Assembly: GCA_000337115.1 (NCBI GenBank)
Contig: AOIR01000005.1
Location: forward strand, 1 to 51,004
From: Natrinema thermotolerans DSM 11552
GTDB taxonomy: Archaea > Halobacteriota > Halobacteria > Halobacteriales > Natrialbaceae
Length of the DNA: 51,004 bases
Reading direction: 5' to 3'
A program made the translations under genes and the position numbers. Of the stretch, positions 1-51,004 are shown in pieces (the first letter of the stretch is position 1; every line of letters starts with the position of its first letter). Below the pieces are notes generated by a model that did not search any database, was not told where the DNA came from, and saw only the letters and a program-made list of their open reading frames with translations.

Positions 1-121
1 GATGGGTGGTCCGGATTGCCGACAGCGACTACGGACAAGCGTCCTGCTATCGTGGCAGCACGGAGCGGCCACACCCTCCCCAGCCGATTCACTCGCTCCC
101 TTCAGTCGCTCGCTCATCCAC

Positions 122-144
122 TGGAAGATGCGGAGCATCTTCCA
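122..144. repeat. Perfect 10-bp hairpin in the left intergenic region
   Basis: TGGAAGATGC (122-131) and GCATCTTCCA (135-144) pair perfectly around a 3-nt loop. It lies in 253 bases with no convincing gene, downstream of the minus-strand sulfatase. The flanks carry CACTCGC/TCGCTCG-type repetitive text. It could be a bidirectional terminator or part of a dispersed haloarchaeal intergenic repeat. I see no other gene in 1-253. Confidence 0.5.
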
Positions 145-253
145 AGCAGTCGCTCGTTTCACTCGCGACGACCCCGCACGAGGTTATCGGCCGCTCTCGC
201 TAGCGCTCGATCGGCAGACAGCGCGCGCCACCGCACGTTCTGAAGAACCAAAG

Positions 254-1729
254 CTACGAGGCGTTCTCGAGGACACCGCTCACCCACAGCCGGTTCGGAT
301 CCGCCGTCTCGTCCATCCACTCGATCAGCCGCTCGCGCATTTCCCTCCGGGCGTTCGCGTAGTCGGGGTGATCGATCAGGTTCTGCAGTTCGGCGGGATC
401 GGCCTCGAGGTCGTACAGTTCGTCGATATCGGGACCGTTGTAGACGTATTTGTACGCCGCCGTCCGGACCATCCGCTGGCTGTAGAGGCCGAACTCGTCG
501 CCGTGGTACTGGGCGAACGTCGAGTCGCGCCACTCGAGGTCGGCGGGCGGCTCGCCCCCGTTCTCGAGCAGCGGGACCAGGCTCCGCGAGTCGAAGCTCT
601 CCGGAACGGGTACCTCGGCGATCTCGAGGAACGTCGCCGCGAGGTCGTGGAGGTGGACCGGCGTCTCGCAGGTCTCGCCGTCGGTGACGCCGGGCCAGCG
701 GACCTGTAGCGGGATCCGGTAAGTGTCGTCGTACATCAGCGGCCCCTTGTTGAACTGGCGGTGGCTCCCGGCGAAGTCCCCGTGATCGGAGGCGTGGACG
801 ACGACGGTCTCGTCGGCCAGTCCGTGGTCGTCGAGGGCCCCGAGGACCCGCTCGAGTTGGTGATCGATCATCGTGAGAAACCCCCAGTACTTCGCGAGCG
901 CCTCGGCCCACAGCTCCCAGTCGAAGTCCGCAACGCCGCGGTAGGCGAGGTAGTTCTCGTGGACGCGCGGTTTCCCGTCGTAGGTCTCCGCGTAGCTGTC
1001 GGGTGGCTCGATGTCGGCGGGATCGTACATCGAGGCGTAGGGTTCCGGGACGACGTAGGGGTGGTGGGGCCCGTAGAAATCCGTTCGGTGGAAGAACGGG
1101 CCGTCCCGGTCGCCGTCGGCGTGGGACTCGATCGCGTCGATCGTCCGCTCGGCGAGGAAGTACGCACGCGTCTCCTCGACGTCGATGGGGGACTTCGCGG
1201 CGACGAACGTCCCGTTTTCGCCGTCTCTTGGATCCTCGCCGGTGTAGATCGCCTCCTCGAGTGCGACCTCGCCGACGGGCGTGCCACGCTCCCTGCGGTA
1301 CTCGCGAAACGCCTCGTCGATGTCGTCGTGGTGCGTGTCGCTCCCGCCGAGATACGAGAAGCCGAAGTCGGCCGGCGTCCGCTCGCGACCGACGTGCCAC
1401 TTGCCCGTGTAGGTCAGGTCGTAGCCGGCCGCGACGAGTTCCTCCGAGAACGTCGGCAACTCGTCGGGGAGATCCTCCCGGATTGCGTCGGGCTCGTGGC
1501 AGTTGTTCAACATCCCGTGGCCGTGGGGGAACTGCCCCGTCAGCAGCGACGCACGAGCGCTCGAGCAGATGCTGATCGGGGTGACCGCCTGCTGGAAGCG
1601 GACCCCTTCGCTCGAGAGCGAGTCGATCGCCTCGGTCTCGACCGGCGGTCCGTCGGGCGCGCTGGCGTCGTATCGCTCCTGATCGGTGAGGACGAACAGG
1701 ACGTTCGGGCGGGAGTCGGAGTCGGCCAT
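254..1729 (-). CDS. Sulfatase-family hydrolase (alkaline phosphatase superfamily)
   Basis: A protein of 491 aa likely to hydrolyse sulfate (or phosphate/phosphonate) monoesters; the substrate cannot be read from sequence. The N-terminus NVLFVLTDQERYD matches the sulfatase opening with its metal-binding Asp. The nucleophile region is ICSSARASLLTG with Cys55. A later HASDHGDFAGSH block followed by FNKGPLMYDD supplies further metal and substrate ligands. The usual maturation motif C-x-P-x-R reads C-S-S-A-R here, so the proline is missing while Cys and Arg remain. The start MADSDSRPN was chosen because the 33 upstream in-frame codons look non-coding. There is no signal peptide, so it is probably cytoplasmic. 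No sulfatase-maturing enzyme is nearby. Confidence 0.88.
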   Translation of the reverse strand: MADSDSRPNVLFVLTDQERYDASAPDGPPVETEAIDSLSSEGVRFQQAVTPISICSSARASLLTGQFPHGHGMLNNCHEPDAIREDLPDELPTFSEELVAAGYDLTYTGKWHVGRERTPADFGFSYLGGSDTHHDDIDEAFREYRRERGTPVGEVALEEAIYTGEDPRDGENGTFVAAKSPIDVEETRAYFLAERTIDAIESHADGDRDGPFFHRTDFYGPHHPYVVPEPYASMYDPADIEPPDSYAETYDGKPRVHENYLAYRGVADFDWELWAEALAKYWGFLTMIDHQLERVLGALDDHGLADETVVVHASDHGDFAGSHRQFNKGPLMYDDTYRIPLQVRWPGVTDGETCETPVHLHDLAATFLEIAEVPVPESFDSRSLVPLLENGGEPPADLEWRDSTFAQYHGDEFGLYSQRMVRTAAYKYVYNGPDIDELYDLEADPAELQNLIDHPDYANARREMRERLIEWMDETADPNRLWVSGVLENAS

Positions 1730-1860
1730 CGACCGTCGTACACCCCGGTCGCAGTTAATGGTGGGACCTGCGGCGGCTCTCGGCGACTCGCGCGGCTGCT
1801 GTATAAGACGCAACCGCGTGAACCCCACCGTTCATTGGGCCGCCCTTCGAGGGCCCGCAC

Positions 1861-2091
1861 GTGCCGACAGCGTACTGCGACGAGTGTGGGTGGGAGTATC
1901 GGACCGACGGGGAAACCGGGGAACTCAGCCGGGCGATGATCGACCACTTCGTCGAGACCGGTCACTCGCCGGTCGAGCGCCACGACGCGGACAATCGCCC
2001 CGAAAACGGCGGTGATAGTCGGGGAGCCAAAGCGCAGTCGGCAGGGCGGCCGGAGTCGGGAACGGGAGCGCAGCGGCCAAACCGCGAGTGA
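1861..2091 (+). CDS. Small zinc-finger-like protein, GTG start
   Basis: A 76-aa protein starting MPTAYCDECGWEY. C-x2-C near the N-terminus and a later H-x5-G-H (DHFVETGH) could bind one zinc, as in many haloarchaeal micro-proteins. After about residue 45 the sequence becomes a hydrophilic low-complexity tail. It starts with GTG at 1861 and no in-frame ATG precedes it. It converges with hisS, the two stop codons lying 1 nt apart. The function is unknown; the conserved N-terminal half is the reason to call it real. Confidence 0.6.
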   Translation: MPTAYCDECGWEYRTDGETGELSRAMIDHFVETGHSPVERHDADNRPENGGDSRGAKAQSAGRPESGTGAQRPNRE

Positions 2092-2092
2092 G

Positions 2093-3391
2093 TCAGGCGA
2101 GGTCCTCGAACGTCGGTCGCTCGCGGTCGCCGGGGAACTCGTCGACGGGGACCTGCGTCTGGTCACCCGATTCCATATCCTTGATCGTCACCTCGTCGTT
2201 CTCGAGGTCCTGTTCGCCGACGATGACGACCGTCTCGGCGTTGATCGAGTCGGCGTAGTCCAGTTGCGCGCCGAACGACCGGCCCGCGATGTCCGTCTCG
2301 ACGACGTGGCCACGATCGCGCAGTTCGCCGACGATCCGGGCCGCTTCGGCGCGCGTGTCTCCGATCTGGAGGACGTAGTAGTCGGTCGTCACGTCTTCTT
2401 CGGGCCAGACGCCGGCCCGTTGGCAGAGCAACGCGAGCGTCGCGTGGCCCGGCGCGACGCCGACCGCCGGCGTCGGCTGGCCGCCGAAGCTCTCGATGAG
2501 GTCGTCGTAGCGCCCGCCCCCGAAGATCGACCGCGACACCTCGCCCGCGGAGTCGAAACACTCGAAGACGACGCCCGTGTAGTAGTCCAGTCCGCGGGCC
2601 GTCTCGAGCGAGATCGTACAGTACTCCCGGGCACCGAAGTCCTCGGCCGCGTCCAGCACGTTCTGTAAGTTCTCGACCGCCGCGGTGACGCGCTCGGTCC
2701 CCGCGAACTCCTCGACTTCCTCGAGGTCGCCGGCCGCGATGAGGTCGCCGAACTCGGCTGCCTGATCCGCCGACAGGCCTGCGTCGATCAGCAGGTCGTG
2801 GTATTCCGCCCGCGAGAGCTTGTCCGATTTATCGACCGCGCGGATCGCCGCCTCGGTGTCGACGTCGGCCTCGTAGCTCTCGAGGACACCCCCGAGGATG
2901 TCCCGGTGGGAGATCCGGAACTCGAAGTGGTCGCCGGTCAGTCCCAGCCCGGTCAGGGCGTCGGCGGCCCACGCGAGGATCTCGGCGTCGGCCGTCGGCT
3001 CCGACGAGCCGAAGATGTCGACGTTGGTCTGGTAGAACTCGCGGTAGCGGCCCTGCTGGACCTGCTCGTAGCGCCAGAACGGCCGCGTAGAGACCCACTT
3101 GATCGGCTTCGAGAGTTCCTGCTGTTTCGCGACGACCATCCGGGCGACGGTCGGCGTCAGCTCCGGCGTCAGCGTGACGTGGCGACCGCTCTGATCCTCG
3201 AAGGCGTAGAGTTCGTCGACGATGTCGTCGCCGCTCTTGTCCGTCCACATCTCTGCGCGTTCCAGCGCCGGGGTCCCGATCTCGCGAAAGCCGTACTCGC
3301 GGGCAGTGTCCTCCAGCACGTCGATGGCCTCCCGTCTGGCGGCCATCTCGCCGGGGTAGAAGTCACGAAAGCCCTTGATCCGGTCGTACAT
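2093..3391 (-). CDS. hisS: Histidine--tRNA ligase
   Basis: A class II aminoacyl-tRNA synthetase of 432 aa that charges tRNA-His. It opens with MYDRIKGFRDFYPGEM, the HisRS N-terminus. Motif 2 is the RPFWRYEQVQQGRYREFYQ block. The HisRS-specific histidine-A loop is GLDYYTGVVFE. Motif 3 is around FGGGRYDDL, followed by VGVAPGHATL. The C-terminal ~95 residues form the anticodon-binding domain (YVLQIGDTRAEAARIV). Length is normal for the family. It appears monocistronic and converges with the small zinc-finger gene downstream. Confidence 0.96.
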   Translation of the reverse strand: MYDRIKGFRDFYPGEMAARREAIDVLEDTAREYGFREIGTPALERAEMWTDKSGDDIVDELYAFEDQSGRHVTLTPELTPTVARMVVAKQQELSKPIKWVSTRPFWRYEQVQQGRYREFYQTNVDIFGSSEPTADAEILAWAADALTGLGLTGDHFEFRISHRDILGGVLESYEADVDTEAAIRAVDKSDKLSRAEYHDLLIDAGLSADQAAEFGDLIAAGDLEEVEEFAGTERVTAAVENLQNVLDAAEDFGAREYCTISLETARGLDYYTGVVFECFDSAGEVSRSIFGGGRYDDLIESFGGQPTPAVGVAPGHATLALLCQRAGVWPEEDVTTDYYVLQIGDTRAEAARIVGELRDRGHVVETDIAGRSFGAQLDYADSINAETVVIVGEQDLENDEVTIKDMESGDQTQVPVDEFPGDRERPTFEDLA

Positions 3392-3530
3392 GGATATCCG
3401 TTCGGGGACGCCGAACTTCTATCCTTTCGTTCCGCTCCCGCGCGCTCGCGGTCGCCACCCGTTTGCGTCAGCCTGCTTCCCTTCGTTCCACCAGTCCCGT
3501 TCCGATCCCATCCCGTCGATCGATGTCGAC

Positions 3531-3641
3531 CTGCACCCGACACCGACTGTGCAACGCGTCGCCGACGCCCACGGCTGGCAGGTGACGATTACCGAAAGCG
3601 AGGCCGTCGGGGCCCGGTTCGAGTTCGCGCGCGGCGGGTAG
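3531..3641 (+). pseudogene. Remnant of a histidine-kinase ATPase-domain C-terminus
   Basis: A 36-codon in-frame stretch ending in TAG reads VADAHGWQVTITESEAVG then ARFEFARGG. This matches the last helix and strand of HATPase_c domains of haloarchaeal PAS kinases. The intact kinase at 41966-43852 ends with IARAHDWGIDVTESAAGG then ARFEF at the same place. None of the upstream kinase (H box, N box, G1, G2) is present in 3392-3530, so this is a decayed 3' end. The rest of 3392-3661 holds nothing I recognise. Confidence 0.65.
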
Positions 3642-3661
3642 GGACCGGAGCGACACCGCCG

Positions 3662-4252
3662 TCAGCGGATGTTCGTCACGTACGTCTGATCGTGATCGGG
3701 GAAGTAGTCCGCGATCGCCGCCCGCCCCTCCACCTCGGCGATGAGCGCCCGGAGTTCCGCCTCGTAGTCGGCCCGATCGATCTCCTCGCTCGGACCGACC
3801 GTCACGTCCAGTCGGTCGTCGACGAGCCGGTCGACGGCCGAGCGACCGAAGCCCGACAGCGGGGCGATGTAATCGATGTCGTGGCGGTCCTCGAGGCTCT
3901 GGGCCTGTGCCCGCGAGACGGTCGGCACGCGGTCGTCCCGGCGGGTGCCGTCGGCGATGGCGTCGAACTCCCGTGTCGCCAGTCGCTCCAAGGCATGCTG
4001 GTGGACGTGCTGGATGCCGTTTCGCGGGAACCCGTCCTCGCGGATGCGATCGACGGCCTCGCGGGCGACGTCGGGATCACACTCGAGGCGTTCGAAGGCA
4101 AAGCCCGCGGACTCGGCCGTCTCGCGGGCGTGTTGCCAGTCGTCGCTGATCCCGAAGTGGGCCGTCAGTAGCGTCACGTCGTAGAACTCCTCGAGCAAGA
4201 GTGCGGCCAGCGTCGAGTCCTTGCCGCCGCTGTAGAGCAGTCCGAGCTCCAT
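3662..4252 (-). CDS. PP-loop ATPase, COG2117-type
   Basis: A 196-aa protein with the N-type PP-loop signature LLYSGGKDSTLAAL at residues 6-19, which binds ATP and adenylates a substrate in tRNA-thiolation and ligase enzymes. The rest (VTLLTAHFGISDDWQHA, DAIADGTRRDDRVP) follows the archaeal PP-loop family once described as a predicted subunit of a tRNA methyltransferase. The actual substrate is unknown. The ATG at 4252 overlaps the PDCD5 stop codon (TGATG), implying coupled translation; an in-frame GTG one codon upstream is an alternative. It lies third in an S19e-PDCD5-PP-loop run. Confidence 0.8.
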   Translation of the reverse strand: MELGLLYSGGKDSTLAALLLEEFYDVTLLTAHFGISDDWQHARETAESAGFAFERLECDPDVAREAVDRIREDGFPRNGIQHVHQHALERLATREFDAIADGTRRDDRVPTVSRAQAQSLEDRHDIDYIAPLSGFGRSAVDRLVDDRLDVTVGPSEEIDRADYEAELRALIAEVEGRAAIADYFPDHDQTYVTNIR

Positions 4253-4602
4253 CACCGGCGCTGGATGTCGAAGCTCTGGGAGTCGGGTTTCAGCTCCTTG
4301 AGGAGCTGTTTCATCTTGTCGTCGTCGATCTTCCCCTGAATGCGGCCGCTACGGGCGAGGCTGATGACCTGGCGCTCGACCTGTTCGCCGAACTGGGGCT
4401 TGCTCATCTTGACGGTGTTGAGCCGCTTGCGGGCGTCGTCGGTCAGGTGCTGGCGCAACACGGCCTTCTTCTGGGCTTCGGCCTGCTGCTGGGCCGCCTC
4501 CTGACCGCCCTCGCCCTGTTGGGCCTCGGCCCGGTCCTGTAGCTGCTCCATTTTCTTCTGTCGGAGCTCCTCGAGTTTCTCCTCGTCCGGTGAGCCACTC
4601 AT
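4252..4602 (-). CDS. DNA-binding protein of the PDCD5 family
   Basis: A 116-aa, highly charged helical protein. It opens with [20 protein letters not shown], then a Gln/Ala/Glu-rich helix (about 25-50), then the conserved core from [20 protein letters not shown] through [20 protein letters not shown]. This is the archaeal homologue of eukaryotic PDCD5 (TFAR19). Archaeal members bind nucleic acid and are usually coded beside S19e, as here (104 nt downstream). Its cellular role in archaea is not settled. The ATG lies just after a gap rich in GC; the length matches the family. Confidence 0.92.
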
Positions 4603-4706
4603 GGTTGTTACGTACTTGTCCGGCGGGCGGGAAAATGATTACGGACGACGGAAGCGTCGCTCTGGGCGGCGAAATCGATGCGAGAACAGTGCGACGGGTA
4701 CCGCGA

Positions 4707-5162
4707 TTACGCGTAGCGCTCGAGTTCCGGGCGGTCGAGTTCCTCGAGGACCTCGTCGGCGGTCTCGTCGAGCAGACTCCGGCCGTCGGCAGTGATACGA
4801 CGACCCTCACCCTCGGCGGTCTCGACGAGGTCTTCCTCCTCGAGCTGCTGGAGGATGGTCCGGATGAGGTTCTTCGAGCCGTCGGTTCGCTTCGCGGGCG
4901 CGACCTGATAGCGGTTCGAGCCGCCCTTCGCGCCGCCGTACTCCGTCGAGAGTCGCTCGACGCCGATCGGGCCGCGGTCGGCGACCTTGCGCAGGAGGCT
5001 GGCCGCGCGGGTGGCCCAGAAGTCGTCCTGCTCGGGCGGCAGTTCGTTGGCGACGCCGCTCTTGGCGAATTTGCCCCAGTCCGGTTCCTCGAGTCGGTCC
5101 GCGAGATCGTCGGCGAGCGCCTCGATGAGGTCGTCCGCCGGAACGTCGTACATCGTAGCCAT
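4707..5162 (-). CDS. rps19e: 30S ribosomal protein S19e
   Basis: A 151-aa ribosomal protein found in archaea and eukaryotes but not bacteria, part of the small subunit head. It opens MATMYDVPADDLIEALADDL. Family blocks include WATRAASLLRKV, GVERLSTEYGGAKGG and the winged-helix end ILQQLEEEDLVETAEGEGRR. The ATG at 5162 was chosen because the longer in-frame extension runs antisense through thiL. A TTTAAG-like element lies just upstream of the start, so the S19e-PDCD5-PP-loop run probably begins here. It is divergent from thiL, 96 nt away. Confidence 0.95.
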   Translation of the reverse strand: MATMYDVPADDLIEALADDLADRLEEPDWGKFAKSGVANELPPEQDDFWATRAASLLRKVADRGPIGVERLSTEYGGAKGGSNRYQVAPAKRTDGSKNLIRTILQQLEEEDLVETAEGEGRRITADGRSLLDETADEVLEELDRPELERYA

Positions 5163-5258
5163 TGGCGTGTGATTTCCGTCCGCGGCATTTAAGACCATCG
5201 TATCGTGCCGATCCGGCCGGCCCGGACCGCTTTTCGCCCTCGAGTCGAAACGGGGGGT

Positions 5259-6137
5259 ATGGACGAACGCGCCGCCCTCCGACTGCTCGAGGGGGAACTC
5301 GCGGCGGCCGGCGACGACGCGGCCGTCGTCGACGGACTGGTCGTGACGACGGACATGCTGCACGATCGAACCGACTTTCCGGACGGCACGACCCGGTATA
5401 CCGCCGGCTGGCGCGCTATCGGCGCGTCGCTGTCGGACGTCGCCGCGATGGGTGCCGAGGCGACGGCCGCGGTCGCAGCCTACGCCGCACCGACCTTCGA
5501 ACGGGACGAACTGCTCGCCTTCGTTCGTGGCGCGAGCGAAATCTGCGACCACGTCGACGCCGAATACGTCGGCGGCGACCTCGACGGCCACGACGAGTTC
5601 ACGACGGCGACGACCGCGATCGGCCGCGCCGACGATCCCGTCCGCCGGTCGGGGGCCCGCCCCGGCGACCGCGTCTGCGTCACCGGCACCCTCGGCCGCA
5701 GCGCAGCCGCGCTCGAGTTGTTCGATCGGGGCCACACCGAGCGGGCGAACGAACTGTTTCGGTTTCGCCCACGGATCGCGGCCGGTCGAGCCCTCGCCCC
5801 GCACGCGAGCGCGATGATGGACTCGAGCGATGGGCTTGCCCGCTCGCTGCATCAACTGGCCGAAGCGAGCGATTGCGGCTTCGAGATCGAGTCGGCGGCG
5901 GTCCCGATTGACGACGACGTCCGCGAACTCGCCGATGGTGACGCCGACGCGCTCGATCGTGCGACGACCTTCGGCGAGGACTTCGAACTCGTTGCGACCG
6001 TACCCGAGGAGTCGCTGTCGGCGGTCCGGTCGGCGACCGACGTCCCGCTGTCGGTCCTCGGAACGGTTCGGGAGCGCGACCACGGGATCAGTATGGACGG
6101 CGAACGGCTGGCGGACCGGGGTTACACGCACGGGTAG
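5259..6137 (+). CDS. thiL: Thiamine-monophosphate kinase
   Basis: A 292-aa kinase that phosphorylates thiamine monophosphate to thiamine pyrophosphate, the last step of cofactor synthesis. ThiL/PurM-fold markers are DDAAVVDGLVVTTDMLHD (metal-binding Asp residues), the SDVAAMGAE block, VTGTLGRSAAALEL, and the signature MMDSSDGLARSLHQL. The ATG at 5259 follows a GGGGGG run and begins the family N-terminus MDERAALRLLEG. Somewhat shorter than bacterial ThiL, as usual in haloarchaea. It converges with the M50 protease gene downstream. Confidence 0.93.
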   Translation: MDERAALRLLEGELAAAGDDAAVVDGLVVTTDMLHDRTDFPDGTTRYTAGWRAIGASLSDVAAMGAEATAAVAAYAAPTFERDELLAFVRGASEICDHVDAEYVGGDLDGHDEFTTATTAIGRADDPVRRSGARPGDRVCVTGTLGRSAAALELFDRGHTERANELFRFRPRIAAGRALAPHASAMMDSSDGLARSLHQLAEASDCGFEIESAAVPIDDDVRELADGDADALDRATTFGEDFELVATVPEESLSAVRSATDVPLSVLGTVRERDHGISMDGERLADRGYTHG

Positions 6138-6161
6138 GCGCCGGCGACTGGCGGCAGCGGC

Positions 6162-7328
6162 TCAGCCGATGACCATCACCGGAACCGGCATGAAACAGAG
6201 CAAGCCGAGCCCGAACGTGACGACGCCGAGGACGGTCCGGCCGGTACCGAGGCGGTCGTCCCGGATCGGCGTCGCTGCCCCCGCCGACGCGAACACCGTC
6301 GTCAGCAGCCCCCAGATGATCCAGACCGAGACCGCGTTCACCGTGTACTCCTGGACGTAGTAGAGATAGCCAGCAAGAACGAACAGCGCACCAGGGACGA
6401 GCGCGGCCACGGTGTCGTGGAACTCGCCGGTCATCGCCCGCAAAATGTGGCCGCCGTCGAGTTGGCCGACCGGGATCAGGTTCAGAAACGTGACGAACAT
6501 CCCGACCCACGCGCCGATGACGACCGGGTTCACGCCCGTCGTCGGGTCGTCGCGATACAGCGGCTGGTCGAACGCCGCCGCGAGCAACTCGAGCAGCGGG
6601 GGGTACCCGAGTTCGATCCGGACCGCGTCGGGGTTCTGGAGCAGCGCCGGATCGACGGTCACGGGCGGCAGGTGGAGCCCGATCACGCTCACGACGACCG
6701 TCGCGACCAGCCCCGCGAGCGGCCCGGCGACGCCGATATCGAACAGCGCCTTCCGGTCGGGCATCCGGCCTTTCATCCTGATGACCGCGCCCATCGTCCC
6801 GATGAGCGTCGGGATCGGAATGAAGTAGGGCAGCGAGGCCTCGACCCGGTGGTACCGACTCATGACGTAATGGCCCATCTCGTGAACCATGAGAACGCCG
6901 AGGATCGCCAGCGAGAACGGCCACGCGTGGAGGAGATCGGTCGGGTTCGCGAACGGGTCGAGCGCCGGATACCACCACCACGAGCCGACGAACAGCGTTG
7001 AGGCGACCGTCGCCAGCAACAGCACGACGTTCGTCCAGGGGATCCCGTCGATGCCGCGGGTCGCCGGCTCGGCGACGAGAACGTACTCGCCGTGGCGGCG
7101 TTCGAACTCGAGGTCGTAGCCCCGGTCGTTGAACGTCGGCCAGAGGTCGCGCATGACCCGCTCGGGGTGGGTCAGCGGGTCGCCGTAGTACACTATCTGA
7201 TCGTCCTCGCGCCGGACTTCGTAGACTGCAAACACCGACTCGATCCGATCGATCGGCGGTCCGTCCGCGGGGGAACGGCCGTTACGTTCCGTGCCGTCGA
7301 AGCCGGACCGGTCGCCGTCGTCCATCAT
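6162..7328 (-). CDS. Site-2-protease-type membrane metalloprotease (M50)
   Basis: A 388-aa intramembrane protease. A soluble N-terminal part (about 1-95) precedes several membrane helices. The zinc site has HEMGH at 149-153 and the second motif GQLDGGH with Asp291. FALFDIGVAGPLAG-like text (KALFDIGVAGPLAGL) is the conserved helix of the FtsH-independent M50 class. Such enzymes cut membrane-anchored proteins, often regulators; the substrate is unknown. Two ATG codons are adjacent (7328, 7325); the first was taken. It lies between thiL (convergent) and the DUF7123 gene, 245 nt upstream, which holds no other gene. Confidence 0.9.
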   Translation of the reverse strand: MMDDGDRSGFDGTERNGRSPADGPPIDRIESVFAVYEVRREDDQIVYYGDPLTHPERVMRDLWPTFNDRGYDLEFERRHGEYVLVAEPATRGIDGIPWTNVVLLLATVASTLFVGSWWWYPALDPFANPTDLLHAWPFSLAILGVLMVHEMGHYVMSRYHRVEASLPYFIPIPTLIGTMGAVIRMKGRMPDRKALFDIGVAGPLAGLVATVVVSVIGLHLPPVTVDPALLQNPDAVRIELGYPPLLELLAAAFDQPLYRDDPTTGVNPVVIGAWVGMFVTFLNLIPVGQLDGGHILRAMTGEFHDTVAALVPGALFVLAGYLYYVQEYTVNAVSVWIIWGLLTTVFASAGAATPIRDDRLGTGRTVLGVVTFGLGLLCFMPVPVMVIG

Positions 7329-7573
7329 CCGTGGTTCGACTTGGGGCCGTATAAAACGACTGTCGTCGGCAGCCGAGTCCGTTTCTCGTGGGTTGGACGC
7401 GGCTATCGGCGAGCGGATAGGGATATGGCTGTCGGCGGGAAAACGAGTACGAACCGCGTCGTCGGTAAACGCGTCAACGTGTTCGGAACGTCGTGCCGGA
7501 TAGCGTCGGTGACGCGTCGGCACGCGGGAGCGGACTGCGGGGACGGGCGGACCGGTCGAGCGTCGGTACGGCG

Positions 7574-7813
7574 TTACGCGGGAGCGACACGCCACGTCGT
7601 CGCGCTCGTGTACGACCACTTCTCGATCTCGAGGTCGCTGACCGAGTCGGAGAGCTTGACCATCAACGCGCCGATCTCTTTGGGCGACATCCCGACGTCG
7701 TCCGCGATGAACTTGCCTTTGAAGTACAGCTCGCCGTCTTCGGCACGTTCGCGCAGGTAGCGTTTCAGGCGGCGTTCCTTGCTTTCCGTGGAGGGTTGGG
7801 CTGTCGTACTCAT
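7574..7813 (-). CDS. Small haloarchaeal wHTH-like protein (DUF7123 type)
   Basis: A 79-aa basic/acidic protein opening MSTTAQPSTESKERRLKRYL. The core LYFKGKFIADDVGMSPKEIG reads like a winged-helix DNA-binding segment (SPKEIGALMVKL as the recognition helix) and the end IEKWSYTSATTWRVA is strongly conserved in haloarchaea as I remember it (DUF7123). It may be a small transcription factor, but no target is known. TTATAAAG at 7843-7850 (read on the minus strand) is centred about 33 nt upstream of the ATG, giving a near-leaderless transcript. Confidence 0.8.
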   Translation of the reverse strand: MSTTAQPSTESKERRLKRYLRERAEDGELYFKGKFIADDVGMSPKEIGALMVKLSDSVSDLEIEKWSYTSATTWRVAPA

Positions 7814-8069
7814 CGACGATTCTCCCTTGTGGCGGCGACCCGTTATAAAGAAGGGTTGGTTAGCCCCGTTTCGATTGTGTTCAGCTATCCGGAGGGTAAT
7901 AGACGTTTTATGTTCGGTAATAGAATTATTATCGAACCGCTCATATCCCGTTAGACGTTTTAAAACCGACTCTAACATATTATCTTCGGCTCGACAGACA
8001 TGGGGAGTTCAATGTCGTCTTTCCCGACCGTTTCGCCCGTTCAGCCCGGTCGGTGAACGACGGGAACGA
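7814..8069. promoter_or_regulatory. AT-rich upstream region with an 11-bp direct repeat
   Basis: This gap holds the DUF7123 promoter (TATA at 7843-7850, minus strand) and, beyond it, about 120 bases much richer in AT than the surroundings. TAGACGTTTTA occurs twice, at 7900-7910 and 7952-7962, 52 bp apart. Between them TAATA/TATTA arms flank a short loop. No coding potential is visible. It could hold upstream regulator sites or be the scar of an inserted element. Confidence 0.45.
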
Positions 8070-8906
8070 TCACGATCGCTCGTGGACCCAGAACTCGTCC
8101 TCGACCGTGACCTCCTTCTTGAACAGCGGGACTTCGTCTTTCAACCGGTTGATCCCGTCCTCGACGGTCCGGAACGCCTCCCCGCGGTGACCGGCCAGCA
8201 CGACGACGAACACGATGTCCTCGCCGTCCTCGACGATCCCGGTTCGGTGGTAGAGTTCGACCGCGAAGACGCCGTCCCGCGACTCGAGGTCGGCCTCGAG
8301 GGCGGCCAAGCGCTCGTCGGCGACGCCCTCGTACTTCTCGAACTCGAGGTACTGCGTGCGCGCGTCGTCCGCACTGTCTTTCGCTCGGACGCGGCCGGTA
8401 AACGTCGCGATCGCACCCGCACGGTCGGCCGCCGGCGACGCCTTGACTCGGGCGACCAGCGACTCGAGGGTGCGGTGGGGCTCGGCCGCCTCGAGGTCGT
8501 CGACCAGCGCCGCGAGGTCGAGGCCGGCGGGCCCCTCGACGGTCGCCAGCACCTCGCCGGCGGCCTCGCGGTCGGACCCGTCGCCGCCGACGAGAATCGA
8601 CGGATACTGTAGCGAGGGGACGCCGACGACGACCGCGTACTCGCAGTCGGTCGCCAGCCGGTCGAGGGCGTCGCGGACGCCCATCCCCGTCCCCGAAGCG
8701 GTCCAGTCGCCGTCGACACCGAGGTCGTAGGTGACGTCGCCGCCGCGCGTCGCCGACTCGCGCACCTGCGTCCCGTCGGCGATCGTCGCGTCGTATCTGA
8801 CGACCCCGACCCGCCCCCGCTCGGAGAGCCGGTCGACGACCCGATCGACGACCGCCTCGAGCGCGTCGCCGTCGGCTCCCGCGTCGCGAACACCGAGTAC
8901 GTGCAT
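8070..8906 (-). CDS. moaE: MoaE (molybdopterin synthase large subunit) with N-terminal MobB-like domain
   Basis: A 278-aa two-part protein. Residues from about 145 onward are MoaE, the subunit that inserts sulfur from MoaD into precursor Z to make molybdopterin: GAIATFTGRVRAK, then LEFEKYEGVADERL, LYHRTGIVEDGEDIVFVVV, GHRGEAFRTVEDGINRLKDE and the end VPLFKKEV. Residues 1-110 resemble MobB, which normally binds GTP, but the expected P-loop is GVRDAGADGDA here, with no Lys/Thr, so nucleotide binding is doubtful. A comparable fusion is known in haloarchaea. MoaD is not in the window. UbaA (48097-48933) is the E1 expected to activate the MoaD-like sulfur carrier. Confidence 0.9.
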   Translation of the reverse strand: MHVLGVRDAGADGDALEAVVDRVVDRLSERGRVGVVRYDATIADGTQVRESATRGGDVTYDLGVDGDWTASGTGMGVRDALDRLATDCEYAVVVGVPSLQYPSILVGGDGSDREAAGEVLATVEGPAGLDLAALVDDLEAAEPHRTLESLVARVKASPAADRAGAIATFTGRVRAKDSADDARTQYLEFEKYEGVADERLAALEADLESRDGVFAVELYHRTGIVEDGEDIVFVVVLAGHRGEAFRTVEDGINRLKDEVPLFKKEVTVEDEFWVHERS

Positions 8907-9043
8907 GGCTAGACTGTGGGTAGGTCGGGGTTTGTAGCTGTCGACGAAAGCCCCGCGGCCGGGGGTCGTCGCGGTCGGGACACGGTGCCTCGAGCCGTCG
9001 AACGCTGGTCCGGAATTTTGGGTCTCGGTCGCGAACGATTCGT

Positions 9044-10069
9044 ATGGCGCTCCGAATCGGCGTCACCGGTGACGTCATGCTCGGGCGGCTCGTCGACGAG
9101 CGCCAGCGGAGCCGCCCGGTCGATGCCGTCTGGGGCACCGTCCTCGAGCGGCTCCGCGGACTGGACGGGCTGGTGTGCAACCTCGAGTGCGTCCTCTCGA
9201 CGCGGGGTCGGGAGTGGCAGCGAACTCACCGTCCGTTTCACTTTCGGGCCGACCCCGACTGGGCGGTCCCGGCGCTCGAGCGCGCGGGCGTCGACGGCTG
9301 TGCGCTGGCGAACAACCACGTCCTCGACTACGGGGAGACCGGGTTACGGGATACCCTCGCCGCGCTCGACGACGCCGGGATCGCCCGCACGGGTGCGGGT
9401 GAGACGCTCGACGAAGCGCTCGAGCCGGCGGTGCTGACGATTCCCGACTCCGAGGCAAGCGACGGGGGCAACGACGGGCTCGACCTCGCGGTCGTCTCGT
9501 TTACCGACAACACGCCCGAATACGCCGCCGACGCGGACTCACCGGGAACGGCCCGGATCGAGATCGACGTCGACGATCCGGAGACGCGACGGCTCGTCCG
9601 GGACGCCCTCGAGCGCGCACGCGAACGTGACCCCGATGTACTGGTGGCCTCGCTACACTGGGGGCCGAACATGGTGACGGAACCGCCGGACTCTTTCAGG
9701 GACTTCGGTCACTGGCTCGTCGAGAACGGCGTCGATCTCGTCCACGGTCACAGTGCCCACGTCTTGCAGGGGATCGAGGTCTACGAGGGGGCCCCGATCT
9801 GCTACGATACGGGCGATTTCGTGGACGACTACAGGATCGACGAGGAGTTGCACAACGACCGCAGTTTCCTGTTCGTTCTGCGTGCGACGCCCGAGGGTGG
9901 GGTTCGCGACCTCCGGTTGTATCCCACCGAAATCGACGGCTGTGCGGTCCACGAGGCGAGCCCGGACGCGGCCGCGTGGGCCCGAGATCGGATACGCGAA
10001 CTGTCCGACCCGTTCGGGACCGAGTTCGAGCGCGAAGGCGACGGACTCGTCCTGTCGCTCGAGCGGTGA
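9044..10069 (+). CDS. CapA-family (PgsA-like) metallophosphatase-fold protein
   Basis: A 341-aa protein of the CapA family, named for bacterial poly-gamma-glutamate capsule synthesis but widespread with unproven roles. Conserved metallophosphoesterase-like blocks occur in order: IGVTGDVMLGRLV (5-17), LVCNLECVLS, CALANNHVLDYGETG, VLVASLHWGPNM, and LVHGHSAHVLQGIEVYEG then YDTGDFVDDY. There is no signal peptide or membrane anchor, unlike bacterial CapA, so it is likely cytoplasmic. No other capsule genes are adjacent. It lies 92 nt upstream of pyrH on the same strand. Confidence 0.88.
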   Translation: MALRIGVTGDVMLGRLVDERQRSRPVDAVWGTVLERLRGLDGLVCNLECVLSTRGREWQRTHRPFHFRADPDWAVPALERAGVDGCALANNHVLDYGETGLRDTLAALDDAGIARTGAGETLDEALEPAVLTIPDSEASDGGNDGLDLAVVSFTDNTPEYAADADSPGTARIEIDVDDPETRRLVRDALERARERDPDVLVASLHWGPNMVTEPPDSFRDFGHWLVENGVDLVHGHSAHVLQGIEVYEGAPICYDTGDFVDDYRIDEELHNDRSFLFVLRATPEGGVRDLRLYPTEIDGCAVHEASPDAAAWARDRIRELSDPFGTEFEREGDGLVLSLER

Positions 10070-10161
10070 GTCGCGGCGGCGACTGGCTCGAGCGGTGTGT
10101 CACCACGCCGTCCGGGCAGTTGACAACCCTTAAGATAGCAACTCCGCTACACCGGGGTAGT

Positions 10162-10887
10162 ATGAAAGTGGTCGTCTCCATCGGCGGGAGCGTACTCGTC
10201 CCCGAGCCGGGCGCGGATCGGGTGGCCGAGCACGCCGCCGTCATCGAGGATCTCATCAGCGAAGGCTGTCGGATCGGGGCCGTCGTCGGGGGTGGCGGCG
10301 TCGCCCGCGAATACATCGGAGCCGCTCGCGACCTCGGGGCCAACGAGATCGAACTCGACCAGCTCGGGATCGACGTTACCCGACTCAATGCACGGCTGCT
10401 CATCGCCGCGCTCAGCGAAGAGTCGGTGACAGCACCCGCGCTGGACTACGAGGAGGCAAGCGAGGCGCTGCGCCGGGACGACATCTGTATCATGGGCGGG
10501 GTCGCGCCGGCCCAGACGACCGACGCGGTCGGGGCCGCCCTCGCGGAGTACATCGACGCCGATCTGCTGATCTACGCCACGAGCGTCCCCGGTGTCTACA
10601 GCGCCGACCCCAACGAGGACGATGACGCGACCAAACACGATCGGCTCTCCGCGACGGAACTGGTCGACGCCATCGCCGGCCTCGAGATGAACGCCGGTGC
10701 CTCCGCGCCCGTAGACCTGCTGGCGGCGAAGATCATCGAGCGCTCGGGAATGCGGACGATCGTCCTCGACGGCACCGACCCGGACCGGATCGCCCGCGCC
10801 GTTCGGGACGGCGATCACGAGGGGACCGATATCGTCCCCGACGGTGCTGGCGCGGAACCGACCTACTGGGCGGCCGACGAGCAATGA
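10162..10887 (+). CDS. pyrH: UMP kinase
   Basis: A 241-aa amino-acid-kinase-fold enzyme converting UMP to UDP in pyrimidine synthesis. Markers are MKVVVSIGGSVLVPEPG, the VVGGGGVAREYIGAARDLG block and YATSVPGVYSADPNEDDDA. The length fits the archaeal PyrH type. CTTAAGATAG upstream is TATA-like, so it may have its own promoter. It ends ATGA-overlapped with lysS, indicating co-translation. A C-terminal tail (about 15 residues) is unconserved. Confidence 0.94.
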   Translation: MKVVVSIGGSVLVPEPGADRVAEHAAVIEDLISEGCRIGAVVGGGGVAREYIGAARDLGANEIELDQLGIDVTRLNARLLIAALSEESVTAPALDYEEASEALRRDDICIMGGVAPAQTTDAVGAALAEYIDADLLIYATSVPGVYSADPNEDDDATKHDRLSATELVDAIAGLEMNAGASAPVDLLAAKIIERSGMRTIVLDGTDPDRIARAVRDGDHEGTDIVPDGAGAEPTYWAADEQ

Positions 10888-12596
10888 GTGCCGACGGCGA
10901 CGCCGACGAGGAGACCGGCGACGCGGCGGCGTCGGACGCGATCAGTCCCTACACGCTCCAGAGCGAGGAGGCAAGCGAGACGCGCCACGCGTTCTGGGCC
11001 GACACGGTCGCGGACCGCATCGAAGCGCGCGATCCCGACGAGCCGATCGTCGTCAAAGGCGGCATCTCACCGTCCGGCGTTCCTCATCTGGGCAACGTCA
11101 ACGAGATCATGCGGGGCTACTTCGTCGCCGAGGTGCTTCGGGACCGCGGCCACGAGGTCCGACAGGTCTTCACCGCCGACGACCGCGACCCGCTCCGGGG
11201 GCTGCCCCGGACCCTCTGTGACCTCGAGGGCAACCTCGTCGATCTCGGCGAGGTCGACGCCGGCGCGCTCGGCCGGAACCTCGGCGCACCCTACACCGAC
11301 ATCCCGGATCCGTTCGGCTGCTGTGACTCCTACGGCGACCACTTCGCGACGATCATCCAGGACAGCGCCGACGCACTCGACGTCCCGATCGAACTGGTCT
11401 CGAACACCGAGCTGTACGAGTCCGGCGAGTTCGAGGCCGTGACCCGGTTCGTCCTCGAACACCGCGAGCGGGCTCGAGAAGTCCTCTCGACGTACCAGGA
11501 CAAAGTCGACGCGGACGGCGACTACGTCCCCTTCAACCCGATCTGCGAGGCGTGTGGCAAAGTCACCGAGACGGTGACGAGCGTCGATCTGGCCGGTGAC
11601 GAGCCGACCGTCGACTACCGCTGTACCGACATGGAGGCCGGCGACCAGACGATCGACGGCTGCGGCCACGAGGGTACCGCCACGCTGCGGGAGGGGAAGC
11701 TCCCGTGGCGCTTCGAGTGGCCCGGCCAGTGGCAGCTGCTGGGCGTCGACTTCGAGCCCTTCGGAAAGGACCACGCCGAAGGCTCGTGGCCGAGTGGCCA
11801 AGACGTCGCCCGCAACGTCCTCGAAATCGAGCCCCCTGTGCCGATGGTCTACGAGTGGTTTACCCTCGACGGCGAGCCCTTCTCCTCCTCGGCCGGCAAC
11901 GTCATCCTCGTCTCGGACGTCCTGGAACTGCTCGAGCCGGAAGTCCTGCGGTACTTCTTCGTGAAGGATCCCGTGAAGGCACGCGACTTCAGCATCGAAC
12001 ACCTCGACCAGCTGGTCGACGAGTTCGACCGGCTCGAGGCGATCTACTTCGACGAGATCGAGGCCGACGAGGACGAGCGGGCATTCGCCGAGCGGGTCTA
12101 CCCCTTCATTGTCGAAGAGCCCCGCGAGGAGCGAATCCGGCTGCCCTACACCTTCGCCGCGGTACTCGGGATGTTCGACGATCCCGACCTGCGCGAGGAC
12201 GTCGCTCGCAAAGAAGGCCACATTCCCGACGATGCGCCCGAGTGGGCCGTCGAGGAAGCCCTGGATCGGGTCGAGCAGGCCCGCAACTGGGCACGGCGTA
12301 CCGGCAACGAGTTCGACTACGAACTCAAACGGACGGCGATCCCGGACCACGACTTCGACGCGGCGACCGAGGACGCGCTGGTGGAGTTGGCCGACTTCAT
12401 CGAAGCGGGCCACGAGCCCGACGAGATCCAAGGCGAGATCTACGAGACCGCAAAGCGCCACGACGTCGATGTCGGCGACTTCTTCGCGGCGGGCTACCGG
12501 CTGTTCTTCGACGAGGACCAGGGGCCGAAGCTCGGTCCGTTCCTCGCGAAGGTCGACCGGGAGTTCGTCGTCGCGCGGCTCCGGCGGGAGCGCTAG
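10884..12596 (+). CDS. lysS: Lysine--tRNA ligase, class I
   Basis: A 570-aa class I LysRS, the archaeal type, charging tRNA-Lys. The HIGH-equivalent is PHLGN (67-71) within GGISPSGVPHLGNVNEIMRG. The KMSKS-equivalent is FSSSAGN (333-339). A zinc-ribbon insertion carries CEACGK and a later C-x-C pair (GCGHEGT). The C-terminal helical domain follows (FDYELKRTAIPDHDFD). The ATG lies inside the pyrH stop (4-nt overlap). The first ~25 residues are acidic and unconserved. Confidence 0.95.
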   Translation: MSADGDADEETGDAAASDAISPYTLQSEEASETRHAFWADTVADRIEARDPDEPIVVKGGISPSGVPHLGNVNEIMRGYFVAEVLRDRGHEVRQVFTADDRDPLRGLPRTLCDLEGNLVDLGEVDAGALGRNLGAPYTDIPDPFGCCDSYGDHFATIIQDSADALDVPIELVSNTELYESGEFEAVTRFVLEHRERAREVLSTYQDKVDADGDYVPFNPICEACGKVTETVTSVDLAGDEPTVDYRCTDMEAGDQTIDGCGHEGTATLREGKLPWRFEWPGQWQLLGVDFEPFGKDHAEGSWPSGQDVARNVLEIEPPVPMVYEWFTLDGEPFSSSAGNVILVSDVLELLEPEVLRYFFVKDPVKARDFSIEHLDQLVDEFDRLEAIYFDEIEADEDERAFAERVYPFIVEEPREERIRLPYTFAAVLGMFDDPDLREDVARKEGHIPDDAPEWAVEEALDRVEQARNWARRTGNEFDYELKRTAIPDHDFDAATEDALVELADFIEAGHEPDEIQGEIYETAKRHDVDVGDFFAAGYRLFFDEDQGPKLGPFLAKVDREFVVARLRRER

Positions 12597-12640
12597 GACA
12601 GACAAAAGCCATTTGAGAACGCCCGCCCGAGATAGTACCG

Positions 12641-14482
12641 ATGGATCACGGTTCCCTCGGTTTCGTCTCGCCCCCTGCAATATACGGCTCCGAACTCCTC
12701 ACGTGGGTCCTGATCGGTCTCCTCTGCTACTGGGCCGCGATCGTCGGCCTGCGAAACGCGGGCCGGCTGCCGGACTACGTCGGCACGCAGGGACCGATCC
12801 TCACCCTCCATACCAAACGCGGTCGTGCCCTCCTCGACCGCCTCGCTCGCCCCAAACGGTTCTGGCGGGCGTGGTCGAACCTCGGCGTCGGCATCGCGCT
12901 GGTCGTGATGATCGGGATGTTCGTGTTCCTCCTACAGGCGGCGATCACCGCGCTCTCGACGCCGGAGATGGCGACATCCGCCGTTCGACAGCCGCGAAAC
13001 GTCCTCGTAATTCCCGGCGTCAACGACTTCCTCCCGCTGTCTGCCACGCCCGGGATCGTCTTCGGGCTGCTCGTCGGCCTCGTCGTCCACGAGGGCGGCC
13101 ACGGGCTGCTCTGTCGCGTCGAGGACATCGACATCGACTCGATGGGGATCGCGATGCTTGCCGTCCTGCCGGTCGGCGCGTTCGTCGAGCCCGATCAGGA
13201 GAGCAGCAAGTCTGCCTCCCGCGGCGGCCAGACCCGGATGTTCGCCGCCGGCGTCACGAACAACTTCGCGATCACGCTGCTTGCCTTCGCCCTGCTTTTC
13301 GGCCCCGTCGTCGGCTCGATCGGCGTCGCCTCCGGGGCCGCCGTCGGCGGCGTCGCACCCGACTCCCCCGCCGCCGACGCCGGGATCGAACCCAACGACC
13401 GCATCACGGCGATCAACGGCACCGCCGTCGAGGGCAACGACGACCTCGCGGACCGCCTCGAGGCGACAAGCGGCGAGCAGATCGCGATCGAACTCAACGG
13501 CGAGGAGACGGTGACCGTCGACCGATCCCTGCTCGTGACCGCGGCGATCGACGACGGCCCGACCGGCCTATCGACCGGCGACGAGATCCGCGCCGTCGAC
13601 GGGCAAACGATCGCGACCGAACGCGGCTTCTTCGACGCCGTCGGCGAGAACGAGCGCGTGAACCTGACGATCGATCCCGCCGACGGCGGCGACCGCGTCG
13701 AGCGCGAGGTGACCGTCGGAGCCGCCGTCTCGGTCGTCGAAGACGAACCCCTCGAGGCCGAGACCGGGCCGACCGACGAGACGATGGTCATCACCCGGTT
13801 CGACGGCGAACGGGTCCACAGCTACGCGGAGTTGGCCGACCTGCTCGAGGACACCGAGCCCGGACAGGAGGTCGCGGTCGCGGGCTACATCGGTGACGAA
13901 CGGGGAAGCTACGAGGTGACCCTCGACGAGCATCCGCGATCCGACAGCGGGTTCCTCGGCATTCAGCCGTACCAGGGAACGTCCGGCGTGGCGGTCAGCG
14001 ACATCGGGGTCCAGCTCTATCCCGCCGACGAGTACCTGGGGCTGCTCGGCGGCGATGGCGACACGCGGTTCGGACCGATTACCGACACGTTCCTCGGGAA
14101 AGTGGGGCTCGCAATCCTGCTGCCGGTGATGGGCGTCAGCGGCGCGCTGCCGTTCAACTTCGCCGGCTTCACCGGCGGGATTCAGAACTTCTACGAGGCA
14201 CAGGGGCTCCTGGGCGCGTTCGGCGACGGGACCGTCTTCCTGCTGGCGAATCTGCTGTTCTGGACCGGCTGGATCAACCTCCAGCTTGGCTTTTTCAACT
14301 GCATTCCGGCGTTCCCGCTGGACGGTGGCCACATCCTCCGGACGAGTACCGAGGCGATCATCTCGCGGCTCCCGATCGAGGCGACCCGTGGGATGGTCCG
14401 GGTCGTGACGACGACGGTCGGCGTGACGATGCTCGTGAGCTTCCTCCTGTTGCTGTTCGGGCCGCAGTTGGTCTCGGGGTAG
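12641..14482 (+). CDS. Site-2-protease-type membrane metalloprotease with PDZ domains
   Basis: A 613-aa S2P-like intramembrane protease. After N-terminal helices the zinc motif HEGGHG lies at about 150, with the second half FPLDGGH (Asp561) near the C-terminus. Between them are PDZ-like modules: SGAAVGGVAPDSPAADAG then IEPNDRITAINGT (about 225-280), and a second degenerate one around ADGGDRV. Known S2Ps cut membrane-tethered regulators after a first cleavage; PDZ modules gate access. It follows lysS by 44 nt, possibly co-transcribed. It converges with the PadR gene. Substrate unknown. Confidence 0.9.
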   Translation: MDHGSLGFVSPPAIYGSELLTWVLIGLLCYWAAIVGLRNAGRLPDYVGTQGPILTLHTKRGRALLDRLARPKRFWRAWSNLGVGIALVVMIGMFVFLLQAAITALSTPEMATSAVRQPRNVLVIPGVNDFLPLSATPGIVFGLLVGLVVHEGGHGLLCRVEDIDIDSMGIAMLAVLPVGAFVEPDQESSKSASRGGQTRMFAAGVTNNFAITLLAFALLFGPVVGSIGVASGAAVGGVAPDSPAADAGIEPNDRITAINGTAVEGNDDLADRLEATSGEQIAIELNGEETVTVDRSLLVTAAIDDGPTGLSTGDEIRAVDGQTIATERGFFDAVGENERVNLTIDPADGGDRVEREVTVGAAVSVVEDEPLEAETGPTDETMVITRFDGERVHSYAELADLLEDTEPGQEVAVAGYIGDERGSYEVTLDEHPRSDSGFLGIQPYQGTSGVAVSDIGVQLYPADEYLGLLGGDGDTRFGPITDTFLGKVGLAILLPVMGVSGALPFNFAGFTGGIQNFYEAQGLLGAFGDGTVFLLANLLFWTGWINLQLGFFNCIPAFPLDGGHILRTSTEAIISRLPIEATRGMVRVVTTTVGVTMLVSFLLLLFGPQLVSG

Positions 14483-14506
14483 CGAACGACCGTCAGGCCC
14501 GCGACG

Positions 14507-15031
14507 TCACTCCTCGTACTCGACGCCGTGGCGCTCGTAGAACTCCTCGGGCGTCGCCTCGAGGCGTTCGAAATCGGTATCGAAGTAGTGTTCGTAGTGG
14601 CGGACGACCTGTTCGACGACCCAGCGGCTGAACGCCTCGTCGAAGTGCCACTCGCCCTCCATTGGAGGGATGTCGAACCGATCGTCCGTCGAGAAGGCGG
14701 CATAGACGTGGAAAAAGCCAAGGATGACGTCCGCGAAGTCACGGGCCTTCTCCGCGCCCGTTTCGCGCCGCTCCTCGAGTTCCGCCCGGCCCTCGGCGGT
14801 CAGTTCGAAGTACTTTCGGTCGGGTTCGTCCTCGCGTTCGATGCGCTCGGCCCAGCCCTTGTCCTCGAACTTATAGAGGATGGGGTAGACCGAGCCGTAG
14901 GATGGCTCCCAGTGACCGCCGCTGATCTCACAGATCTCCTTCAAGATCTCGTATCCGTACCGTGGTTTCTCCGCGAGAAGCTCGAGGACGAGATAGGCGA
15001 TGAGTCCTTTCGGCGGGCCACTTTTCCGCAT
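14507..15031 (-). CDS. PadR-family transcriptional regulator
   Basis: A 174-aa regulator. The winged helix covers about residues 8-80: GLIAYLVLELLAEKPRYGYE, then GGHWEPSYGSVYPILYKFED and a beta wing ending at KYFELTAEGRAEL. The C-terminal part is helical and probably makes the dimer (FSRWVVEQVVRHYEHYF). The ATG at 15031 begins the conserved N-terminus MRKSGPPKG; longer in-frame text is not conserved-looking. It is divergent from the heme-binding protein gene across 157 nt, so it may control that gene and itself. The effector is unknown. Confidence 0.9.
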   Translation of the reverse strand: MRKSGPPKGLIAYLVLELLAEKPRYGYEILKEICEISGGHWEPSYGSVYPILYKFEDKGWAERIEREDEPDRKYFELTAEGRAELEERRETGAEKARDFADVILGFFHVYAAFSTDDRFDIPPMEGEWHFDEAFSRWVVEQVVRHYEHYFDTDFERLEATPEEFYERHGVEYEE

Positions 15032-15188
15032 GTGTCTCGGGGATAAAACGGACGGCGCTAAAGGGTTTCGGTCACGCCGAGTTCCGACGGTGCAGGTTCG
15101 GTACCGGTTGATCTGGCGGCGACGGTCGGGGCCGAAACTGTCAACCGAAATCCGGTCCTTCTTGAGCGCCCGGTTCCAACCCGCAACT

Positions 15189-16676
15189 ATGGAACGACGG
15201 CGACCACCGCAGACCGAAGAAGGCTGGTACGTTCTCCACGATTTCCGGTCGATCGACTGGGACGCCTGGCGAGCCGCCCCGGAGCGGCGACGCGAACGGG
15301 CCATCGAGGAAGGCATCGACTACCTCGAGGCCAGCGAGGCCGTCGACGACGCCGACGAGGGCGATTCGGCGACGTTCGCCGTCCTCGGCCACAAGGCCGA
15401 CCTGCTCGTCCTCCATCTCCGTCCCACCCTCGGCGACATCGACGCGCTCGAGCGGCAGTTCGAACACACTGCGCTCGCGGAGTTCACCGAGCGAGCCGAC
15501 TCCTACGTGTCGGTCACGGAGGTCTCGGGCTACATGTCCGAGGACTACTTCGACGAGGACAGCGAGGTCGAAGACGCCGGCCTCGAGCGCTACATCGAGT
15601 CCCGGCTCAAACCCGAGATTCCCGACAGCGAGTTCCTGAGCTTCTACCCGATGAGCAAGCGCCGCGGGCCGGATCACAACTGGTACGAACTGCCCTTCGA
15701 CGAGCGGGCGGACTACCTCGCGAACCACGGCGAGATCGGCAAGGACTACGCCGGCCGCGTCACCCAGATCATCACCGGCAGCGTCGGGCTCGACGACTTC
15801 GAGTGGGGCGTGACCCTGTTCGGTGACGATCCGACCGACGTCAAGGAACTGCTCTACGAGATGCGCTTTGACCCCTCGAGTTCCCGCTTCGCCGAGTTCG
15901 GGCGGTTCCTCTCGGCACGGCGGTTCCCGCCGGCGGACCTCGGGGCCTTCCTTGCCGGCGACCGCGTGCCGGCCGAGGGCGAGACGTCCCATCCTCACGC
16001 CAGCGGTGACGCCGAGAGACACCACGGCGGCTCCGACGGACATCATCACGGCGACGAGTCGGGATCGGGCCACGGCGACGAGAGCGGCGGCGTCCGCGAT
16101 GAACTCGAGGACGAGGGCATCTACGCGGGCCAGCCCCACGGCGAGGACGTCCACGCCGTCGTCCTCTACTCGGCGGCCGACTCCGACGAGCTGTTCGCGG
16201 AGGTCGACGGCTACCGGGAGAACTTCGACCACTACGACACCCACGTGAAGACGGCGGTCTACGAGCCCCAGGATACCGACAGCGAAACCGCCGTCGTCAG
16301 CCTCTGGGACACCGAACGGGCCGCGAACACGGCCGCCGGGTTCCTCGCCGAGTTACCCGATGTCGTCCGACAGGCCGGTGACGACGAGGACGACTCGTGG
16401 GGGACGATGGGGATGTTCTACACCGTCAAACCGGACCACCGCGGGGACTTCGTCGAAACCTTCGACGACGTCGGTGGCGTCCTCGCCGACATGGACGGCC
16501 ACCGCAAGACCGACCTGCTGGTCAACCGCGAGGACGAAAACGACATGTTCATCGCCAGCCGCTGGGACTCCCGGGACGACGCCATGACGTTCTTCCGGAG
16601 CGACGCCTTCTCCGAGACCGTCGAGTTCGGGCGGGACGTCCTCGCGGACCGGCCGCGACACGTCTTCCTGGCCTGA
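15189..16676 (+). CDS. Chlorite-dismutase-like / ABM fusion heme-binding protein (HemQ/PitA type)
   Basis: A 495-aa fusion. Residues 1-~260 are the chlorite-dismutase/HemQ fold: GWYVLHDFRSIDW, FYPMSKRRGPDHNWYELPFD, then DERADYLANHGEIGKDYAGR and ITGSVGLDDFEWGVTLFGDD. The MSKRR..NWY..P and HG..GK.Y pattern is that of HemQ coproheme decarboxylases rather than true chlorite dismutases. A linker at about 264-302 has roughly nine His in a Gly/Asp/Glu-rich stretch. Residues ~305-495 hold ABM (antibiotic-biosynthesis monooxygenase-like) dimeric ferredoxin folds. The architecture matches the haloarchaeal PitA protein. A role in heme synthesis is inferred, not shown here. PadR is divergent. Confidence 0.9.
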   Translation: MERRRPPQTEEGWYVLHDFRSIDWDAWRAAPERRRERAIEEGIDYLEASEAVDDADEGDSATFAVLGHKADLLVLHLRPTLGDIDALERQFEHTALAEFTERADSYVSVTEVSGYMSEDYFDEDSEVEDAGLERYIESRLKPEIPDSEFLSFYPMSKRRGPDHNWYELPFDERADYLANHGEIGKDYAGRVTQIITGSVGLDDFEWGVTLFGDDPTDVKELLYEMRFDPSSSRFAEFGRFLSARRFPPADLGAFLAGDRVPAEGETSHPHASGDAERHHGGSDGHHHGDESGSGHGDESGGVRDELEDEGIYAGQPHGEDVHAVVLYSAADSDELFAEVDGYRENFDHYDTHVKTAVYEPQDTDSETAVVSLWDTERAANTAAGFLAELPDVVRQAGDDEDDSWGTMGMFYTVKPDHRGDFVETFDDVGGVLADMDGHRKTDLLVNREDENDMFIASRWDSRDDAMTFFRSDAFSETVEFGRDVLADRPRHVFLA

Positions 16677-16777
16677 GACGTACCCCAGTCGTCTCCGCCA
16701 GGACGGCCCGTCATAGGTGTGGGACAGTCTCACCGGTACCGACACGGGTTGATCGGTCCCGTTCATAAGGCGGATCG

Positions 16778-18109
16778 ATGAGTACGACGCAGGAGTCGTT
16801 GCCACGACGAACATGGGAGCAGTATCGCTCGATTCCGATCATCTACCGTATTGCGGTCGCGTTCGTCCTCGGGACCGCACTCGGGGCCATCGCCGGCGAA
16901 CGCGCTGCCGTTCTCAGCCCGCTTGGTGATCTCTTCTTGCGGCTGCTCGAGATGCTGATCATCCCGTTGATCGTCTTTACGCTGCTTGGCGGGATGCGCG
17001 AGTTGACGCCGTCGAAACTCGGGAAGGTCGGCGGGCTGACCGTCGCACTCTATGCCGCGACGACGACGATCGCGGCCCTGATCGGGCTCGCAGTCGCGAA
17101 CCTGTTCGATCCCGGAACGGCCGTGGAGTTCACCGGTGGCGAGGCCCAGCAGGCCGAACCGCCGTCGGTCTCCGAGGTCGTCCTCGGTATCGTCCCCGAG
17201 AATCCGCTGGCCGCGATGGTCAACGGCGAGATTCTGGCGACGATCTTCGTCGTCATCGTCTTCGGGTTGGCGTTGACGATCGTCCGCGAGTCGACGACAG
17301 AAGAGCCGATCGCGGACGCGATCGACGGCTTCTTCGCGTTTATCGACGCCGGTACGCAGGCGCTGTTCACGATCGTCTGGGGCGTCATGGAGTACGGCGT
17401 CGTCGGCGTCTTCGCGCTCATGGCCGCCGCGATCGGGACCGAAGGCCTGGGCGCGATCGTGCAACTGGGCGCGCTCGTCGGCGTCATCGCGATCGGCATC
17501 GCGATCCACATGACCGTCACCTACCTGGGCGTGATGACCGTCGGTATCCTCGGTCAGTCGCCGCTTTCGTTTCTCAACGGCGCGAAAGACGCGATGGTGA
17601 CGGCCTTTACCATCCGTTCCTCGAGCGGGACGCTGCCGGTGACGATCACCGACGCGGAAACGAACCTGCGCATCGACGAGTCGGTCTACGGCTTCGGCCT
17701 CCCGCTCGGGGCGACGATCAACATGGACGGGGCGGCGATCAGACAGGCCGTCACGGTGGTCTTCGCCGCGAACATGGTCGGCGTGTCGCTCGGTCTCGGC
17801 GATCAGTTGATCGTCCTCGCGACCGTGATCCTGATCAGTATCGGCACCGCCGGGGTCCCCGGGGCCGGGCTCATCATGCTGACCGTCATTCTGAACGCCG
17901 TTGGACTCCCCCTCGAGATCGTCGGCTTCGTCGCGGGCGTCGACCCGATCCTCGGCCGGATCGCGACGACGAACAACGTCACCGGCGACCTCGCGGTCGC
18001 GTCGGTCGTCGGCAAGTGGACCGACGGGATCGATCTCACGGAGGGTGTCTGGGCCGACGGCTCGCAAGCCAGTGGCGACGGCGAGGACAGCGTCGCAGCC
18101 GGTGACTGA
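16778..18109 (+). CDS. Dicarboxylate/amino acid:cation symporter (DAACS), paralogue 1
   Basis: A 443-aa GltP/GltPh-like transporter coupling uptake of glutamate, aspartate or C4-dicarboxylates to Na+ or H+. It opens SIPIIYRIAVAFVLG. Family signatures are the serine-rich hairpin FTIRSSSGTLPVTI, the NMDG-bearing helix LGATINMDGAAI, and the last helix region LGRIATTNNVTGD. About eight membrane helices plus two re-entrant hairpins are expected. It shares most of its sequence with the gene at 38884-40197. CATAAGG lies close upstream. Substrate cannot be assigned. Confidence 0.93.
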   Translation: MSTTQESLPRRTWEQYRSIPIIYRIAVAFVLGTALGAIAGERAAVLSPLGDLFLRLLEMLIIPLIVFTLLGGMRELTPSKLGKVGGLTVALYAATTTIAALIGLAVANLFDPGTAVEFTGGEAQQAEPPSVSEVVLGIVPENPLAAMVNGEILATIFVVIVFGLALTIVRESTTEEPIADAIDGFFAFIDAGTQALFTIVWGVMEYGVVGVFALMAAAIGTEGLGAIVQLGALVGVIAIGIAIHMTVTYLGVMTVGILGQSPLSFLNGAKDAMVTAFTIRSSSGTLPVTITDAETNLRIDESVYGFGLPLGATINMDGAAIRQAVTVVFAANMVGVSLGLGDQLIVLATVILISIGTAGVPGAGLIMLTVILNAVGLPLEIVGFVAGVDPILGRIATTNNVTGDLAVASVVGKWTDGIDLTEGVWADGSQASGDGEDSVAAGD

Positions 18110-18295
18110 TCAGGGACTCGAGTCCGCCGACTCGTCGTAGAAAAAGTAGGCGGCGATCCCGGCCAGACCGAACGCGAGCGTCACGAAGGGCCACTTGCCG
18201 GGATCACGGCCGGTCAGGTGGCCGTGGGCGGTCACGAAGATCGCGAAGCCGACGTGAGCGACCAGCGTCGCCGCGAGAAACGCCTGTGGTTCCAT
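18110..18295 (-). CDS. Small two-helix membrane protein
   Basis: A 61-aa protein starting MEPQAFLAATLVAHVGFAIF with a first hydrophobic helix (about 5-22), a short polar loop HGHLTGRDPGKW and a second helix (about 36-52). The end is DESADSSP. Its stop codon abuts the symporter stop with no intervening base. I recognise no family. The compact hydrophobic pattern and haloarchaeal codon usage support it as real. It could be an accessory of a membrane complex, but nothing in the context shows this. Confidence 0.6.
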   Translation of the reverse strand: MEPQAFLAATLVAHVGFAIFVTAHGHLTGRDPGKWPFVTLAFGLAGIAAYFFYDESADSSP

Positions 18296-18378
18296 TACCC
18301 GGCTATTCGACGCGGCGATCAAAGCCGTTACGAAGCGGCAGGGCCGCACCCACGGCGAGAGCGGTGCCGTGGCCGGGA

Positions 18379-18410
18379 GGGCGGCTCACCGCATTCGCGG
18401 TGAGTCGCCC
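18379..18410. repeat. Stable stem-loop between two minus-strand genes
   Basis: GGGCG-G-CTCACCGC (18379-18392) pairs with GCGGTGAG-T-CGCCC (18397-18410) around loop ATTC: 13 paired bases plus one G.T. The gap 18296-18616 (321 nt) contains no gene I can support. It holds this hairpin, a looser CCACGGC/GCCGTGG pair just before it, and the cassette repeat at 18481-18616. Confidence 0.5.
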
Positions 18411-18480
18411 GACTCGGGGGAGGGCAGGCCGCCGCCCGATACCGACCGCGAGTGAGTGTCGACGGCACGAACGAGCGGAC

Positions 18481-18616
18481 CGACGACTGATGTGAGCGAG
18501 GACTGGAAGGACGAGCGAACGGAAAGAGGAGTGTTTTTGATCGAAATTTTACCGAGGGACATCGCGAGCGAGGCGCTGTTCGCCTCGCTCGCGATAGACC
18601 GCAGCGTAAAATTTCG
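18481..18616. repeat. Dispersed hairpin cassette, copy 1
   Basis: It begins CGACGACTGATGTG, continues to GGAGTGTTTTT (18528-18538), then a nested inverted repeat. The outer arms are CGAAATTTTAC (18542-18552) and GTAAAATTTCG (18606-18616). The inner 15-bp perfect stem is ATCGCGAGCGAGGCG (18561-18575) against 18581-18595 with a 5-nt loop. The right arm ends exactly one base before the stop codon of the DUF5611 gene. Copy 2 at 26866-26976 shares the header, the GGAGTGTTTTT block and the AAATTTT arms but has a different inner stem. It may act as a terminator or be a mobile repeat. Confidence 0.7.
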
Positions 18617-19003
18617 TTAGTCGAAATCGTGATCCGGGTCGTCCTCGACTTTCCGCTTCATCGAGTCGCGTCGTGCCTTGGCGTCACGGCCGGTCGCCTC
18701 GAGCAGGAAGTCGTTCTTGATGTCGACGGCATCGGCCGCGGCCTCGAGTTCGTCGGGGCCGAGTTCGGTGGGGTCGCGCTCGTTGAACTCGACGCCGAGT
18801 TTGTCCTTCTTGCCGGAGTACTCGACGGCACCGACGACGATCTTCTCGAAGACCGGGTTGTCCGGCTCGTCGATGAGGTAGAGGTCGCTGCCCTTGTACT
18901 CCTCGGTGCCGGTGATCGGGCCGAAGTAGTCCTCGACCGTCGATTCCATATCCGGAATGCGCTCCTCGAGATATTCACCGCGACGCATCTTGTACTCCTT
19001 CAT
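18617..19003 (-). CDS. Conserved haloarchaeal protein (DUF5611 type)
   Basis: A 128-aa soluble acidic protein opening MKEYKMRRGEYLEERIPDME. Its core is VEDYFGPITGTEEYKGSDLY then a VFEKIVVGAVEYSGKKDKLG strand-rich block and a charged C-terminal helix (DAKARRDSMKRKVEDD). I recall this family as DUF5611, conserved in haloarchaea without an assigned function. It is single-gene; the cassette repeat directly follows its stop codon. No catalytic motif is visible. Confidence 0.8.
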   Translation of the reverse strand: MKEYKMRRGEYLEERIPDMESTVEDYFGPITGTEEYKGSDLYLIDEPDNPVFEKIVVGAVEYSGKKDKLGVEFNERDPTELGPDELEAAADAVDIKNDFLLEATGRDAKARRDSMKRKVEDDPDHDFD

Positions 19004-19153
19004 GGATTGGGAGAAACACGGCGGCGCGTTTACCTCTTTTCATAGCCAACGATTCGATCCGCTGACCTGTCAGGGATCGCTCGAACGGCGGTATCACGGA
19101 CACGAGACCCGTGACCGTCGCGGTTGCACCGGGAAATCGGGATACCGGTCGTA

Positions 19154-20164
19154 TCAACGCCGCTCGCGTTCGCTGAGATATCCCTTCCGGCAGTCGGGAC
19201 AGATGTCGCCGGCCCGCAACGAGCCCCGATCGCCGGCGGCGACGAACTCACACCGGGGGCAGTAGAACTCGGTCGGCACGTCCTCGCCGGGACCGCTGTC
19301 GCCCTCGGCGGGCGTCGGGACCGACTCGGCTCGCTCGATGCCGGTCCCCGGTTCCGACGCGACGTCGGCAGCAGCCTCGGTCGTGTCCTGCGTCGGCGGC
19401 TCGGCAGTCACGGAGCGGGCGTCGGCAGGGGCCTCGGCGGCGTCAGCACCGCCGACGGGGTCGTCCGGCTCGTCGTCGAGGAGGACGGCGTCGTCCTCGA
19501 TCGCGGCCGGATCGACCTCGGCACCGGCGTCGGCCGCGTCGTCGGCACCTGCAGGGCCGTCGTCGGGCCAGTCGGTCGGTTCGTTCGTCTCGTCCGCCGG
19601 CGGACCGACGTCGTCGGAGTCGGGCCACTCGCCGCGTTCGCGGTCACGGTCGGGATCGGCGGCCGGCTCGTCGTCGTCCTCGAGGATCTCGCCGTCGTCG
19701 GTGACCGGATTGCCGTTCTCGTCGGTCGGGAGATCGATCTCGTCGTCGACTCCGGCCGGGTCGGGCTCGGCCGCCTCGAGGTCAGGGGCGGCCGGGTCGG
19801 CCGCAGTCGGGCCGGCGTCGTCCATGTCGGCCGGATCGGCGGTTGCGGGACCGGCGGCCGCCGTCGCGGGTTCGTCGGCATCGATGAACTCGGCGTCCTC
19901 CTCGCCGTCGATCGGGTCGGAGTCGGACGCGAGTGCTGGTTCGGGCGGTTCGGTATCGGGCTCGGCGGGGGGCGAGTCGGCGTCCGTCCCGGCGGAGAGG
20001 CTCGTTACTTCGGTGTTCTCGCTGATGACGTTGCGCTCGCCACAGCGGGCACACTCCTCGTACTCCTGGACGGTTACGACGACCTCGCTGCCCCGTTCTT
20101 CGCGCTCGCGTTCGACCTCGGCCTCGCCGAAGTCGTGTCCGAGCAGCGAACATCGCAGGACCAT
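19154..20164 (-). CDS. Zinc-ribbon protein with long acidic linker (DUF7093 type)
   Basis: A 336-aa protein. The N-terminal ~55 residues (MVLRCSLLGHDFGEAEVERE, then CARCGERNVISENTEVT) contain C5/H10 and C38/C41 as possible zinc ligands. The C-terminus has a second ribbon, FYCPRCEFVAAGDRGS then ICPDCRKGYLSERE. Between them about 240 residues are Asp/Glu/Pro/Ala-rich low complexity, almost certainly disordered. I recall the family as DUF7093 of unknown function. Two zinc modules at the ends of a flexible acidic tether suggest a scaffold or nucleic-acid-associated factor, but this is inference. Its start is 201 nt from the divergent DUF6432 gene. Confidence 0.85.
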   Translation of the reverse strand: MVLRCSLLGHDFGEAEVEREREERGSEVVVTVQEYEECARCGERNVISENTEVTSLSAGTDADSPPAEPDTEPPEPALASDSDPIDGEEDAEFIDADEPATAAAGPATADPADMDDAGPTAADPAAPDLEAAEPDPAGVDDEIDLPTDENGNPVTDDGEILEDDDEPAADPDRDRERGEWPDSDDVGPPADETNEPTDWPDDGPAGADDAADAGAEVDPAAIEDDAVLLDDEPDDPVGGADAAEAPADARSVTAEPPTQDTTEAAADVASEPGTGIERAESVPTPAEGDSGPGEDVPTEFYCPRCEFVAAGDRGSLRAGDICPDCRKGYLSERERR

Positions 20165-20365
20165 TGTCCCACCGTACCGACCGGTCCCATAAAAAACGTA
20201 CTGCTAAGCGGATTTTCGGTCGTGACAGCGCGTTGAGTACAGGTCGGCGGACAGGCGAGTCGGACCGCACCTCGAGTCGTGGCTCGAGGAGGCGGGTTCG
20301 GCGGCGGCGTTCGTCGCTGTCGGAACGACAAACGTCAAATCCCGGGTCGTCGAATAGACACACGG

Positions 20366-20662
20366 ATGAGAGCAAAGCGGGAGTACCGGAACCGGGAGAG
20401 GACGGAGGTGGCGGTACTCGACGCCTTGGTCGACCGCGCCGAGGACGGAATGACGGTCTTCGAACTCCGGGCGGCCGTCGAGGTCGACATCGACGAACTC
20501 GAGGACGCCCTGGCGACGCTCAAAGAGGACGACCTGATCGCTGTCGACTCGGGCTCGGAGACGGTGATCAAACCCGCCGACCGCGTCGTCCCCGACGAGC
20601 CGACCGACGAGGACGACGACGAGTCGTTCGGCGAGTGGCTTCGCGACCGGCTGCCTTTTTGA
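20366..20662 (+). CDS. Small wHTH-like protein (DUF6432 type)
   Basis: A 98-aa protein opening MRAKREYRNRERTEVAVLDA. The segment MTVFELRAAVEVDIDELEDA then LATLKEDDLIAV is a typical winged helix-turn-helix, with an acidic tail and the end GEWLRDRLPF. I recall it as DUF6432. The ATG at 20366 was chosen at the conserved MRAKREYRNRER; earlier codons are not conserved-looking. It lies 39 nt upstream of the YgfZ-like gene on the same strand and may be co-transcribed. Confidence 0.83.
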   Translation: MRAKREYRNRERTEVAVLDALVDRAEDGMTVFELRAAVEVDIDELEDALATLKEDDLIAVDSGSETVIKPADRVVPDEPTDEDDDESFGEWLRDRLPF

Positions 20663-20701
20663 ATCGAAACGCCTGATACGGTCAGGCCCCAGGGAGTATC
20701 C

Positions 20702-21793
20702 ATGAGCGTCATCGAGTCCATCCACGAGGATCACGGGGCCACGTTCGGGGAGCGCGCCGACCGGACGATCGTCGACCACTTCGGGCGTCCCGAACGAACC
20801 CATCGCGCGGTCCGCAACGGCGTCGGACTGTTCGAACCGGCCTACGGCGTGATCGTCGTGGACGGCGACGATCGCGTCGAGTACGTCGACAACGTGGTCT
20901 CGAACCGGGTCCCCGCCGAGGACGGCGAGGGCTGTTACGCGCTCGTCCTCGACCCGCAGGGCGGGATCGAGGTCGAACTCTACGTCTACAACGCGGGCGA
21001 GCGGCTGCTGCTTTTCACCCAGCCCGAGGCCGCCGAACCGCTGGCCGAGGAGTGGTCGGAGAAAGTGTTCATTCAGGACGTCGACATCCGGGTTGCGACC
21101 GACGAGTACGGAATCTTTGGCATCCACGGCCCGCAAGCCACCGAGAAGATCGCCAGCGTTCTCAACGGGGCCGCCTCGCCCGACCGCCCGCTTTCGTTCG
21201 TCCGCGGGACGATGGGCGACGAGGGCGTCACGGTCGTCCGAACCGACGCGCTGACCGGCGAGGAGAGTTTCGACGTGATCTGTGCGGCCGACGACGCCGA
21301 AGCGGTCTACGACACGCTGCTCAACCACGGCCTCAACGCCGCCCCCTTCGGCTACCGGACCTTCGAGAGCCTCGCGCTCGAGGCCGGGACCCCCCTGTTC
21401 CACACCGAACTCGAGGGGGAGCTGCCGAACGTCCTCGGCCTCCGCAACGGTCTGGACTTCGAGAAGGGCTGTTACGTCGGTCAAGAGGTCGTCTCCCGCG
21501 TCGAGAACCGCGGTCAGCCGAGTCGGCGGCTCGTGGGGCTCACGCTCGAGGGCGAGGCCGTCCCCGAAGGCGGCGCGGCCGTCTTCGACGGCGACGCCTC
21601 GGTCGGCGAGGTGACCCGCGCGGGCGAGAGCCCGATGCTCGAGGATGTCATCGCGCTCGCCGTCGTCGACTACGGCCTCGAGAGTGACGAGCTGACCGTC
21701 CGCGTCGGCGGCGAGGAAGTCGCCGCGACCCGGACCGAACTGCCGTTCGTCGAGGGCTCGAATCGGTCGGCTCGGCTCCCCGAGTACCAGTAG
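20702..21793 (+). CDS. ygfZ: YgfZ/GcvT-like folate-binding protein
   Basis: A 363-aa aminomethyltransferase-fold protein. The diagnostic YgfZ motif K-G-C-Y-x-G-Q-E occurs as KGCYVGQEVVSRVENRG (about 260-276), so it is more likely the Fe-S-cluster-assembly/repair factor (YgfZ/IBA57 group) than the glycine-cleavage T-protein. Supporting text: the N-terminal GVGLFEPAYGVIVVDGDDRV, FGIHGPQATEKI, and the C-terminal barrel LVGLTLEGEAVPEGGAAVFD. Glycine-cleavage partners (gcvH, gcvP) are absent here. Start is ATG 20702. The E1 alpha gene follows 62 nt downstream. Confidence 0.85.
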   Translation: MSVIESIHEDHGATFGERADRTIVDHFGRPERTHRAVRNGVGLFEPAYGVIVVDGDDRVEYVDNVVSNRVPAEDGEGCYALVLDPQGGIEVELYVYNAGERLLLFTQPEAAEPLAEEWSEKVFIQDVDIRVATDEYGIFGIHGPQATEKIASVLNGAASPDRPLSFVRGTMGDEGVTVVRTDALTGEESFDVICAADDAEAVYDTLLNHGLNAAPFGYRTFESLALEAGTPLFHTELEGELPNVLGLRNGLDFEKGCYVGQEVVSRVENRGQPSRRLVGLTLEGEAVPEGGAAVFDGDASVGEVTRAGESPMLEDVIALAVVDYGLESDELTVRVGGEEVAATRTELPFVEGSNRSARLPEYQ

Positions 21794-21855
21794 GCGGGAC
21801 GACGGATCCCGCGTTCGGAGCCACTGTTATATACCGCGGACTCGAGGAACGACGC

Positions 21856-22983
21856 ATGTCCGGAGACGCCCTCGATCGGGACCTTTTCGACCGGGAGCCG
21901 GACGATCGGATCCGCGTCCTCGACGCGGACGGAACCGTCGTCGCACCCGAACTCGAGCCGGCCCTCGAGGCCGAGACGCTGCGGTCGATGTACCGGGACA
22001 TGCGGTTTTCCCGCCGGTTCGACGAACGGATGATCAGCCTCCAGCGGCAGGGACGGCTGGGGACCTACTCCTCGCTGGCCGGCCAGGAGGGGTCCCAGAT
22101 CGGGGCGACCTACGCGCTGGCCGACGACGACATGCTCTCCTTTCAGTACCGGGAACACGGGGCGCTGGTCGTGCGGGGTCTGCCATGGGAGTACCTGCTG
22201 TACTGGATGGGCTACGAGGACGGCAACGCCGCGCTGGCCGAGATCGACGTCTTCCCATTGAACATCTCGATCGCCGCCCACCTGCCCCACATCGTGGGCT
22301 GGTCGTGGGCCGCGAAGCTGAACGGTGATGACCGGGTTGGCGTCGCTCACTTCGGGGACGGTTCGACCTCCGAGGGGGACTTCCACGAGGCGCTGAACTT
22401 CGCCGGCGTGTTCGACACGCCGACGGTCTTTTTCTGTAACAACAACCAGTGGGCCATCTCGGTCCCGCGGGAGCGCCAGACCGCGAGCGCGACCATCGCA
22501 CAGAAGGCGACGGCCTACGGCTTCGCGGGCGTCCAGGTCGACGGCATGGACCCGCTCGCGACCTACGTCGTCACGAAGGCCGCCCGGGAAAAAGCCCTCG
22601 AGTCCGGCGACGAGCGGCGACGCCCGACACTGATCGAAGCGGTCCAGTACCGCTACGGCGCGCACACGACGGCCGACGATCCCGATGTCTACCGCGACGA
22701 GGAAGAGGTCGAGGAGTGGCGTGAGAAGGATCCGATCGACCGGTTCGAAGCCTACCTGCGGGACGCGGGCGTCCTCGACGACGACCGGATCGAGGCGATC
22801 GAGAGCGAGATCGAGGAGACGTTGGCCACGCTGGTCGACCGCGCCGAAGACGTGGCGGGCGATCCCGGCGAGATGTTCGAGTACACCTACGCGGAGCCGA
22901 CGCCGCGACTCGAGGCCCAGCGCGAGTACCTCGCCGACCTGCGGGACCGCCACGGCGACGACGCGTTACTCGAGGACGAGTGA
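21856..22983 (+). CDS. Thiamine-pyrophosphate-dependent 2-oxoacid dehydrogenase E1, alpha subunit
   Basis: A 375-aa E1 alpha subunit (pyruvate or branched-chain 2-oxoacid dehydrogenase type), which with E1 beta decarboxylates a 2-oxoacid on TPP. The TPP motif is GDGS (167-170) through NN (195-197). Other blocks: RFDERMISLQRQGRLGTYSS, AGQEGSQIGATYAL, and YRYGAHTTADDPDVYRDEEE. It is complete, but no E1 beta, E2 or E3 gene flanks it. An unidentified membrane protein follows 63 nt downstream. A TATATACCG-like element lies about 25-30 nt upstream of the ATG. Substrate is unknown. Confidence 0.9.
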   Translation: MSGDALDRDLFDREPDDRIRVLDADGTVVAPELEPALEAETLRSMYRDMRFSRRFDERMISLQRQGRLGTYSSLAGQEGSQIGATYALADDDMLSFQYREHGALVVRGLPWEYLLYWMGYEDGNAALAEIDVFPLNISIAAHLPHIVGWSWAAKLNGDDRVGVAHFGDGSTSEGDFHEALNFAGVFDTPTVFFCNNNQWAISVPRERQTASATIAQKATAYGFAGVQVDGMDPLATYVVTKAAREKALESGDERRRPTLIEAVQYRYGAHTTADDPDVYRDEEEVEEWREKDPIDRFEAYLRDAGVLDDDRIEAIESEIEETLATLVDRAEDVAGDPGEMFEYTYAEPTPRLEAQREYLADLRDRHGDDALLEDE

Positions 22984-23046
22984 CGATAAAGGACGCAGTG
23001 GGACAGGCCAAGGGCTACCCGAGCGTCGTCGCAACCCCCAGTCGAT

Positions 23047-23544
23047 ATGGGACTCGAGCAGCCGTCCCGGGAGGCAAGCTGGGAGGGCACGGTGCCGAAC
23101 GCGGTCGACGGGCGGGTCGTCGGACTGGTCGTCGTGACGGCTGGCCTCGCGGCGTCGATCAACGTTCCCTACGGCGGCCTCGCGATGGCGGCCGCGGCGT
23201 TCGCGATCGTGACCGGCCTCGGCCTCGCCTGCCACCTGCTCGGCGAACGAAAGCTCCGCCGGATCACCGACGACCTGGTCGAGCGGTGGGTCGCTGCCGG
23301 CGGCGATATCGAGGGCGTCACCCGATCCGCGACGGGCACCCGGACCGAGTGGCGCGTTCACACTCCCGAGGGCGACATCGTCATCGGCGGAGTCGCGCTG
23401 GTGCCGATCGCCCGCCTCTCCGTCGAGTGGCGGGGCATCGCCGACACGATGGCCGCCAGCGAAGCCGAGGAGCGGATCGACCACCTCGCCGAAAGCCTCT
23501 ACCGGGAGGTCTTCGAGATCGGAACCGCGACCCAGCGGTCATAG
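23047..23544 (+). CDS. Unrecognised membrane protein
   Basis: A 165-aa protein starting MGLEQPSREASWEGTVPNAV. Two hydrophobic helices lie at about 22-66 (VVGLVVVTAGLAASINVPYG and AMAAAAFAIVTGLGLACHLL). A soluble domain of about 100 residues follows: basic ERKLRRITDDLVERW, then strands TEWRVHTPEGDIVIGGVALV and a C-terminal helix. I know no family for it. It lies 63 nt after the E1 alpha gene on the same strand, so co-transcription is possible. No catalytic motif is visible. Confidence 0.72.
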   Translation: MGLEQPSREASWEGTVPNAVDGRVVGLVVVTAGLAASINVPYGGLAMAAAAFAIVTGLGLACHLLGERKLRRITDDLVERWVAAGGDIEGVTRSATGTRTEWRVHTPEGDIVIGGVALVPIARLSVEWRGIADTMAASEAEERIDHLAESLYREVFEIGTATQRS

Positions 23545-23577
23545 CGCGGATCCGGACGCTGCGCGAGCGGACTGTTT

Positions 23578-24096
23578 TCAATCGAACAGTTCCTCGTGGC
23601 GCTGGGCCAGGTTCGTGTACTCGCCCGAGGAGTAGTCGTCGAGGATCGCCGCCGCATCGATCCCGGTGTCCTCGAGCGGCGTGATCTCCGCGGGGACACC
23701 GCGGACGAACGAGTCCGGCGGGATCGTGTACTCGTCGGGGACGACGGTGCCGGCGGCGACGATGCTGCCGGTGCCGATCGTCACGCCGGTGTTTATCGTC
23801 GCGTTGAACCCGATCAGCGATCGCGTCTCGACGGACGTCTCGTTGAGGACGGCCCCGTGACCGACCATGACTTCGCTCGCGAGTCGCGAGGCGTGGATCG
23901 TCGCGTTGTCCCCGACGTGCGTTTCCCGGCCGATCCGGACGGGACTGACGTCGCCACGTAGCACGACGCCGGGCCAGACGCTCGCGTCCGCCGCAACCTC
24001 GACGTCGCCGACGAGGGTCGCCTCGCTGCTGACGCGGGCCGTGTCGTCGATCATCGGCCGGTCGTCCTCGAACGCGTAGGTCCTGCTGTCGACCAT
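23578..24096 (-). CDS. Gamma-carbonic-anhydrase-like left-handed beta-helix protein
   Basis: A 172-aa hexapeptide-repeat protein. Repeats run from DVEVAADASVWPGVVLRGDV to the GSIVAAGTVVP turn, then a C-terminal helix. Compared with gamma carbonic anhydrase, RGD (48-50), the first His (THVGDNATIHAS, His68) and the second (VMVGHGAVLNE, His80) are kept. The third zinc ligand, five residues on, is Asn85 instead of His, and the conserved Gln is Gly63. It may therefore lack carbonic anhydrase activity. TATTATGG lies about 27 nt upstream of the ATG at 24096, supporting this start and a leaderless mRNA. Confidence 0.88.
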   Translation of the reverse strand: MVDSRTYAFEDDRPMIDDTARVSSEATLVGDVEVAADASVWPGVVLRGDVSPVRIGRETHVGDNATIHASRLASEVMVGHGAVLNETSVETRSLIGFNATINTGVTIGTGSIVAAGTVVPDEYTIPPDSFVRGVPAEITPLEDTGIDAAAILDDYSSGEYTNLAQRHEELFD

Positions 24097-24271
24097 GTGT
24101 GACAGTATTACTATCGCACCCATAATACCGAATCACGATCACCGTGACAGTCGTCGATGCGTTGTCGACGGGACTCGAGCGGCGGAGCGAGCGTCCGGGA
24201 CCCGCTCGAGCGACGGGCAAGCGAGCCGAAACGGAGGCGGATCCGCGGCCACGCCTGCGGCGGGGACCCGG

Positions 24272-24541
24272 TCAGGACTCGATTTTCTCGACGATCTCTC
24301 GAGCCTGGTCTTTCGCTTTGTCCTCGCCGACGTGTTTGTCGATCAGGACGCTGGTGACCGCCCAGTCGTCTTCGCCTTCGATCTTTCCAGTTCTGACCTC
24401 GCTGCCCTCGGAGACCGATTCCGCCGGCTGTGTCGCCCAATCGGGTGTCCTGATTTCGTCGTACTGGTCGGGATCACGGAACCGAACGTGAATGTACTCG
24501 TCCGCCGTTTCGACCTCGGTGATCGCCGGCGCGTCAGCCAT
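24272..24541 (-). CDS. Small acidic hypothetical protein
   Basis: An 89-aa protein starting MADAPAITEVETADEYIHVR. It alternates strands (DEYIHVRFRDPDQYDEIRTP, SEVRTGKIEGEDDWAVTSVL) and ends in a helix (AKDQAREIVEKIES). The phrase WAVTSVLIDKH and the compact layout suggest a conserved single-domain haloarchaeal protein, but I recognise no family. The ATG at 24541 follows an in-frame non-conserved extension that I leave out. The 247-nt gap to glnA shows no further gene. Confidence 0.75.
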   Translation of the reverse strand: MADAPAITEVETADEYIHVRFRDPDQYDEIRTPDWATQPAESVSEGSEVRTGKIEGEDDWAVTSVLIDKHVGEDKAKDQAREIVEKIES

Positions 24542-24788
24542 ACTCGGCGCTCCGTCGCCACCGTGCCTACGTATTGCCCCTGAATGTGCGCCGTAAAGAC
24601 CGCGCGATCGGCGCGTCCCTCGGTCGGCCGGCATCGACGTGGTCCGTCGCGGGAACGCGGATCGTCGGTCTCGCACCGGCATAGTCGAGATTACACGCGT
24701 GACGCCGAGATGCTCACACTCGAGTCACGACCGCGAGCGAGGCTGCTGACCGACGCGGAGAAGAAAAGGCCGGACCGATCGGCGGCGT

Positions 24789-26144
24789 TCAGAACGTCTC
24801 GAGGTAGCGGTCGAGTTCCCAGTCGGAGACGTCGACGAGGTAGTCCTCGAACTCCTGTCGCTTCGCTTCGACGAACTTGGGCGCGACGTGGTCGCCCAGC
24901 GCGTTGTAGATGGCCTCGTCCTCCTCGAGGGCGTCGACGGCCTCGCCGAGGTTCGAGGGCAGCGTGTTAATGCCGTACTCCTCGCGTTTTGCCTCGTCGA
25001 ACTCGTAGATGTTCTCGCGGACCGGGTCGGGACAGTCGAGGTCGTTCTCGATGCCGTCGAGGCCGGCGTGGATCATGACGGCGAGCGCGAGATAGGGGTT
25101 ACAGGACGGGTCGGGCGAGCGCAGTTCGACGCGCGAGGCCGCCGGCGTTCGGGCCGCCGGTTTGCGGATCAGGGCAGAGCGGTTGCGGTCCGACCAGGCG
25201 ACGTAGACGGGCGCCTCGTAGCCGGGCACCAGGCGCTTGTAGCTGTTGACGGTCGGGTTCGCGATCGCCGTAATCGCCGGCGCGTGTTCGAGAATCCCGG
25301 CGGTGAAGGCGTGGGCCTCGTCGCTCAGGTTGAACTCGTCGTCCTCGTCGTGGAAGGCGTTCTCGCCGTCCTCGGTGAACAACGAGAGGTGGGTGTGCAT
25401 CCCCGAGCCGTTGATGCGCGGGATCGGCTTGGGCATGAACGTCGCGTGCAGGTCGTGCTGGGCGGCGATCGCACGAACGACGGTCCGGAAGGTGCCGACG
25501 TTGTCGGCCGTCGCGAGCGCGTCGTCGTAGGTGAAGTTGATCTCGTGTTGCCCCTCGGCGACCTCGTGGTGGCTGGCCTCGACCTCGAAGCCCATCTCCT
25601 CGAGTCCGTAGATAATGTCGCGGCGGACATCGCTGGCGAGGTCCTTCGGTGCGAGGTCGAAGTAGCCGCCGGCGTCGTTCGTCTTGGTCGTGGCGCGGCC
25701 GTCCTCGTCCTCCTCGAACAGGAAGAACTCCGGTTCGGGCGCGGCGTTGACCATGTAGCCCATCTCCTCGGCGCGGTCGAGTGCGTTCTTGAGAACGCGG
25801 CGCGGATCGCCCTCGAAGGGTTCGCCCGTGGTCGTGTCGTAGACGTCACAGATCATTCGGGCGGCGGCGCTGTCGTCCTTCTGGCGCCATGGGAGGATCG
25901 CGAACGTCTCGGGGTCGGGCTTGAGTCGCATGTCCGACTCCTGAATGCGAACGAAGCCTTCGATAGAAGAACCGTCGAAGTAGATCCCCTCGGTGAAGGC
26001 CTTCTCGGCCTGGCGGGCCGGCACGGAGACGTTCTTGACCGTGCCCAGAATGTCGGTAAACTGTAGTCGGAGGAAGTCGACGTCTTGCTCCTCGATCTCG
26101 TCCAACACCGCTTGTTCGGTTTCAGAGAGGTTTCCGCTTGTCAT
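24789..26144 (-). CDS. glnA: Glutamine synthetase, type I
   Basis: A 451-aa enzyme making glutamine from glutamate, ammonia and ATP, the centre of nitrogen assimilation. Blocks: beta-grasp N-terminus with [31 protein letters not shown] (metal Glu), [13 protein letters not shown] (Glu/His region), the [20 protein letters not shown] and [13 protein letters not shown] segments, then [15 protein letters not shown]. The Arg-rich ATP site is complete. There is no sign of the adenylylation Tyr loop of enteric GSI-beta, so it fits the GSI-alpha class. TTTAGTATA (26171-26180, minus strand) is about 30 nt upstream of the ATG. It is divergent from lrp, a probable regulator. Confidence 0.95.
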
Positions 26145-26267
26145 CTTTCTCGTCGTATCCTCGTAACCAGTATACTAAAGCACTACCGTTCCGTGCAAAT
26201 CTTCGCTCTCCCTCGCGAAACTGCATATTCGTAAATTTCTAAAGGGCACAGTGAGTGGGTGTACCTG
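26145..26267. promoter_or_regulatory. Divergent glnA/lrp promoter region
   Basis: 123 nt separate the two start codons. For glnA, CTTTAGTATA (26171-26180, minus strand) is centred about 31 nt from the ATG. For lrp, TTTCTAAAG (26236-26244) is centred 28 nt before the ATG at 26268. Both transcripts would be leaderless or nearly so. The space between the TATA elements (26181-26235) is where an Lrp site could serve both directions. I see no perfect palindrome there. Confidence 0.55.
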
Positions 26268-26732
26268 ATGACGTACGAAAATCTCGATGCAAAACTAGTG
26301 AATGCACTTCTCGGCGACGGCCGGGCGAGCCTGCGAAGCCTCGCGGAGGAACTCGACGTGTCCGTGACCACCGTCTCGAACCACCTCTCCGATCTCGAGG
26401 AGCAAGGCGTGATCGAGGGCTACACCCCGCGGGTGGATTACGACGCGGTCGGCTACGACGTGACCGCCGTGATCCAACTGCAGGTCGAGGGGAACGCCCT
26501 CCCGGACGTCACCGATACGCTGCGCGACCATCGCCAGATGACCAGCGTCTACGAGGTCACCGGCGACTACGACGTGATCGCCATCGGCAAGTTCGAGGAC
26601 ACCGATGGGATGAACGACCAGATCAAGCAACTGCTGACCGATCCCGATATCAAGGCCTCGAACACGAGCGTCGTTCTCAACGCCGTGAGCGAGAACGAAC
26701 AGTTCGAACTCGAGGTCGAGGACGAGGAGTAA
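26268..26732 (+). CDS. lrp: Lrp/AsnC-family transcriptional regulator
   Basis: A 154-aa regulator. The N-terminal helix-turn-helix spans about 5-60: [40 protein letters not shown]. The C-terminal RAM domain follows ([20 protein letters not shown], then [20 protein letters not shown]), which binds amino acids and sets oligomer state. The ATG at 26268 begins the family N-terminus [15 protein letters not shown] and lies 28 nt below a TATA box; an earlier in-frame start adds three residues. Its head-to-head place with glnA suggests control of glutamine synthetase, as reported for a halobacterial Lrp. Confidence 0.95.
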
Positions 26733-26865
26733 TCGGACGGGTCTTTTTGAACACTCCACAACCGGGGCAGTGGCGACACTAAACGACGGGTAAGATCGGC
26801 GAGTGAACGGTTCGAAGAACCCGAACGACGCCTTTACCGCGAGCGAACGCAGTGAGCGAGCGGGC

Positions 26866-26976
26866 CGACGACTGATGTGGAGACCCGCGTAGCGGGTCGG
26901 AACGGAAGGAGGAGTGTTTTTATACTAAATTTTGCCGAGAGCGCGGCTTCGCCGCGCTCGCAGAGCAAAATTTAGT
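26866..26976. repeat. Dispersed hairpin cassette, copy 2
   Basis: It has the same header as copy 1, CGACGACTGATGTG (26866-26879), and the same GGAGTGTTTTT block (26911-26921). A 7-bp hairpin GACCCGC/GCGGGTC lies at 26882-26898. The outer arms ACTAAATTTTGC (26924-26935) and GCAAAATTTAGT (26965-26976) are a perfect 12-bp pair. The inner stem GAGCGCGGC/GCCGCGCTC (26939-26959) has loop TTC. The right arm ends one base before the thermosome stop codon, the same position as copy 1 beside DUF5611. The gap 26733-26865 shows no gene. Confidence 0.7.
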
Positions 26977-26977
26977 C

Positions 26978-28645
26978 TCACATCATGCCGCCCATGCCGC
27001 CGCCCATGCCGCCCATGCCGCCGGCACCGCCGGGACCACCCTCTTCGTCGTCGCCCTTGTCGGTGGAGAGGTCGCCGGCGGAGATGATGTCGTCGATCTT
27101 GAGAACGAGGTTCGCGGCCTCTGCGGCGGAGGTCACGGCCTGTTCCTTGGCGTGGGCCGGTTCGACGACACCGGCCTCGAAGGTGTCCTCGACGTCGCCC
27201 GAGAAGACGTTCAGGCCGGCCGTGATCTGGCCGTCGTCGTGGGCCGCACGCAGGTCGACGAGCGTGTCGATCGAGTCCAGTCCCGCGTTCCCGGCGAGGA
27301 CGCGCGGGACGAGTTCGAGCGAGTCGGCGAAGGCCTCGACGGCCAGCTGTTCGCGACCGGAGACGGAGTCGGCGTAGTCGCGCAGACGGCCGGCGAGTTC
27401 GACCTCGATGGCACCGCCGCCCGCGAGGACGCGGCCGTCGGAGACGGTCTGTGCGACGACGTCGAGCGCGTCGTTGACGCCGCGCTCGAGTTCGTCGACG
27501 ACGTGGTCGGTCGAGCCACGCAGCAGGAGGGTAACGCCGTGGGCGTCCTCGCCCTCGACGTAGAACAGTTCGTCTTCCTCGTCGCGGGTGACGTCGCCGA
27601 AGCCGAGGTCCTCCTCGGTCGCGCTCTCGAGGTCGGAGGCGATCGCCGCGCCGACGACTTCCTGGAGGAACTCGAGGTCGGACTTCTTGGCGCGTCGCAC
27701 CGCGAGGATGCCTTCCTTGGCGAGGTAGTGCTGGGCGAGGTCGTCGATGCCTTTCTGGCAGAAGACGACGTCAGCGCCGAGGTCGGCGATCGTGTCGACT
27801 TTCTCCTGCAGCTGTTTCTCCTCGCGGTCGAGGAACTTCTGGAGCTGGTCGGGGTCGGTGACCGAGACCTCGGTGTCGACGTCGGTCTCCTCGACTTCGA
27901 TCGCCTCGTCGAGCAGGAGGATGTCGGCGTCCTCGACCGAGTTGGGCATGTTGTCGTGGACGGGGTCCTTGTCGACGATGCCGCCCTCGAGGAGGTCGGA
28001 CTCGCCGGCGCTGCGGCCGGTCTGGGTCTCGATGTTGAGGAACTCGAGGTCGACGACGTTGTCGCCGTTCTCGTCCTCGACGGTGACCTGCCGGATGGCC
28101 TCGACGATGAGTTCGGCGAGATACTCCTTGTTGACCTCGGTGCCCTTGCCGGTCATCGAGGTCTCGGCGGTCTTTCGGAGGAGTTCCTCGTCGCTCGTGT
28201 CGATATCGGTCGCGATGTCGTCGATCTCCTGGCGGGCCTGCTCGGAAGCGAGGTGGAAGCCCTTGATGATCGCCGTCGGGTGGATGTCCTGCTCGAGGAG
28301 GTCCTCGGCGTTTTTGAGGAGTTCGCCGGCGATCGCGACGGCGGTCGTGGTGCCGTCGCCGGCCTCGTCTTCCTGCGTTTCGGCGACCTCGATGATCATC
28401 TCGGCCGTCGGGTTGTCGATGTCCATCTCCTTGAGGATGGTGACGCCGTCGTTGGTGATCGTCACCGATCCCATGGAGTCGACGAGCATCTTGTCCATGC
28501 CCTTCGGACCGAGTGTGGATCGAACGGCTTCAGCGACCGCACGGGCGGCGCTGATGTTGTAATCCTGCGCGTCCTTGTCCTTGACGCGCTGGGAGTCCTC
28601 GCTCATTACGATCATCGGCTGCCCCTGCTGCATTCGCTGACTCAT
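26978..28645 (-). CDS. ths: Thermosome subunit (group II chaperonin)
   Basis: A 555-aa subunit of the archaeal chaperonin, a two-ring ATP-driven protein-folding cage. It opens MSQRMQQGQPMIVMSEDSQR. ATPase signatures: VRSTLGPKGMDKMLVDSMG, ITNDGVTILKEMDI and DEAGDGTTTAVAIAGEL. The C-terminal part has TVSDGRVLAGGGAIEVELA and LDSIDTLVDLRAAH. The tail is the typical Gly-Met repeat (GGMGGMGGGMGGMM) hanging into the cavity. The ATG at 28645 replaces a longer in-frame reading of 101 extra codons that lie across the promoter. GCTTTATGTAG (28672-28683, minus strand) sits 32 nt upstream. Confidence 0.96.
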   Translation of the reverse strand: MSQRMQQGQPMIVMSEDSQRVKDKDAQDYNISAARAVAEAVRSTLGPKGMDKMLVDSMGSVTITNDGVTILKEMDIDNPTAEMIIEVAETQEDEAGDGTTTAVAIAGELLKNAEDLLEQDIHPTAIIKGFHLASEQARQEIDDIATDIDTSDEELLRKTAETSMTGKGTEVNKEYLAELIVEAIRQVTVEDENGDNVVDLEFLNIETQTGRSAGESDLLEGGIVDKDPVHDNMPNSVEDADILLLDEAIEVEETDVDTEVSVTDPDQLQKFLDREEKQLQEKVDTIADLGADVVFCQKGIDDLAQHYLAKEGILAVRRAKKSDLEFLQEVVGAAIASDLESATEEDLGFGDVTRDEEDELFYVEGEDAHGVTLLLRGSTDHVVDELERGVNDALDVVAQTVSDGRVLAGGGAIEVELAGRLRDYADSVSGREQLAVEAFADSLELVPRVLAGNAGLDSIDTLVDLRAAHDDGQITAGLNVFSGDVEDTFEAGVVEPAHAKEQAVTSAAEAANLVLKIDDIISAGDLSTDKGDDEEGGPGGAGGMGGMGGGMGGMM

Positions 28646-28671
28646 AGTCACTCGATCGATTGATTGTGATT

Positions 28672-28683
28672 CTACATAAAGCT
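28672..28683 (-). promoter_or_regulatory. TATA box of the thermosome gene
   Basis: Read on the minus strand the sequence is GCTTTATGTAG, preceded by GAGAAA as a BRE-like purine element. It is centred about 32 nt upstream of the thermosome ATG, giving a 5' leader of about five bases. AAAGCTTT (28678-28685) is palindromic. Thermosome promoters are heat-induced in haloarchaea, but nothing here proves that. Confidence 0.55.
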
Positions 28684-28821
28684 TTCTCAATCGTCGCAGT
28701 CGGCCGTACCAGTCCGGCGGCCGATTTGCCGACGAAAACCGCCACAGTGTACGGGATTGACGACCGATTTCGCCGATCGGATCGGCTCGTGAATCGTTCC
28801 CAGCCGGGGGCCGGCACGGTG

Positions 28822-28833
28822 CTTTTATATTAG
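28822..28833. promoter_or_regulatory. Strong TATA element without an assigned gene
   Basis: GCTTTTATATTAG is the clearest AT element in the 404-nt gap 28646-29049. On the plus strand it would start transcription near 28855, some 195 nt before the TraB-like gene, which has a closer TATA of its own (AAAATACTG near 29008-29016). On the minus strand it would give the thermosome a leader of about 155 nt. The rest of the gap has no convincing reading frame. Confidence 0.4.
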
Positions 28834-29049
28834 ATAGTGTGTGGCGACGGGATCCTCGTTCGGACCAGCCGATGCCACCCCTCACGACGACGTCGAAAAC
28901 CCGTCTCACGACCCTCGTTTGGGACCGACGACCGAACCGCTGACCCACCGGTCCGGAAAGCCGTGATTTTACGGCCGAAACGATGCCCGACCCGGCGTCG
29001 GTTGGCGAAAAATACTGACTCAGGGTCGAGTCAACACAACGGAAGGGTT

Positions 29050-29829
29050 ATGCCGGTAGTCACGTATTACCACTCGAGCATGGACGACTCCCCGTCCGTA
29101 CCCGAATCGTTCGACGATCCCCGAATCACCCCCCAGTTCTACCGCCGGCTGTCCGGACCGGACGGCGACCTCGTACTCGTCGGTGTCGTCCACGACCACC
29201 CCGCGAGCATTGCGCGCGTCGAGCGGGTCCTCGAGCGAATCGAGCCCGAGACGGTCGCCCTCGAGTTACCGGCCATCGCCGTCCCGCTGTATCGCGTCTA
29301 CGCTCGCGACCGCGCCGACGACGCGACGTCGCCGCGGTTCGGCGGTGAGATGAGCGCCGCGATTCGGGCCGCACCCGAGGCCGATCCCGTCGGGATTGAC
29401 GCGCCGAACTGGTCGTTTCTCAGACTGCTCGTCCGGCGGCTGGTCGCCGACCGCGTCTCGGCCGGGACCGCCCGGCGCGTCCTCGCGAGCGTCGGCGGCG
29501 CGACCCGCGAGGCACTCGCCTGTCGGGTCGCCGCGACGCTGACTCACGCGACCTCGATGACGGTCGTCCCCGGCACGAAGGCCGAATACGACTGCGATCG
29601 CGACGACCCACCGGAGCGACAGGCCGACCACGAGCGTGCCCACGTGGCCGGCGTGCAGGCGCTACTGGGCGGCGTCGATACCGACGGAACGGCGCTGTCC
29701 TATCGCGACGACACGCGCGAGCAGTGTATGATCGATCGCCTCGAGGATCTCCGGGCCGAGTCGGGCGACGTCGTCGCCGTCGTCGGCGTCGATCACCTCG
29801 AGCGGCTCGCGACCGACCTCTCGAGCTGA
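29050..29829 (+). CDS. TraB/GumN-like (TIKI superfamily) protein
   Basis: A 259-aa soluble protein. The TraB signature is LVLVGVVHDHPASIARVERV then IEPETVALELPA, with the G-x-x-H motif (GVVH), and the closing strand is GDVVAVVGVDHLERL. Unlike typical archaeal TraB homologues there is no C-terminal membrane region, so this is a short form. Some TIKI-superfamily relatives are metalloproteases, others have no known activity. ATG 29050 lies about 38 nt after AAAATACTG; the ATG at 29080 (MDDSPSVPE) is a fair alternative. It converges with the HalOD1 gene. Confidence 0.75.
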   Translation: MPVVTYYHSSMDDSPSVPESFDDPRITPQFYRRLSGPDGDLVLVGVVHDHPASIARVERVLERIEPETVALELPAIAVPLYRVYARDRADDATSPRFGGEMSAAIRAAPEADPVGIDAPNWSFLRLLVRRLVADRVSAGTARRVLASVGGATREALACRVAATLTHATSMTVVPGTKAEYDCDRDDPPERQADHERAHVAGVQALLGGVDTDGTALSYRDDTREQCMIDRLEDLRAESGDVVAVVGVDHLERLATDLSS

Positions 29830-29846
29830 CGAAGAAACGGTTGTTT

Positions 29847-30161
29847 TCAGCGCCGGGTCGGCGGTTCGATCAGGATCTCACCGTCGCCCCTGACCGTGAC
29901 GTGGTAGCCATCGACGACGAACGAGAGCGCGCCGCCGGTCCGGGGACTGCCGTTGTGACGCGGTCGGAAGAGCCTGTCCAGCGCGGCGGGATCGACGGTA
30001 TCGTACAGCGCGACGCGGCCGTCGGTGACGTCGACGCCCATGCAGTCGGCCAGCGCGTGGATCACGGTCGTGCTGAGCGTCGCCGGGCCGGCGGGATCGT
30101 GCGAGACGCGATACAGGGGCGGAGAGCGAGACCGGGCGGCGGCGGAAGCGTAATCGTTCAT
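29847..30161 (-). CDS. HalOD1 output-domain protein
   Basis: A 104-aa protein opening MNDYASAAARSRSPPLYRVS. The HalOD1 domain fills about 22-100: LSTTVIHALADCMGVDVTDG, VALYDTVDPAALDRLFRPRH, and the closing strand pair GALSFVVDGYHVTVRGDGEI. This domain is found almost only in haloarchaea, alone or at the end of response regulators, and is presumed a signalling output. No kinase is adjacent. GTAATAAACG (about 30207-30216, minus strand) is a likely TATA box about 50 nt upstream. The gap 30162-30404 shows no gene. Confidence 0.82.
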   Translation of the reverse strand: MNDYASAAARSRSPPLYRVSHDPAGPATLSTTVIHALADCMGVDVTDGRVALYDTVDPAALDRLFRPRHNGSPRTGGALSFVVDGYHVTVRGDGEILIEPPTRR

Positions 30162-30404
30162 TGCGGTTCGTCTGCGTCCAGTCCTCACTTGAGAACCAAA
30201 AGCGTAATCGTTTATTACTGCACCAATCTGGAAGAGTGACGGAGGAGCAGTAGTTAGAACTCGAGAGTATCCACGAGCTAGAAACGAAGTGTGCAGTCGA
30301 GTTACGACAGGGCACCGAACGGCGACAGCGAGTGCCGATGCCGGATCGTCGAACGGGTCCCGGATCGATCCGCGTTCGAGAAGGGCACCAGTCCGTGCCG
30401 GCGT

Positions 30405-30728
30405 TTATCGGCGCAGTGCGGACACGCAGTTCCAGCAGTACGTAAACGCCTGATCGCCCTCGTTGGGCGCACCGCAGTGGGGACAGCGGGTCGGTTCGCC
30501 GTCGACCACCGCCCGGTCGTCGGGGACCGGCTCGGCGTCGACGTCGTCGGACGCGTGCGGGTATCGGTCGGAACCCGGAGAGGAACGGACGCTCGCGCGG
30601 TTCGGATCGGCCAGCGACGGCGTCCGCTCACCGTCGCCGTCGTCGCGCCGGGCGTAGAGATAGTACAGTAACAGGTGTAACAGGGCAAACAGCGCGATGT
30701 ATCCGATGAGCCAGCCCCACAGCTCCAT
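30405..30728 (-). CDS. Membrane-anchored zinc-ribbon protein
   Basis: A 107-aa protein. A single N-terminal helix (MELWGWLIGYIALFALLHLL, continuing to YYLYA) anchors it. A polar disordered linker follows (about 28-78). The C-terminus is a zinc ribbon: CPHCGAPNEGDQAFTYCWNC with two C-x2-C knuckles. The ribbon resembles the DUF7577 type as I remember it. The ATG at 30728 starts MELWG; a GTG one codon earlier is possible. Its stop is far from neighbours and it appears to stand alone. Function unknown. Confidence 0.8.
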   Translation of the reverse strand: MELWGWLIGYIALFALLHLLLYYLYARRDDGDGERTPSLADPNRASVRSSPGSDRYPHASDDVDAEPVPDDRAVVDGEPTRCPHCGAPNEGDQAFTYCWNCVSALRR

Positions 30729-30802
30729 CACCGTGACATATGCTCTCGAGGCACTTGGCTATTCCCCGCCGTCCGAATCGAAGACAGTTCGAGAAACGGG
30801 AC

Positions 30803-31702
30803 CTACTCGGGTGGCTGAAGGTCCCGGCCGAACTCGTCGAAGACCTCGAGGTCGTCCGGGACATCGTACTCGATCCGCCGTTGTGCCTGACGGTTCGTGC
30901 CGGCCTCGTCGACGGGCGTGGCGACGTCCTCCCAGCCGGGCTTGATCTTGACGCTCGTGGCGGGCATCCCGATCGCGATGTGGTGGGCGGGGACGTCGTT
31001 CTGGACGATGCCGCGCGCGCCGACGATGGCGTTTTCGCCGACCTTGCAGCCGGCCCGGATCATCGCGTCGTAGGTGAGCCGAACGTCGTCCTCGACGATG
31101 GTGTGGTAGTTGCGGACCTCGGTCTGGTCGACGACGTCGTGGTCGTGGCTGTAGACGTGGACGCCGTCGGAGATCGAGACGCGGTCGCCGATGGTGAGTT
31201 TCCCGCGGTCGTCCAGGTGGACGTCGTCGTGGACGACCGTGTTGTCCCCGATCGTGATGTTGTGGCCGTAGGTGAAGGTGATACCCTTGAAGAACCGGCA
31301 GTTGTCGCCACACTCCTCGAAGAGGTGGTTCGCGAGCATCCGCCGGAATCGCAGCGCGAACTCGACGTTGTCCGCGATCGGGAGGCTGTCGAACTGCCGC
31401 CAGAGCCACTGGAGGTGCTTCGAGCGGCGGAACCGCTCCTCGTCCTTCTCGGCGTAGTACTCGCTCTCGAGCGTGGTGTTGCAGGGATCGTAGCTCTGCA
31501 GGCGGACGCGTTCGGCCGCCGACACCGACTCGCCGCGCTGCCAGCGCTCGTAGGCCTGGCGGTCGCCCGAGAGGTCGATCAGGACGTCTTCGACGACCGA
31601 GCAGGTGTCCTCGTCGCTCGCAAGCCGTCGATCGACCTCGTCGATGAACTCGCGCATCCCCGATTCGGCCTCGTCGGGGAGCGACACGTACCGCTTTGTC
31701 AT
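30803..31702 (-). CDS. Left-handed beta-helix acyltransferase
   Basis: A 299-aa protein of the maltose/galactoside O-acetyltransferase type. The N-terminal half is helical (MTKRYVSLPDEAESGMREFI to WRQFDSLPIADNVEFALRFR). Hexapeptide repeats occupy about 130-255: FFKGITFTYGHNITIGDNTV, then GKLTIGDRVSISDGVHVYSH (catalytic-type His in HVYSHDH), and AIVGARGIVQNDVPAHHIAI. The usual acetyltransferase ending is IGMPATSVKIKPG. The acceptor is unknown; cell-surface or lipid sugars are typical. The long N-terminal helical domain is more than a simple maltose acetyltransferase has. Confidence 0.86.
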   Translation of the reverse strand: MTKRYVSLPDEAESGMREFIDEVDRRLASDEDTCSVVEDVLIDLSGDRQAYERWQRGESVSAAERVRLQSYDPCNTTLESEYYAEKDEERFRRSKHLQWLWRQFDSLPIADNVEFALRFRRMLANHLFEECGDNCRFFKGITFTYGHNITIGDNTVVHDDVHLDDRGKLTIGDRVSISDGVHVYSHDHDVVDQTEVRNYHTIVEDDVRLTYDAMIRAGCKVGENAIVGARGIVQNDVPAHHIAIGMPATSVKIKPGWEDVATPVDEAGTNRQAQRRIEYDVPDDLEVFDEFGRDLQPPE

Positions 31703-31778
31703 ACCCCGAAGTATTGCCCGCCGAGTTGATAGGGGTTCGGTTGTCCGGTCCCGGTTGCCGGACCCACTGGCACGCGTG

Positions 31779-31994
31779 TCACCGCGATTCGTTCTCGGCC
31801 TGCCAGCTAGCGAGCAACAGGACGGGGATCGCGAGCGCGACGACGACCAAGACGACGCCGACGACGACGCCGCTGATCGTCAGCCGATCGGTCGCGAACT
31901 CGAGGGAGCGACCGGCAAGCAGTCCGATCGGAAGCAGTGCGAGGACGACCCCGAACAGGATCAGTCGGGGATTGCGGCTGCGAGCGGCGGCCAT
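31779..31994 (-). CDS. Small two-helix membrane protein
   Basis: A 71-aa protein starting MAAARSRNPRLILFGVVLAL. Two membrane helices lie at about 10-28 and 41-63 (SGVVVGVVLVVVALAIPVLL), joined by a polar turn GRSLEFATDRLT, with an acidic C-terminus. No family recognised. It is divergent from the aldo/keto reductase gene (126 nt apart). The ATG at 31994 was taken over an upstream in-frame start because the extra residues are not conserved-looking. Confidence 0.65.
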   Translation of the reverse strand: MAAARSRNPRLILFGVVLALLPIGLLAGRSLEFATDRLTISGVVVGVVLVVVALAIPVLLLASWQAENESR

Positions 31995-32119
31995 ACCGTA
32001 GCTGCCGGCCGCGGGCAAATAACGATTCGCCTCGCCGACGCGGTCCCGCCCGAACCCGTTCGGACCGAACCCTCGAGCGTTCCGTTCACCATAAGTTCCC
32101 CCACTACGAAGGGGTCGAT

Positions 32120-33175
32120 ATGCAACACAGCGAACTGGGCGACTCCGGCGTCGAGGTCAGCGAGGTCGGCTTCGGTGCGTGGGTCGTCGGGACCGACTGG
32201 TGGGGCGACCGCTCCGCGGACGACGCCATCGAGATGGTCCAGTACGCCGTCGATCAGGGGATCACCTACTTCGACACGGGCGACGTCTACGGCCACGGCG
32301 ACAGCGAGGAACTGCTCGGCGAGGCACTGGCCGAGGTCCGCGACGAGGTCACCGTCGCCACCAAGGTCGGCTACGACTTTTACAACAACCCACAGGCCGG
32401 CCACGGGGAACTCCCCAAGGAGATGGATCCGGAGTACCTTCGGGACGCCGTCGAGGGGAGCCTCGAGCGGCTCGACATGGACTCCGTCGATGTCCTCCAA
32501 CTCCACAACGCCGACGTCGACGAAATTACCCCCGACGTCCTCGAGCTACTGGACGAACTCGAGGAGGAGGGCCTGATCGACGCGACCGGTCTCGCGCTGG
32601 GGCCGTCGATCGGCTGGCTCGCCGAGGGTGACCTCGCTATCGAGGAGGAGTTCGACTCCGTCCAACTGGTCTGGAACGTCCTCGAGCAGGAGGTCGGGAA
32701 CCACTTCCTCGAGACGATCGAGCGGACGGGGTCGTCGACCAGCCTCATCCCCCGGGTACCACACTCCTCGGGGATCCTCAACGAGCAGGTCACGCCCGAC
32801 ACCGAACTCGGCGAGGGCGACCATCGGGGCTTCCGCCCCGACGAGTGGTACGAGACCGGCTGGGAGAAACTCGAGCAGCTGCGCTTCCTCGAGCGAGGCG
32901 GCGAACGCACGATGGGCCAGGCCGCGATCGCGTGGCTGCTCTCTCACGACCCCGTCGCGACCGTGACGCCGACGTTCCGCACGAAAGGCGACATCGACGA
33001 GTGGGCGGCCGCCAGCGACGTACCCAAGCTCACCGACGAGGAGATGACCCGCGTCGACGAACGCTACGCGAACGACTTCGACATCGACCGCGACGACGGG
33101 ATGGACGCGCTGCGGTCGTCGGTCGACGGGGCAGACATCGAGTCGGCCGGGCTGGACAAGCTCGCCGCCGACTGA
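32120..33175 (+). CDS. Aldo/keto reductase
   Basis: A 351-aa NADPH-dependent oxidoreductase with a TIM barrel. It opens MQHSELGDSGVEVSEVGFGA. Catalytic residues are visible: Asp/Tyr in FDTGDVYGHGDSEELLG, Lys in VTVATKVGYDF and His in VDVLQLHNADVD. The C-terminal cofactor-binding region is PVATVTPTFRTKGDIDEWAA. Substrate is not predictable. The preceding TTCACCATAAGTT sequence offers a TATA-like element about 25-30 nt before the ATG. No linked pathway genes are seen. Confidence 0.92.
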   Translation: MQHSELGDSGVEVSEVGFGAWVVGTDWWGDRSADDAIEMVQYAVDQGITYFDTGDVYGHGDSEELLGEALAEVRDEVTVATKVGYDFYNNPQAGHGELPKEMDPEYLRDAVEGSLERLDMDSVDVLQLHNADVDEITPDVLELLDELEEEGLIDATGLALGPSIGWLAEGDLAIEEEFDSVQLVWNVLEQEVGNHFLETIERTGSSTSLIPRVPHSSGILNEQVTPDTELGEGDHRGFRPDEWYETGWEKLEQLRFLERGGERTMGQAAIAWLLSHDPVATVTPTFRTKGDIDEWAAASDVPKLTDEEMTRVDERYANDFDIDRDDGMDALRSSVDGADIESAGLDKLAAD

Positions 33176-33214
33176 TCGGGCACGACGGCGTTTTTCGAAC
33201 CCAGACCGGCACGT

Positions 33215-33535
33215 TCAGGCCGGCATCCGGAGCGCGTACAGGATCGCGAGCAGCCCCGAGAGCTGGCTCGCTTGACTGCAGACCGCAAGCAGCGTCTCCG
33301 AGAGGAACGGGAGTATCGCGTAGAGGATCACGAGTAGGAACGGGACCGCGAGCGCGAACAGGAACCCGACGGCGATCACCAGCATCGGCCGGCTGTCGTT
33401 TCGCCGGTAGCCCCGATAGGCCTGATACGCGATGAACAGCCCGATGACCGCGCTCAGGATATCGGTCGCCTGCACGAACGTGGCGACCCACTCGGCGGGC
33501 GAGGCCTCCCAGAGCTGCAGCGGGAGCGAGCGCAC
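33215..33535 (-). CDS. Membrane protein paired with wHTH (DUF7521 type)
   Basis: A 106-aa protein with a GTG start. Three hydrophobic helices: ATDILSAVIGLFIAYQAYRG, MLVIAVGFLFALAVPFLLVI then LYAILP, and TLLAVCSQASQLSGLLAILY. I recall the family as DUF7521, usually found next to an ArsR-like wHTH gene, as here, where the two genes are separated by a single base. Function unknown; the pairing suggests the membrane protein and the regulator act together, for example in sensing a membrane state. Confidence 0.82.
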   Translation of the reverse strand: MRSLPLQLWEASPAEWVATFVQATDILSAVIGLFIAYQAYRGYRRNDSRPMLVIAVGFLFALAVPFLLVILYAILPFLSETLLAVCSQASQLSGLLAILYALRMPA

Positions 33536-33536
33536 G

Positions 33537-33881
33537 TCAGATCCCCTCGATCAGGTCCGTGAACCGGTCGGCCATGTCCTCGCGGCGCTCGATACGGAGG
33601 GTCAGCTCGCCGCCCTCGAGGTCGACCGTGATCCGCTCGAGGTTCGTCGAGTAGACGGTCCGATGGTGGCCGCCGTCGGGATCGGGCTTGGTCCGTTCGA
33701 CGAGGAGACCGCACTCCCGGAGGTCCTCGAGCCGTCGATACACCGTCGGTTGGGACGCGTCGCAGTGGGTACTCAGAGTAGTCGCTGACATGGGTTCCTG
33801 GCTCGTTTGGGTGAGGATCGTGCGCACTGTCGGGTCCTCCAGCAGGGTCCCGACCGTCTCGACGTCCGGCTCCTCACTCAC
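33537..33881 (-). CDS. ArsR-like winged-helix transcriptional regulator
   Basis: A 114-aa regulator starting GTG (VSEEPDVETVGTLLEDPTVR). The wHTH core is PMSATTLSTHCDASQPTVYR then RLEDLRECGLLVER, and the wing carries DGGHHRTVYSTNLERITVDL. The C-terminus is charged helix. The GTG at 33881 was chosen because it falls about 28 nt below TTTATGTT and just after a palindrome; longer readings run through that promoter. It forms a two-gene operon with the downstream membrane protein. Likely autoregulated through the palindromes described separately. Confidence 0.82.
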   Translation of the reverse strand: MSEEPDVETVGTLLEDPTVRTILTQTSQEPMSATTLSTHCDASQPTVYRRLEDLRECGLLVERTKPDPDGGHHRTVYSTNLERITVDLEGGELTLRIERREDMADRFTDLIEGI

Positions 33882-33945
33882 GGTACTGACCTGTACCGAG
33901 AACGAACATAAAGGGATTTTCACGACTGCAGCCGCTGCAGTCGTG
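33881..33945. promoter_or_regulatory. Operator/promoter region with two palindromes
   Basis: Reading toward the wHTH gene (minus strand): a perfect 11-bp inverted repeat CACGACTGCAG (33921-33931) / CTGCAGTCGTG (33935-33945) with a 3-nt centre, then TATA TTTATGTT (33906-33913), then CGGTAC (33881-33886) / GTACCG (33893-33898) with a 6-nt spacer over the start site. One palindrome lies upstream of BRE/TATA and one between TATA and the GTG codon, the classic places for activator and repressor sites. Confidence 0.6.
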
Positions 33946-33986
33946 CGAGGCAGGCTTTCCGTACGGCCCCCGTCCGTGAGCATACG

Positions 33987-34421
33987 ATGTCATCGACCCG
34001 AACTACCGGACGGCTCGAGCGGTTCGTCGATCGATTCCGCCGCGTCGCGACGCGGCTGGCGACGCTGTGTGCGAGTCCCGCCGGCGGCCGACTCCGGCCG
34101 ACCGCGGCCGGCGGGCTCCTCGTCGTCCTCGCGAGCGTCGCGGTGAGCCTCGCGTCCGCGCCGATCCTCGGAGACAGTGTTCGGATCCGCTGGTCGGTCG
34201 GGACGTACTACGGCCCGGAATACGCGCCGACGGTTCTCGCGCTGACCGCCGCGTCCGGCCTCGTGGCGGCCGCCTATCTCGGACTGCGTGCGCTCGGGAC
34301 GGCCCTCGAGGGCACCGAGGCGTTCGATCGCCGGCGCGGGTACTACGAACTGTGTGTGCTGACGGTCCTCCTGACCCTCGTCCTCGGCCAGATCGCGTTC
34401 GTTACGGCGAACGTCCTGTAG
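33987..34421 (+). CDS. Unrecognised membrane protein
   Basis: A 144-aa protein. The N-terminal ~35 residues are basic (RLERFVDRFRRVATRLATLC). Three hydrophobic helices follow: AAGGLLVVLASVAVSLASAP, APTVLALTAASGLVAAAYLG and YELCVLTVLLTLVLGQIAFV. A polar loop lies between helices one and two (DSVRIRWSVGTYYGPEYA). No family recognised. It is divergent from the wHTH operon across 105 nt that contains the large palindrome, so it could share that site. Confidence 0.7.
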   Translation: MSSTRTTGRLERFVDRFRRVATRLATLCASPAGGRLRPTAAGGLLVVLASVAVSLASAPILGDSVRIRWSVGTYYGPEYAPTVLALTAASGLVAAAYLGLRALGTALEGTEAFDRRRGYYELCVLTVLLTLVLGQIAFVTANVL

Positions 34422-34547
34422 CGGCTCGAGTCGACCGATCGGGCAGTGTCTCGAGTACGGGTACCGAACACCGCCGAACGGTCGAATCCGAACTCCTGCG
34501 ATCGGCCGTCGGGCCGTGATCGTGGGGATCGGCGGACCCACCTATAT

Positions 34548-34570
34548 ACGACCCTCTATATCTGGGTCGT
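34548..34570. promoter_or_regulatory. TATA-like element inside an inverted repeat
   Basis: ACGACCC (34548-34554) and GGGTCGT (34564-34570) are perfect 7-bp arms around TCTATATCT. A second AT element, CCTATATACG, lies at 34541-34550. The repeat is 53-75 nt before the DUF7560-type micro-gene. A dimeric protein bound here would cover the TATA box; alternatively the transcript begins upstream and folds into a hairpin. Confidence 0.45.
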
Positions 34571-34622
34571 CTCCCTATCGGGGATGGAGCCGAAGGTCTA
34601 GTCGTCGAGGACACCACCCACC

Positions 34623-34790
34623 ATGACACCGTACGAATTCACCTGCCCCGACTGTCGCCAGAAGATGGCGGTGACCGAGCCCGTGCGAGAGGCGACGTTG
34701 GCCAACGGCTGTCCCGTCTGTGGCCGGCCCGTCGCCGACGATCACTTCACACCGGTCGCCGGCAGCACCGAACGCGCGGATCCGGCATAG
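34623..34790 (+). CDS. Zinc-ribbon micro-protein (DUF7560 type)
   Basis: A 55-aa protein: MTPYEFTCPDCRQKMAVTEP, a short helix VREATLANG, then CPVCGRPVADDHF and an acidic tail. Two C-x2-C knuckles (CPDC, CPVC) make one zinc site. The spacing and the phrase REATLANGCPVCG match a haloarchaeal family I recall as DUF7560. Function unknown. Haloarchaeal micro-proteins with two C-x2-C pairs are often regulatory, but no partner is visible. The gap 34791-35037 contains no other gene. Confidence 0.78.
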   Translation: MTPYEFTCPDCRQKMAVTEPVREATLANGCPVCGRPVADDHFTPVAGSTERADPA

Positions 34791-35037
34791 ATCGCTCACC
34801 GATGCGACGACCCGCGTCTCGAGCCCCGTTCCTATCTCACCGACCCGGTCCCGGCCCCGTCACGGCGGTCACGGGTACTCGCCCGAAGCCGGCCGTCGAA
34901 TAGCTCCCGATCGGTAGCCGCTCGTCACCGCGTCCCGACTCGAGTCTCACGGGGTGGCAAACGTACACGTAAGCCGTAGTATTAATGTAGCAGACTCACA
35001 GACGGCTGTGCATGTTTCACAGTGCGGTGAGAGCCGA

Positions 35038-36024
35038 ATGAGTTTGCAGCGTGTTCTGGAACGAGTCGGATCGGTGACGAGCAAGTATTTCGTCGTCTGG
35101 GTGCTGGTCGTCTCCCCGCTCGCGCTCTACTCCCCCGAGACGTTCACCCCGATCGCACCCTACATCACACCGCTGCTGGGCATCATCATGCTCGGGATGG
35201 GGCTGACGCTGACCCCCGCGGACTTCCGTCGCATCCTCGAGCGGCCGCGGGACGTCTTCATCGGCGCGATGAGCCAATGGCTCCTGATGCCGACGATCGC
35301 CTACGTCCTCGTCGTCGCGCTTGGGTTGCCGGAGGAGATCGGTCTCGGCCTGATACTCGTCGGTGCGGCCCCGGGCGGGACCGCCTCGAACGTGATGACC
35401 TATCTCGGGCGCGGCGACGTCGCGCTCTCGGTGTCGATCACGTCGGTGACGACGACCGCCGCGCCGCTCGTGATGCCGGCGTGGATCGTCCTGTTGGCCG
35501 GCGAGTCGATCACCGTCACGTTCATGGATATGGCGACGTCGATCGTGCAGGTCGTTTTGCTCCCGGTCGTCGGGGGCCTGGTGCTGCGCTACGTCCTCGA
35601 CGAGTACGCGCCGGCGCTTGCACAGGCCGGACTCTCTATCTTCCCGGCGATCAGCGTGATCGCCATCGTCGCCATCGTGGCGGCGGTCGTCGGCCTCAAC
35701 GTCGAGACGATCCTCGGCGCGAGCGCACTGGTCTTCCTCGCGGTCGTGTTGCACAACGGCCTCGGGCTCGGGGCCGGCTACGCGGTCGGTCACGCGGCCA
35801 ATATGGCGGAGGATCGAGCGCGAGCGTGTGCGTTCGAGGTCGGCCTCCAGAACAGCGGCCTGGCCGTCGCGCTTGCGACGGCCCACTTCAGCGCGGGTGC
35901 CGCACTGATCCCGGCGCTCTTTAGCGTCTGGCACAACGTCTCCGGCCCGGCGCTGGCGACGCTGTTTACCTACCTCGACGGGGACGCGCCGGTCGGGGAC
36001 GAGGAACCGGTCGCTGCCGACTGA
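35038..36024 (+). CDS. Bile acid:sodium symporter (BASS) family transporter
   Basis: A 328-aa membrane protein of the BASS/SBF family with about 9-10 helices. It opens MSLQRVLERVGSVTSKYFVV. Family blocks: LGIIMLGMGLTLTPADFRRI, the LVGAAPGGTASNVMTYLGRG loop (Na+/substrate-site G-G-T-A-S-N), and ARACAFEVGLQNSGLAVALA (E..LQNSGLA). These are the conserved ligands. Substrates in archaea are probably organic anions rather than bile acids, for example pantoate or pyruvate-like acids. AGTATTAATG (about 34979-34988) is a likely TATA box. ATG 35038 was chosen over a GTG 28 codons upstream. Confidence 0.92.
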   Translation: MSLQRVLERVGSVTSKYFVVWVLVVSPLALYSPETFTPIAPYITPLLGIIMLGMGLTLTPADFRRILERPRDVFIGAMSQWLLMPTIAYVLVVALGLPEEIGLGLILVGAAPGGTASNVMTYLGRGDVALSVSITSVTTTAAPLVMPAWIVLLAGESITVTFMDMATSIVQVVLLPVVGGLVLRYVLDEYAPALAQAGLSIFPAISVIAIVAIVAAVVGLNVETILGASALVFLAVVLHNGLGLGAGYAVGHAANMAEDRARACAFEVGLQNSGLAVALATAHFSAGAALIPALFSVWHNVSGPALATLFTYLDGDAPVGDEEPVAAD

Positions 36025-36176
36025 TACGGATTGCTGTACCGATTTCCCGACACAACCGCCGCCAGGTCGCGGTTGCGCCGGCAACGACTGACAGGAAACC
36101 GTCTGAAGCCGCCGAGATTCGTCCGCGATCCGACCGAGAAATTCCCTTAAGGTCCTTGAATTGCATCCATGACAGA

Positions 36177-36185
36177 TTTTTATAG
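36177..36185 (+). promoter_or_regulatory. TATA box of the NUDIX gene
   Basis: TTTTTATAG is centred about 28 nt before the ATG at 36210, so the transcript should start at or next to the start codon. This spacing decides the start in favour of 36210 over an in-frame start five codons earlier. Confidence 0.55.
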
Positions 36186-36209
36186 TGGCACGGTATGCTA
36201 TATTGTACC

Positions 36210-36668
36210 ATGGTCGACGTCACGTACGTCCGGAAGGCGTGTGCCTACATCACGCGCGGCTCGAGCGAGCTACTGGTCTTCGAGGGGCCGGGCCACGACG
36301 GGCTCCAGATTCCCAAAGGCACCCTCGAGCCGGGAGAATCCCCGCAGGAAGCGCTGTTCCGGGAAGTCCGTGAGGAGAGCGGACTGGGAACGCTGAACGG
36401 CGCGCAGCATCTGACGACCGACGTCTGGACCCGACGCGAGGAACCGCCGAAGCGCTACGTTCGGCACTTCTTCCACGCCACGGTCTACGAACCGCGAGAT
36501 CGGTGGACCCACACCGTCACCGACGGCGGCGGCGAACACGGCTCGGAGTTCGAGTTCCGCTGGGTCCGGCCGGCGACGGCGGGGGAGTTCGCGCTCGATC
36601 TCGACGAGTACGTCGATCTGCTCCCGGTCGCCGCGGGGGCCGAACCGGCCTCGAGCGCCTCGGACTGA
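36210..36668 (+). CDS. NUDIX hydrolase
   Basis: A 152-aa enzyme that hydrolyses a nucleoside diphosphate linked to another group. The Nudix box is complete: GTLEPGESPQEALFREVR followed by EESGL, fitting G-x5-E-x7-R-E-U-x-E-E-x-G-U at about residues 36-58. Around it are AYITRGSSELLVFEGPG and YVRHFFHATVYEPRDRWTHT. Specificity cannot be told. The C-terminal ten residues are low complexity. It converges with the FAU-1-type RNase gene 80 nt away. Confidence 0.92.
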   Translation: MVDVTYVRKACAYITRGSSELLVFEGPGHDGLQIPKGTLEPGESPQEALFREVREESGLGTLNGAQHLTTDVWTRREEPPKRYVRHFFHATVYEPRDRWTHTVTDGGGEHGSEFEFRWVRPATAGEFALDLDEYVDLLPVAAGAEPASSASD

Positions 36669-36748
36669 TCGCCGGTCGCGGATCGCGTTCCGGGCGGACG
36701 CTCCCAGTCGCGCCGCTCTCGAGCGCGAGCGCACCGAAAACGCGGACC

Positions 36749-38185
36749 TTATTTCGAGAGCGCTCGTTCGACGGCTTCCGCCACGTCCATCGCCTTTGCG
36801 GCGAGATCCTCGGCGACGAGTCCGTCGTCGACGGCCGCCTCGAGGTCGTCCGCGTCGACGATCTCGACGGTCCCGTCACGCTGCCGGATCACGTCGACGT
36901 AGAGGTCGACGTACCGCGCGGTATCCGGAAAGAGTTCGACCGGCGTACAGACGTTGATGTAGGTCCCTTTCGGCGTGCCGTCGGCCGCCTTGTAGGTCGT
37001 CGGATACCACCACCGACCCTCGCGGAACTTCGTCACGGCCACGTCGCCCGACTCCTTGGGCACCCCGAGCGCGTCGTAACTGCCGCCGCCGCTCATCGAC
37101 CGCTCGAGGGTGAGCTTGCCCTCGGGGTCCCAGTCGGTGACCTCGCCGCGACCTAACGAGATGAGCCGGCCATCGGGTTTGCCGTGGCCGATCTCGAGGC
37201 GGTCGCCGTTCGTCGGGCCGAACTGGCGGGCGACCGCGGCGAAGGGGAAGGCGTCGTCGTCGGTCGTATCGGCACCCAGCGAGCCACAGACCGCCTCCGC
37301 GAAGTCGACCGCGGCGCTGGCGGCCCGATCGGCGGCCTTCGACCGGTGATGGCCCGGCATCGTCGTCTCGACCCGCCGGCGGACGCCGTCCAGTTCGAAT
37401 CGGGTCTCGCGGCCGAACCAACACCACTCGGTCCGCCGGGGTGTGGCGAGCAGTCCCGGCTCGCCGGGCTCGGCCGGCGCGTCGGCGAGCGCATCCTCGA
37501 GCGCCCGGGCCCGGCTCGCGGCATCCTCGAGGGCAGCCCCCATCGCCTCGAGGTCGGCGTCGGCCGCGGCGTGTTGCCAGCGCAGTCCCCACCCCTCGGG
37601 GATTTCGACCGAGAGCAGGTCGGTCATGCCGACCAGTTCCTCGGCGCGCTCGCCGCGCAGCGCCGCCGAGACGCCGCTGCGATCCTGCGAGAGCGTACAG
37701 AGCCCGCCAGCGACCTCGAGAGTCGGTTCCACGAGCGGGCGGTCGTCGTCCCACGGCGGCGCAGGCTCGCTGACCTGCACGCGATAGCGGTCGCCCGCGT
37801 CGACGTAGCCGTCGACGGCGTCGTACGCGAGATAGCCCCGCCGGCCCTCGCCCAGATCGACGACCGCGCCGCCTCCACCGCCGGCCTCGAGGACCTCGGC
37901 GTCGAAGACCGCGCCGCGGGGGATCTCGTCGTCCCAGCGGAAGGCGTCGATGGCTAGCCCTTCGAGGGCCGTCGCGACCGTCTCGACCGCGTCGGGGTCG
38001 CCGGAAATCTCGACGCCCTGCCGATCGCGGGTCGTCTCGACCGTCGCGTCGGCCGGCGCGGCGTCGAACGACTGGTCGAAGCGCTCCCGAATCGGCTCGG
38101 AGGCCTGCACGACCTCGCAGTCGGCCTCGCTCAGCAGTTGCGTGACGGCCGTCGTGTAGATGCCGCGGACTCGAGCCGTCGTCAT
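36749..38185 (-). CDS. FAU-1-type ribonuclease / AU-rich RNA-binding protein with DUF402 domain
   Basis: A 478-aa protein of the archaeal FAU-1 family, related to RNase E/G. An S1-like strand region lies at about 85-145 (GAVFDAEVLEAGGGGGAVVD, GRRGYLAYDAVDGYVDAGDR). A charged middle part follows, and the DUF402 domain is at about 330-478: SYDALGVPKESGDVAVTKFR, GTYINVCTPVELFPDTARYV then YVDLYVDVI and the helical end. Family members cut or bind AU-rich RNA and have been linked to rRNA maturation. The ATG overlaps the DUF7532 stop by four bases, so the two are translated together. Confidence 0.88.
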   Translation of the reverse strand: MTTARVRGIYTTAVTQLLSEADCEVVQASEPIRERFDQSFDAAPADATVETTRDRQGVEISGDPDAVETVATALEGLAIDAFRWDDEIPRGAVFDAEVLEAGGGGGAVVDLGEGRRGYLAYDAVDGYVDAGDRYRVQVSEPAPPWDDDRPLVEPTLEVAGGLCTLSQDRSGVSAALRGERAEELVGMTDLLSVEIPEGWGLRWQHAAADADLEAMGAALEDAASRARALEDALADAPAEPGEPGLLATPRRTEWCWFGRETRFELDGVRRRVETTMPGHHRSKAADRAASAAVDFAEAVCGSLGADTTDDDAFPFAAVARQFGPTNGDRLEIGHGKPDGRLISLGRGEVTDWDPEGKLTLERSMSGGGSYDALGVPKESGDVAVTKFREGRWWYPTTYKAADGTPKGTYINVCTPVELFPDTARYVDLYVDVIRQRDGTVEIVDADDLEAAVDDGLVAEDLAAKAMDVAEAVERALSK

Positions 38186-38559
38186 CGCAGCCTGTCGCGG
38201 TCGGCGGCGAACCGCACCCGGTCGTTGATCGTCGGGCCGAGGGAGAGTTCGACGACGTCCTCGTCCAGAAGTCGGCCGCCCTCGACGTAGACGCCCCACG
38301 TCTCGAACCGGAGCCAGCCCCGCATCTCGTCGCCGTGGGTCGTGATGTCGGCGTAATCGACCGCGTGTTCCGGATACGCCGAACTCGAGTGGGCCATGTC
38401 CATATCGGAGTAGACGGTGTCGTGATCGTCGAAGAACGCCTCGAGCGCCGCCGCGTCGTCCGCAACGGCCTCGACGACCGCCTCGGAGGCGGCCCGGAGG
38501 TCGTCGGTCTCGAGGCCGACGTCCCGGAGCGCCCGCTGGGTTCGCTGGTCGAAGTGCAT
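38182..38559 (-). CDS. Conserved haloarchaeal protein upstream of the FAU-1 gene (DUF7532 type)
   Basis: A 125-aa soluble protein: MHFDQRTQRALRDVGLETDD, then a helix EAVVEAVADDAAALEAFFDD, SSSAYPEHAVDYADITTHGD and strands MRGWLRFETWGVYVEGGRLL. I recall this family as DUF7532. Its 4-nt overlap with the RNase gene suggests a partner role, perhaps in RNA handling, but nothing in its sequence shows an RNA-binding motif. The start ATG matches the conserved N-terminus. Confidence 0.8.
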   Translation of the reverse strand: MHFDQRTQRALRDVGLETDDLRAASEAVVEAVADDAAALEAFFDDHDTVYSDMDMAHSSSAYPEHAVDYADITTHGDEMRGWLRFETWGVYVEGGRLLDEDVVELSLGPTINDRVRFAADRDRLR

Positions 38560-38883
38560 GGGCGTCGGTTCGGACGGGAGGCCTTTGTGGATTCCGAGTC
38601 TGAGCGATCGGCGTTTTCGGGACCCGGCACGTCGGACTGGCCAGGACAGGTCATCGTTCTGACGACGGGGAGAGACAATGCTGGCAGGGGTTCCGATCGA
38701 GACAACCGACCGACACCTGCTCGTTCGTACACCCTCTCTTCAGCTATTAGTTATTATTTGTGGTTAGTTTCTATCCGAGAAGAAAGACGCACCACCACTG
38801 GAAAATGAATATCCGAGCGCGACGAACCCAGACCGTATGTTCAGTATCGATGATTTTATTGTGTAAGTATTGCCAGGGTGGGT
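38560..38883. other. Intergenic region upstream of the second DAACS gene
   Basis: 324 nt without a supportable gene. It is GC-poor around 38740-38775 (TATTAGTTATTATTTG and neighbours), which may mark the promoter of the minus-strand DUF7532/FAU-1 pair or an upstream site for the symporter. TTTTATTGT (38853-38861) is centred 27 nt before the symporter ATG, a good leaderless promoter. Confidence 0.5.
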
Positions 38884-40197
38884 ATGGCGATCACACTCAG
38901 GCAGCTCTACGATCGATATCGATCCGTTCCGATCATCTACCGCATCGGCGTCGCGTTCGTCCTCGGCTCGCTCGTCGGCCTGACGGTCGGCGAACCGGCA
39001 ACGCGGCTCGAGCCGCTCGGTGATCTCTTCGTCCGACTGCTCCAGATGATCGTGATTCCGATCATCGTCTTCACGCTGCTTATGGGTGCCAGACGGCTCT
39101 CGCCGTCGAACCTCGGGAAGATCGGCGGGCAGGTCGTCGCGCTGTATCTGGTCACGACCGCGATCGCGATCGGTATCGGGCTGTTCGTCGCGAACCTGAT
39201 CAATCCCGGGACCGGGCTCGAGGTGGCCGACGCGACTGTCGAGACCAAAGAGGCCCCCGACATCGTCGAGGTGTTCATGAACATCGTGCCGACGAACCCG
39301 GTCGGAGCGATGGCCGCGGGCGACGTTCTCCCGACGATTTTCTTCACGATCGTGTTCGGGCTCGCGCTGGCCTATCTGCAAGACGAGTACGACGTCAACT
39401 CGGCCGTTCACGAGGGTGCCGAAACGGTGTTCGAACTCGCGGAAACCGGCGCGGAAGCGATGTTCAAGATCGTCTGGGGCGTCATGGAGTACGGCGTGAT
39501 CGGCGTCTTCGCCCTGATGGCGACGACGTTCGGGAACGCCGGGGTCGACGCGATCGCCCCGTTTGCGAAACTCATCGGCGCGCTCGCGATCGCGGTCGGC
39601 CTCCACATCGGCGTCACCTACCTGCTGATCATCCAGTGGGGACTGCTCCGGGAATCACCGCTGGATTTCCTCCGGGGCAGCAAGGAAGCGATGGTAACCG
39701 CGCTCTCGATCCGCTCCTCGAGCGGAACGCTGCCGGTCACGATGAACGACGCCGACGAGAACTTCGGCGTCGACGAGGAGGTCTACAGCTTCTCGCTACC
39801 GCTGGGCGCGACGATCAACATGGACGGGACGGCGATGTATCAGGGCGTCGCGGCAGTCTTCGCCGCTAACATGGTCGGCCAGACCCTGACCATCGGCGAA
39901 CAGTTCACCGTCGTCGCGACGGCCCTCCTCGCGAGCGTCGGTACTGCCGGCGTCCCCGGGAGCGGCCTGATCATGCTCACCATGGTCCTCACGCAACTCG
40001 GCCTCCCGCTCGAGGTCGTCGGCATGGTCGCGGGCGTCGATCCGATCCTCGACCGCCTGCGGACGATGAACAACGTGACCGGCGACTTGGCAGTCACGAC
40101 GCTCGTCGCCGGCTGGAACGACAAGATCGACCGCGCGGCCACCGTCTGGTCGGAGACGGACGTCCCGGACTCGACGCCGGGCACGACCGACGACTGA
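38884..40197 (+). CDS. Dicarboxylate/amino acid:cation symporter (DAACS), paralogue 2
   Basis: A 437-aa GltP/GltPh-like transporter, close paralogue of the gene at 16778-18109. It opens MAITLRQLYDRYRSVPIIYR. Signatures are identical in kind: LSIRSSSGTLPVTM, LGATINMDGTAMYQ (here NMDGTA, the commoner form, against NMDGAA in the first copy) and LDRLRTMNNVTGD. Differences cluster in the loops and the C-terminus. The ATG at 38884 lies 27 nt after TTTTATTGT; a GTG two codons earlier is possible. Substrate probably glutamate, aspartate or dicarboxylate. Confidence 0.93.
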   Translation: MAITLRQLYDRYRSVPIIYRIGVAFVLGSLVGLTVGEPATRLEPLGDLFVRLLQMIVIPIIVFTLLMGARRLSPSNLGKIGGQVVALYLVTTAIAIGIGLFVANLINPGTGLEVADATVETKEAPDIVEVFMNIVPTNPVGAMAAGDVLPTIFFTIVFGLALAYLQDEYDVNSAVHEGAETVFELAETGAEAMFKIVWGVMEYGVIGVFALMATTFGNAGVDAIAPFAKLIGALAIAVGLHIGVTYLLIIQWGLLRESPLDFLRGSKEAMVTALSIRSSSGTLPVTMNDADENFGVDEEVYSFSLPLGATINMDGTAMYQGVAAVFAANMVGQTLTIGEQFTVVATALLASVGTAGVPGSGLIMLTMVLTQLGLPLEVVGMVAGVDPILDRLRTMNNVTGDLAVTTLVAGWNDKIDRAATVWSETDVPDSTPGTTDD

Positions 40198-40275
40198 GAC
40201 GGCCGTCGGGACACTGGACGACGGAACGCCGCCGGTTGCCGAACCTATACCCGGCCGGCAGCCATACCGTCGCTC

Positions 40276-41298
40276 ATGCAACGCAGGCGAGACCCGGTCG
40301 AACGCGCCGAGGAGCGGTCCGGAGACGGGTCACTCGACCTCTACGATGTCTCGACGTGGAACCCGCGATCCGTCCCGGATCTGATCGCGTATACACTCTA
40401 CAACGCGGTCAGCTACGGGTTTCGGGCGATCGTGTTGCTAACCGCGATCGTGATCACTCTCTCCTTGCTCGTCTCGCCGGCCGCACTCGTCGTCGAGGAC
40501 CCGTATCTCGCGGGCTTTTTCGCGCTTTCGCTCGTCCCCGCGGGACTGCTCGCGGCGTATATCTGGTACGCCGATATCACGACGGCGGAACCGCTACGGC
40601 TGCTCGTCGCGACCTTTCTGCTGGCGATCCTGTTCGCGACGTTCGCCGCAGTCGTAAACTCAGTGACGCGGCCGCTGTTCGGCGTCGGGGCCGTCGGGAG
40701 CCTCCTCTTTTTCTACCTGATCGTCGGCCCCGTCGAGGAGACGGTCAAACTGCTCGCCGTAAAGGTCTTCGCCTACCGGAGCAGCAGTTTCGACGCCGTG
40801 ATCGACGGCGCGGTCTACGGTGCCGTGGCGGGCCTCGGCTTCGCGGCCATCGAGAACGCGATCTACATCGGCCGGGTCGTCGGCGAGGCGGAACCCGAAG
40901 CCAGCCTCCTCGCGACGGCGGGCGGGATCGCGACCGTCCGGGCGCTGGCCGGCCCCGGCCACGTCATCTACTCGGCGATCGCGGGCTACTACCTCGGGCT
41001 GGCGAAGTTCAACCGCGAGTACGCCGGTCCGATCGTCCTCAAAGGGCTGCTCGTCGCCGCGTTCGTCCACGGCACGTACAACGTGACCGTCGGCATCGTG
41101 CCCGGGCAGGTGGCCAGCGCGCTCCCGATCGGCTACGGGGTCGCCTTCGTCGGCTACGTCGTGTGCTACGATCTGGCGGTCGGCTACTACCTCTACCGAA
41201 AGCTCGCACGCTACCGCCGGACCTACCAGACCGTCACGAGCGACGGCGTCGGCGACTCGCGGCCGGAATTGACCGAGTTCGACCCGCCCCAGCGCTGA
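40276..41298 (+). CDS. PrsW-family intramembrane metalloprotease
   Basis: A 340-aa membrane protein. PrsW motifs in order: E-E-x-x-K as GPVEETVK (Glu154/155), E-N as AAIENAIY (193-194), a His in LAGPGHVIYS (His229) and a late His in FVHGTYN (His265). These are the residues proposed to bind the metal. About eight helices fit. Bacillus PrsW cuts an anti-sigma factor; archaea have no such system, so the substrate is unknown. CCTATACC (about 40245-40252) is centred 27 nt upstream of the ATG. It converges with riboflavin synthase. Confidence 0.9.
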   Translation: MQRRRDPVERAEERSGDGSLDLYDVSTWNPRSVPDLIAYTLYNAVSYGFRAIVLLTAIVITLSLLVSPAALVVEDPYLAGFFALSLVPAGLLAAYIWYADITTAEPLRLLVATFLLAILFATFAAVVNSVTRPLFGVGAVGSLLFFYLIVGPVEETVKLLAVKVFAYRSSSFDAVIDGAVYGAVAGLGFAAIENAIYIGRVVGEAEPEASLLATAGGIATVRALAGPGHVIYSAIAGYYLGLAKFNREYAGPIVLKGLLVAAFVHGTYNVTVGIVPGQVASALPIGYGVAFVGYVVCYDLAVGYYLYRKLARYRRTYQTVTSDGVGDSRPELTEFDPPQR

Positions 41299-41336
41299 CC
41301 GGGCCGGGGCGACGAGAACCGTCTCGAGAGCGCCGC

Positions 41337-41942
41337 TCAGTCGAACCGCGCTTCCAGCAGCCGTTCGACGTATTTCGCGAGGACGTCGACCTCGAGGTGG
41401 ACGGGATCGCCCGGCTCCTTCTCGGCGAGCGTCGTCAGGTCGTAGGTCGTCGGGATGATCGCGACGGTGACCCGGCCGCGTTCCTCGTCCAGGTCCGCGA
41501 CGGTCAGGCTGATGCCATCGAGCGTGATCGACCCCTTCTCGACGACGTATCGGTCGAAAGCCGCCGGGAGGTCGAACTCGAAGAACCAGTCCTCTTCGAC
41601 GGATTCGATATCGGTGACGGTGGCGACCGCGTCGACGTGCCCCTGGACGACGTGGCCGTCGAACCGGCCGTCGGCCGGCATCGCCCGCTCGAGGTTGACC
41701 GTCTCGCCGGTCGCGAGGTCGCCCAGATAGGTCCGCTCGACCGTCTCGGTCGCGAGGAAGACCTCGAACCACTCGCGCTCGCGGAACTCTTCGACGGTGA
41801 GACACGCGCCGCTGACGCTGATGCTCTGGCCGTGTTCAAGCCCCGTCGCGACCTCGTCGGCACCGATCCGGAGCCGGAGGCCGTCGTCGGTGTGTTCTCG
41901 TGCGACGATCTCGCCGGTCTCCTCGACGATCCCCGTGAACAT
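41337..41942 (-). CDS. ribE: Riboflavin synthase, alpha-chain type
   Basis: A 201-aa enzyme that dismutates two 6,7-dimethyl-8-ribityllumazine into riboflavin. It begins with MFTGIVEETGEI and has two tandem lumazine-binding barrels: repeat 1 with ISVSGACLTVEEFRE, repeat 2 with GHVVQGHVDAVATVTD and ITLDGISLTVADLDE. This is the bacterial-type trimeric enzyme, used by haloarchaea instead of the archaeal-specific RibC form. It lies 23 nt downstream of the histidine kinase gene on the same strand, so read-through is possible though functionally odd. No other rib gene is in the window. Confidence 0.94.
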   Translation of the reverse strand: MFTGIVEETGEIVAREHTDDGLRLRIGADEVATGLEHGQSISVSGACLTVEEFREREWFEVFLATETVERTYLGDLATGETVNLERAMPADGRFDGHVVQGHVDAVATVTDIESVEEDWFFEFDLPAAFDRYVVEKGSITLDGISLTVADLDEERGRVTVAIIPTTYDLTTLAEKEPGDPVHLEVDVLAKYVERLLEARFD

Positions 41943-41965
41943 AGCCGCAACTGACGGGCGACGCG

Positions 41966-43852
41966 TCAAAGCCGTTCCGGGTCCGGCTCGAAGGCGTCGT
42001 CGGCGGAAACGGTCCGGACCCCGGTGAACTCGAAGCGCGCGCCGCCAGCCGCGCTTTCGGTCACGTCGATCCCCCAGTCGTGGGCCCGTGCGATCTCGCG
42101 GACGATGTTCAGCCCCAGTCCCGTTCCGTTCTCGCCGGTCGTCCACCCCGGCTCGAGGACGCGGTCACGGTCGGCGGGCGGGATGCCCGGCCCGTCGTCG
42201 GCCACGGCGAACCCCCCTTCCGAGAGCGCGACCGTGACCGTGACGTCCGGACCGCCGTGTTCCACCGCGTTGCGAAAGAGGTTCTCGAACAGGTTGCGGA
42301 TCCGACTCGAGTCGGCATAGAGGAGGCCGTCGGATTCGACCCGCAGCGTCGCATCGGCGGTCGCCACGCAGTCCCAGCAGTCGGCGACGATCGTATCGAA
42401 CTCGAGCGACTCCACGTCGTCGACCTCGTACCCGTCCCGGACCATCGTCAACACGTCGTCGACGATCCCTTCCATCCGGTCGAGGGCGGCTGCGATCTCG
42501 TCGCCATGGGTGGCCACGGCACCGGTCCGCTCGCCCTCGAGCAGTCCCTGGGCGACGTTGAGCGGGTTCCGGAGGTCGTGGGCTACGACGCTCGCGAACT
42601 CGTCCAACCGCTCGTTCTGGCGCTCGAGATCCCGCTCGTAGGACAGTCGGTTGAGTGCGATCTCGGCGTTGACCGACAGCACCGAGGCGAGTTCCTCGTC
42701 GGACGGATCGAACGTCCCCACCGCGGGATCGACGACGCTGATCACGCCGTGGTCGCCCATCGGGTGGTACATCGCGGATCGCGCGTCGCCGCGGTCGTAC
42801 CCGTCCTCGAGGGCCCGAACGTCATCGAACCGGAGCGACTCGCCGCTGTCGTAGACGCGACTGACCGGAGCCGACCCGTCGATCGGGTACATCGGACGGT
42901 CGCCCATCTCCGTTTCGGCCCCGTCGGTCACAGCGGCCGGCCGCAATCGGTCGTCGTCGGCGAGCCGGACCACGTTGTACTCGTAACCGAGGATCGTCCG
43001 CGCGGCATCGGCGACGAGGGCGGCGATCTCCTCACGACCGTCCGCGGCGATCAGCTGCCGCGTCGCCGAATGGAGCGTTCGAAGCTGTCGCTGGTACTCT
43101 TTCCGGTCGGTCACGTCGCGGAAGACGCCGGCGATCAATCGGCGGTCGTACAGGTCGAAGACGTGAGCGTTGATCTCGACGGGGATCCGCTCGCCACCGC
43201 TGGTCTCGACGTGGATGTCGGCACCATCCGGAAACGCATGTAAGATCGATCGATCGGAACTGGGGCCGGCGACGTATTCTTCGAAGAGCGCCCGATATCG
43301 GTCGGCCTCCCCGGACGGGTGGAGGACGGTCTGTGGCCGCCCCACGAGGTCACAGGGCTCGTACCCGAGCAGATCACCGGCCCGTTCGTTCACTTCGACG
43401 ATATCGCCCGTCGCCGCGTCCGCGACGACGACAGCGTCCGGGACTGCCTCGAGGATCGTCTGGTACTTCGCGCGGAGCGTTTCCCGGTCGCGAACGTCCC
43501 GGACGGCGGCCATGACCTCGCATCGGCCGCCGCTCTCGATCGGGCTCAGGCTGATGTCGATGGGAATCTCCGAGCCGTCCTTCCGCCGGCCCGAGAGGTC
43601 CAGTCCGGCACCCATCGGGCGGGTCTCGGGATCGGCGATGTAGGCGTCGCGTTTGGCGACGTGGCCCGCTCGAGCGGCCTCGGGAACGAGGGTCTCGATC
43701 GGTTCGCCGACGAGTTCGGACGGATCGTAGCCGAACAGATCGGTGACGCGGCCGTTCGCGTAGGTGATACGTCCGTCGCGGTCGGCGACGACGATCGCGT
43801 CGGGCGAGGCTTCACAGATGGCTTCGTATCGCTGTCGCGGGTCCTGATCCAT
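41966..43852 (-). CDS. PAS-PAS-GAF sensor histidine kinase
   Basis: A 628-aa soluble kinase with no membrane segment. PAS 1 spans about 10-120 (DAIVVADRDGRITYANGRVT), PAS 2 about 128-250 (DAVVVADAATGDIVEVNERA), a GAF-like domain about 265-405. The HisKA box is FASVVAHDLRNPLNVAQG with phospho-acceptor His425. The ATPase domain has the N box FENLFRNAVEHG, G1 ADDGPGIPP and G2 GTGLGLNIVREI. It likely senses a cytoplasmic signal and passes phosphate to an unlinked response regulator; none is adjacent. The 24-residue tail after GGARFEF is not conserved. Confidence 0.93.
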   Translation of the reverse strand: MDQDPRQRYEAICEASPDAIVVADRDGRITYANGRVTDLFGYDPSELVGEPIETLVPEAARAGHVAKRDAYIADPETRPMGAGLDLSGRRKDGSEIPIDISLSPIESGGRCEVMAAVRDVRDRETLRAKYQTILEAVPDAVVVADAATGDIVEVNERAGDLLGYEPCDLVGRPQTVLHPSGEADRYRALFEEYVAGPSSDRSILHAFPDGADIHVETSGGERIPVEINAHVFDLYDRRLIAGVFRDVTDRKEYQRQLRTLHSATRQLIAADGREEIAALVADAARTILGYEYNVVRLADDDRLRPAAVTDGAETEMGDRPMYPIDGSAPVSRVYDSGESLRFDDVRALEDGYDRGDARSAMYHPMGDHGVISVVDPAVGTFDPSDEELASVLSVNAEIALNRLSYERDLERQNERLDEFASVVAHDLRNPLNVAQGLLEGERTGAVATHGDEIAAALDRMEGIVDDVLTMVRDGYEVDDVESLEFDTIVADCWDCVATADATLRVESDGLLYADSSRIRNLFENLFRNAVEHGGPDVTVTVALSEGGFAVADDGPGIPPADRDRVLEPGWTTGENGTGLGLNIVREIARAHDWGIDVTESAAGGARFEFTGVRTVSADDAFEPDPERL

Positions 43853-44030
43853 GGGTGGCGGTCGGTTTCGGAGCCGATACCGAAACCACGATTCCCGACA
43901 GGTTTCAATCTTTTAGTAAATTATCCGAACGTCCAACGGCAAACGAAACGCCCGACGAGAGACGGCCACGGCGATCGGTCAGCGTGCCTCGTCGCCGTGT
44001 TTTTACCGGTCGCCGCCCTACCGCGTATCG

Positions 44031-44285
44031 ATGGCCGGTATCATCGAGACGATCAAGTTCGCGGGCACGCTCGTTCTCGCCTTGCCCGCGGCCCTCGCCG
44101 GACTCGAGTTGTTGTTACTTCGCGGCCAGACGGGGTTCGGCGTTGCGTTGCTCGGACTCGCCGTCGGCCTCGTGATCGTCCAGCACTGGCTAACGATGCC
44201 GACCGACATTCCAGAGCTACTGGCCGAGCGGGTCATGGGGACGATCGCAAAAGAGCCCGACTCAGAGGGCGACGACGAGCCGTAG
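44031..44285 (+). CDS. Small membrane protein (DUF7533 type)
   Basis: An 84-aa protein starting MAGIIETIKFAGTLVLALPA. Two membrane helices (about 8-30 and 34-52: GQTGFGVALLGLAVGLVIVQ then HWL) precede a cytoplasmic segment PTDIPELLAERVMGTIAKEP and acidic tail. I recall this as DUF7533, function unknown. It stands alone between the kinase and the M24-like gene. The 178-nt gap before it holds AT-rich promoter-like text near 43905-43930 but no gene. Confidence 0.78.
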   Translation: MAGIIETIKFAGTLVLALPAALAGLELLLLRGQTGFGVALLGLAVGLVIVQHWLTMPTDIPELLAERVMGTIAKEPDSEGDDEP

Positions 44286-44340
44286 GCCCGGGCTCGGCCG
44301 CCCGGGCGAGCGTCGACGCAAGCCCACTGCTCCCGTTGAC

Positions 44341-45498
44341 CTACAGTAGCGACGCGGGCGACAGCGACTGAGACGGCGTGGCGAGCCACTCGGGCCGCTC
44401 GCCCTCGTCGGTGACCGCCAGCACGTCGGCGATCCGGATCCGACTCCCCGGACCGACCGCTCCGGCCACGTCGAGTCGGACCACGGCGCCGGGACCGACC
44501 TCGTCGCCGCCCGCGAGAGGACGCTCGCGGGGCTCGAGTCCCACGCCGGCGACCTCGGTCGCGACCGTCTGCTCGGTATCGAACCCGAACGACCGGACTT
44601 CGGCCTCGAGGTCGGCTTCGACGGCGGTCACCGACTCCGGGCCGGCGGTCAGCATCGACCGCGCCGAGCGAAACGACTGCGTGACGGCGACGTGGACCCG
44701 ACGTTCCCGGCCACCGTCGCCGTCGACGACCAGCGTCCGGACGAGCCCGCCGTAGTAGCCGGTCCGATCGCGGGGCGCGGTCGCGAGAACGATCGGTTCG
44801 CCGGGCCGGAGCGGTTCGTCGGGGGCGCGACTCGAGTCCGGATCGACTGCGGTATTGCCGGCCGGAAACCCGCCCGCACCGACGATCGCCTCGTCGATGG
44901 CGGTCCGCAGGTGGGTGGCCGTCAGCGGTTCGGGGTCGGCTCCGTCGCCGCCGTTCTCGCCCGCTGCGAGCCGGCCGTCGACGACCGCCGACTCGGCCAG
45001 CAGCGACGCCGCCTGCCGAATCCCGGCCGCGGCCGCCCGCTGGGCGGCGGCGATGCGCTCGCGCTCGCCGGCCGTTTTCGTCGCTCGCGCCCGCTCGAGG
45101 GCGTCCGTCGAGGCGAGGTCGAACCCCGCCCGCTCGAGATAGAGCGCGGCGTCGTGTGGGATGCGTGGCGGGGCCAGGATCGTTCCCTCGAGTCCGCGGT
45201 TGGCCAATGCCGACGCCAGCCGCTCAGCGGGGTGGCCGCCGCCCTCGGCGCTCGAGCGGACGAGCCACTCGTCGGCGGTGCCGTCGTAGGCCACGGCCGT
45301 CGTGTCGGCCGGCCGGTCGCAGGCGTAGCGAATCCCGGGATCGCGGTCGACGCCGGCGTGAACGAACGCGGCGCCGTCGCGGTCGGCGAGGGCAGTCGAG
45401 AGGACGTCGGCCGCGTGGCTCCGGCGTTCGCGGCCGAGTTCCGTGCCGTCGTCGAACCCGGGCCTGTCCGTCGCGCCGTCGGCGTTCCCACCGGTCAC
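44341..45498 (-). CDS. M24 (aminopeptidase P-like) family protein lacking metal ligands
   Basis: A 385-aa protein with the pita-bread layout: N-terminal creatinase-like half (DVLSTALADRDGAAFVHAGV) and C-terminal M24 half from about 145 (KTAGERERIAAAQRAAAAGI). The five metal ligands look lost. IVLATAPRDRTGYYGGLVRT has Ala239 and Gly251 where two Asp are expected. TEVAGVGLEP replaces the His motif, and RIADVLAVT has Ala where a Glu is expected. It probably binds something rather than acting as a peptidase. Its ATG overlaps the helicase stop by four bases. I recall M24-like genes next to this helicase in other haloarchaea, which needs checking. Confidence 0.8.
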   Translation of the reverse strand: MTGGNADGATDRPGFDDGTELGRERRSHAADVLSTALADRDGAAFVHAGVDRDPGIRYACDRPADTTAVAYDGTADEWLVRSSAEGGGHPAERLASALANRGLEGTILAPPRIPHDAALYLERAGFDLASTDALERARATKTAGERERIAAAQRAAAAGIRQAASLLAESAVVDGRLAAGENGGDGADPEPLTATHLRTAIDEAIVGAGGFPAGNTAVDPDSSRAPDEPLRPGEPIVLATAPRDRTGYYGGLVRTLVVDGDGGRERRVHVAVTQSFRSARSMLTAGPESVTAVEADLEAEVRSFGFDTEQTVATEVAGVGLEPRERPLAGGDEVGPGAVVRLDVAGAVGPGSRIRIADVLAVTDEGERPEWLATPSQSLSPASLL

Positions 45499-47372
45499 GG
45501 CGCTTCGGCTTCGGCCTCGAGATCGTCGGCCTCGGCGTCGGGATCGGGCTGTTGGGCCTGCTCGACGAGTTCCTCGAGGGTCATGTCGGTCAGTTCGTTC
45601 TCGAGGAGGACGTCGACCGGCAGCGTCGGCGCGCCGTCGACCAGGTTCTCGAGGAGGACGAGTCGCTCGCGGGCCCGGGACATCCCGACGTAGAAGACGC
45701 GGCGTTCGTTGTCGGTCAGCACGGGCACGGGCGAGGTGGTCTTGGTGAACTCCTCGCAGCCGGGGATGTCGGTGGGGTCATCGACGGTGGCGACCATCTG
45801 CTCGACGACTTTCTCGGTGAGGTCGGTGCCGACGAAGACGTGGTCGGCCTCGCGGCCCTTCGCGGAGTGGATCGTCCCGACGCGGACGCGGTCGGTGTCC
45901 ATCCCCTGGTACTCACCGATGGCGAAGTACGAGCGGACGCTTTTCTTCTGGAAGTTGGTGACCTTCCGGAGCATGTCGGCCGCCGAGCCGGGGCCAGGCA
46001 TGAACGGCGCGTGGTCCTCGACGACATCGGCGGGGATCATGAGGTCCTCGAGATCGTCGATACCCGCTTCTTCCTGTCGATCGTCGATCTCGTCGAAGAG
46101 GTCGTCGCGTTCCGCGGTACCGAAGGCCGACTCCTGGAGCATGTCGGCGAGCCGGCGGGCCTGCAGGCCGGTGACGTCCTCGCCGGCGTCGATGGCCTCG
46201 ACCGCCCGGACGTACTGGGTGAGTCGGTCAGTCCACATCCGCTGGTCGGTCAGCGAGGTAAAGGGGACCCCTTCGGTGATGAACTCATCGATGAACTGGA
46301 ACATCTGGTAGCGGGCCCGGAACAGGACCATGATGGTACCGTCGCCCTCGACGAGGGTTCGGCGGACGTTCCGGACGACATCGAGCATCGAGGCGTTGGT
46401 ACGGGCCTCGACGGCACCGCCTTCCTTGCGGGGCTTGAGGTCCTTGTCCTGTCGGGTCTCGATGTGACGGATCTCCTTGTTGACCGCGTTGAGGACGTTC
46501 GAGGGCAACCGATAGGAGTTCGGCAGAATGATGTCCTCGTCGACTTCTTCCTCGAGCAAGAGCGCGGGGTCGGCACCCTGCCAGGAGTAAACGACCTGGT
46601 CGTCGTCGCCGGCGATCAGGACCTGCTCCATGTGTGGTTTCCACTCCTCGTAGACGTCGTACTGCAGGGTCGTGATGTCCTGGAACTCGTCGATGACGAG
46701 GTAGTCGACGTTCGGGAGCAGGGAGCGCTGTTTGACCCGCTCTAACATGTCCGCGAAGCCGATCTTGCCCTCTTCGCCCTTGTAGGAGCGCCAGCCACGG
46801 ATCGCCTCGGGAACGTCGATCCGGTCGTCGTCGCTGGGCCAGGTCGGGGTGTACTTGTTACCCTCCTGAGCGTTCGGGTCGATTTCGGGCGGGAGCCGGA
46901 CCTCCTCGTCGTCCCACTGGAAGGGGACATCGTACCAGTCCGAGACGTCGCGGCTGGTCCGCTGGAGCCACTGGCTCGTCGCGATGACCTTGTTCCCGAT
47001 CGTCGTCGAACGGGCGGTGCGTCGCCCCGCGCCGGAGTACTCGTCCTCGTACTCGATGCCGTACTGCTCGCAGAACCCCTCCTTGTCGGATTCGCCGATG
47101 ACGTCGCTCCGGGAGAGATCGAGCAGTTCGTAGGCTTTCGCGTGCATCGTACAGACGTTGCCCTGCAGCGCACGCGGACTCTCGTCGAGGCGCTCGGCTA
47201 ACCGCTCGCGAACCTCTTGGGCCGCCGCTCGCGTATACGAGACGACCAGAATATCCCGAAAAGTGACCCCGTCCTGCTCGAGGATCTCCTCGACGTGGTC
47301 CAGCAAGGCGGTCGTCTTCCCGCTTCCCGGACCGCCGAACAGGCGGGTAACCGTCGTGTCCGTCGTAGTCAT
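45495..47372 (-). CDS. UvrD/PcrA-like superfamily 1 DNA helicase
   Basis: A 625-aa SF1A helicase. Motif I is FGGPGSGKTT (12-21), Ia VVSYTRAAAQEVRERL, II VIDEFQD (226-232), III AGDDDQVVYSWQGAD (254-268), IV ILPNSYRLPSNVL, V VGTIHSAKGREADHVFVG and VI RRVFYVGMSRARERLVLL. The enzyme should translocate 3' to 5' on single-stranded DNA for repair or replication restart. It is shorter than bacterial UvrD (about 720). The C-terminus is acidic (DPDAEADDLEAEAEAP). ATG 47372 was chosen at MTTTDTTVTRLFGGPGS. It is the first gene of a pair with the M24-like protein. Confidence 0.93.
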   Translation of the reverse strand: MTTTDTTVTRLFGGPGSGKTTALLDHVEEILEQDGVTFRDILVVSYTRAAAQEVRERLAERLDESPRALQGNVCTMHAKAYELLDLSRSDVIGESDKEGFCEQYGIEYEDEYSGAGRRTARSTTIGNKVIATSQWLQRTSRDVSDWYDVPFQWDDEEVRLPPEIDPNAQEGNKYTPTWPSDDDRIDVPEAIRGWRSYKGEEGKIGFADMLERVKQRSLLPNVDYLVIDEFQDITTLQYDVYEEWKPHMEQVLIAGDDDQVVYSWQGADPALLLEEEVDEDIILPNSYRLPSNVLNAVNKEIRHIETRQDKDLKPRKEGGAVEARTNASMLDVVRNVRRTLVEGDGTIMVLFRARYQMFQFIDEFITEGVPFTSLTDQRMWTDRLTQYVRAVEAIDAGEDVTGLQARRLADMLQESAFGTAERDDLFDEIDDRQEEAGIDDLEDLMIPADVVEDHAPFMPGPGSAADMLRKVTNFQKKSVRSYFAIGEYQGMDTDRVRVGTIHSAKGREADHVFVGTDLTEKVVEQMVATVDDPTDIPGCEEFTKTTSPVPVLTDNERRVFYVGMSRARERLVLLENLVDGAPTLPVDVLLENELTDMTLEELVEQAQQPDPDAEADDLEAEAEAP

Positions 47373-47446
47373 TGTAGCTGTACAGGAGCGCGACACCCAT
47401 AAGTGACGTGGGTTTTCGGCGACAGAAGCCGACGACGACGCGACGA

Positions 47447-47605
47447 TCAGGGATCGCGGGGGGAGCGGGCGTCTCGAACCTCGGCACCGTCGCGTATCTT
47501 GTCCTGACAGTCCGGACAGACGCGGGGATCCTCAACGCCGCGGGGCGTAAACACCCGGGCGTACGTCTCCGTGACGAACGCACCGCAGTTCTGGCATTCC
47601 GGCAT
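47447..47605 (-). CDS. Zinc-ribbon micro-protein (DUF7563 type)
   Basis: A 52-aa protein: MPECQNCGAFVTETYARVFT, then PRGVEDPRVCPDCQDKIRDG and a short tail. Four Cys in two C-x2-C pairs (CQNC, CPDC) make one zinc site. The phrase TPRGVEDPRVCP matches a haloarchaeal family I recall as DUF7563. A GAGGAG ribosome-binding site lies 4 nt before the ATG, unusual among the leaderless neighbours, and TTATAATG lies about 36 nt upstream. It sits 74 nt upstream of the helicase start on the same strand. Function unknown. Confidence 0.8.
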   Translation of the reverse strand: MPECQNCGAFVTETYARVFTPRGVEDPRVCPDCQDKIRDGAEVRDARSPRDP

Positions 47606-47733
47606 AGTTCTCCTCAATACGCTATCATCTGTAACCCATTATAATTGTGTCGAATACGCACTGATAAAAACACTACACGGAACGCGAATTTATCGACGGG
47701 ACGGTCGCAACGGGCTCGAGTCAGCGGTCGACC

Positions 47734-47925
47734 CTACGGCGTCGGCTCCCACCCACAGACGCTACAGGAGTTGGCGGACGTCTCGTGAAGGCCGCCGCAG
47801 TCGGGACACTGCTTCTTGTTATACTCCTGCTCCCACCCTACTCGTTCGACCGAGTGACCGCGGTCGGACAGGAATTGGTCGATGACGTCGTCACCGGCGT
47901 CATTGGGTGAGGTTGCCATATCCAT
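47734..47925 (-). CDS. HVO_0416-like zinc-finger micro-protein
   Basis: A 63-aa protein: MDMATSPNDAGDDVIDQFLS, then GHSVERVGWEQEYNKKQC and two knuckles CPDC and CSVC (CGWEPTP at the end). It belongs to a haloarchaeal family I recall as HVO_0416, after the Haloferax gene. The single zinc site and acidic helix suggest protein or RNA contact; function unknown. TTTAATACTG (about 47942-47951, minus strand) is centred about 21-27 nt upstream, so the ATG at 47925 or the one at 47919 (MATSPND) can be a leaderless start. Confidence 0.82.
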   Translation of the reverse strand: MDMATSPNDAGDDVIDQFLSDRGHSVERVGWEQEYNKKQCPDCGGLHETSANSCSVCGWEPTP

Positions 47926-48096
47926 GTGAACACAACCCACAGTATTAAATCGAATGGTGGCTGCTAATCCTGCCTCCTTCGCGACCCCACACGTCGGCCC
48001 CGCGGCCACGGAACCGACCGCGACCGACTCGGCCAGCCGTCGCCCCCTCTCGAGTCGACCCGCGGACTTTTCTCGCTCTCGAGCCTACGACGACGT

Positions 48097-48933
48097 ATGA
48101 GCGACCTGCGTCTGGACGCGACCCAACTCGATCGCTACTCGAGACACGTGATCATGGACGAGATCGGTCCGGAGGGCCAACAGCGGCTGCTCGAGGGATC
48201 GGTGCTGATCGTCGGCGCGGGCGGGCTGGGATCGCCGGCGATCCAGTATCTCGCGGCCGCCGGCGTCGGCCGGTTGGGGATCGTCGACGACGACGTCGTC
48301 GAGCGCTCGAACCTGCAACGCCAGATCGTCCACGGCGACGACGACGTGGGGCGACCGAAGGTCGACAGCGCGGCCGACTACGTCGCGGCGCTGAATCCCG
48401 ATATCACCGTCGAGACCCACGAGACTCGCGTCACGGCCGACACCGTCGCGGACCTCGTTGCCGACTACGACATCGTGTTAGACGCCAGCGACAACTTCGC
48501 TACCCGGTACCTGCTGAACGACCACTGTGTCCTCACCGAAACGCCGCTGTTTCACGGCGCGATCTACCGCTTCGAGGGCCAGCTCACCTCCTTCACGAAC
48601 GAACGCGGCGGCGACGAACCGCGGCCGTGCTACCGGTGTATCTTCCCCGAAGCCCCCGAACCCGGTACCGTCCCCGACTGCGCGACGACCGGCGTCCTCG
48701 GCGTCCTCCCCGGAACCGTCGGCTGCATTCAGGCCACCGAGGTCGTCAAATACCTAGTCGGGAAAGGCGACCTGCTCGAGGGACGGCTCCTGCTGTACGA
48801 CGCGATGGACATGAGCTTCGAGGAAGTCCCCGTCCAGCCGAACCCGGCGTGTCCGGTCTGTGGCGACGACCCCGAGATCGAGTCGGTCTCGGACGTGGCC
48901 TACGAGGGAACCTGCGAGATTTCGGCCGACTGA
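48097..48933 (+). CDS. ubaA: SAMP-activating E1-like enzyme / MoeB-ThiF family
   Basis: A 278-aa E1-like adenylyltransferase. It adenylates the C-terminus of ubiquitin-like proteins; in haloarchaea UbaA serves both protein sampylation and sulfur transfer for molybdopterin and thiolated tRNA. Motifs: ATP loop VLIVGAGGLGSPAIQYL, Arg finger SNLQRQIVHGDDDVGRPK, SDNFATRYLLND, zinc knuckles CYRC and CPVC, and the catalytic Cys in PDCATTGVLGVLPGTVG. No sulfurtransferase domain. Start ATG opens MSDLRLDATQLDRYSRHVIM. It fits functionally with moaE in this window although they are 39 kb apart. Confidence 0.92.
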   Translation: MSDLRLDATQLDRYSRHVIMDEIGPEGQQRLLEGSVLIVGAGGLGSPAIQYLAAAGVGRLGIVDDDVVERSNLQRQIVHGDDDVGRPKVDSAADYVAALNPDITVETHETRVTADTVADLVADYDIVLDASDNFATRYLLNDHCVLTETPLFHGAIYRFEGQLTSFTNERGGDEPRPCYRCIFPEAPEPGTVPDCATTGVLGVLPGTVGCIQATEVVKYLVGKGDLLEGRLLLYDAMDMSFEEVPVQPNPACPVCGDDPEIESVSDVAYEGTCEISAD

Positions 48934-49006
48934 GTTCTGACGGCCATTCAACGTACTCCTCGAGTCGGCACGCGGCCAGGTCGCAAAGGTGAAACCGGCT
49001 CCACCG

Positions 49007-50053
49007 TCACCCGCTCGAGGCGGTGCGGCCGAGTCTCGATCGGACGACGGCGGGCAGTCGCAACGTGCCGGCGACGGCGAGACAGGAGGCGAACGCGGTG
49101 GTCCCGAGCTTGCCGCCCGCCCCGGACAGGGACGGCGCGACCGCGAAGTAGACGAGGCCACAGAGGCAGCCGGCGGCGGCGACCTGTCCGGTGGTCGCCA
49201 GCCGCTCGTCGCCCGACATCCCGACGAACGAGGCACAGAAGGCGACCACGGCCAGCGTCGACCCGAGCGACGGAAAGAGCGAGGGGAACGCGATGCCAGC
49301 GACGAGCCCGACCGCGGCAGAGGCGACGACGGAGCTGGCCCCACCGCGGGTCCGGAGCGCGACGGTCGCGACCGCCGCGACGCCGGCGACGAGGACGACT
49401 GCCGGGGCGAGGCGCGGCTCGAGCGCGCTGGCGGCGGCGTAGTCAACGTCGAGCAGGGCAACCGTCGCGATGCAGCCAAAGAGCGCGATCGTCCCGTACT
49501 TGCCGCCGAAGCCGTCGAACGAGCCGGCCGTCGCGACGAACGCGAGCCCGGCGATCACGCCCGCGACCGCGACCGGCTCGAGGGAGGGAAACACCGCCGG
49601 CGAGGCCATTCCGACGAACGTCCCGCAGTAGGCCGGGCCGTCGATCCGGGGGAGGCCGACCCCGACGAGCAACCCGACCGCGGCGGCGGCCACGACCGGG
49701 CCGAGGCCGGCGCGAACGCTCAGGACGTACGTGACGACCGCTGCGGCTGCGACCGCGAGCGCGTCGACGGCGTCCGCGCGAGCGAGCCCGCTCCCCTCGA
49801 GTCTCGAGAGTCGCCGTCGCTCCGTCGCGGCGACGACGGTCCCGGCGAGCCCGACGCCGAGCGGCACCCAGACCGCTCCGGCGTGGAGGTCGGGCGGCGC
49901 ACGGACGGCACCGAGGAGCAACGCGGCCGGCGTCACGAGCAGCGCGAGGTAGCCGGCGAGTCGAATCGGACCGTACACACTCCCACTCTCCCGAGGGGGT
50001 CCGAGAGGGTTACGATTCGGAGAATCGGGAGCCGGCTGTCGGGTCGCGGGCAC
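49007..50053 (-). CDS. Internally duplicated polytopic membrane protein
   Basis: A 348-aa protein, almost all hydrophobic helices after a 25-residue polar start. Residues ~100-200 and ~230-331 are repeats of one another with a fixed offset of 130: YCGTFVGMAS (142-151) pairs with FCASFVGMSG (272-281), and GFGGKYGTIALFGCIA (181-196) with GAGGKLGTTAFASCLA (311-326). This inverted- or parallel-repeat design is typical of transporters and channels. I do not recognise the family. It lies between ubaA (convergent) and the SDR gene, on the same strand as the latter. Confidence 0.78.
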   Translation of the reverse strand: MPATRQPAPDSPNRNPLGPPRESGSVYGPIRLAGYLALLVTPAALLLGAVRAPPDLHAGAVWVPLGVGLAGTVVAATERRRLSRLEGSGLARADAVDALAVAAAAVVTYVLSVRAGLGPVVAAAAVGLLVGVGLPRIDGPAYCGTFVGMASPAVFPSLEPVAVAGVIAGLAFVATAGSFDGFGGKYGTIALFGCIATVALLDVDYAAASALEPRLAPAVVLVAGVAAVATVALRTRGGASSVVASAAVGLVAGIAFPSLFPSLGSTLAVVAFCASFVGMSGDERLATTGQVAAAGCLCGLVYFAVAPSLSGAGGKLGTTAFASCLAVAGTLRLPAVVRSRLGRTASSG

Positions 50054-50086
50054 GGCGATCGGTCGGTCCGGCCTCGCGGACAGGTC

Positions 50087-50872
50087 TCAACTCCGCAATA
50101 GCCCGCCGTCGATGGGGACTTCGGCCCCGTTGACGAAACTCGCCCGCGGGCTCGAAAGGAAGGCGACGACGTCGCCGAGTTCCCGCGGGTCGCCGATGCG
50201 ATCCGCCGGGATGTCGTCGGCCATCGCCGCCAGTCCCTCCTCGTAGTCGTCGTAGGTACCGCGCTCGACGCCGGCCTCGATGAGTTCCTCGATCCGGGGC
50301 GTCTCGATCGTCCCCGGCAGGACGGCGTTGGCCCGGATCCCGGGCGCGAACTCGCGCGAAATCGTCTTGACGAGGCCGATCACGCCCCGGCGGACCGAGT
50401 TCGAGAGTAGGAGGCCGTCCGCGACCTCCCGGACGGTCCGGGAGGTGATGCAGGTGATCGATCCGTACTCGGACTCGAGCAGGGGCTCGTAGGCCTCCTC
50501 GAGCGTCCAGACGACGCTCATCACGAGCAGGTCGTAGGCCTGGTACCAATCCTGTTCGTCGGTCTCGCGGAAGGTCGTACTCGGCGGGCCGCCCGAGGAG
50601 GTAACGAGGTGATCGAGCCCGCCGAAGGCGTCGACCGTCTCGCCCACGAGCCGGGAGACGTCATCGGGGTCCGTGAGATCGGTCTGGACGGCGAGGACGT
50701 CGCCCGTTCCCGCCGCTTCGAGGTCCTCGCGGGCCGCGTCGAGTCGCTCGGCGTCGCGGCCACAGATCGCCACGTTCGCACCCTCCTCGGCGAGTGCCTG
50801 CGCGCTCGCGAAGCCGAGGCCGCTCGAGGAGGCTGTCACCAGCGCCGAATTGCCGTCGAGGTCGAAGTCCAT
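50087..50872 (-). CDS. SDR-family protein with altered catalytic residues
   Basis: A 261-aa Rossmann-fold protein, closest in layout to 3-oxoacyl-ACP reductases. The cofactor loop is VTASSSGLGFASA, with Ala for the first Gly. LVTSSGGPPST replaces the usual NNAG. The active-site Ser is present (ITSRTVRE), but the Tyr-x3-Lys pair reads Ser-Asn-Ser-Val-Arg in LLLSNSVRRGVIGLVKT. The ending GAEVPIDGGLLRS is normal. It fits an SDR-like subgroup known to lack the tetrad. ATG 50872 was chosen; TTTGTAGG lies about 27 nt upstream, and the foldback element lies just beyond it. Confidence 0.85.
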   Translation of the reverse strand: MDFDLDGNSALVTASSSGLGFASAQALAEEGANVAICGRDAERLDAAREDLEAAGTGDVLAVQTDLTDPDDVSRLVGETVDAFGGLDHLVTSSGGPPSTTFRETDEQDWYQAYDLLVMSVVWTLEEAYEPLLESEYGSITCITSRTVREVADGLLLSNSVRRGVIGLVKTISREFAPGIRANAVLPGTIETPRIEELIEAGVERGTYDDYEEGLAAMADDIPADRIGDPRELGDVVAFLSSPRASFVNGAEVPIDGGLLRS

Positions 50873-50920
50873 ACCCGACGACACGGGAGCGGCCTACAAA
50901 TGGGTCGGGGAGCCGGCAGC

Positions 50921-51004
50921 TATAGTAGCCGCTGAAACGATTCACACACTGATCGCAACGCCGTCGTTCGATCAGGTGTGCAATGACTTTCAGTGGCTAC
51001 TATA
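50921..51004. mobile_element. 84-bp foldback (MITE-like) element
   Basis: The last 84 bases form one near-perfect palindrome. The ends TATAGTAGCCGCTGAAA (50921-50937) and TTTCAGTGGCTACTATA (50988-51004) match at 16 of 17 positions. Inside, CTGATCG (50949-50955) pairs with CGATCAG (50969-50975) and AACG with CGTT around a CCGT centre. It carries no reading frame. It resembles a miniature inverted-repeat element or the joined ends of an insertion sequence. Because the window stops at its edge, the right limit and any target duplication cannot be seen. Confidence 0.7.

Follow-up and report, generated by a model that had tools for sequence, protein, structure and literature searches.

A strand-specific folded element with exchangeable hairpins at gene ends in haloarchaea

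Introduction

Several described systems lie close to the element reported here. In Haloferax volcanii, T stretches terminate 95% of transcription in a reporter, and 503 termination sites are preceded by a hairpin at a distance of at most 10 nt (PMC7237163). Bacterial REP sequences usually number more than 100 per genome, and some are accompanied by a tyrosine transposase (PMC2817692). The present element resembles REP/BIME in consisting of intergenic palindromic repeats and differs from them in having about 20 copies and a long multi-domain fold. Undescribed until now, it is a strongly supported structured element of a whole archaeal order, and its neighbours include genes for the thermosome, PAN, GyrB, DNA polymerase D and ribosomal proteins.

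Results

Two copies in the window

The window, that is, the whole stretch of 51,004 nt that was analysed, contains two copies of the element, which a first-pass annotation had placed at 18481-18616 and 26866-26976, where both were found. The shared header CGACGACTGATGTG (18481-18494 and 26866-26879), the shared T-rich motif GGAGTGTTTTT (18528-18538 and 26911-26921) and the AAATTTT/AAAATTT arms were present in both copies as described. The T-rich motif, with up to one mismatch, matched three times in the window against 0.14 expected from shuffles. The inner stems were perfectly paired over 15 bp (18561-18595, loop CTGTT) and 9 bp (26939-26959, loop TTC) and had no sequence relation to each other, again in agreement with the annotation. 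The copies had been drawn too short, as further hairpins lie upstream of the span noted earlier; copy 1 extends over about 18369-18616 and copy 2 over at least 26797-26975. Their parts are as follows.

Copy 1, module A: 18369..18429, + strand; GTGGCCGGGAG, a variable hairpin (18379-18392 pairs with 18397-18410) and CTCGGGGGAGGGCAGGC
Copy 1, hairpin B: 18445..18478, + strand; CGC-GA-GU-GA ... GA-AC-GA-GCG, a stem with tandem G-A mismatches that shows covariation
Copy 1, helix P1: 18480..18534, + strand; header CCGACGACTGA pairs with GAAAGAGGAGTG; hairpin C forms the cap
Copy 1, T run TTTTT: 18534..18538, + strand; follows P1, a candidate + strand termination site from its sequence
Copy 1, hairpin D: 18542..18616, unstranded; arms CGAAATTTTAC/GTAAAATTTCG around the inner perfect 15-bp stem (18561-18595)
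Copy 1, facing gene: 18617..19003, - strand; conserved protein of 128 aa, stop codon abutting D
Copy 2, upstream gene: 26259..26732, + strand; Lrp/AsnC-like regulator by inspection of its sequence
Copy 2, upstream hairpin: 26797..26832, + strand; CGGC-GA-GU-GA-..-GAA-..-GA-AC-GA-CGCC, replaces module A at the thermosome locus and recurs in orthologues
Copy 2, hairpin B: 26836..26863, + strand; within the match to model R1 at 26836-26921 (90 bits)
Copy 2, helix P1 with hairpin C (ACCCGC-GTA-GCGGGT): 26864..26917, + strand
Copy 2, T run TTTTT: 26917..26921, + strand; from sequence
Copy 2, hairpin D: 26925..26975, unstranded; arms CTAAATTTTGC/GCAAAATTTAG around the inner perfect 9-bp stem (26939-26959)
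Copy 2, facing gene: 26978..28633, - strand; thermosome subunit, stop codon about 2 nt past D as called

Model R1 matched copy 1 at 18445-18538 with 71 bits, and hairpin C of this copy is built on GAGCGA/GAGCGA. The 128-aa protein was present in 29 of 29 genomes of the genus. The thermosome subunit facing copy 2 was recognised by its C-terminal GGM repeats, as read from the sequence, and the Lrp/AsnC-like gene has a TTTTT of its own shortly past its stop codon.

Copies in the genome and their module plan

The annotation had counted two copies; the pair is real but the number was wrong. In the genome (G000; 3.9 Mb in 68 contigs), the header with up to one mismatch matched 16 times, mostly in real copies, and not at all in the reversed control; the tail with up to three mismatches matched 20 times against two in the control. 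A covariance model of B and P1 located 25 places, of which 21 were strong (E <= 3e-7) and four weak. A chance two-copy repeat was rejected on this number of copies, as reversed-pattern controls gave about none.

The modules occur in the order optional hairpin A, hairpin B, P1 capped by hairpin C, a TTTT run and hairpin D. The consensus plan from aligned copies is CCGGGAG-stem-CCCGGGGGAGGGCAGGC for module A, ACCGCGAGCGA-loop-GAGCGAGCGG for B, GCCGACGACYGANNN - hairpin C - NNNGARGGAGGAGTGC followed by TTTT for P1, and CGAAATTTTGCCGAG - stem - CGCAGAGCAAAATTTCG for D. Copies were first gathered by a pattern that contains TTTT, the header and two of the left GA dinucleotides of P1. The left end of module A was common to 85 of 129 collected copies, with a stem sequence varying among them, and the module was absent from the other 44.

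Several variants were observed. In copies without P1 (L189, L193, L319, L324 and L344), hairpin B is followed directly by CCTTTTTTGGTCGAGATTTTTTGCG and then by a D-like hairpin, and the T runs are longer on both sides (CCTTTTTTGG..ATTTTTTGCG). A second type of P1, CCGAGGAAC(C/T)CTCGAAGCCGCGCC...GGCGCGGCTGAGGGGGTGACG..GGCTTTT, occupies the same place before the TTTT run in L298, L301, L311, L314 and L315. Inserts of two to five hairpins, such as ACGCGGCGC..GCGCCGCG..GAACGGCC..GGCCGTGAG, were seen in loops of B, P1 or D (L178-L206, which is the copy 1 locus; L289-L317; L044). In G000 the copy upstream of S6e (L330, some 170 to 330 nt ahead of the start of S6e) carries hairpins in a very long chain; an assembly gap (N) lies inside a repeated stretch at this place, so that such arrays may be misassembled.

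Fold, covariation and strand

P1 contains three tandem G·A/G·A mismatches. Its three left-side GA dinucleotides were invariant in 115 distinct copies, two of them and the header being set by the collecting pattern, and the GA dinucleotides of its right side were retained in 110 to 115 of these copies. The 3-nt arms beside the GAs covary (TGT/ACG 59, CCC/GGG 22, CTC/GAG 9, CGT/ACG 5, CTT/AAG 2 and CCT/AGG 2). The YR pair of P1 is T-A or C-G with few exceptions among the 115, and the Y-R pair beside the tandem G-A was CT/AG in 43 and CC/GG in 42 of them.

In a genus alignment of P1 and B from 56 copies, 97.9% of the cells formed standard pairs. Changes on both sides were found in 59 cells against 15.8 in shuffles that leave the relatedness of the copies in place, and the pairing signal was lost when the partners were slid. 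The most frequent pair at one P1 position was U-G (37/56), and RNAalifold on its own recovered essentially the same helices. Among 48 matches from other genera and families, in an alignment that was fitted to the covariance model and leans toward the structure, 98.2% of the cells paired and 14 of the 15 modelled pairs had changed on both sides, including flips from C-G to G-C, with the tandem G-A retained. The first-pass suggestion that structure is selected is thus supported by the covariation of B and P1, within the genus and beyond it. In L278 and L279, from another family, a tandem G-A of B was found replaced by Watson-Crick pairs.

Furthermore, the selection on structure is strand-specific. 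In 114 of 115 P1/C hairpins and in all 54 B hairpins, RNA of the + strand folded more stably than that of the complement, and D was strand-symmetric in this respect. The predicted gain of the + strand was large under RNA parameters; DNA parameters gave a small one. In the complement of B and P1, TC comes to lie opposite TC and C opposite A, and a minus-strand 3' UTR structure of the facing gene was rejected for these two modules because of the mismatches, the C-A pairs and the poorer fold; such a structure is possible for the symmetric hairpin D. The D hairpins pair as TTTT[G..C]AAAA or TTTT[A..T]AAAA in 78 of 81 distinct cases, and a perfect inner stem of at least 7 bp was present in 57 of the 81 against 2 of 81 shuffled, so that pairing of the inner stems holds for other copies as well. 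The sequence-only view of the first-pass annotation contained no sign of the tandem G-A helix, the strand-specific fold or the orientation toward gene ends.

Position beside genes

Genes were called around 129 copies from the genus and one related genus by a simple codon-based caller (own script), which was checked on the window. Only 33 loci account for all of these copies, and most of the loci are common to several species. At 26 of the 33 (p = 0.0013) the D side lies directly against the stop codon of a gene on the other strand, and the median distance from D to the stop codon was 2 nt in 104 copies. By inspection of their sequences, the facing genes include those for thermosome, PAN, GyrB, DNA polymerase D subunits, the ribosomal proteins L10e, S6e and S8e, aIF1A, TFS, EngB and PurF. 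The upstream gene shows no bias in orientation and often changes between species while the facing gene is constant; a same-strand upstream gene is lacking at roughly half of the loci. The facing genes S6e and S8e run in the same direction as the element, and at these two loci D immediately precedes the promoter region of the facing gene.

A TATA signal was found at 1% of element starts against 34% of gene starts, indicating that the element has no obvious promoter of its own; an independent TATA-driven small RNA starting from module A was rejected for lack of this signal. Among other families and genera, back-to-back pairs facing outward at about 50 to 200 bp from each other were noted (L273, L275, L276, L281 and L282). 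Copies just before dnaJ were seen in G004 (L087), past the end of a DnaK-like gene, and on the Natrinema thermotolerans megaplasmid CP031304.1 (L287). One or two copies (L067 and L159) seemingly lie beside a stable RNA gene that by eye resembles signal recognition particle RNA.

Distribution

With the covariance model, 110 of 121 genomes and 27 of 29 genera of the family were positive, the highest count being 32 matches. Positive genomes were also found in several other families of the order, in places again with up to 32 matches, and copies within the genus ranged from 2 to about 30 per genome. When 120 genomes across the phylum were searched, nine matched, eight of them from members of the order; the ninth, marginal at 7e-4, was the one match among about 100 genomes outside the order. 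BLAST against plasmids returned Natrinema, Haloterrigena, Natronorubrum, Halomontanus and Halostagnicola and a short match in Halobaculum, from which the family is taken to be Natrialbaceae; the core consensus matched megaplasmids of Natrinema thermotolerans and others, and copy 1 used as query against the plasmids gave no match. The phage collection contained no copies, and a DNA pattern scan of a contig collection returned unrelated bacterial contigs. None of 4227 Rfam covariance models reached its gathering score in the window, and a permissive Rfam scan of both copies gave matches only far below threshold.

Inheritance and replacement of hairpins

Five loci were traced over the genus by protein searches, in which the motif was not used for selection. 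The element was present in most species at most of these loci, decayed in some and absent in others; at locus 1 it was lost in G020, G028 and G022. Comparison of several loci over 28 or 29 species revealed occupied, decayed and lost sites and no clean pre-insertion site. The copies are vertically inherited, and since they are mostly fixed at their loci and decaying there, they have probably not been recently mobile. In G035, two inverted copies about 1 kb apart (L164:1490-1602 and about 2529-2680) stand in different gene-end contexts; being nearly identical over 112 bp, with different D stems, they point to a recent copying event.

We compared 40 orthologous pairs from four close species, in which the facing genes were 95.4% identical on average. 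Hairpin C was identical in 12 of these pairs and replaced in 21, hairpin D was replaced in 34, and the replaced C and D hairpins were still paired. Whole hairpin cassettes are therefore swapped at orthologous sites between close species, in line with the earlier proposal of a specific diversifying mechanism. Modules B, C and D are combined independently. Identical C hairpins occurred in 4 of 553 same-genome pairs of different loci against 24 of 303 orthologue pairs, and 8 of 19 shared C types were found at two or more loci. On the first of these counts, gene conversion within the genome was rejected as the sole source of new stems, and other collected copies of the same genome are for the most part not the donors.

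Discussion

We give nearly an even chance to the reading that the element is a strand-specific folded terminator or insulator bordering housekeeping genes, whose hairpins turn over as cassettes. The strand pointing at the facing gene would fold into hairpins A and B and into P1 with its three tandem G-A mismatches, followed by the T run and then by the palindromic hairpin D with T runs on both strands. The + (P1) strand would be transcribed by RNA polymerase running toward the facing gene, either by readthrough from an upstream gene or antisense from a divergent promoter; this polymerase would make the fold and be released at the T runs. The facing gene itself may end on the other T run of D, just past its stop codon. 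Selection maintains the frame, while each of the hairpins B, C and D is swapped as a complete cassette.

The covariation, the conserved tandem G-A and the stability of the + strand are consistent with a terminator or insulator. So is the placing of T runs: an intergenic TTTT(T) follows P1, the P1/C helix ends directly at this presumed termination site, both D arms contain T runs, and copies without P1 have longer ones. The conservation of the T run is partly built in, as the collecting pattern requires TTTT; orthologous sites fetched by protein mostly retain it. In addition, D lies at opposite-strand stop codons, the upstream orientation is unbiased, the element start has no TATA signal, D precedes the promoter region at S6e and S8e, and outward-facing pairs occur back to back in other families. 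Against the terminator or insulator, genes still function after loss of the element, as at locus 1 in G020, G028 and G022, and about half of the loci are without a same-strand upstream gene. The elaborate conserved fold also seems to go beyond what termination needs, because termination in haloarchaea is already efficient at a plain T run.

A wider form of this proposal, which is possible though we hold it with considerable doubt, is that order-wide folded border elements guard housekeeping 3' ends from incoming transcription, with hairpins renewed as complete cassettes by a DNA-level process such as foldback copying or short-tract exchange. Structure would then evolve by stem swaps and not by point compensation, and renewal of complete cassettes would explain why sequence is lost while pairing is kept.

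We think it unlikely that the element is a long-domesticated non-autonomous mobile element of the PATE, MITE or REP type, with single-stranded hairpins that were once recognised by a transposase and with copies that landed by gene ends and are now inherited and decaying in place. As a dispersed multi-copy family with defined ends it has the general appearance of one, and the near-identical 112-bp cores in G035, the megaplasmid copies and the hairpin inserts in hairpin loops, which recall SMR-A inserted in PATE palindromes (PMC3119063), could be so explained. However, the 129 copies at just 33 loci mostly common to several species, the losses and remnants in place of clean empty sites, the compensatory evolution of one helix across families, the tight tie to stop codons of housekeeping genes and the absence from the phage collection argue against it. 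By inspection, no MITE-type terminal inverted repeat links the left end GTGGCCGGGAG with the end of D.

An element acting at the DNA level, with single-stranded or cruciform hairpins serving chromosome architecture, replication or recombination and RNA irrelevant, appears improbable. It would account for the strand symmetry of D and for the loops: by our own scripts, 3-nt loops were present in 201 of 366 distinct perfect hairpins against 18% after shuffling, mostly as C-GNA-G or its complement C-TNC-G, with C-GAA-G and C-TTC-G the commonest. In DNA, both d(cGNAg) triloops and GAGCGA duplexes, the latter with sheared G-A pairs, have unusual stability, and RNA prefers tetraloops. The D triloops were GNA in 19 and TNC in 26 cases; in B, 21 of 27 were GNA on the + strand and none was TNC. 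It would not account for B and P1 being strand-specific and oriented toward gene ends, for a + strand gain that is large only with RNA parameters or for the frequent U-G pairs. The folding molecule would be RNA, or perhaps single-stranded DNA. Given the exceptional stability of cGNAg triloops in DNA, hairpins may plausibly be renewed through a step at the DNA level. A trans- or cis-acting noncoding RNA, released as such and binding protein through the tandem G-A helix, is likewise improbable, given a start without promoter signal, a module A missing from 44 of 129 copies and 2 to about 30 copies per genome, even though P1 is conserved in sequence beyond the needs of pairing, keeps its tandem G-A in nearly all copies of several families and has U-G as the commonest pair at one position.

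The element also offers a natural experiment on the evolution of RNA or DNA stems, with hairpins untouched or wholly replaced, and still paired, beside genes about 95% identical. If it is a directional terminator, it would bear on the separation of convergent and antisense transcription in compact archaeal genomes and would provide a ready set of halophile insulators.

Among known systems, the kink-turn (k-turn) RNA motif likewise has tandem G-A pairs within a helix; it was rejected, as the element has no 3-nt bulge and a covarying Y-R pair directly flanks the tandem G-A. The PATEs of Haloquadratum walsbyi (PMC3119063) are, like the element, short noncoding haloarchaeal palindromic repeats with heterogeneous copies and without terminal inverted repeats, which in the element were looked for by inspection. 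Unlike PATEs, the element resides mostly at conserved loci throughout the genus, its helix covaries across families, and no strain-specific insertion was seen in the species-level comparison of 28 or 29 species. The SMR-A of Haloquadratum, hairpin-rich pieces inside the palindromes of another element (PMC3119063), resemble the inserts in the loops of B and D, a likeness of arrangement that is limited to these inserts. The terminators of Haloferax volcanii (PMC7237163) share with the element an intergenic T run and a hairpin shortly upstream; we found described there neither a conserved sequence family nor a tandem G-A helix, an exchange of cassettes or an orientation facing gene ends. The element is likened to them by its sequence and predicted fold, as a candidate terminator.
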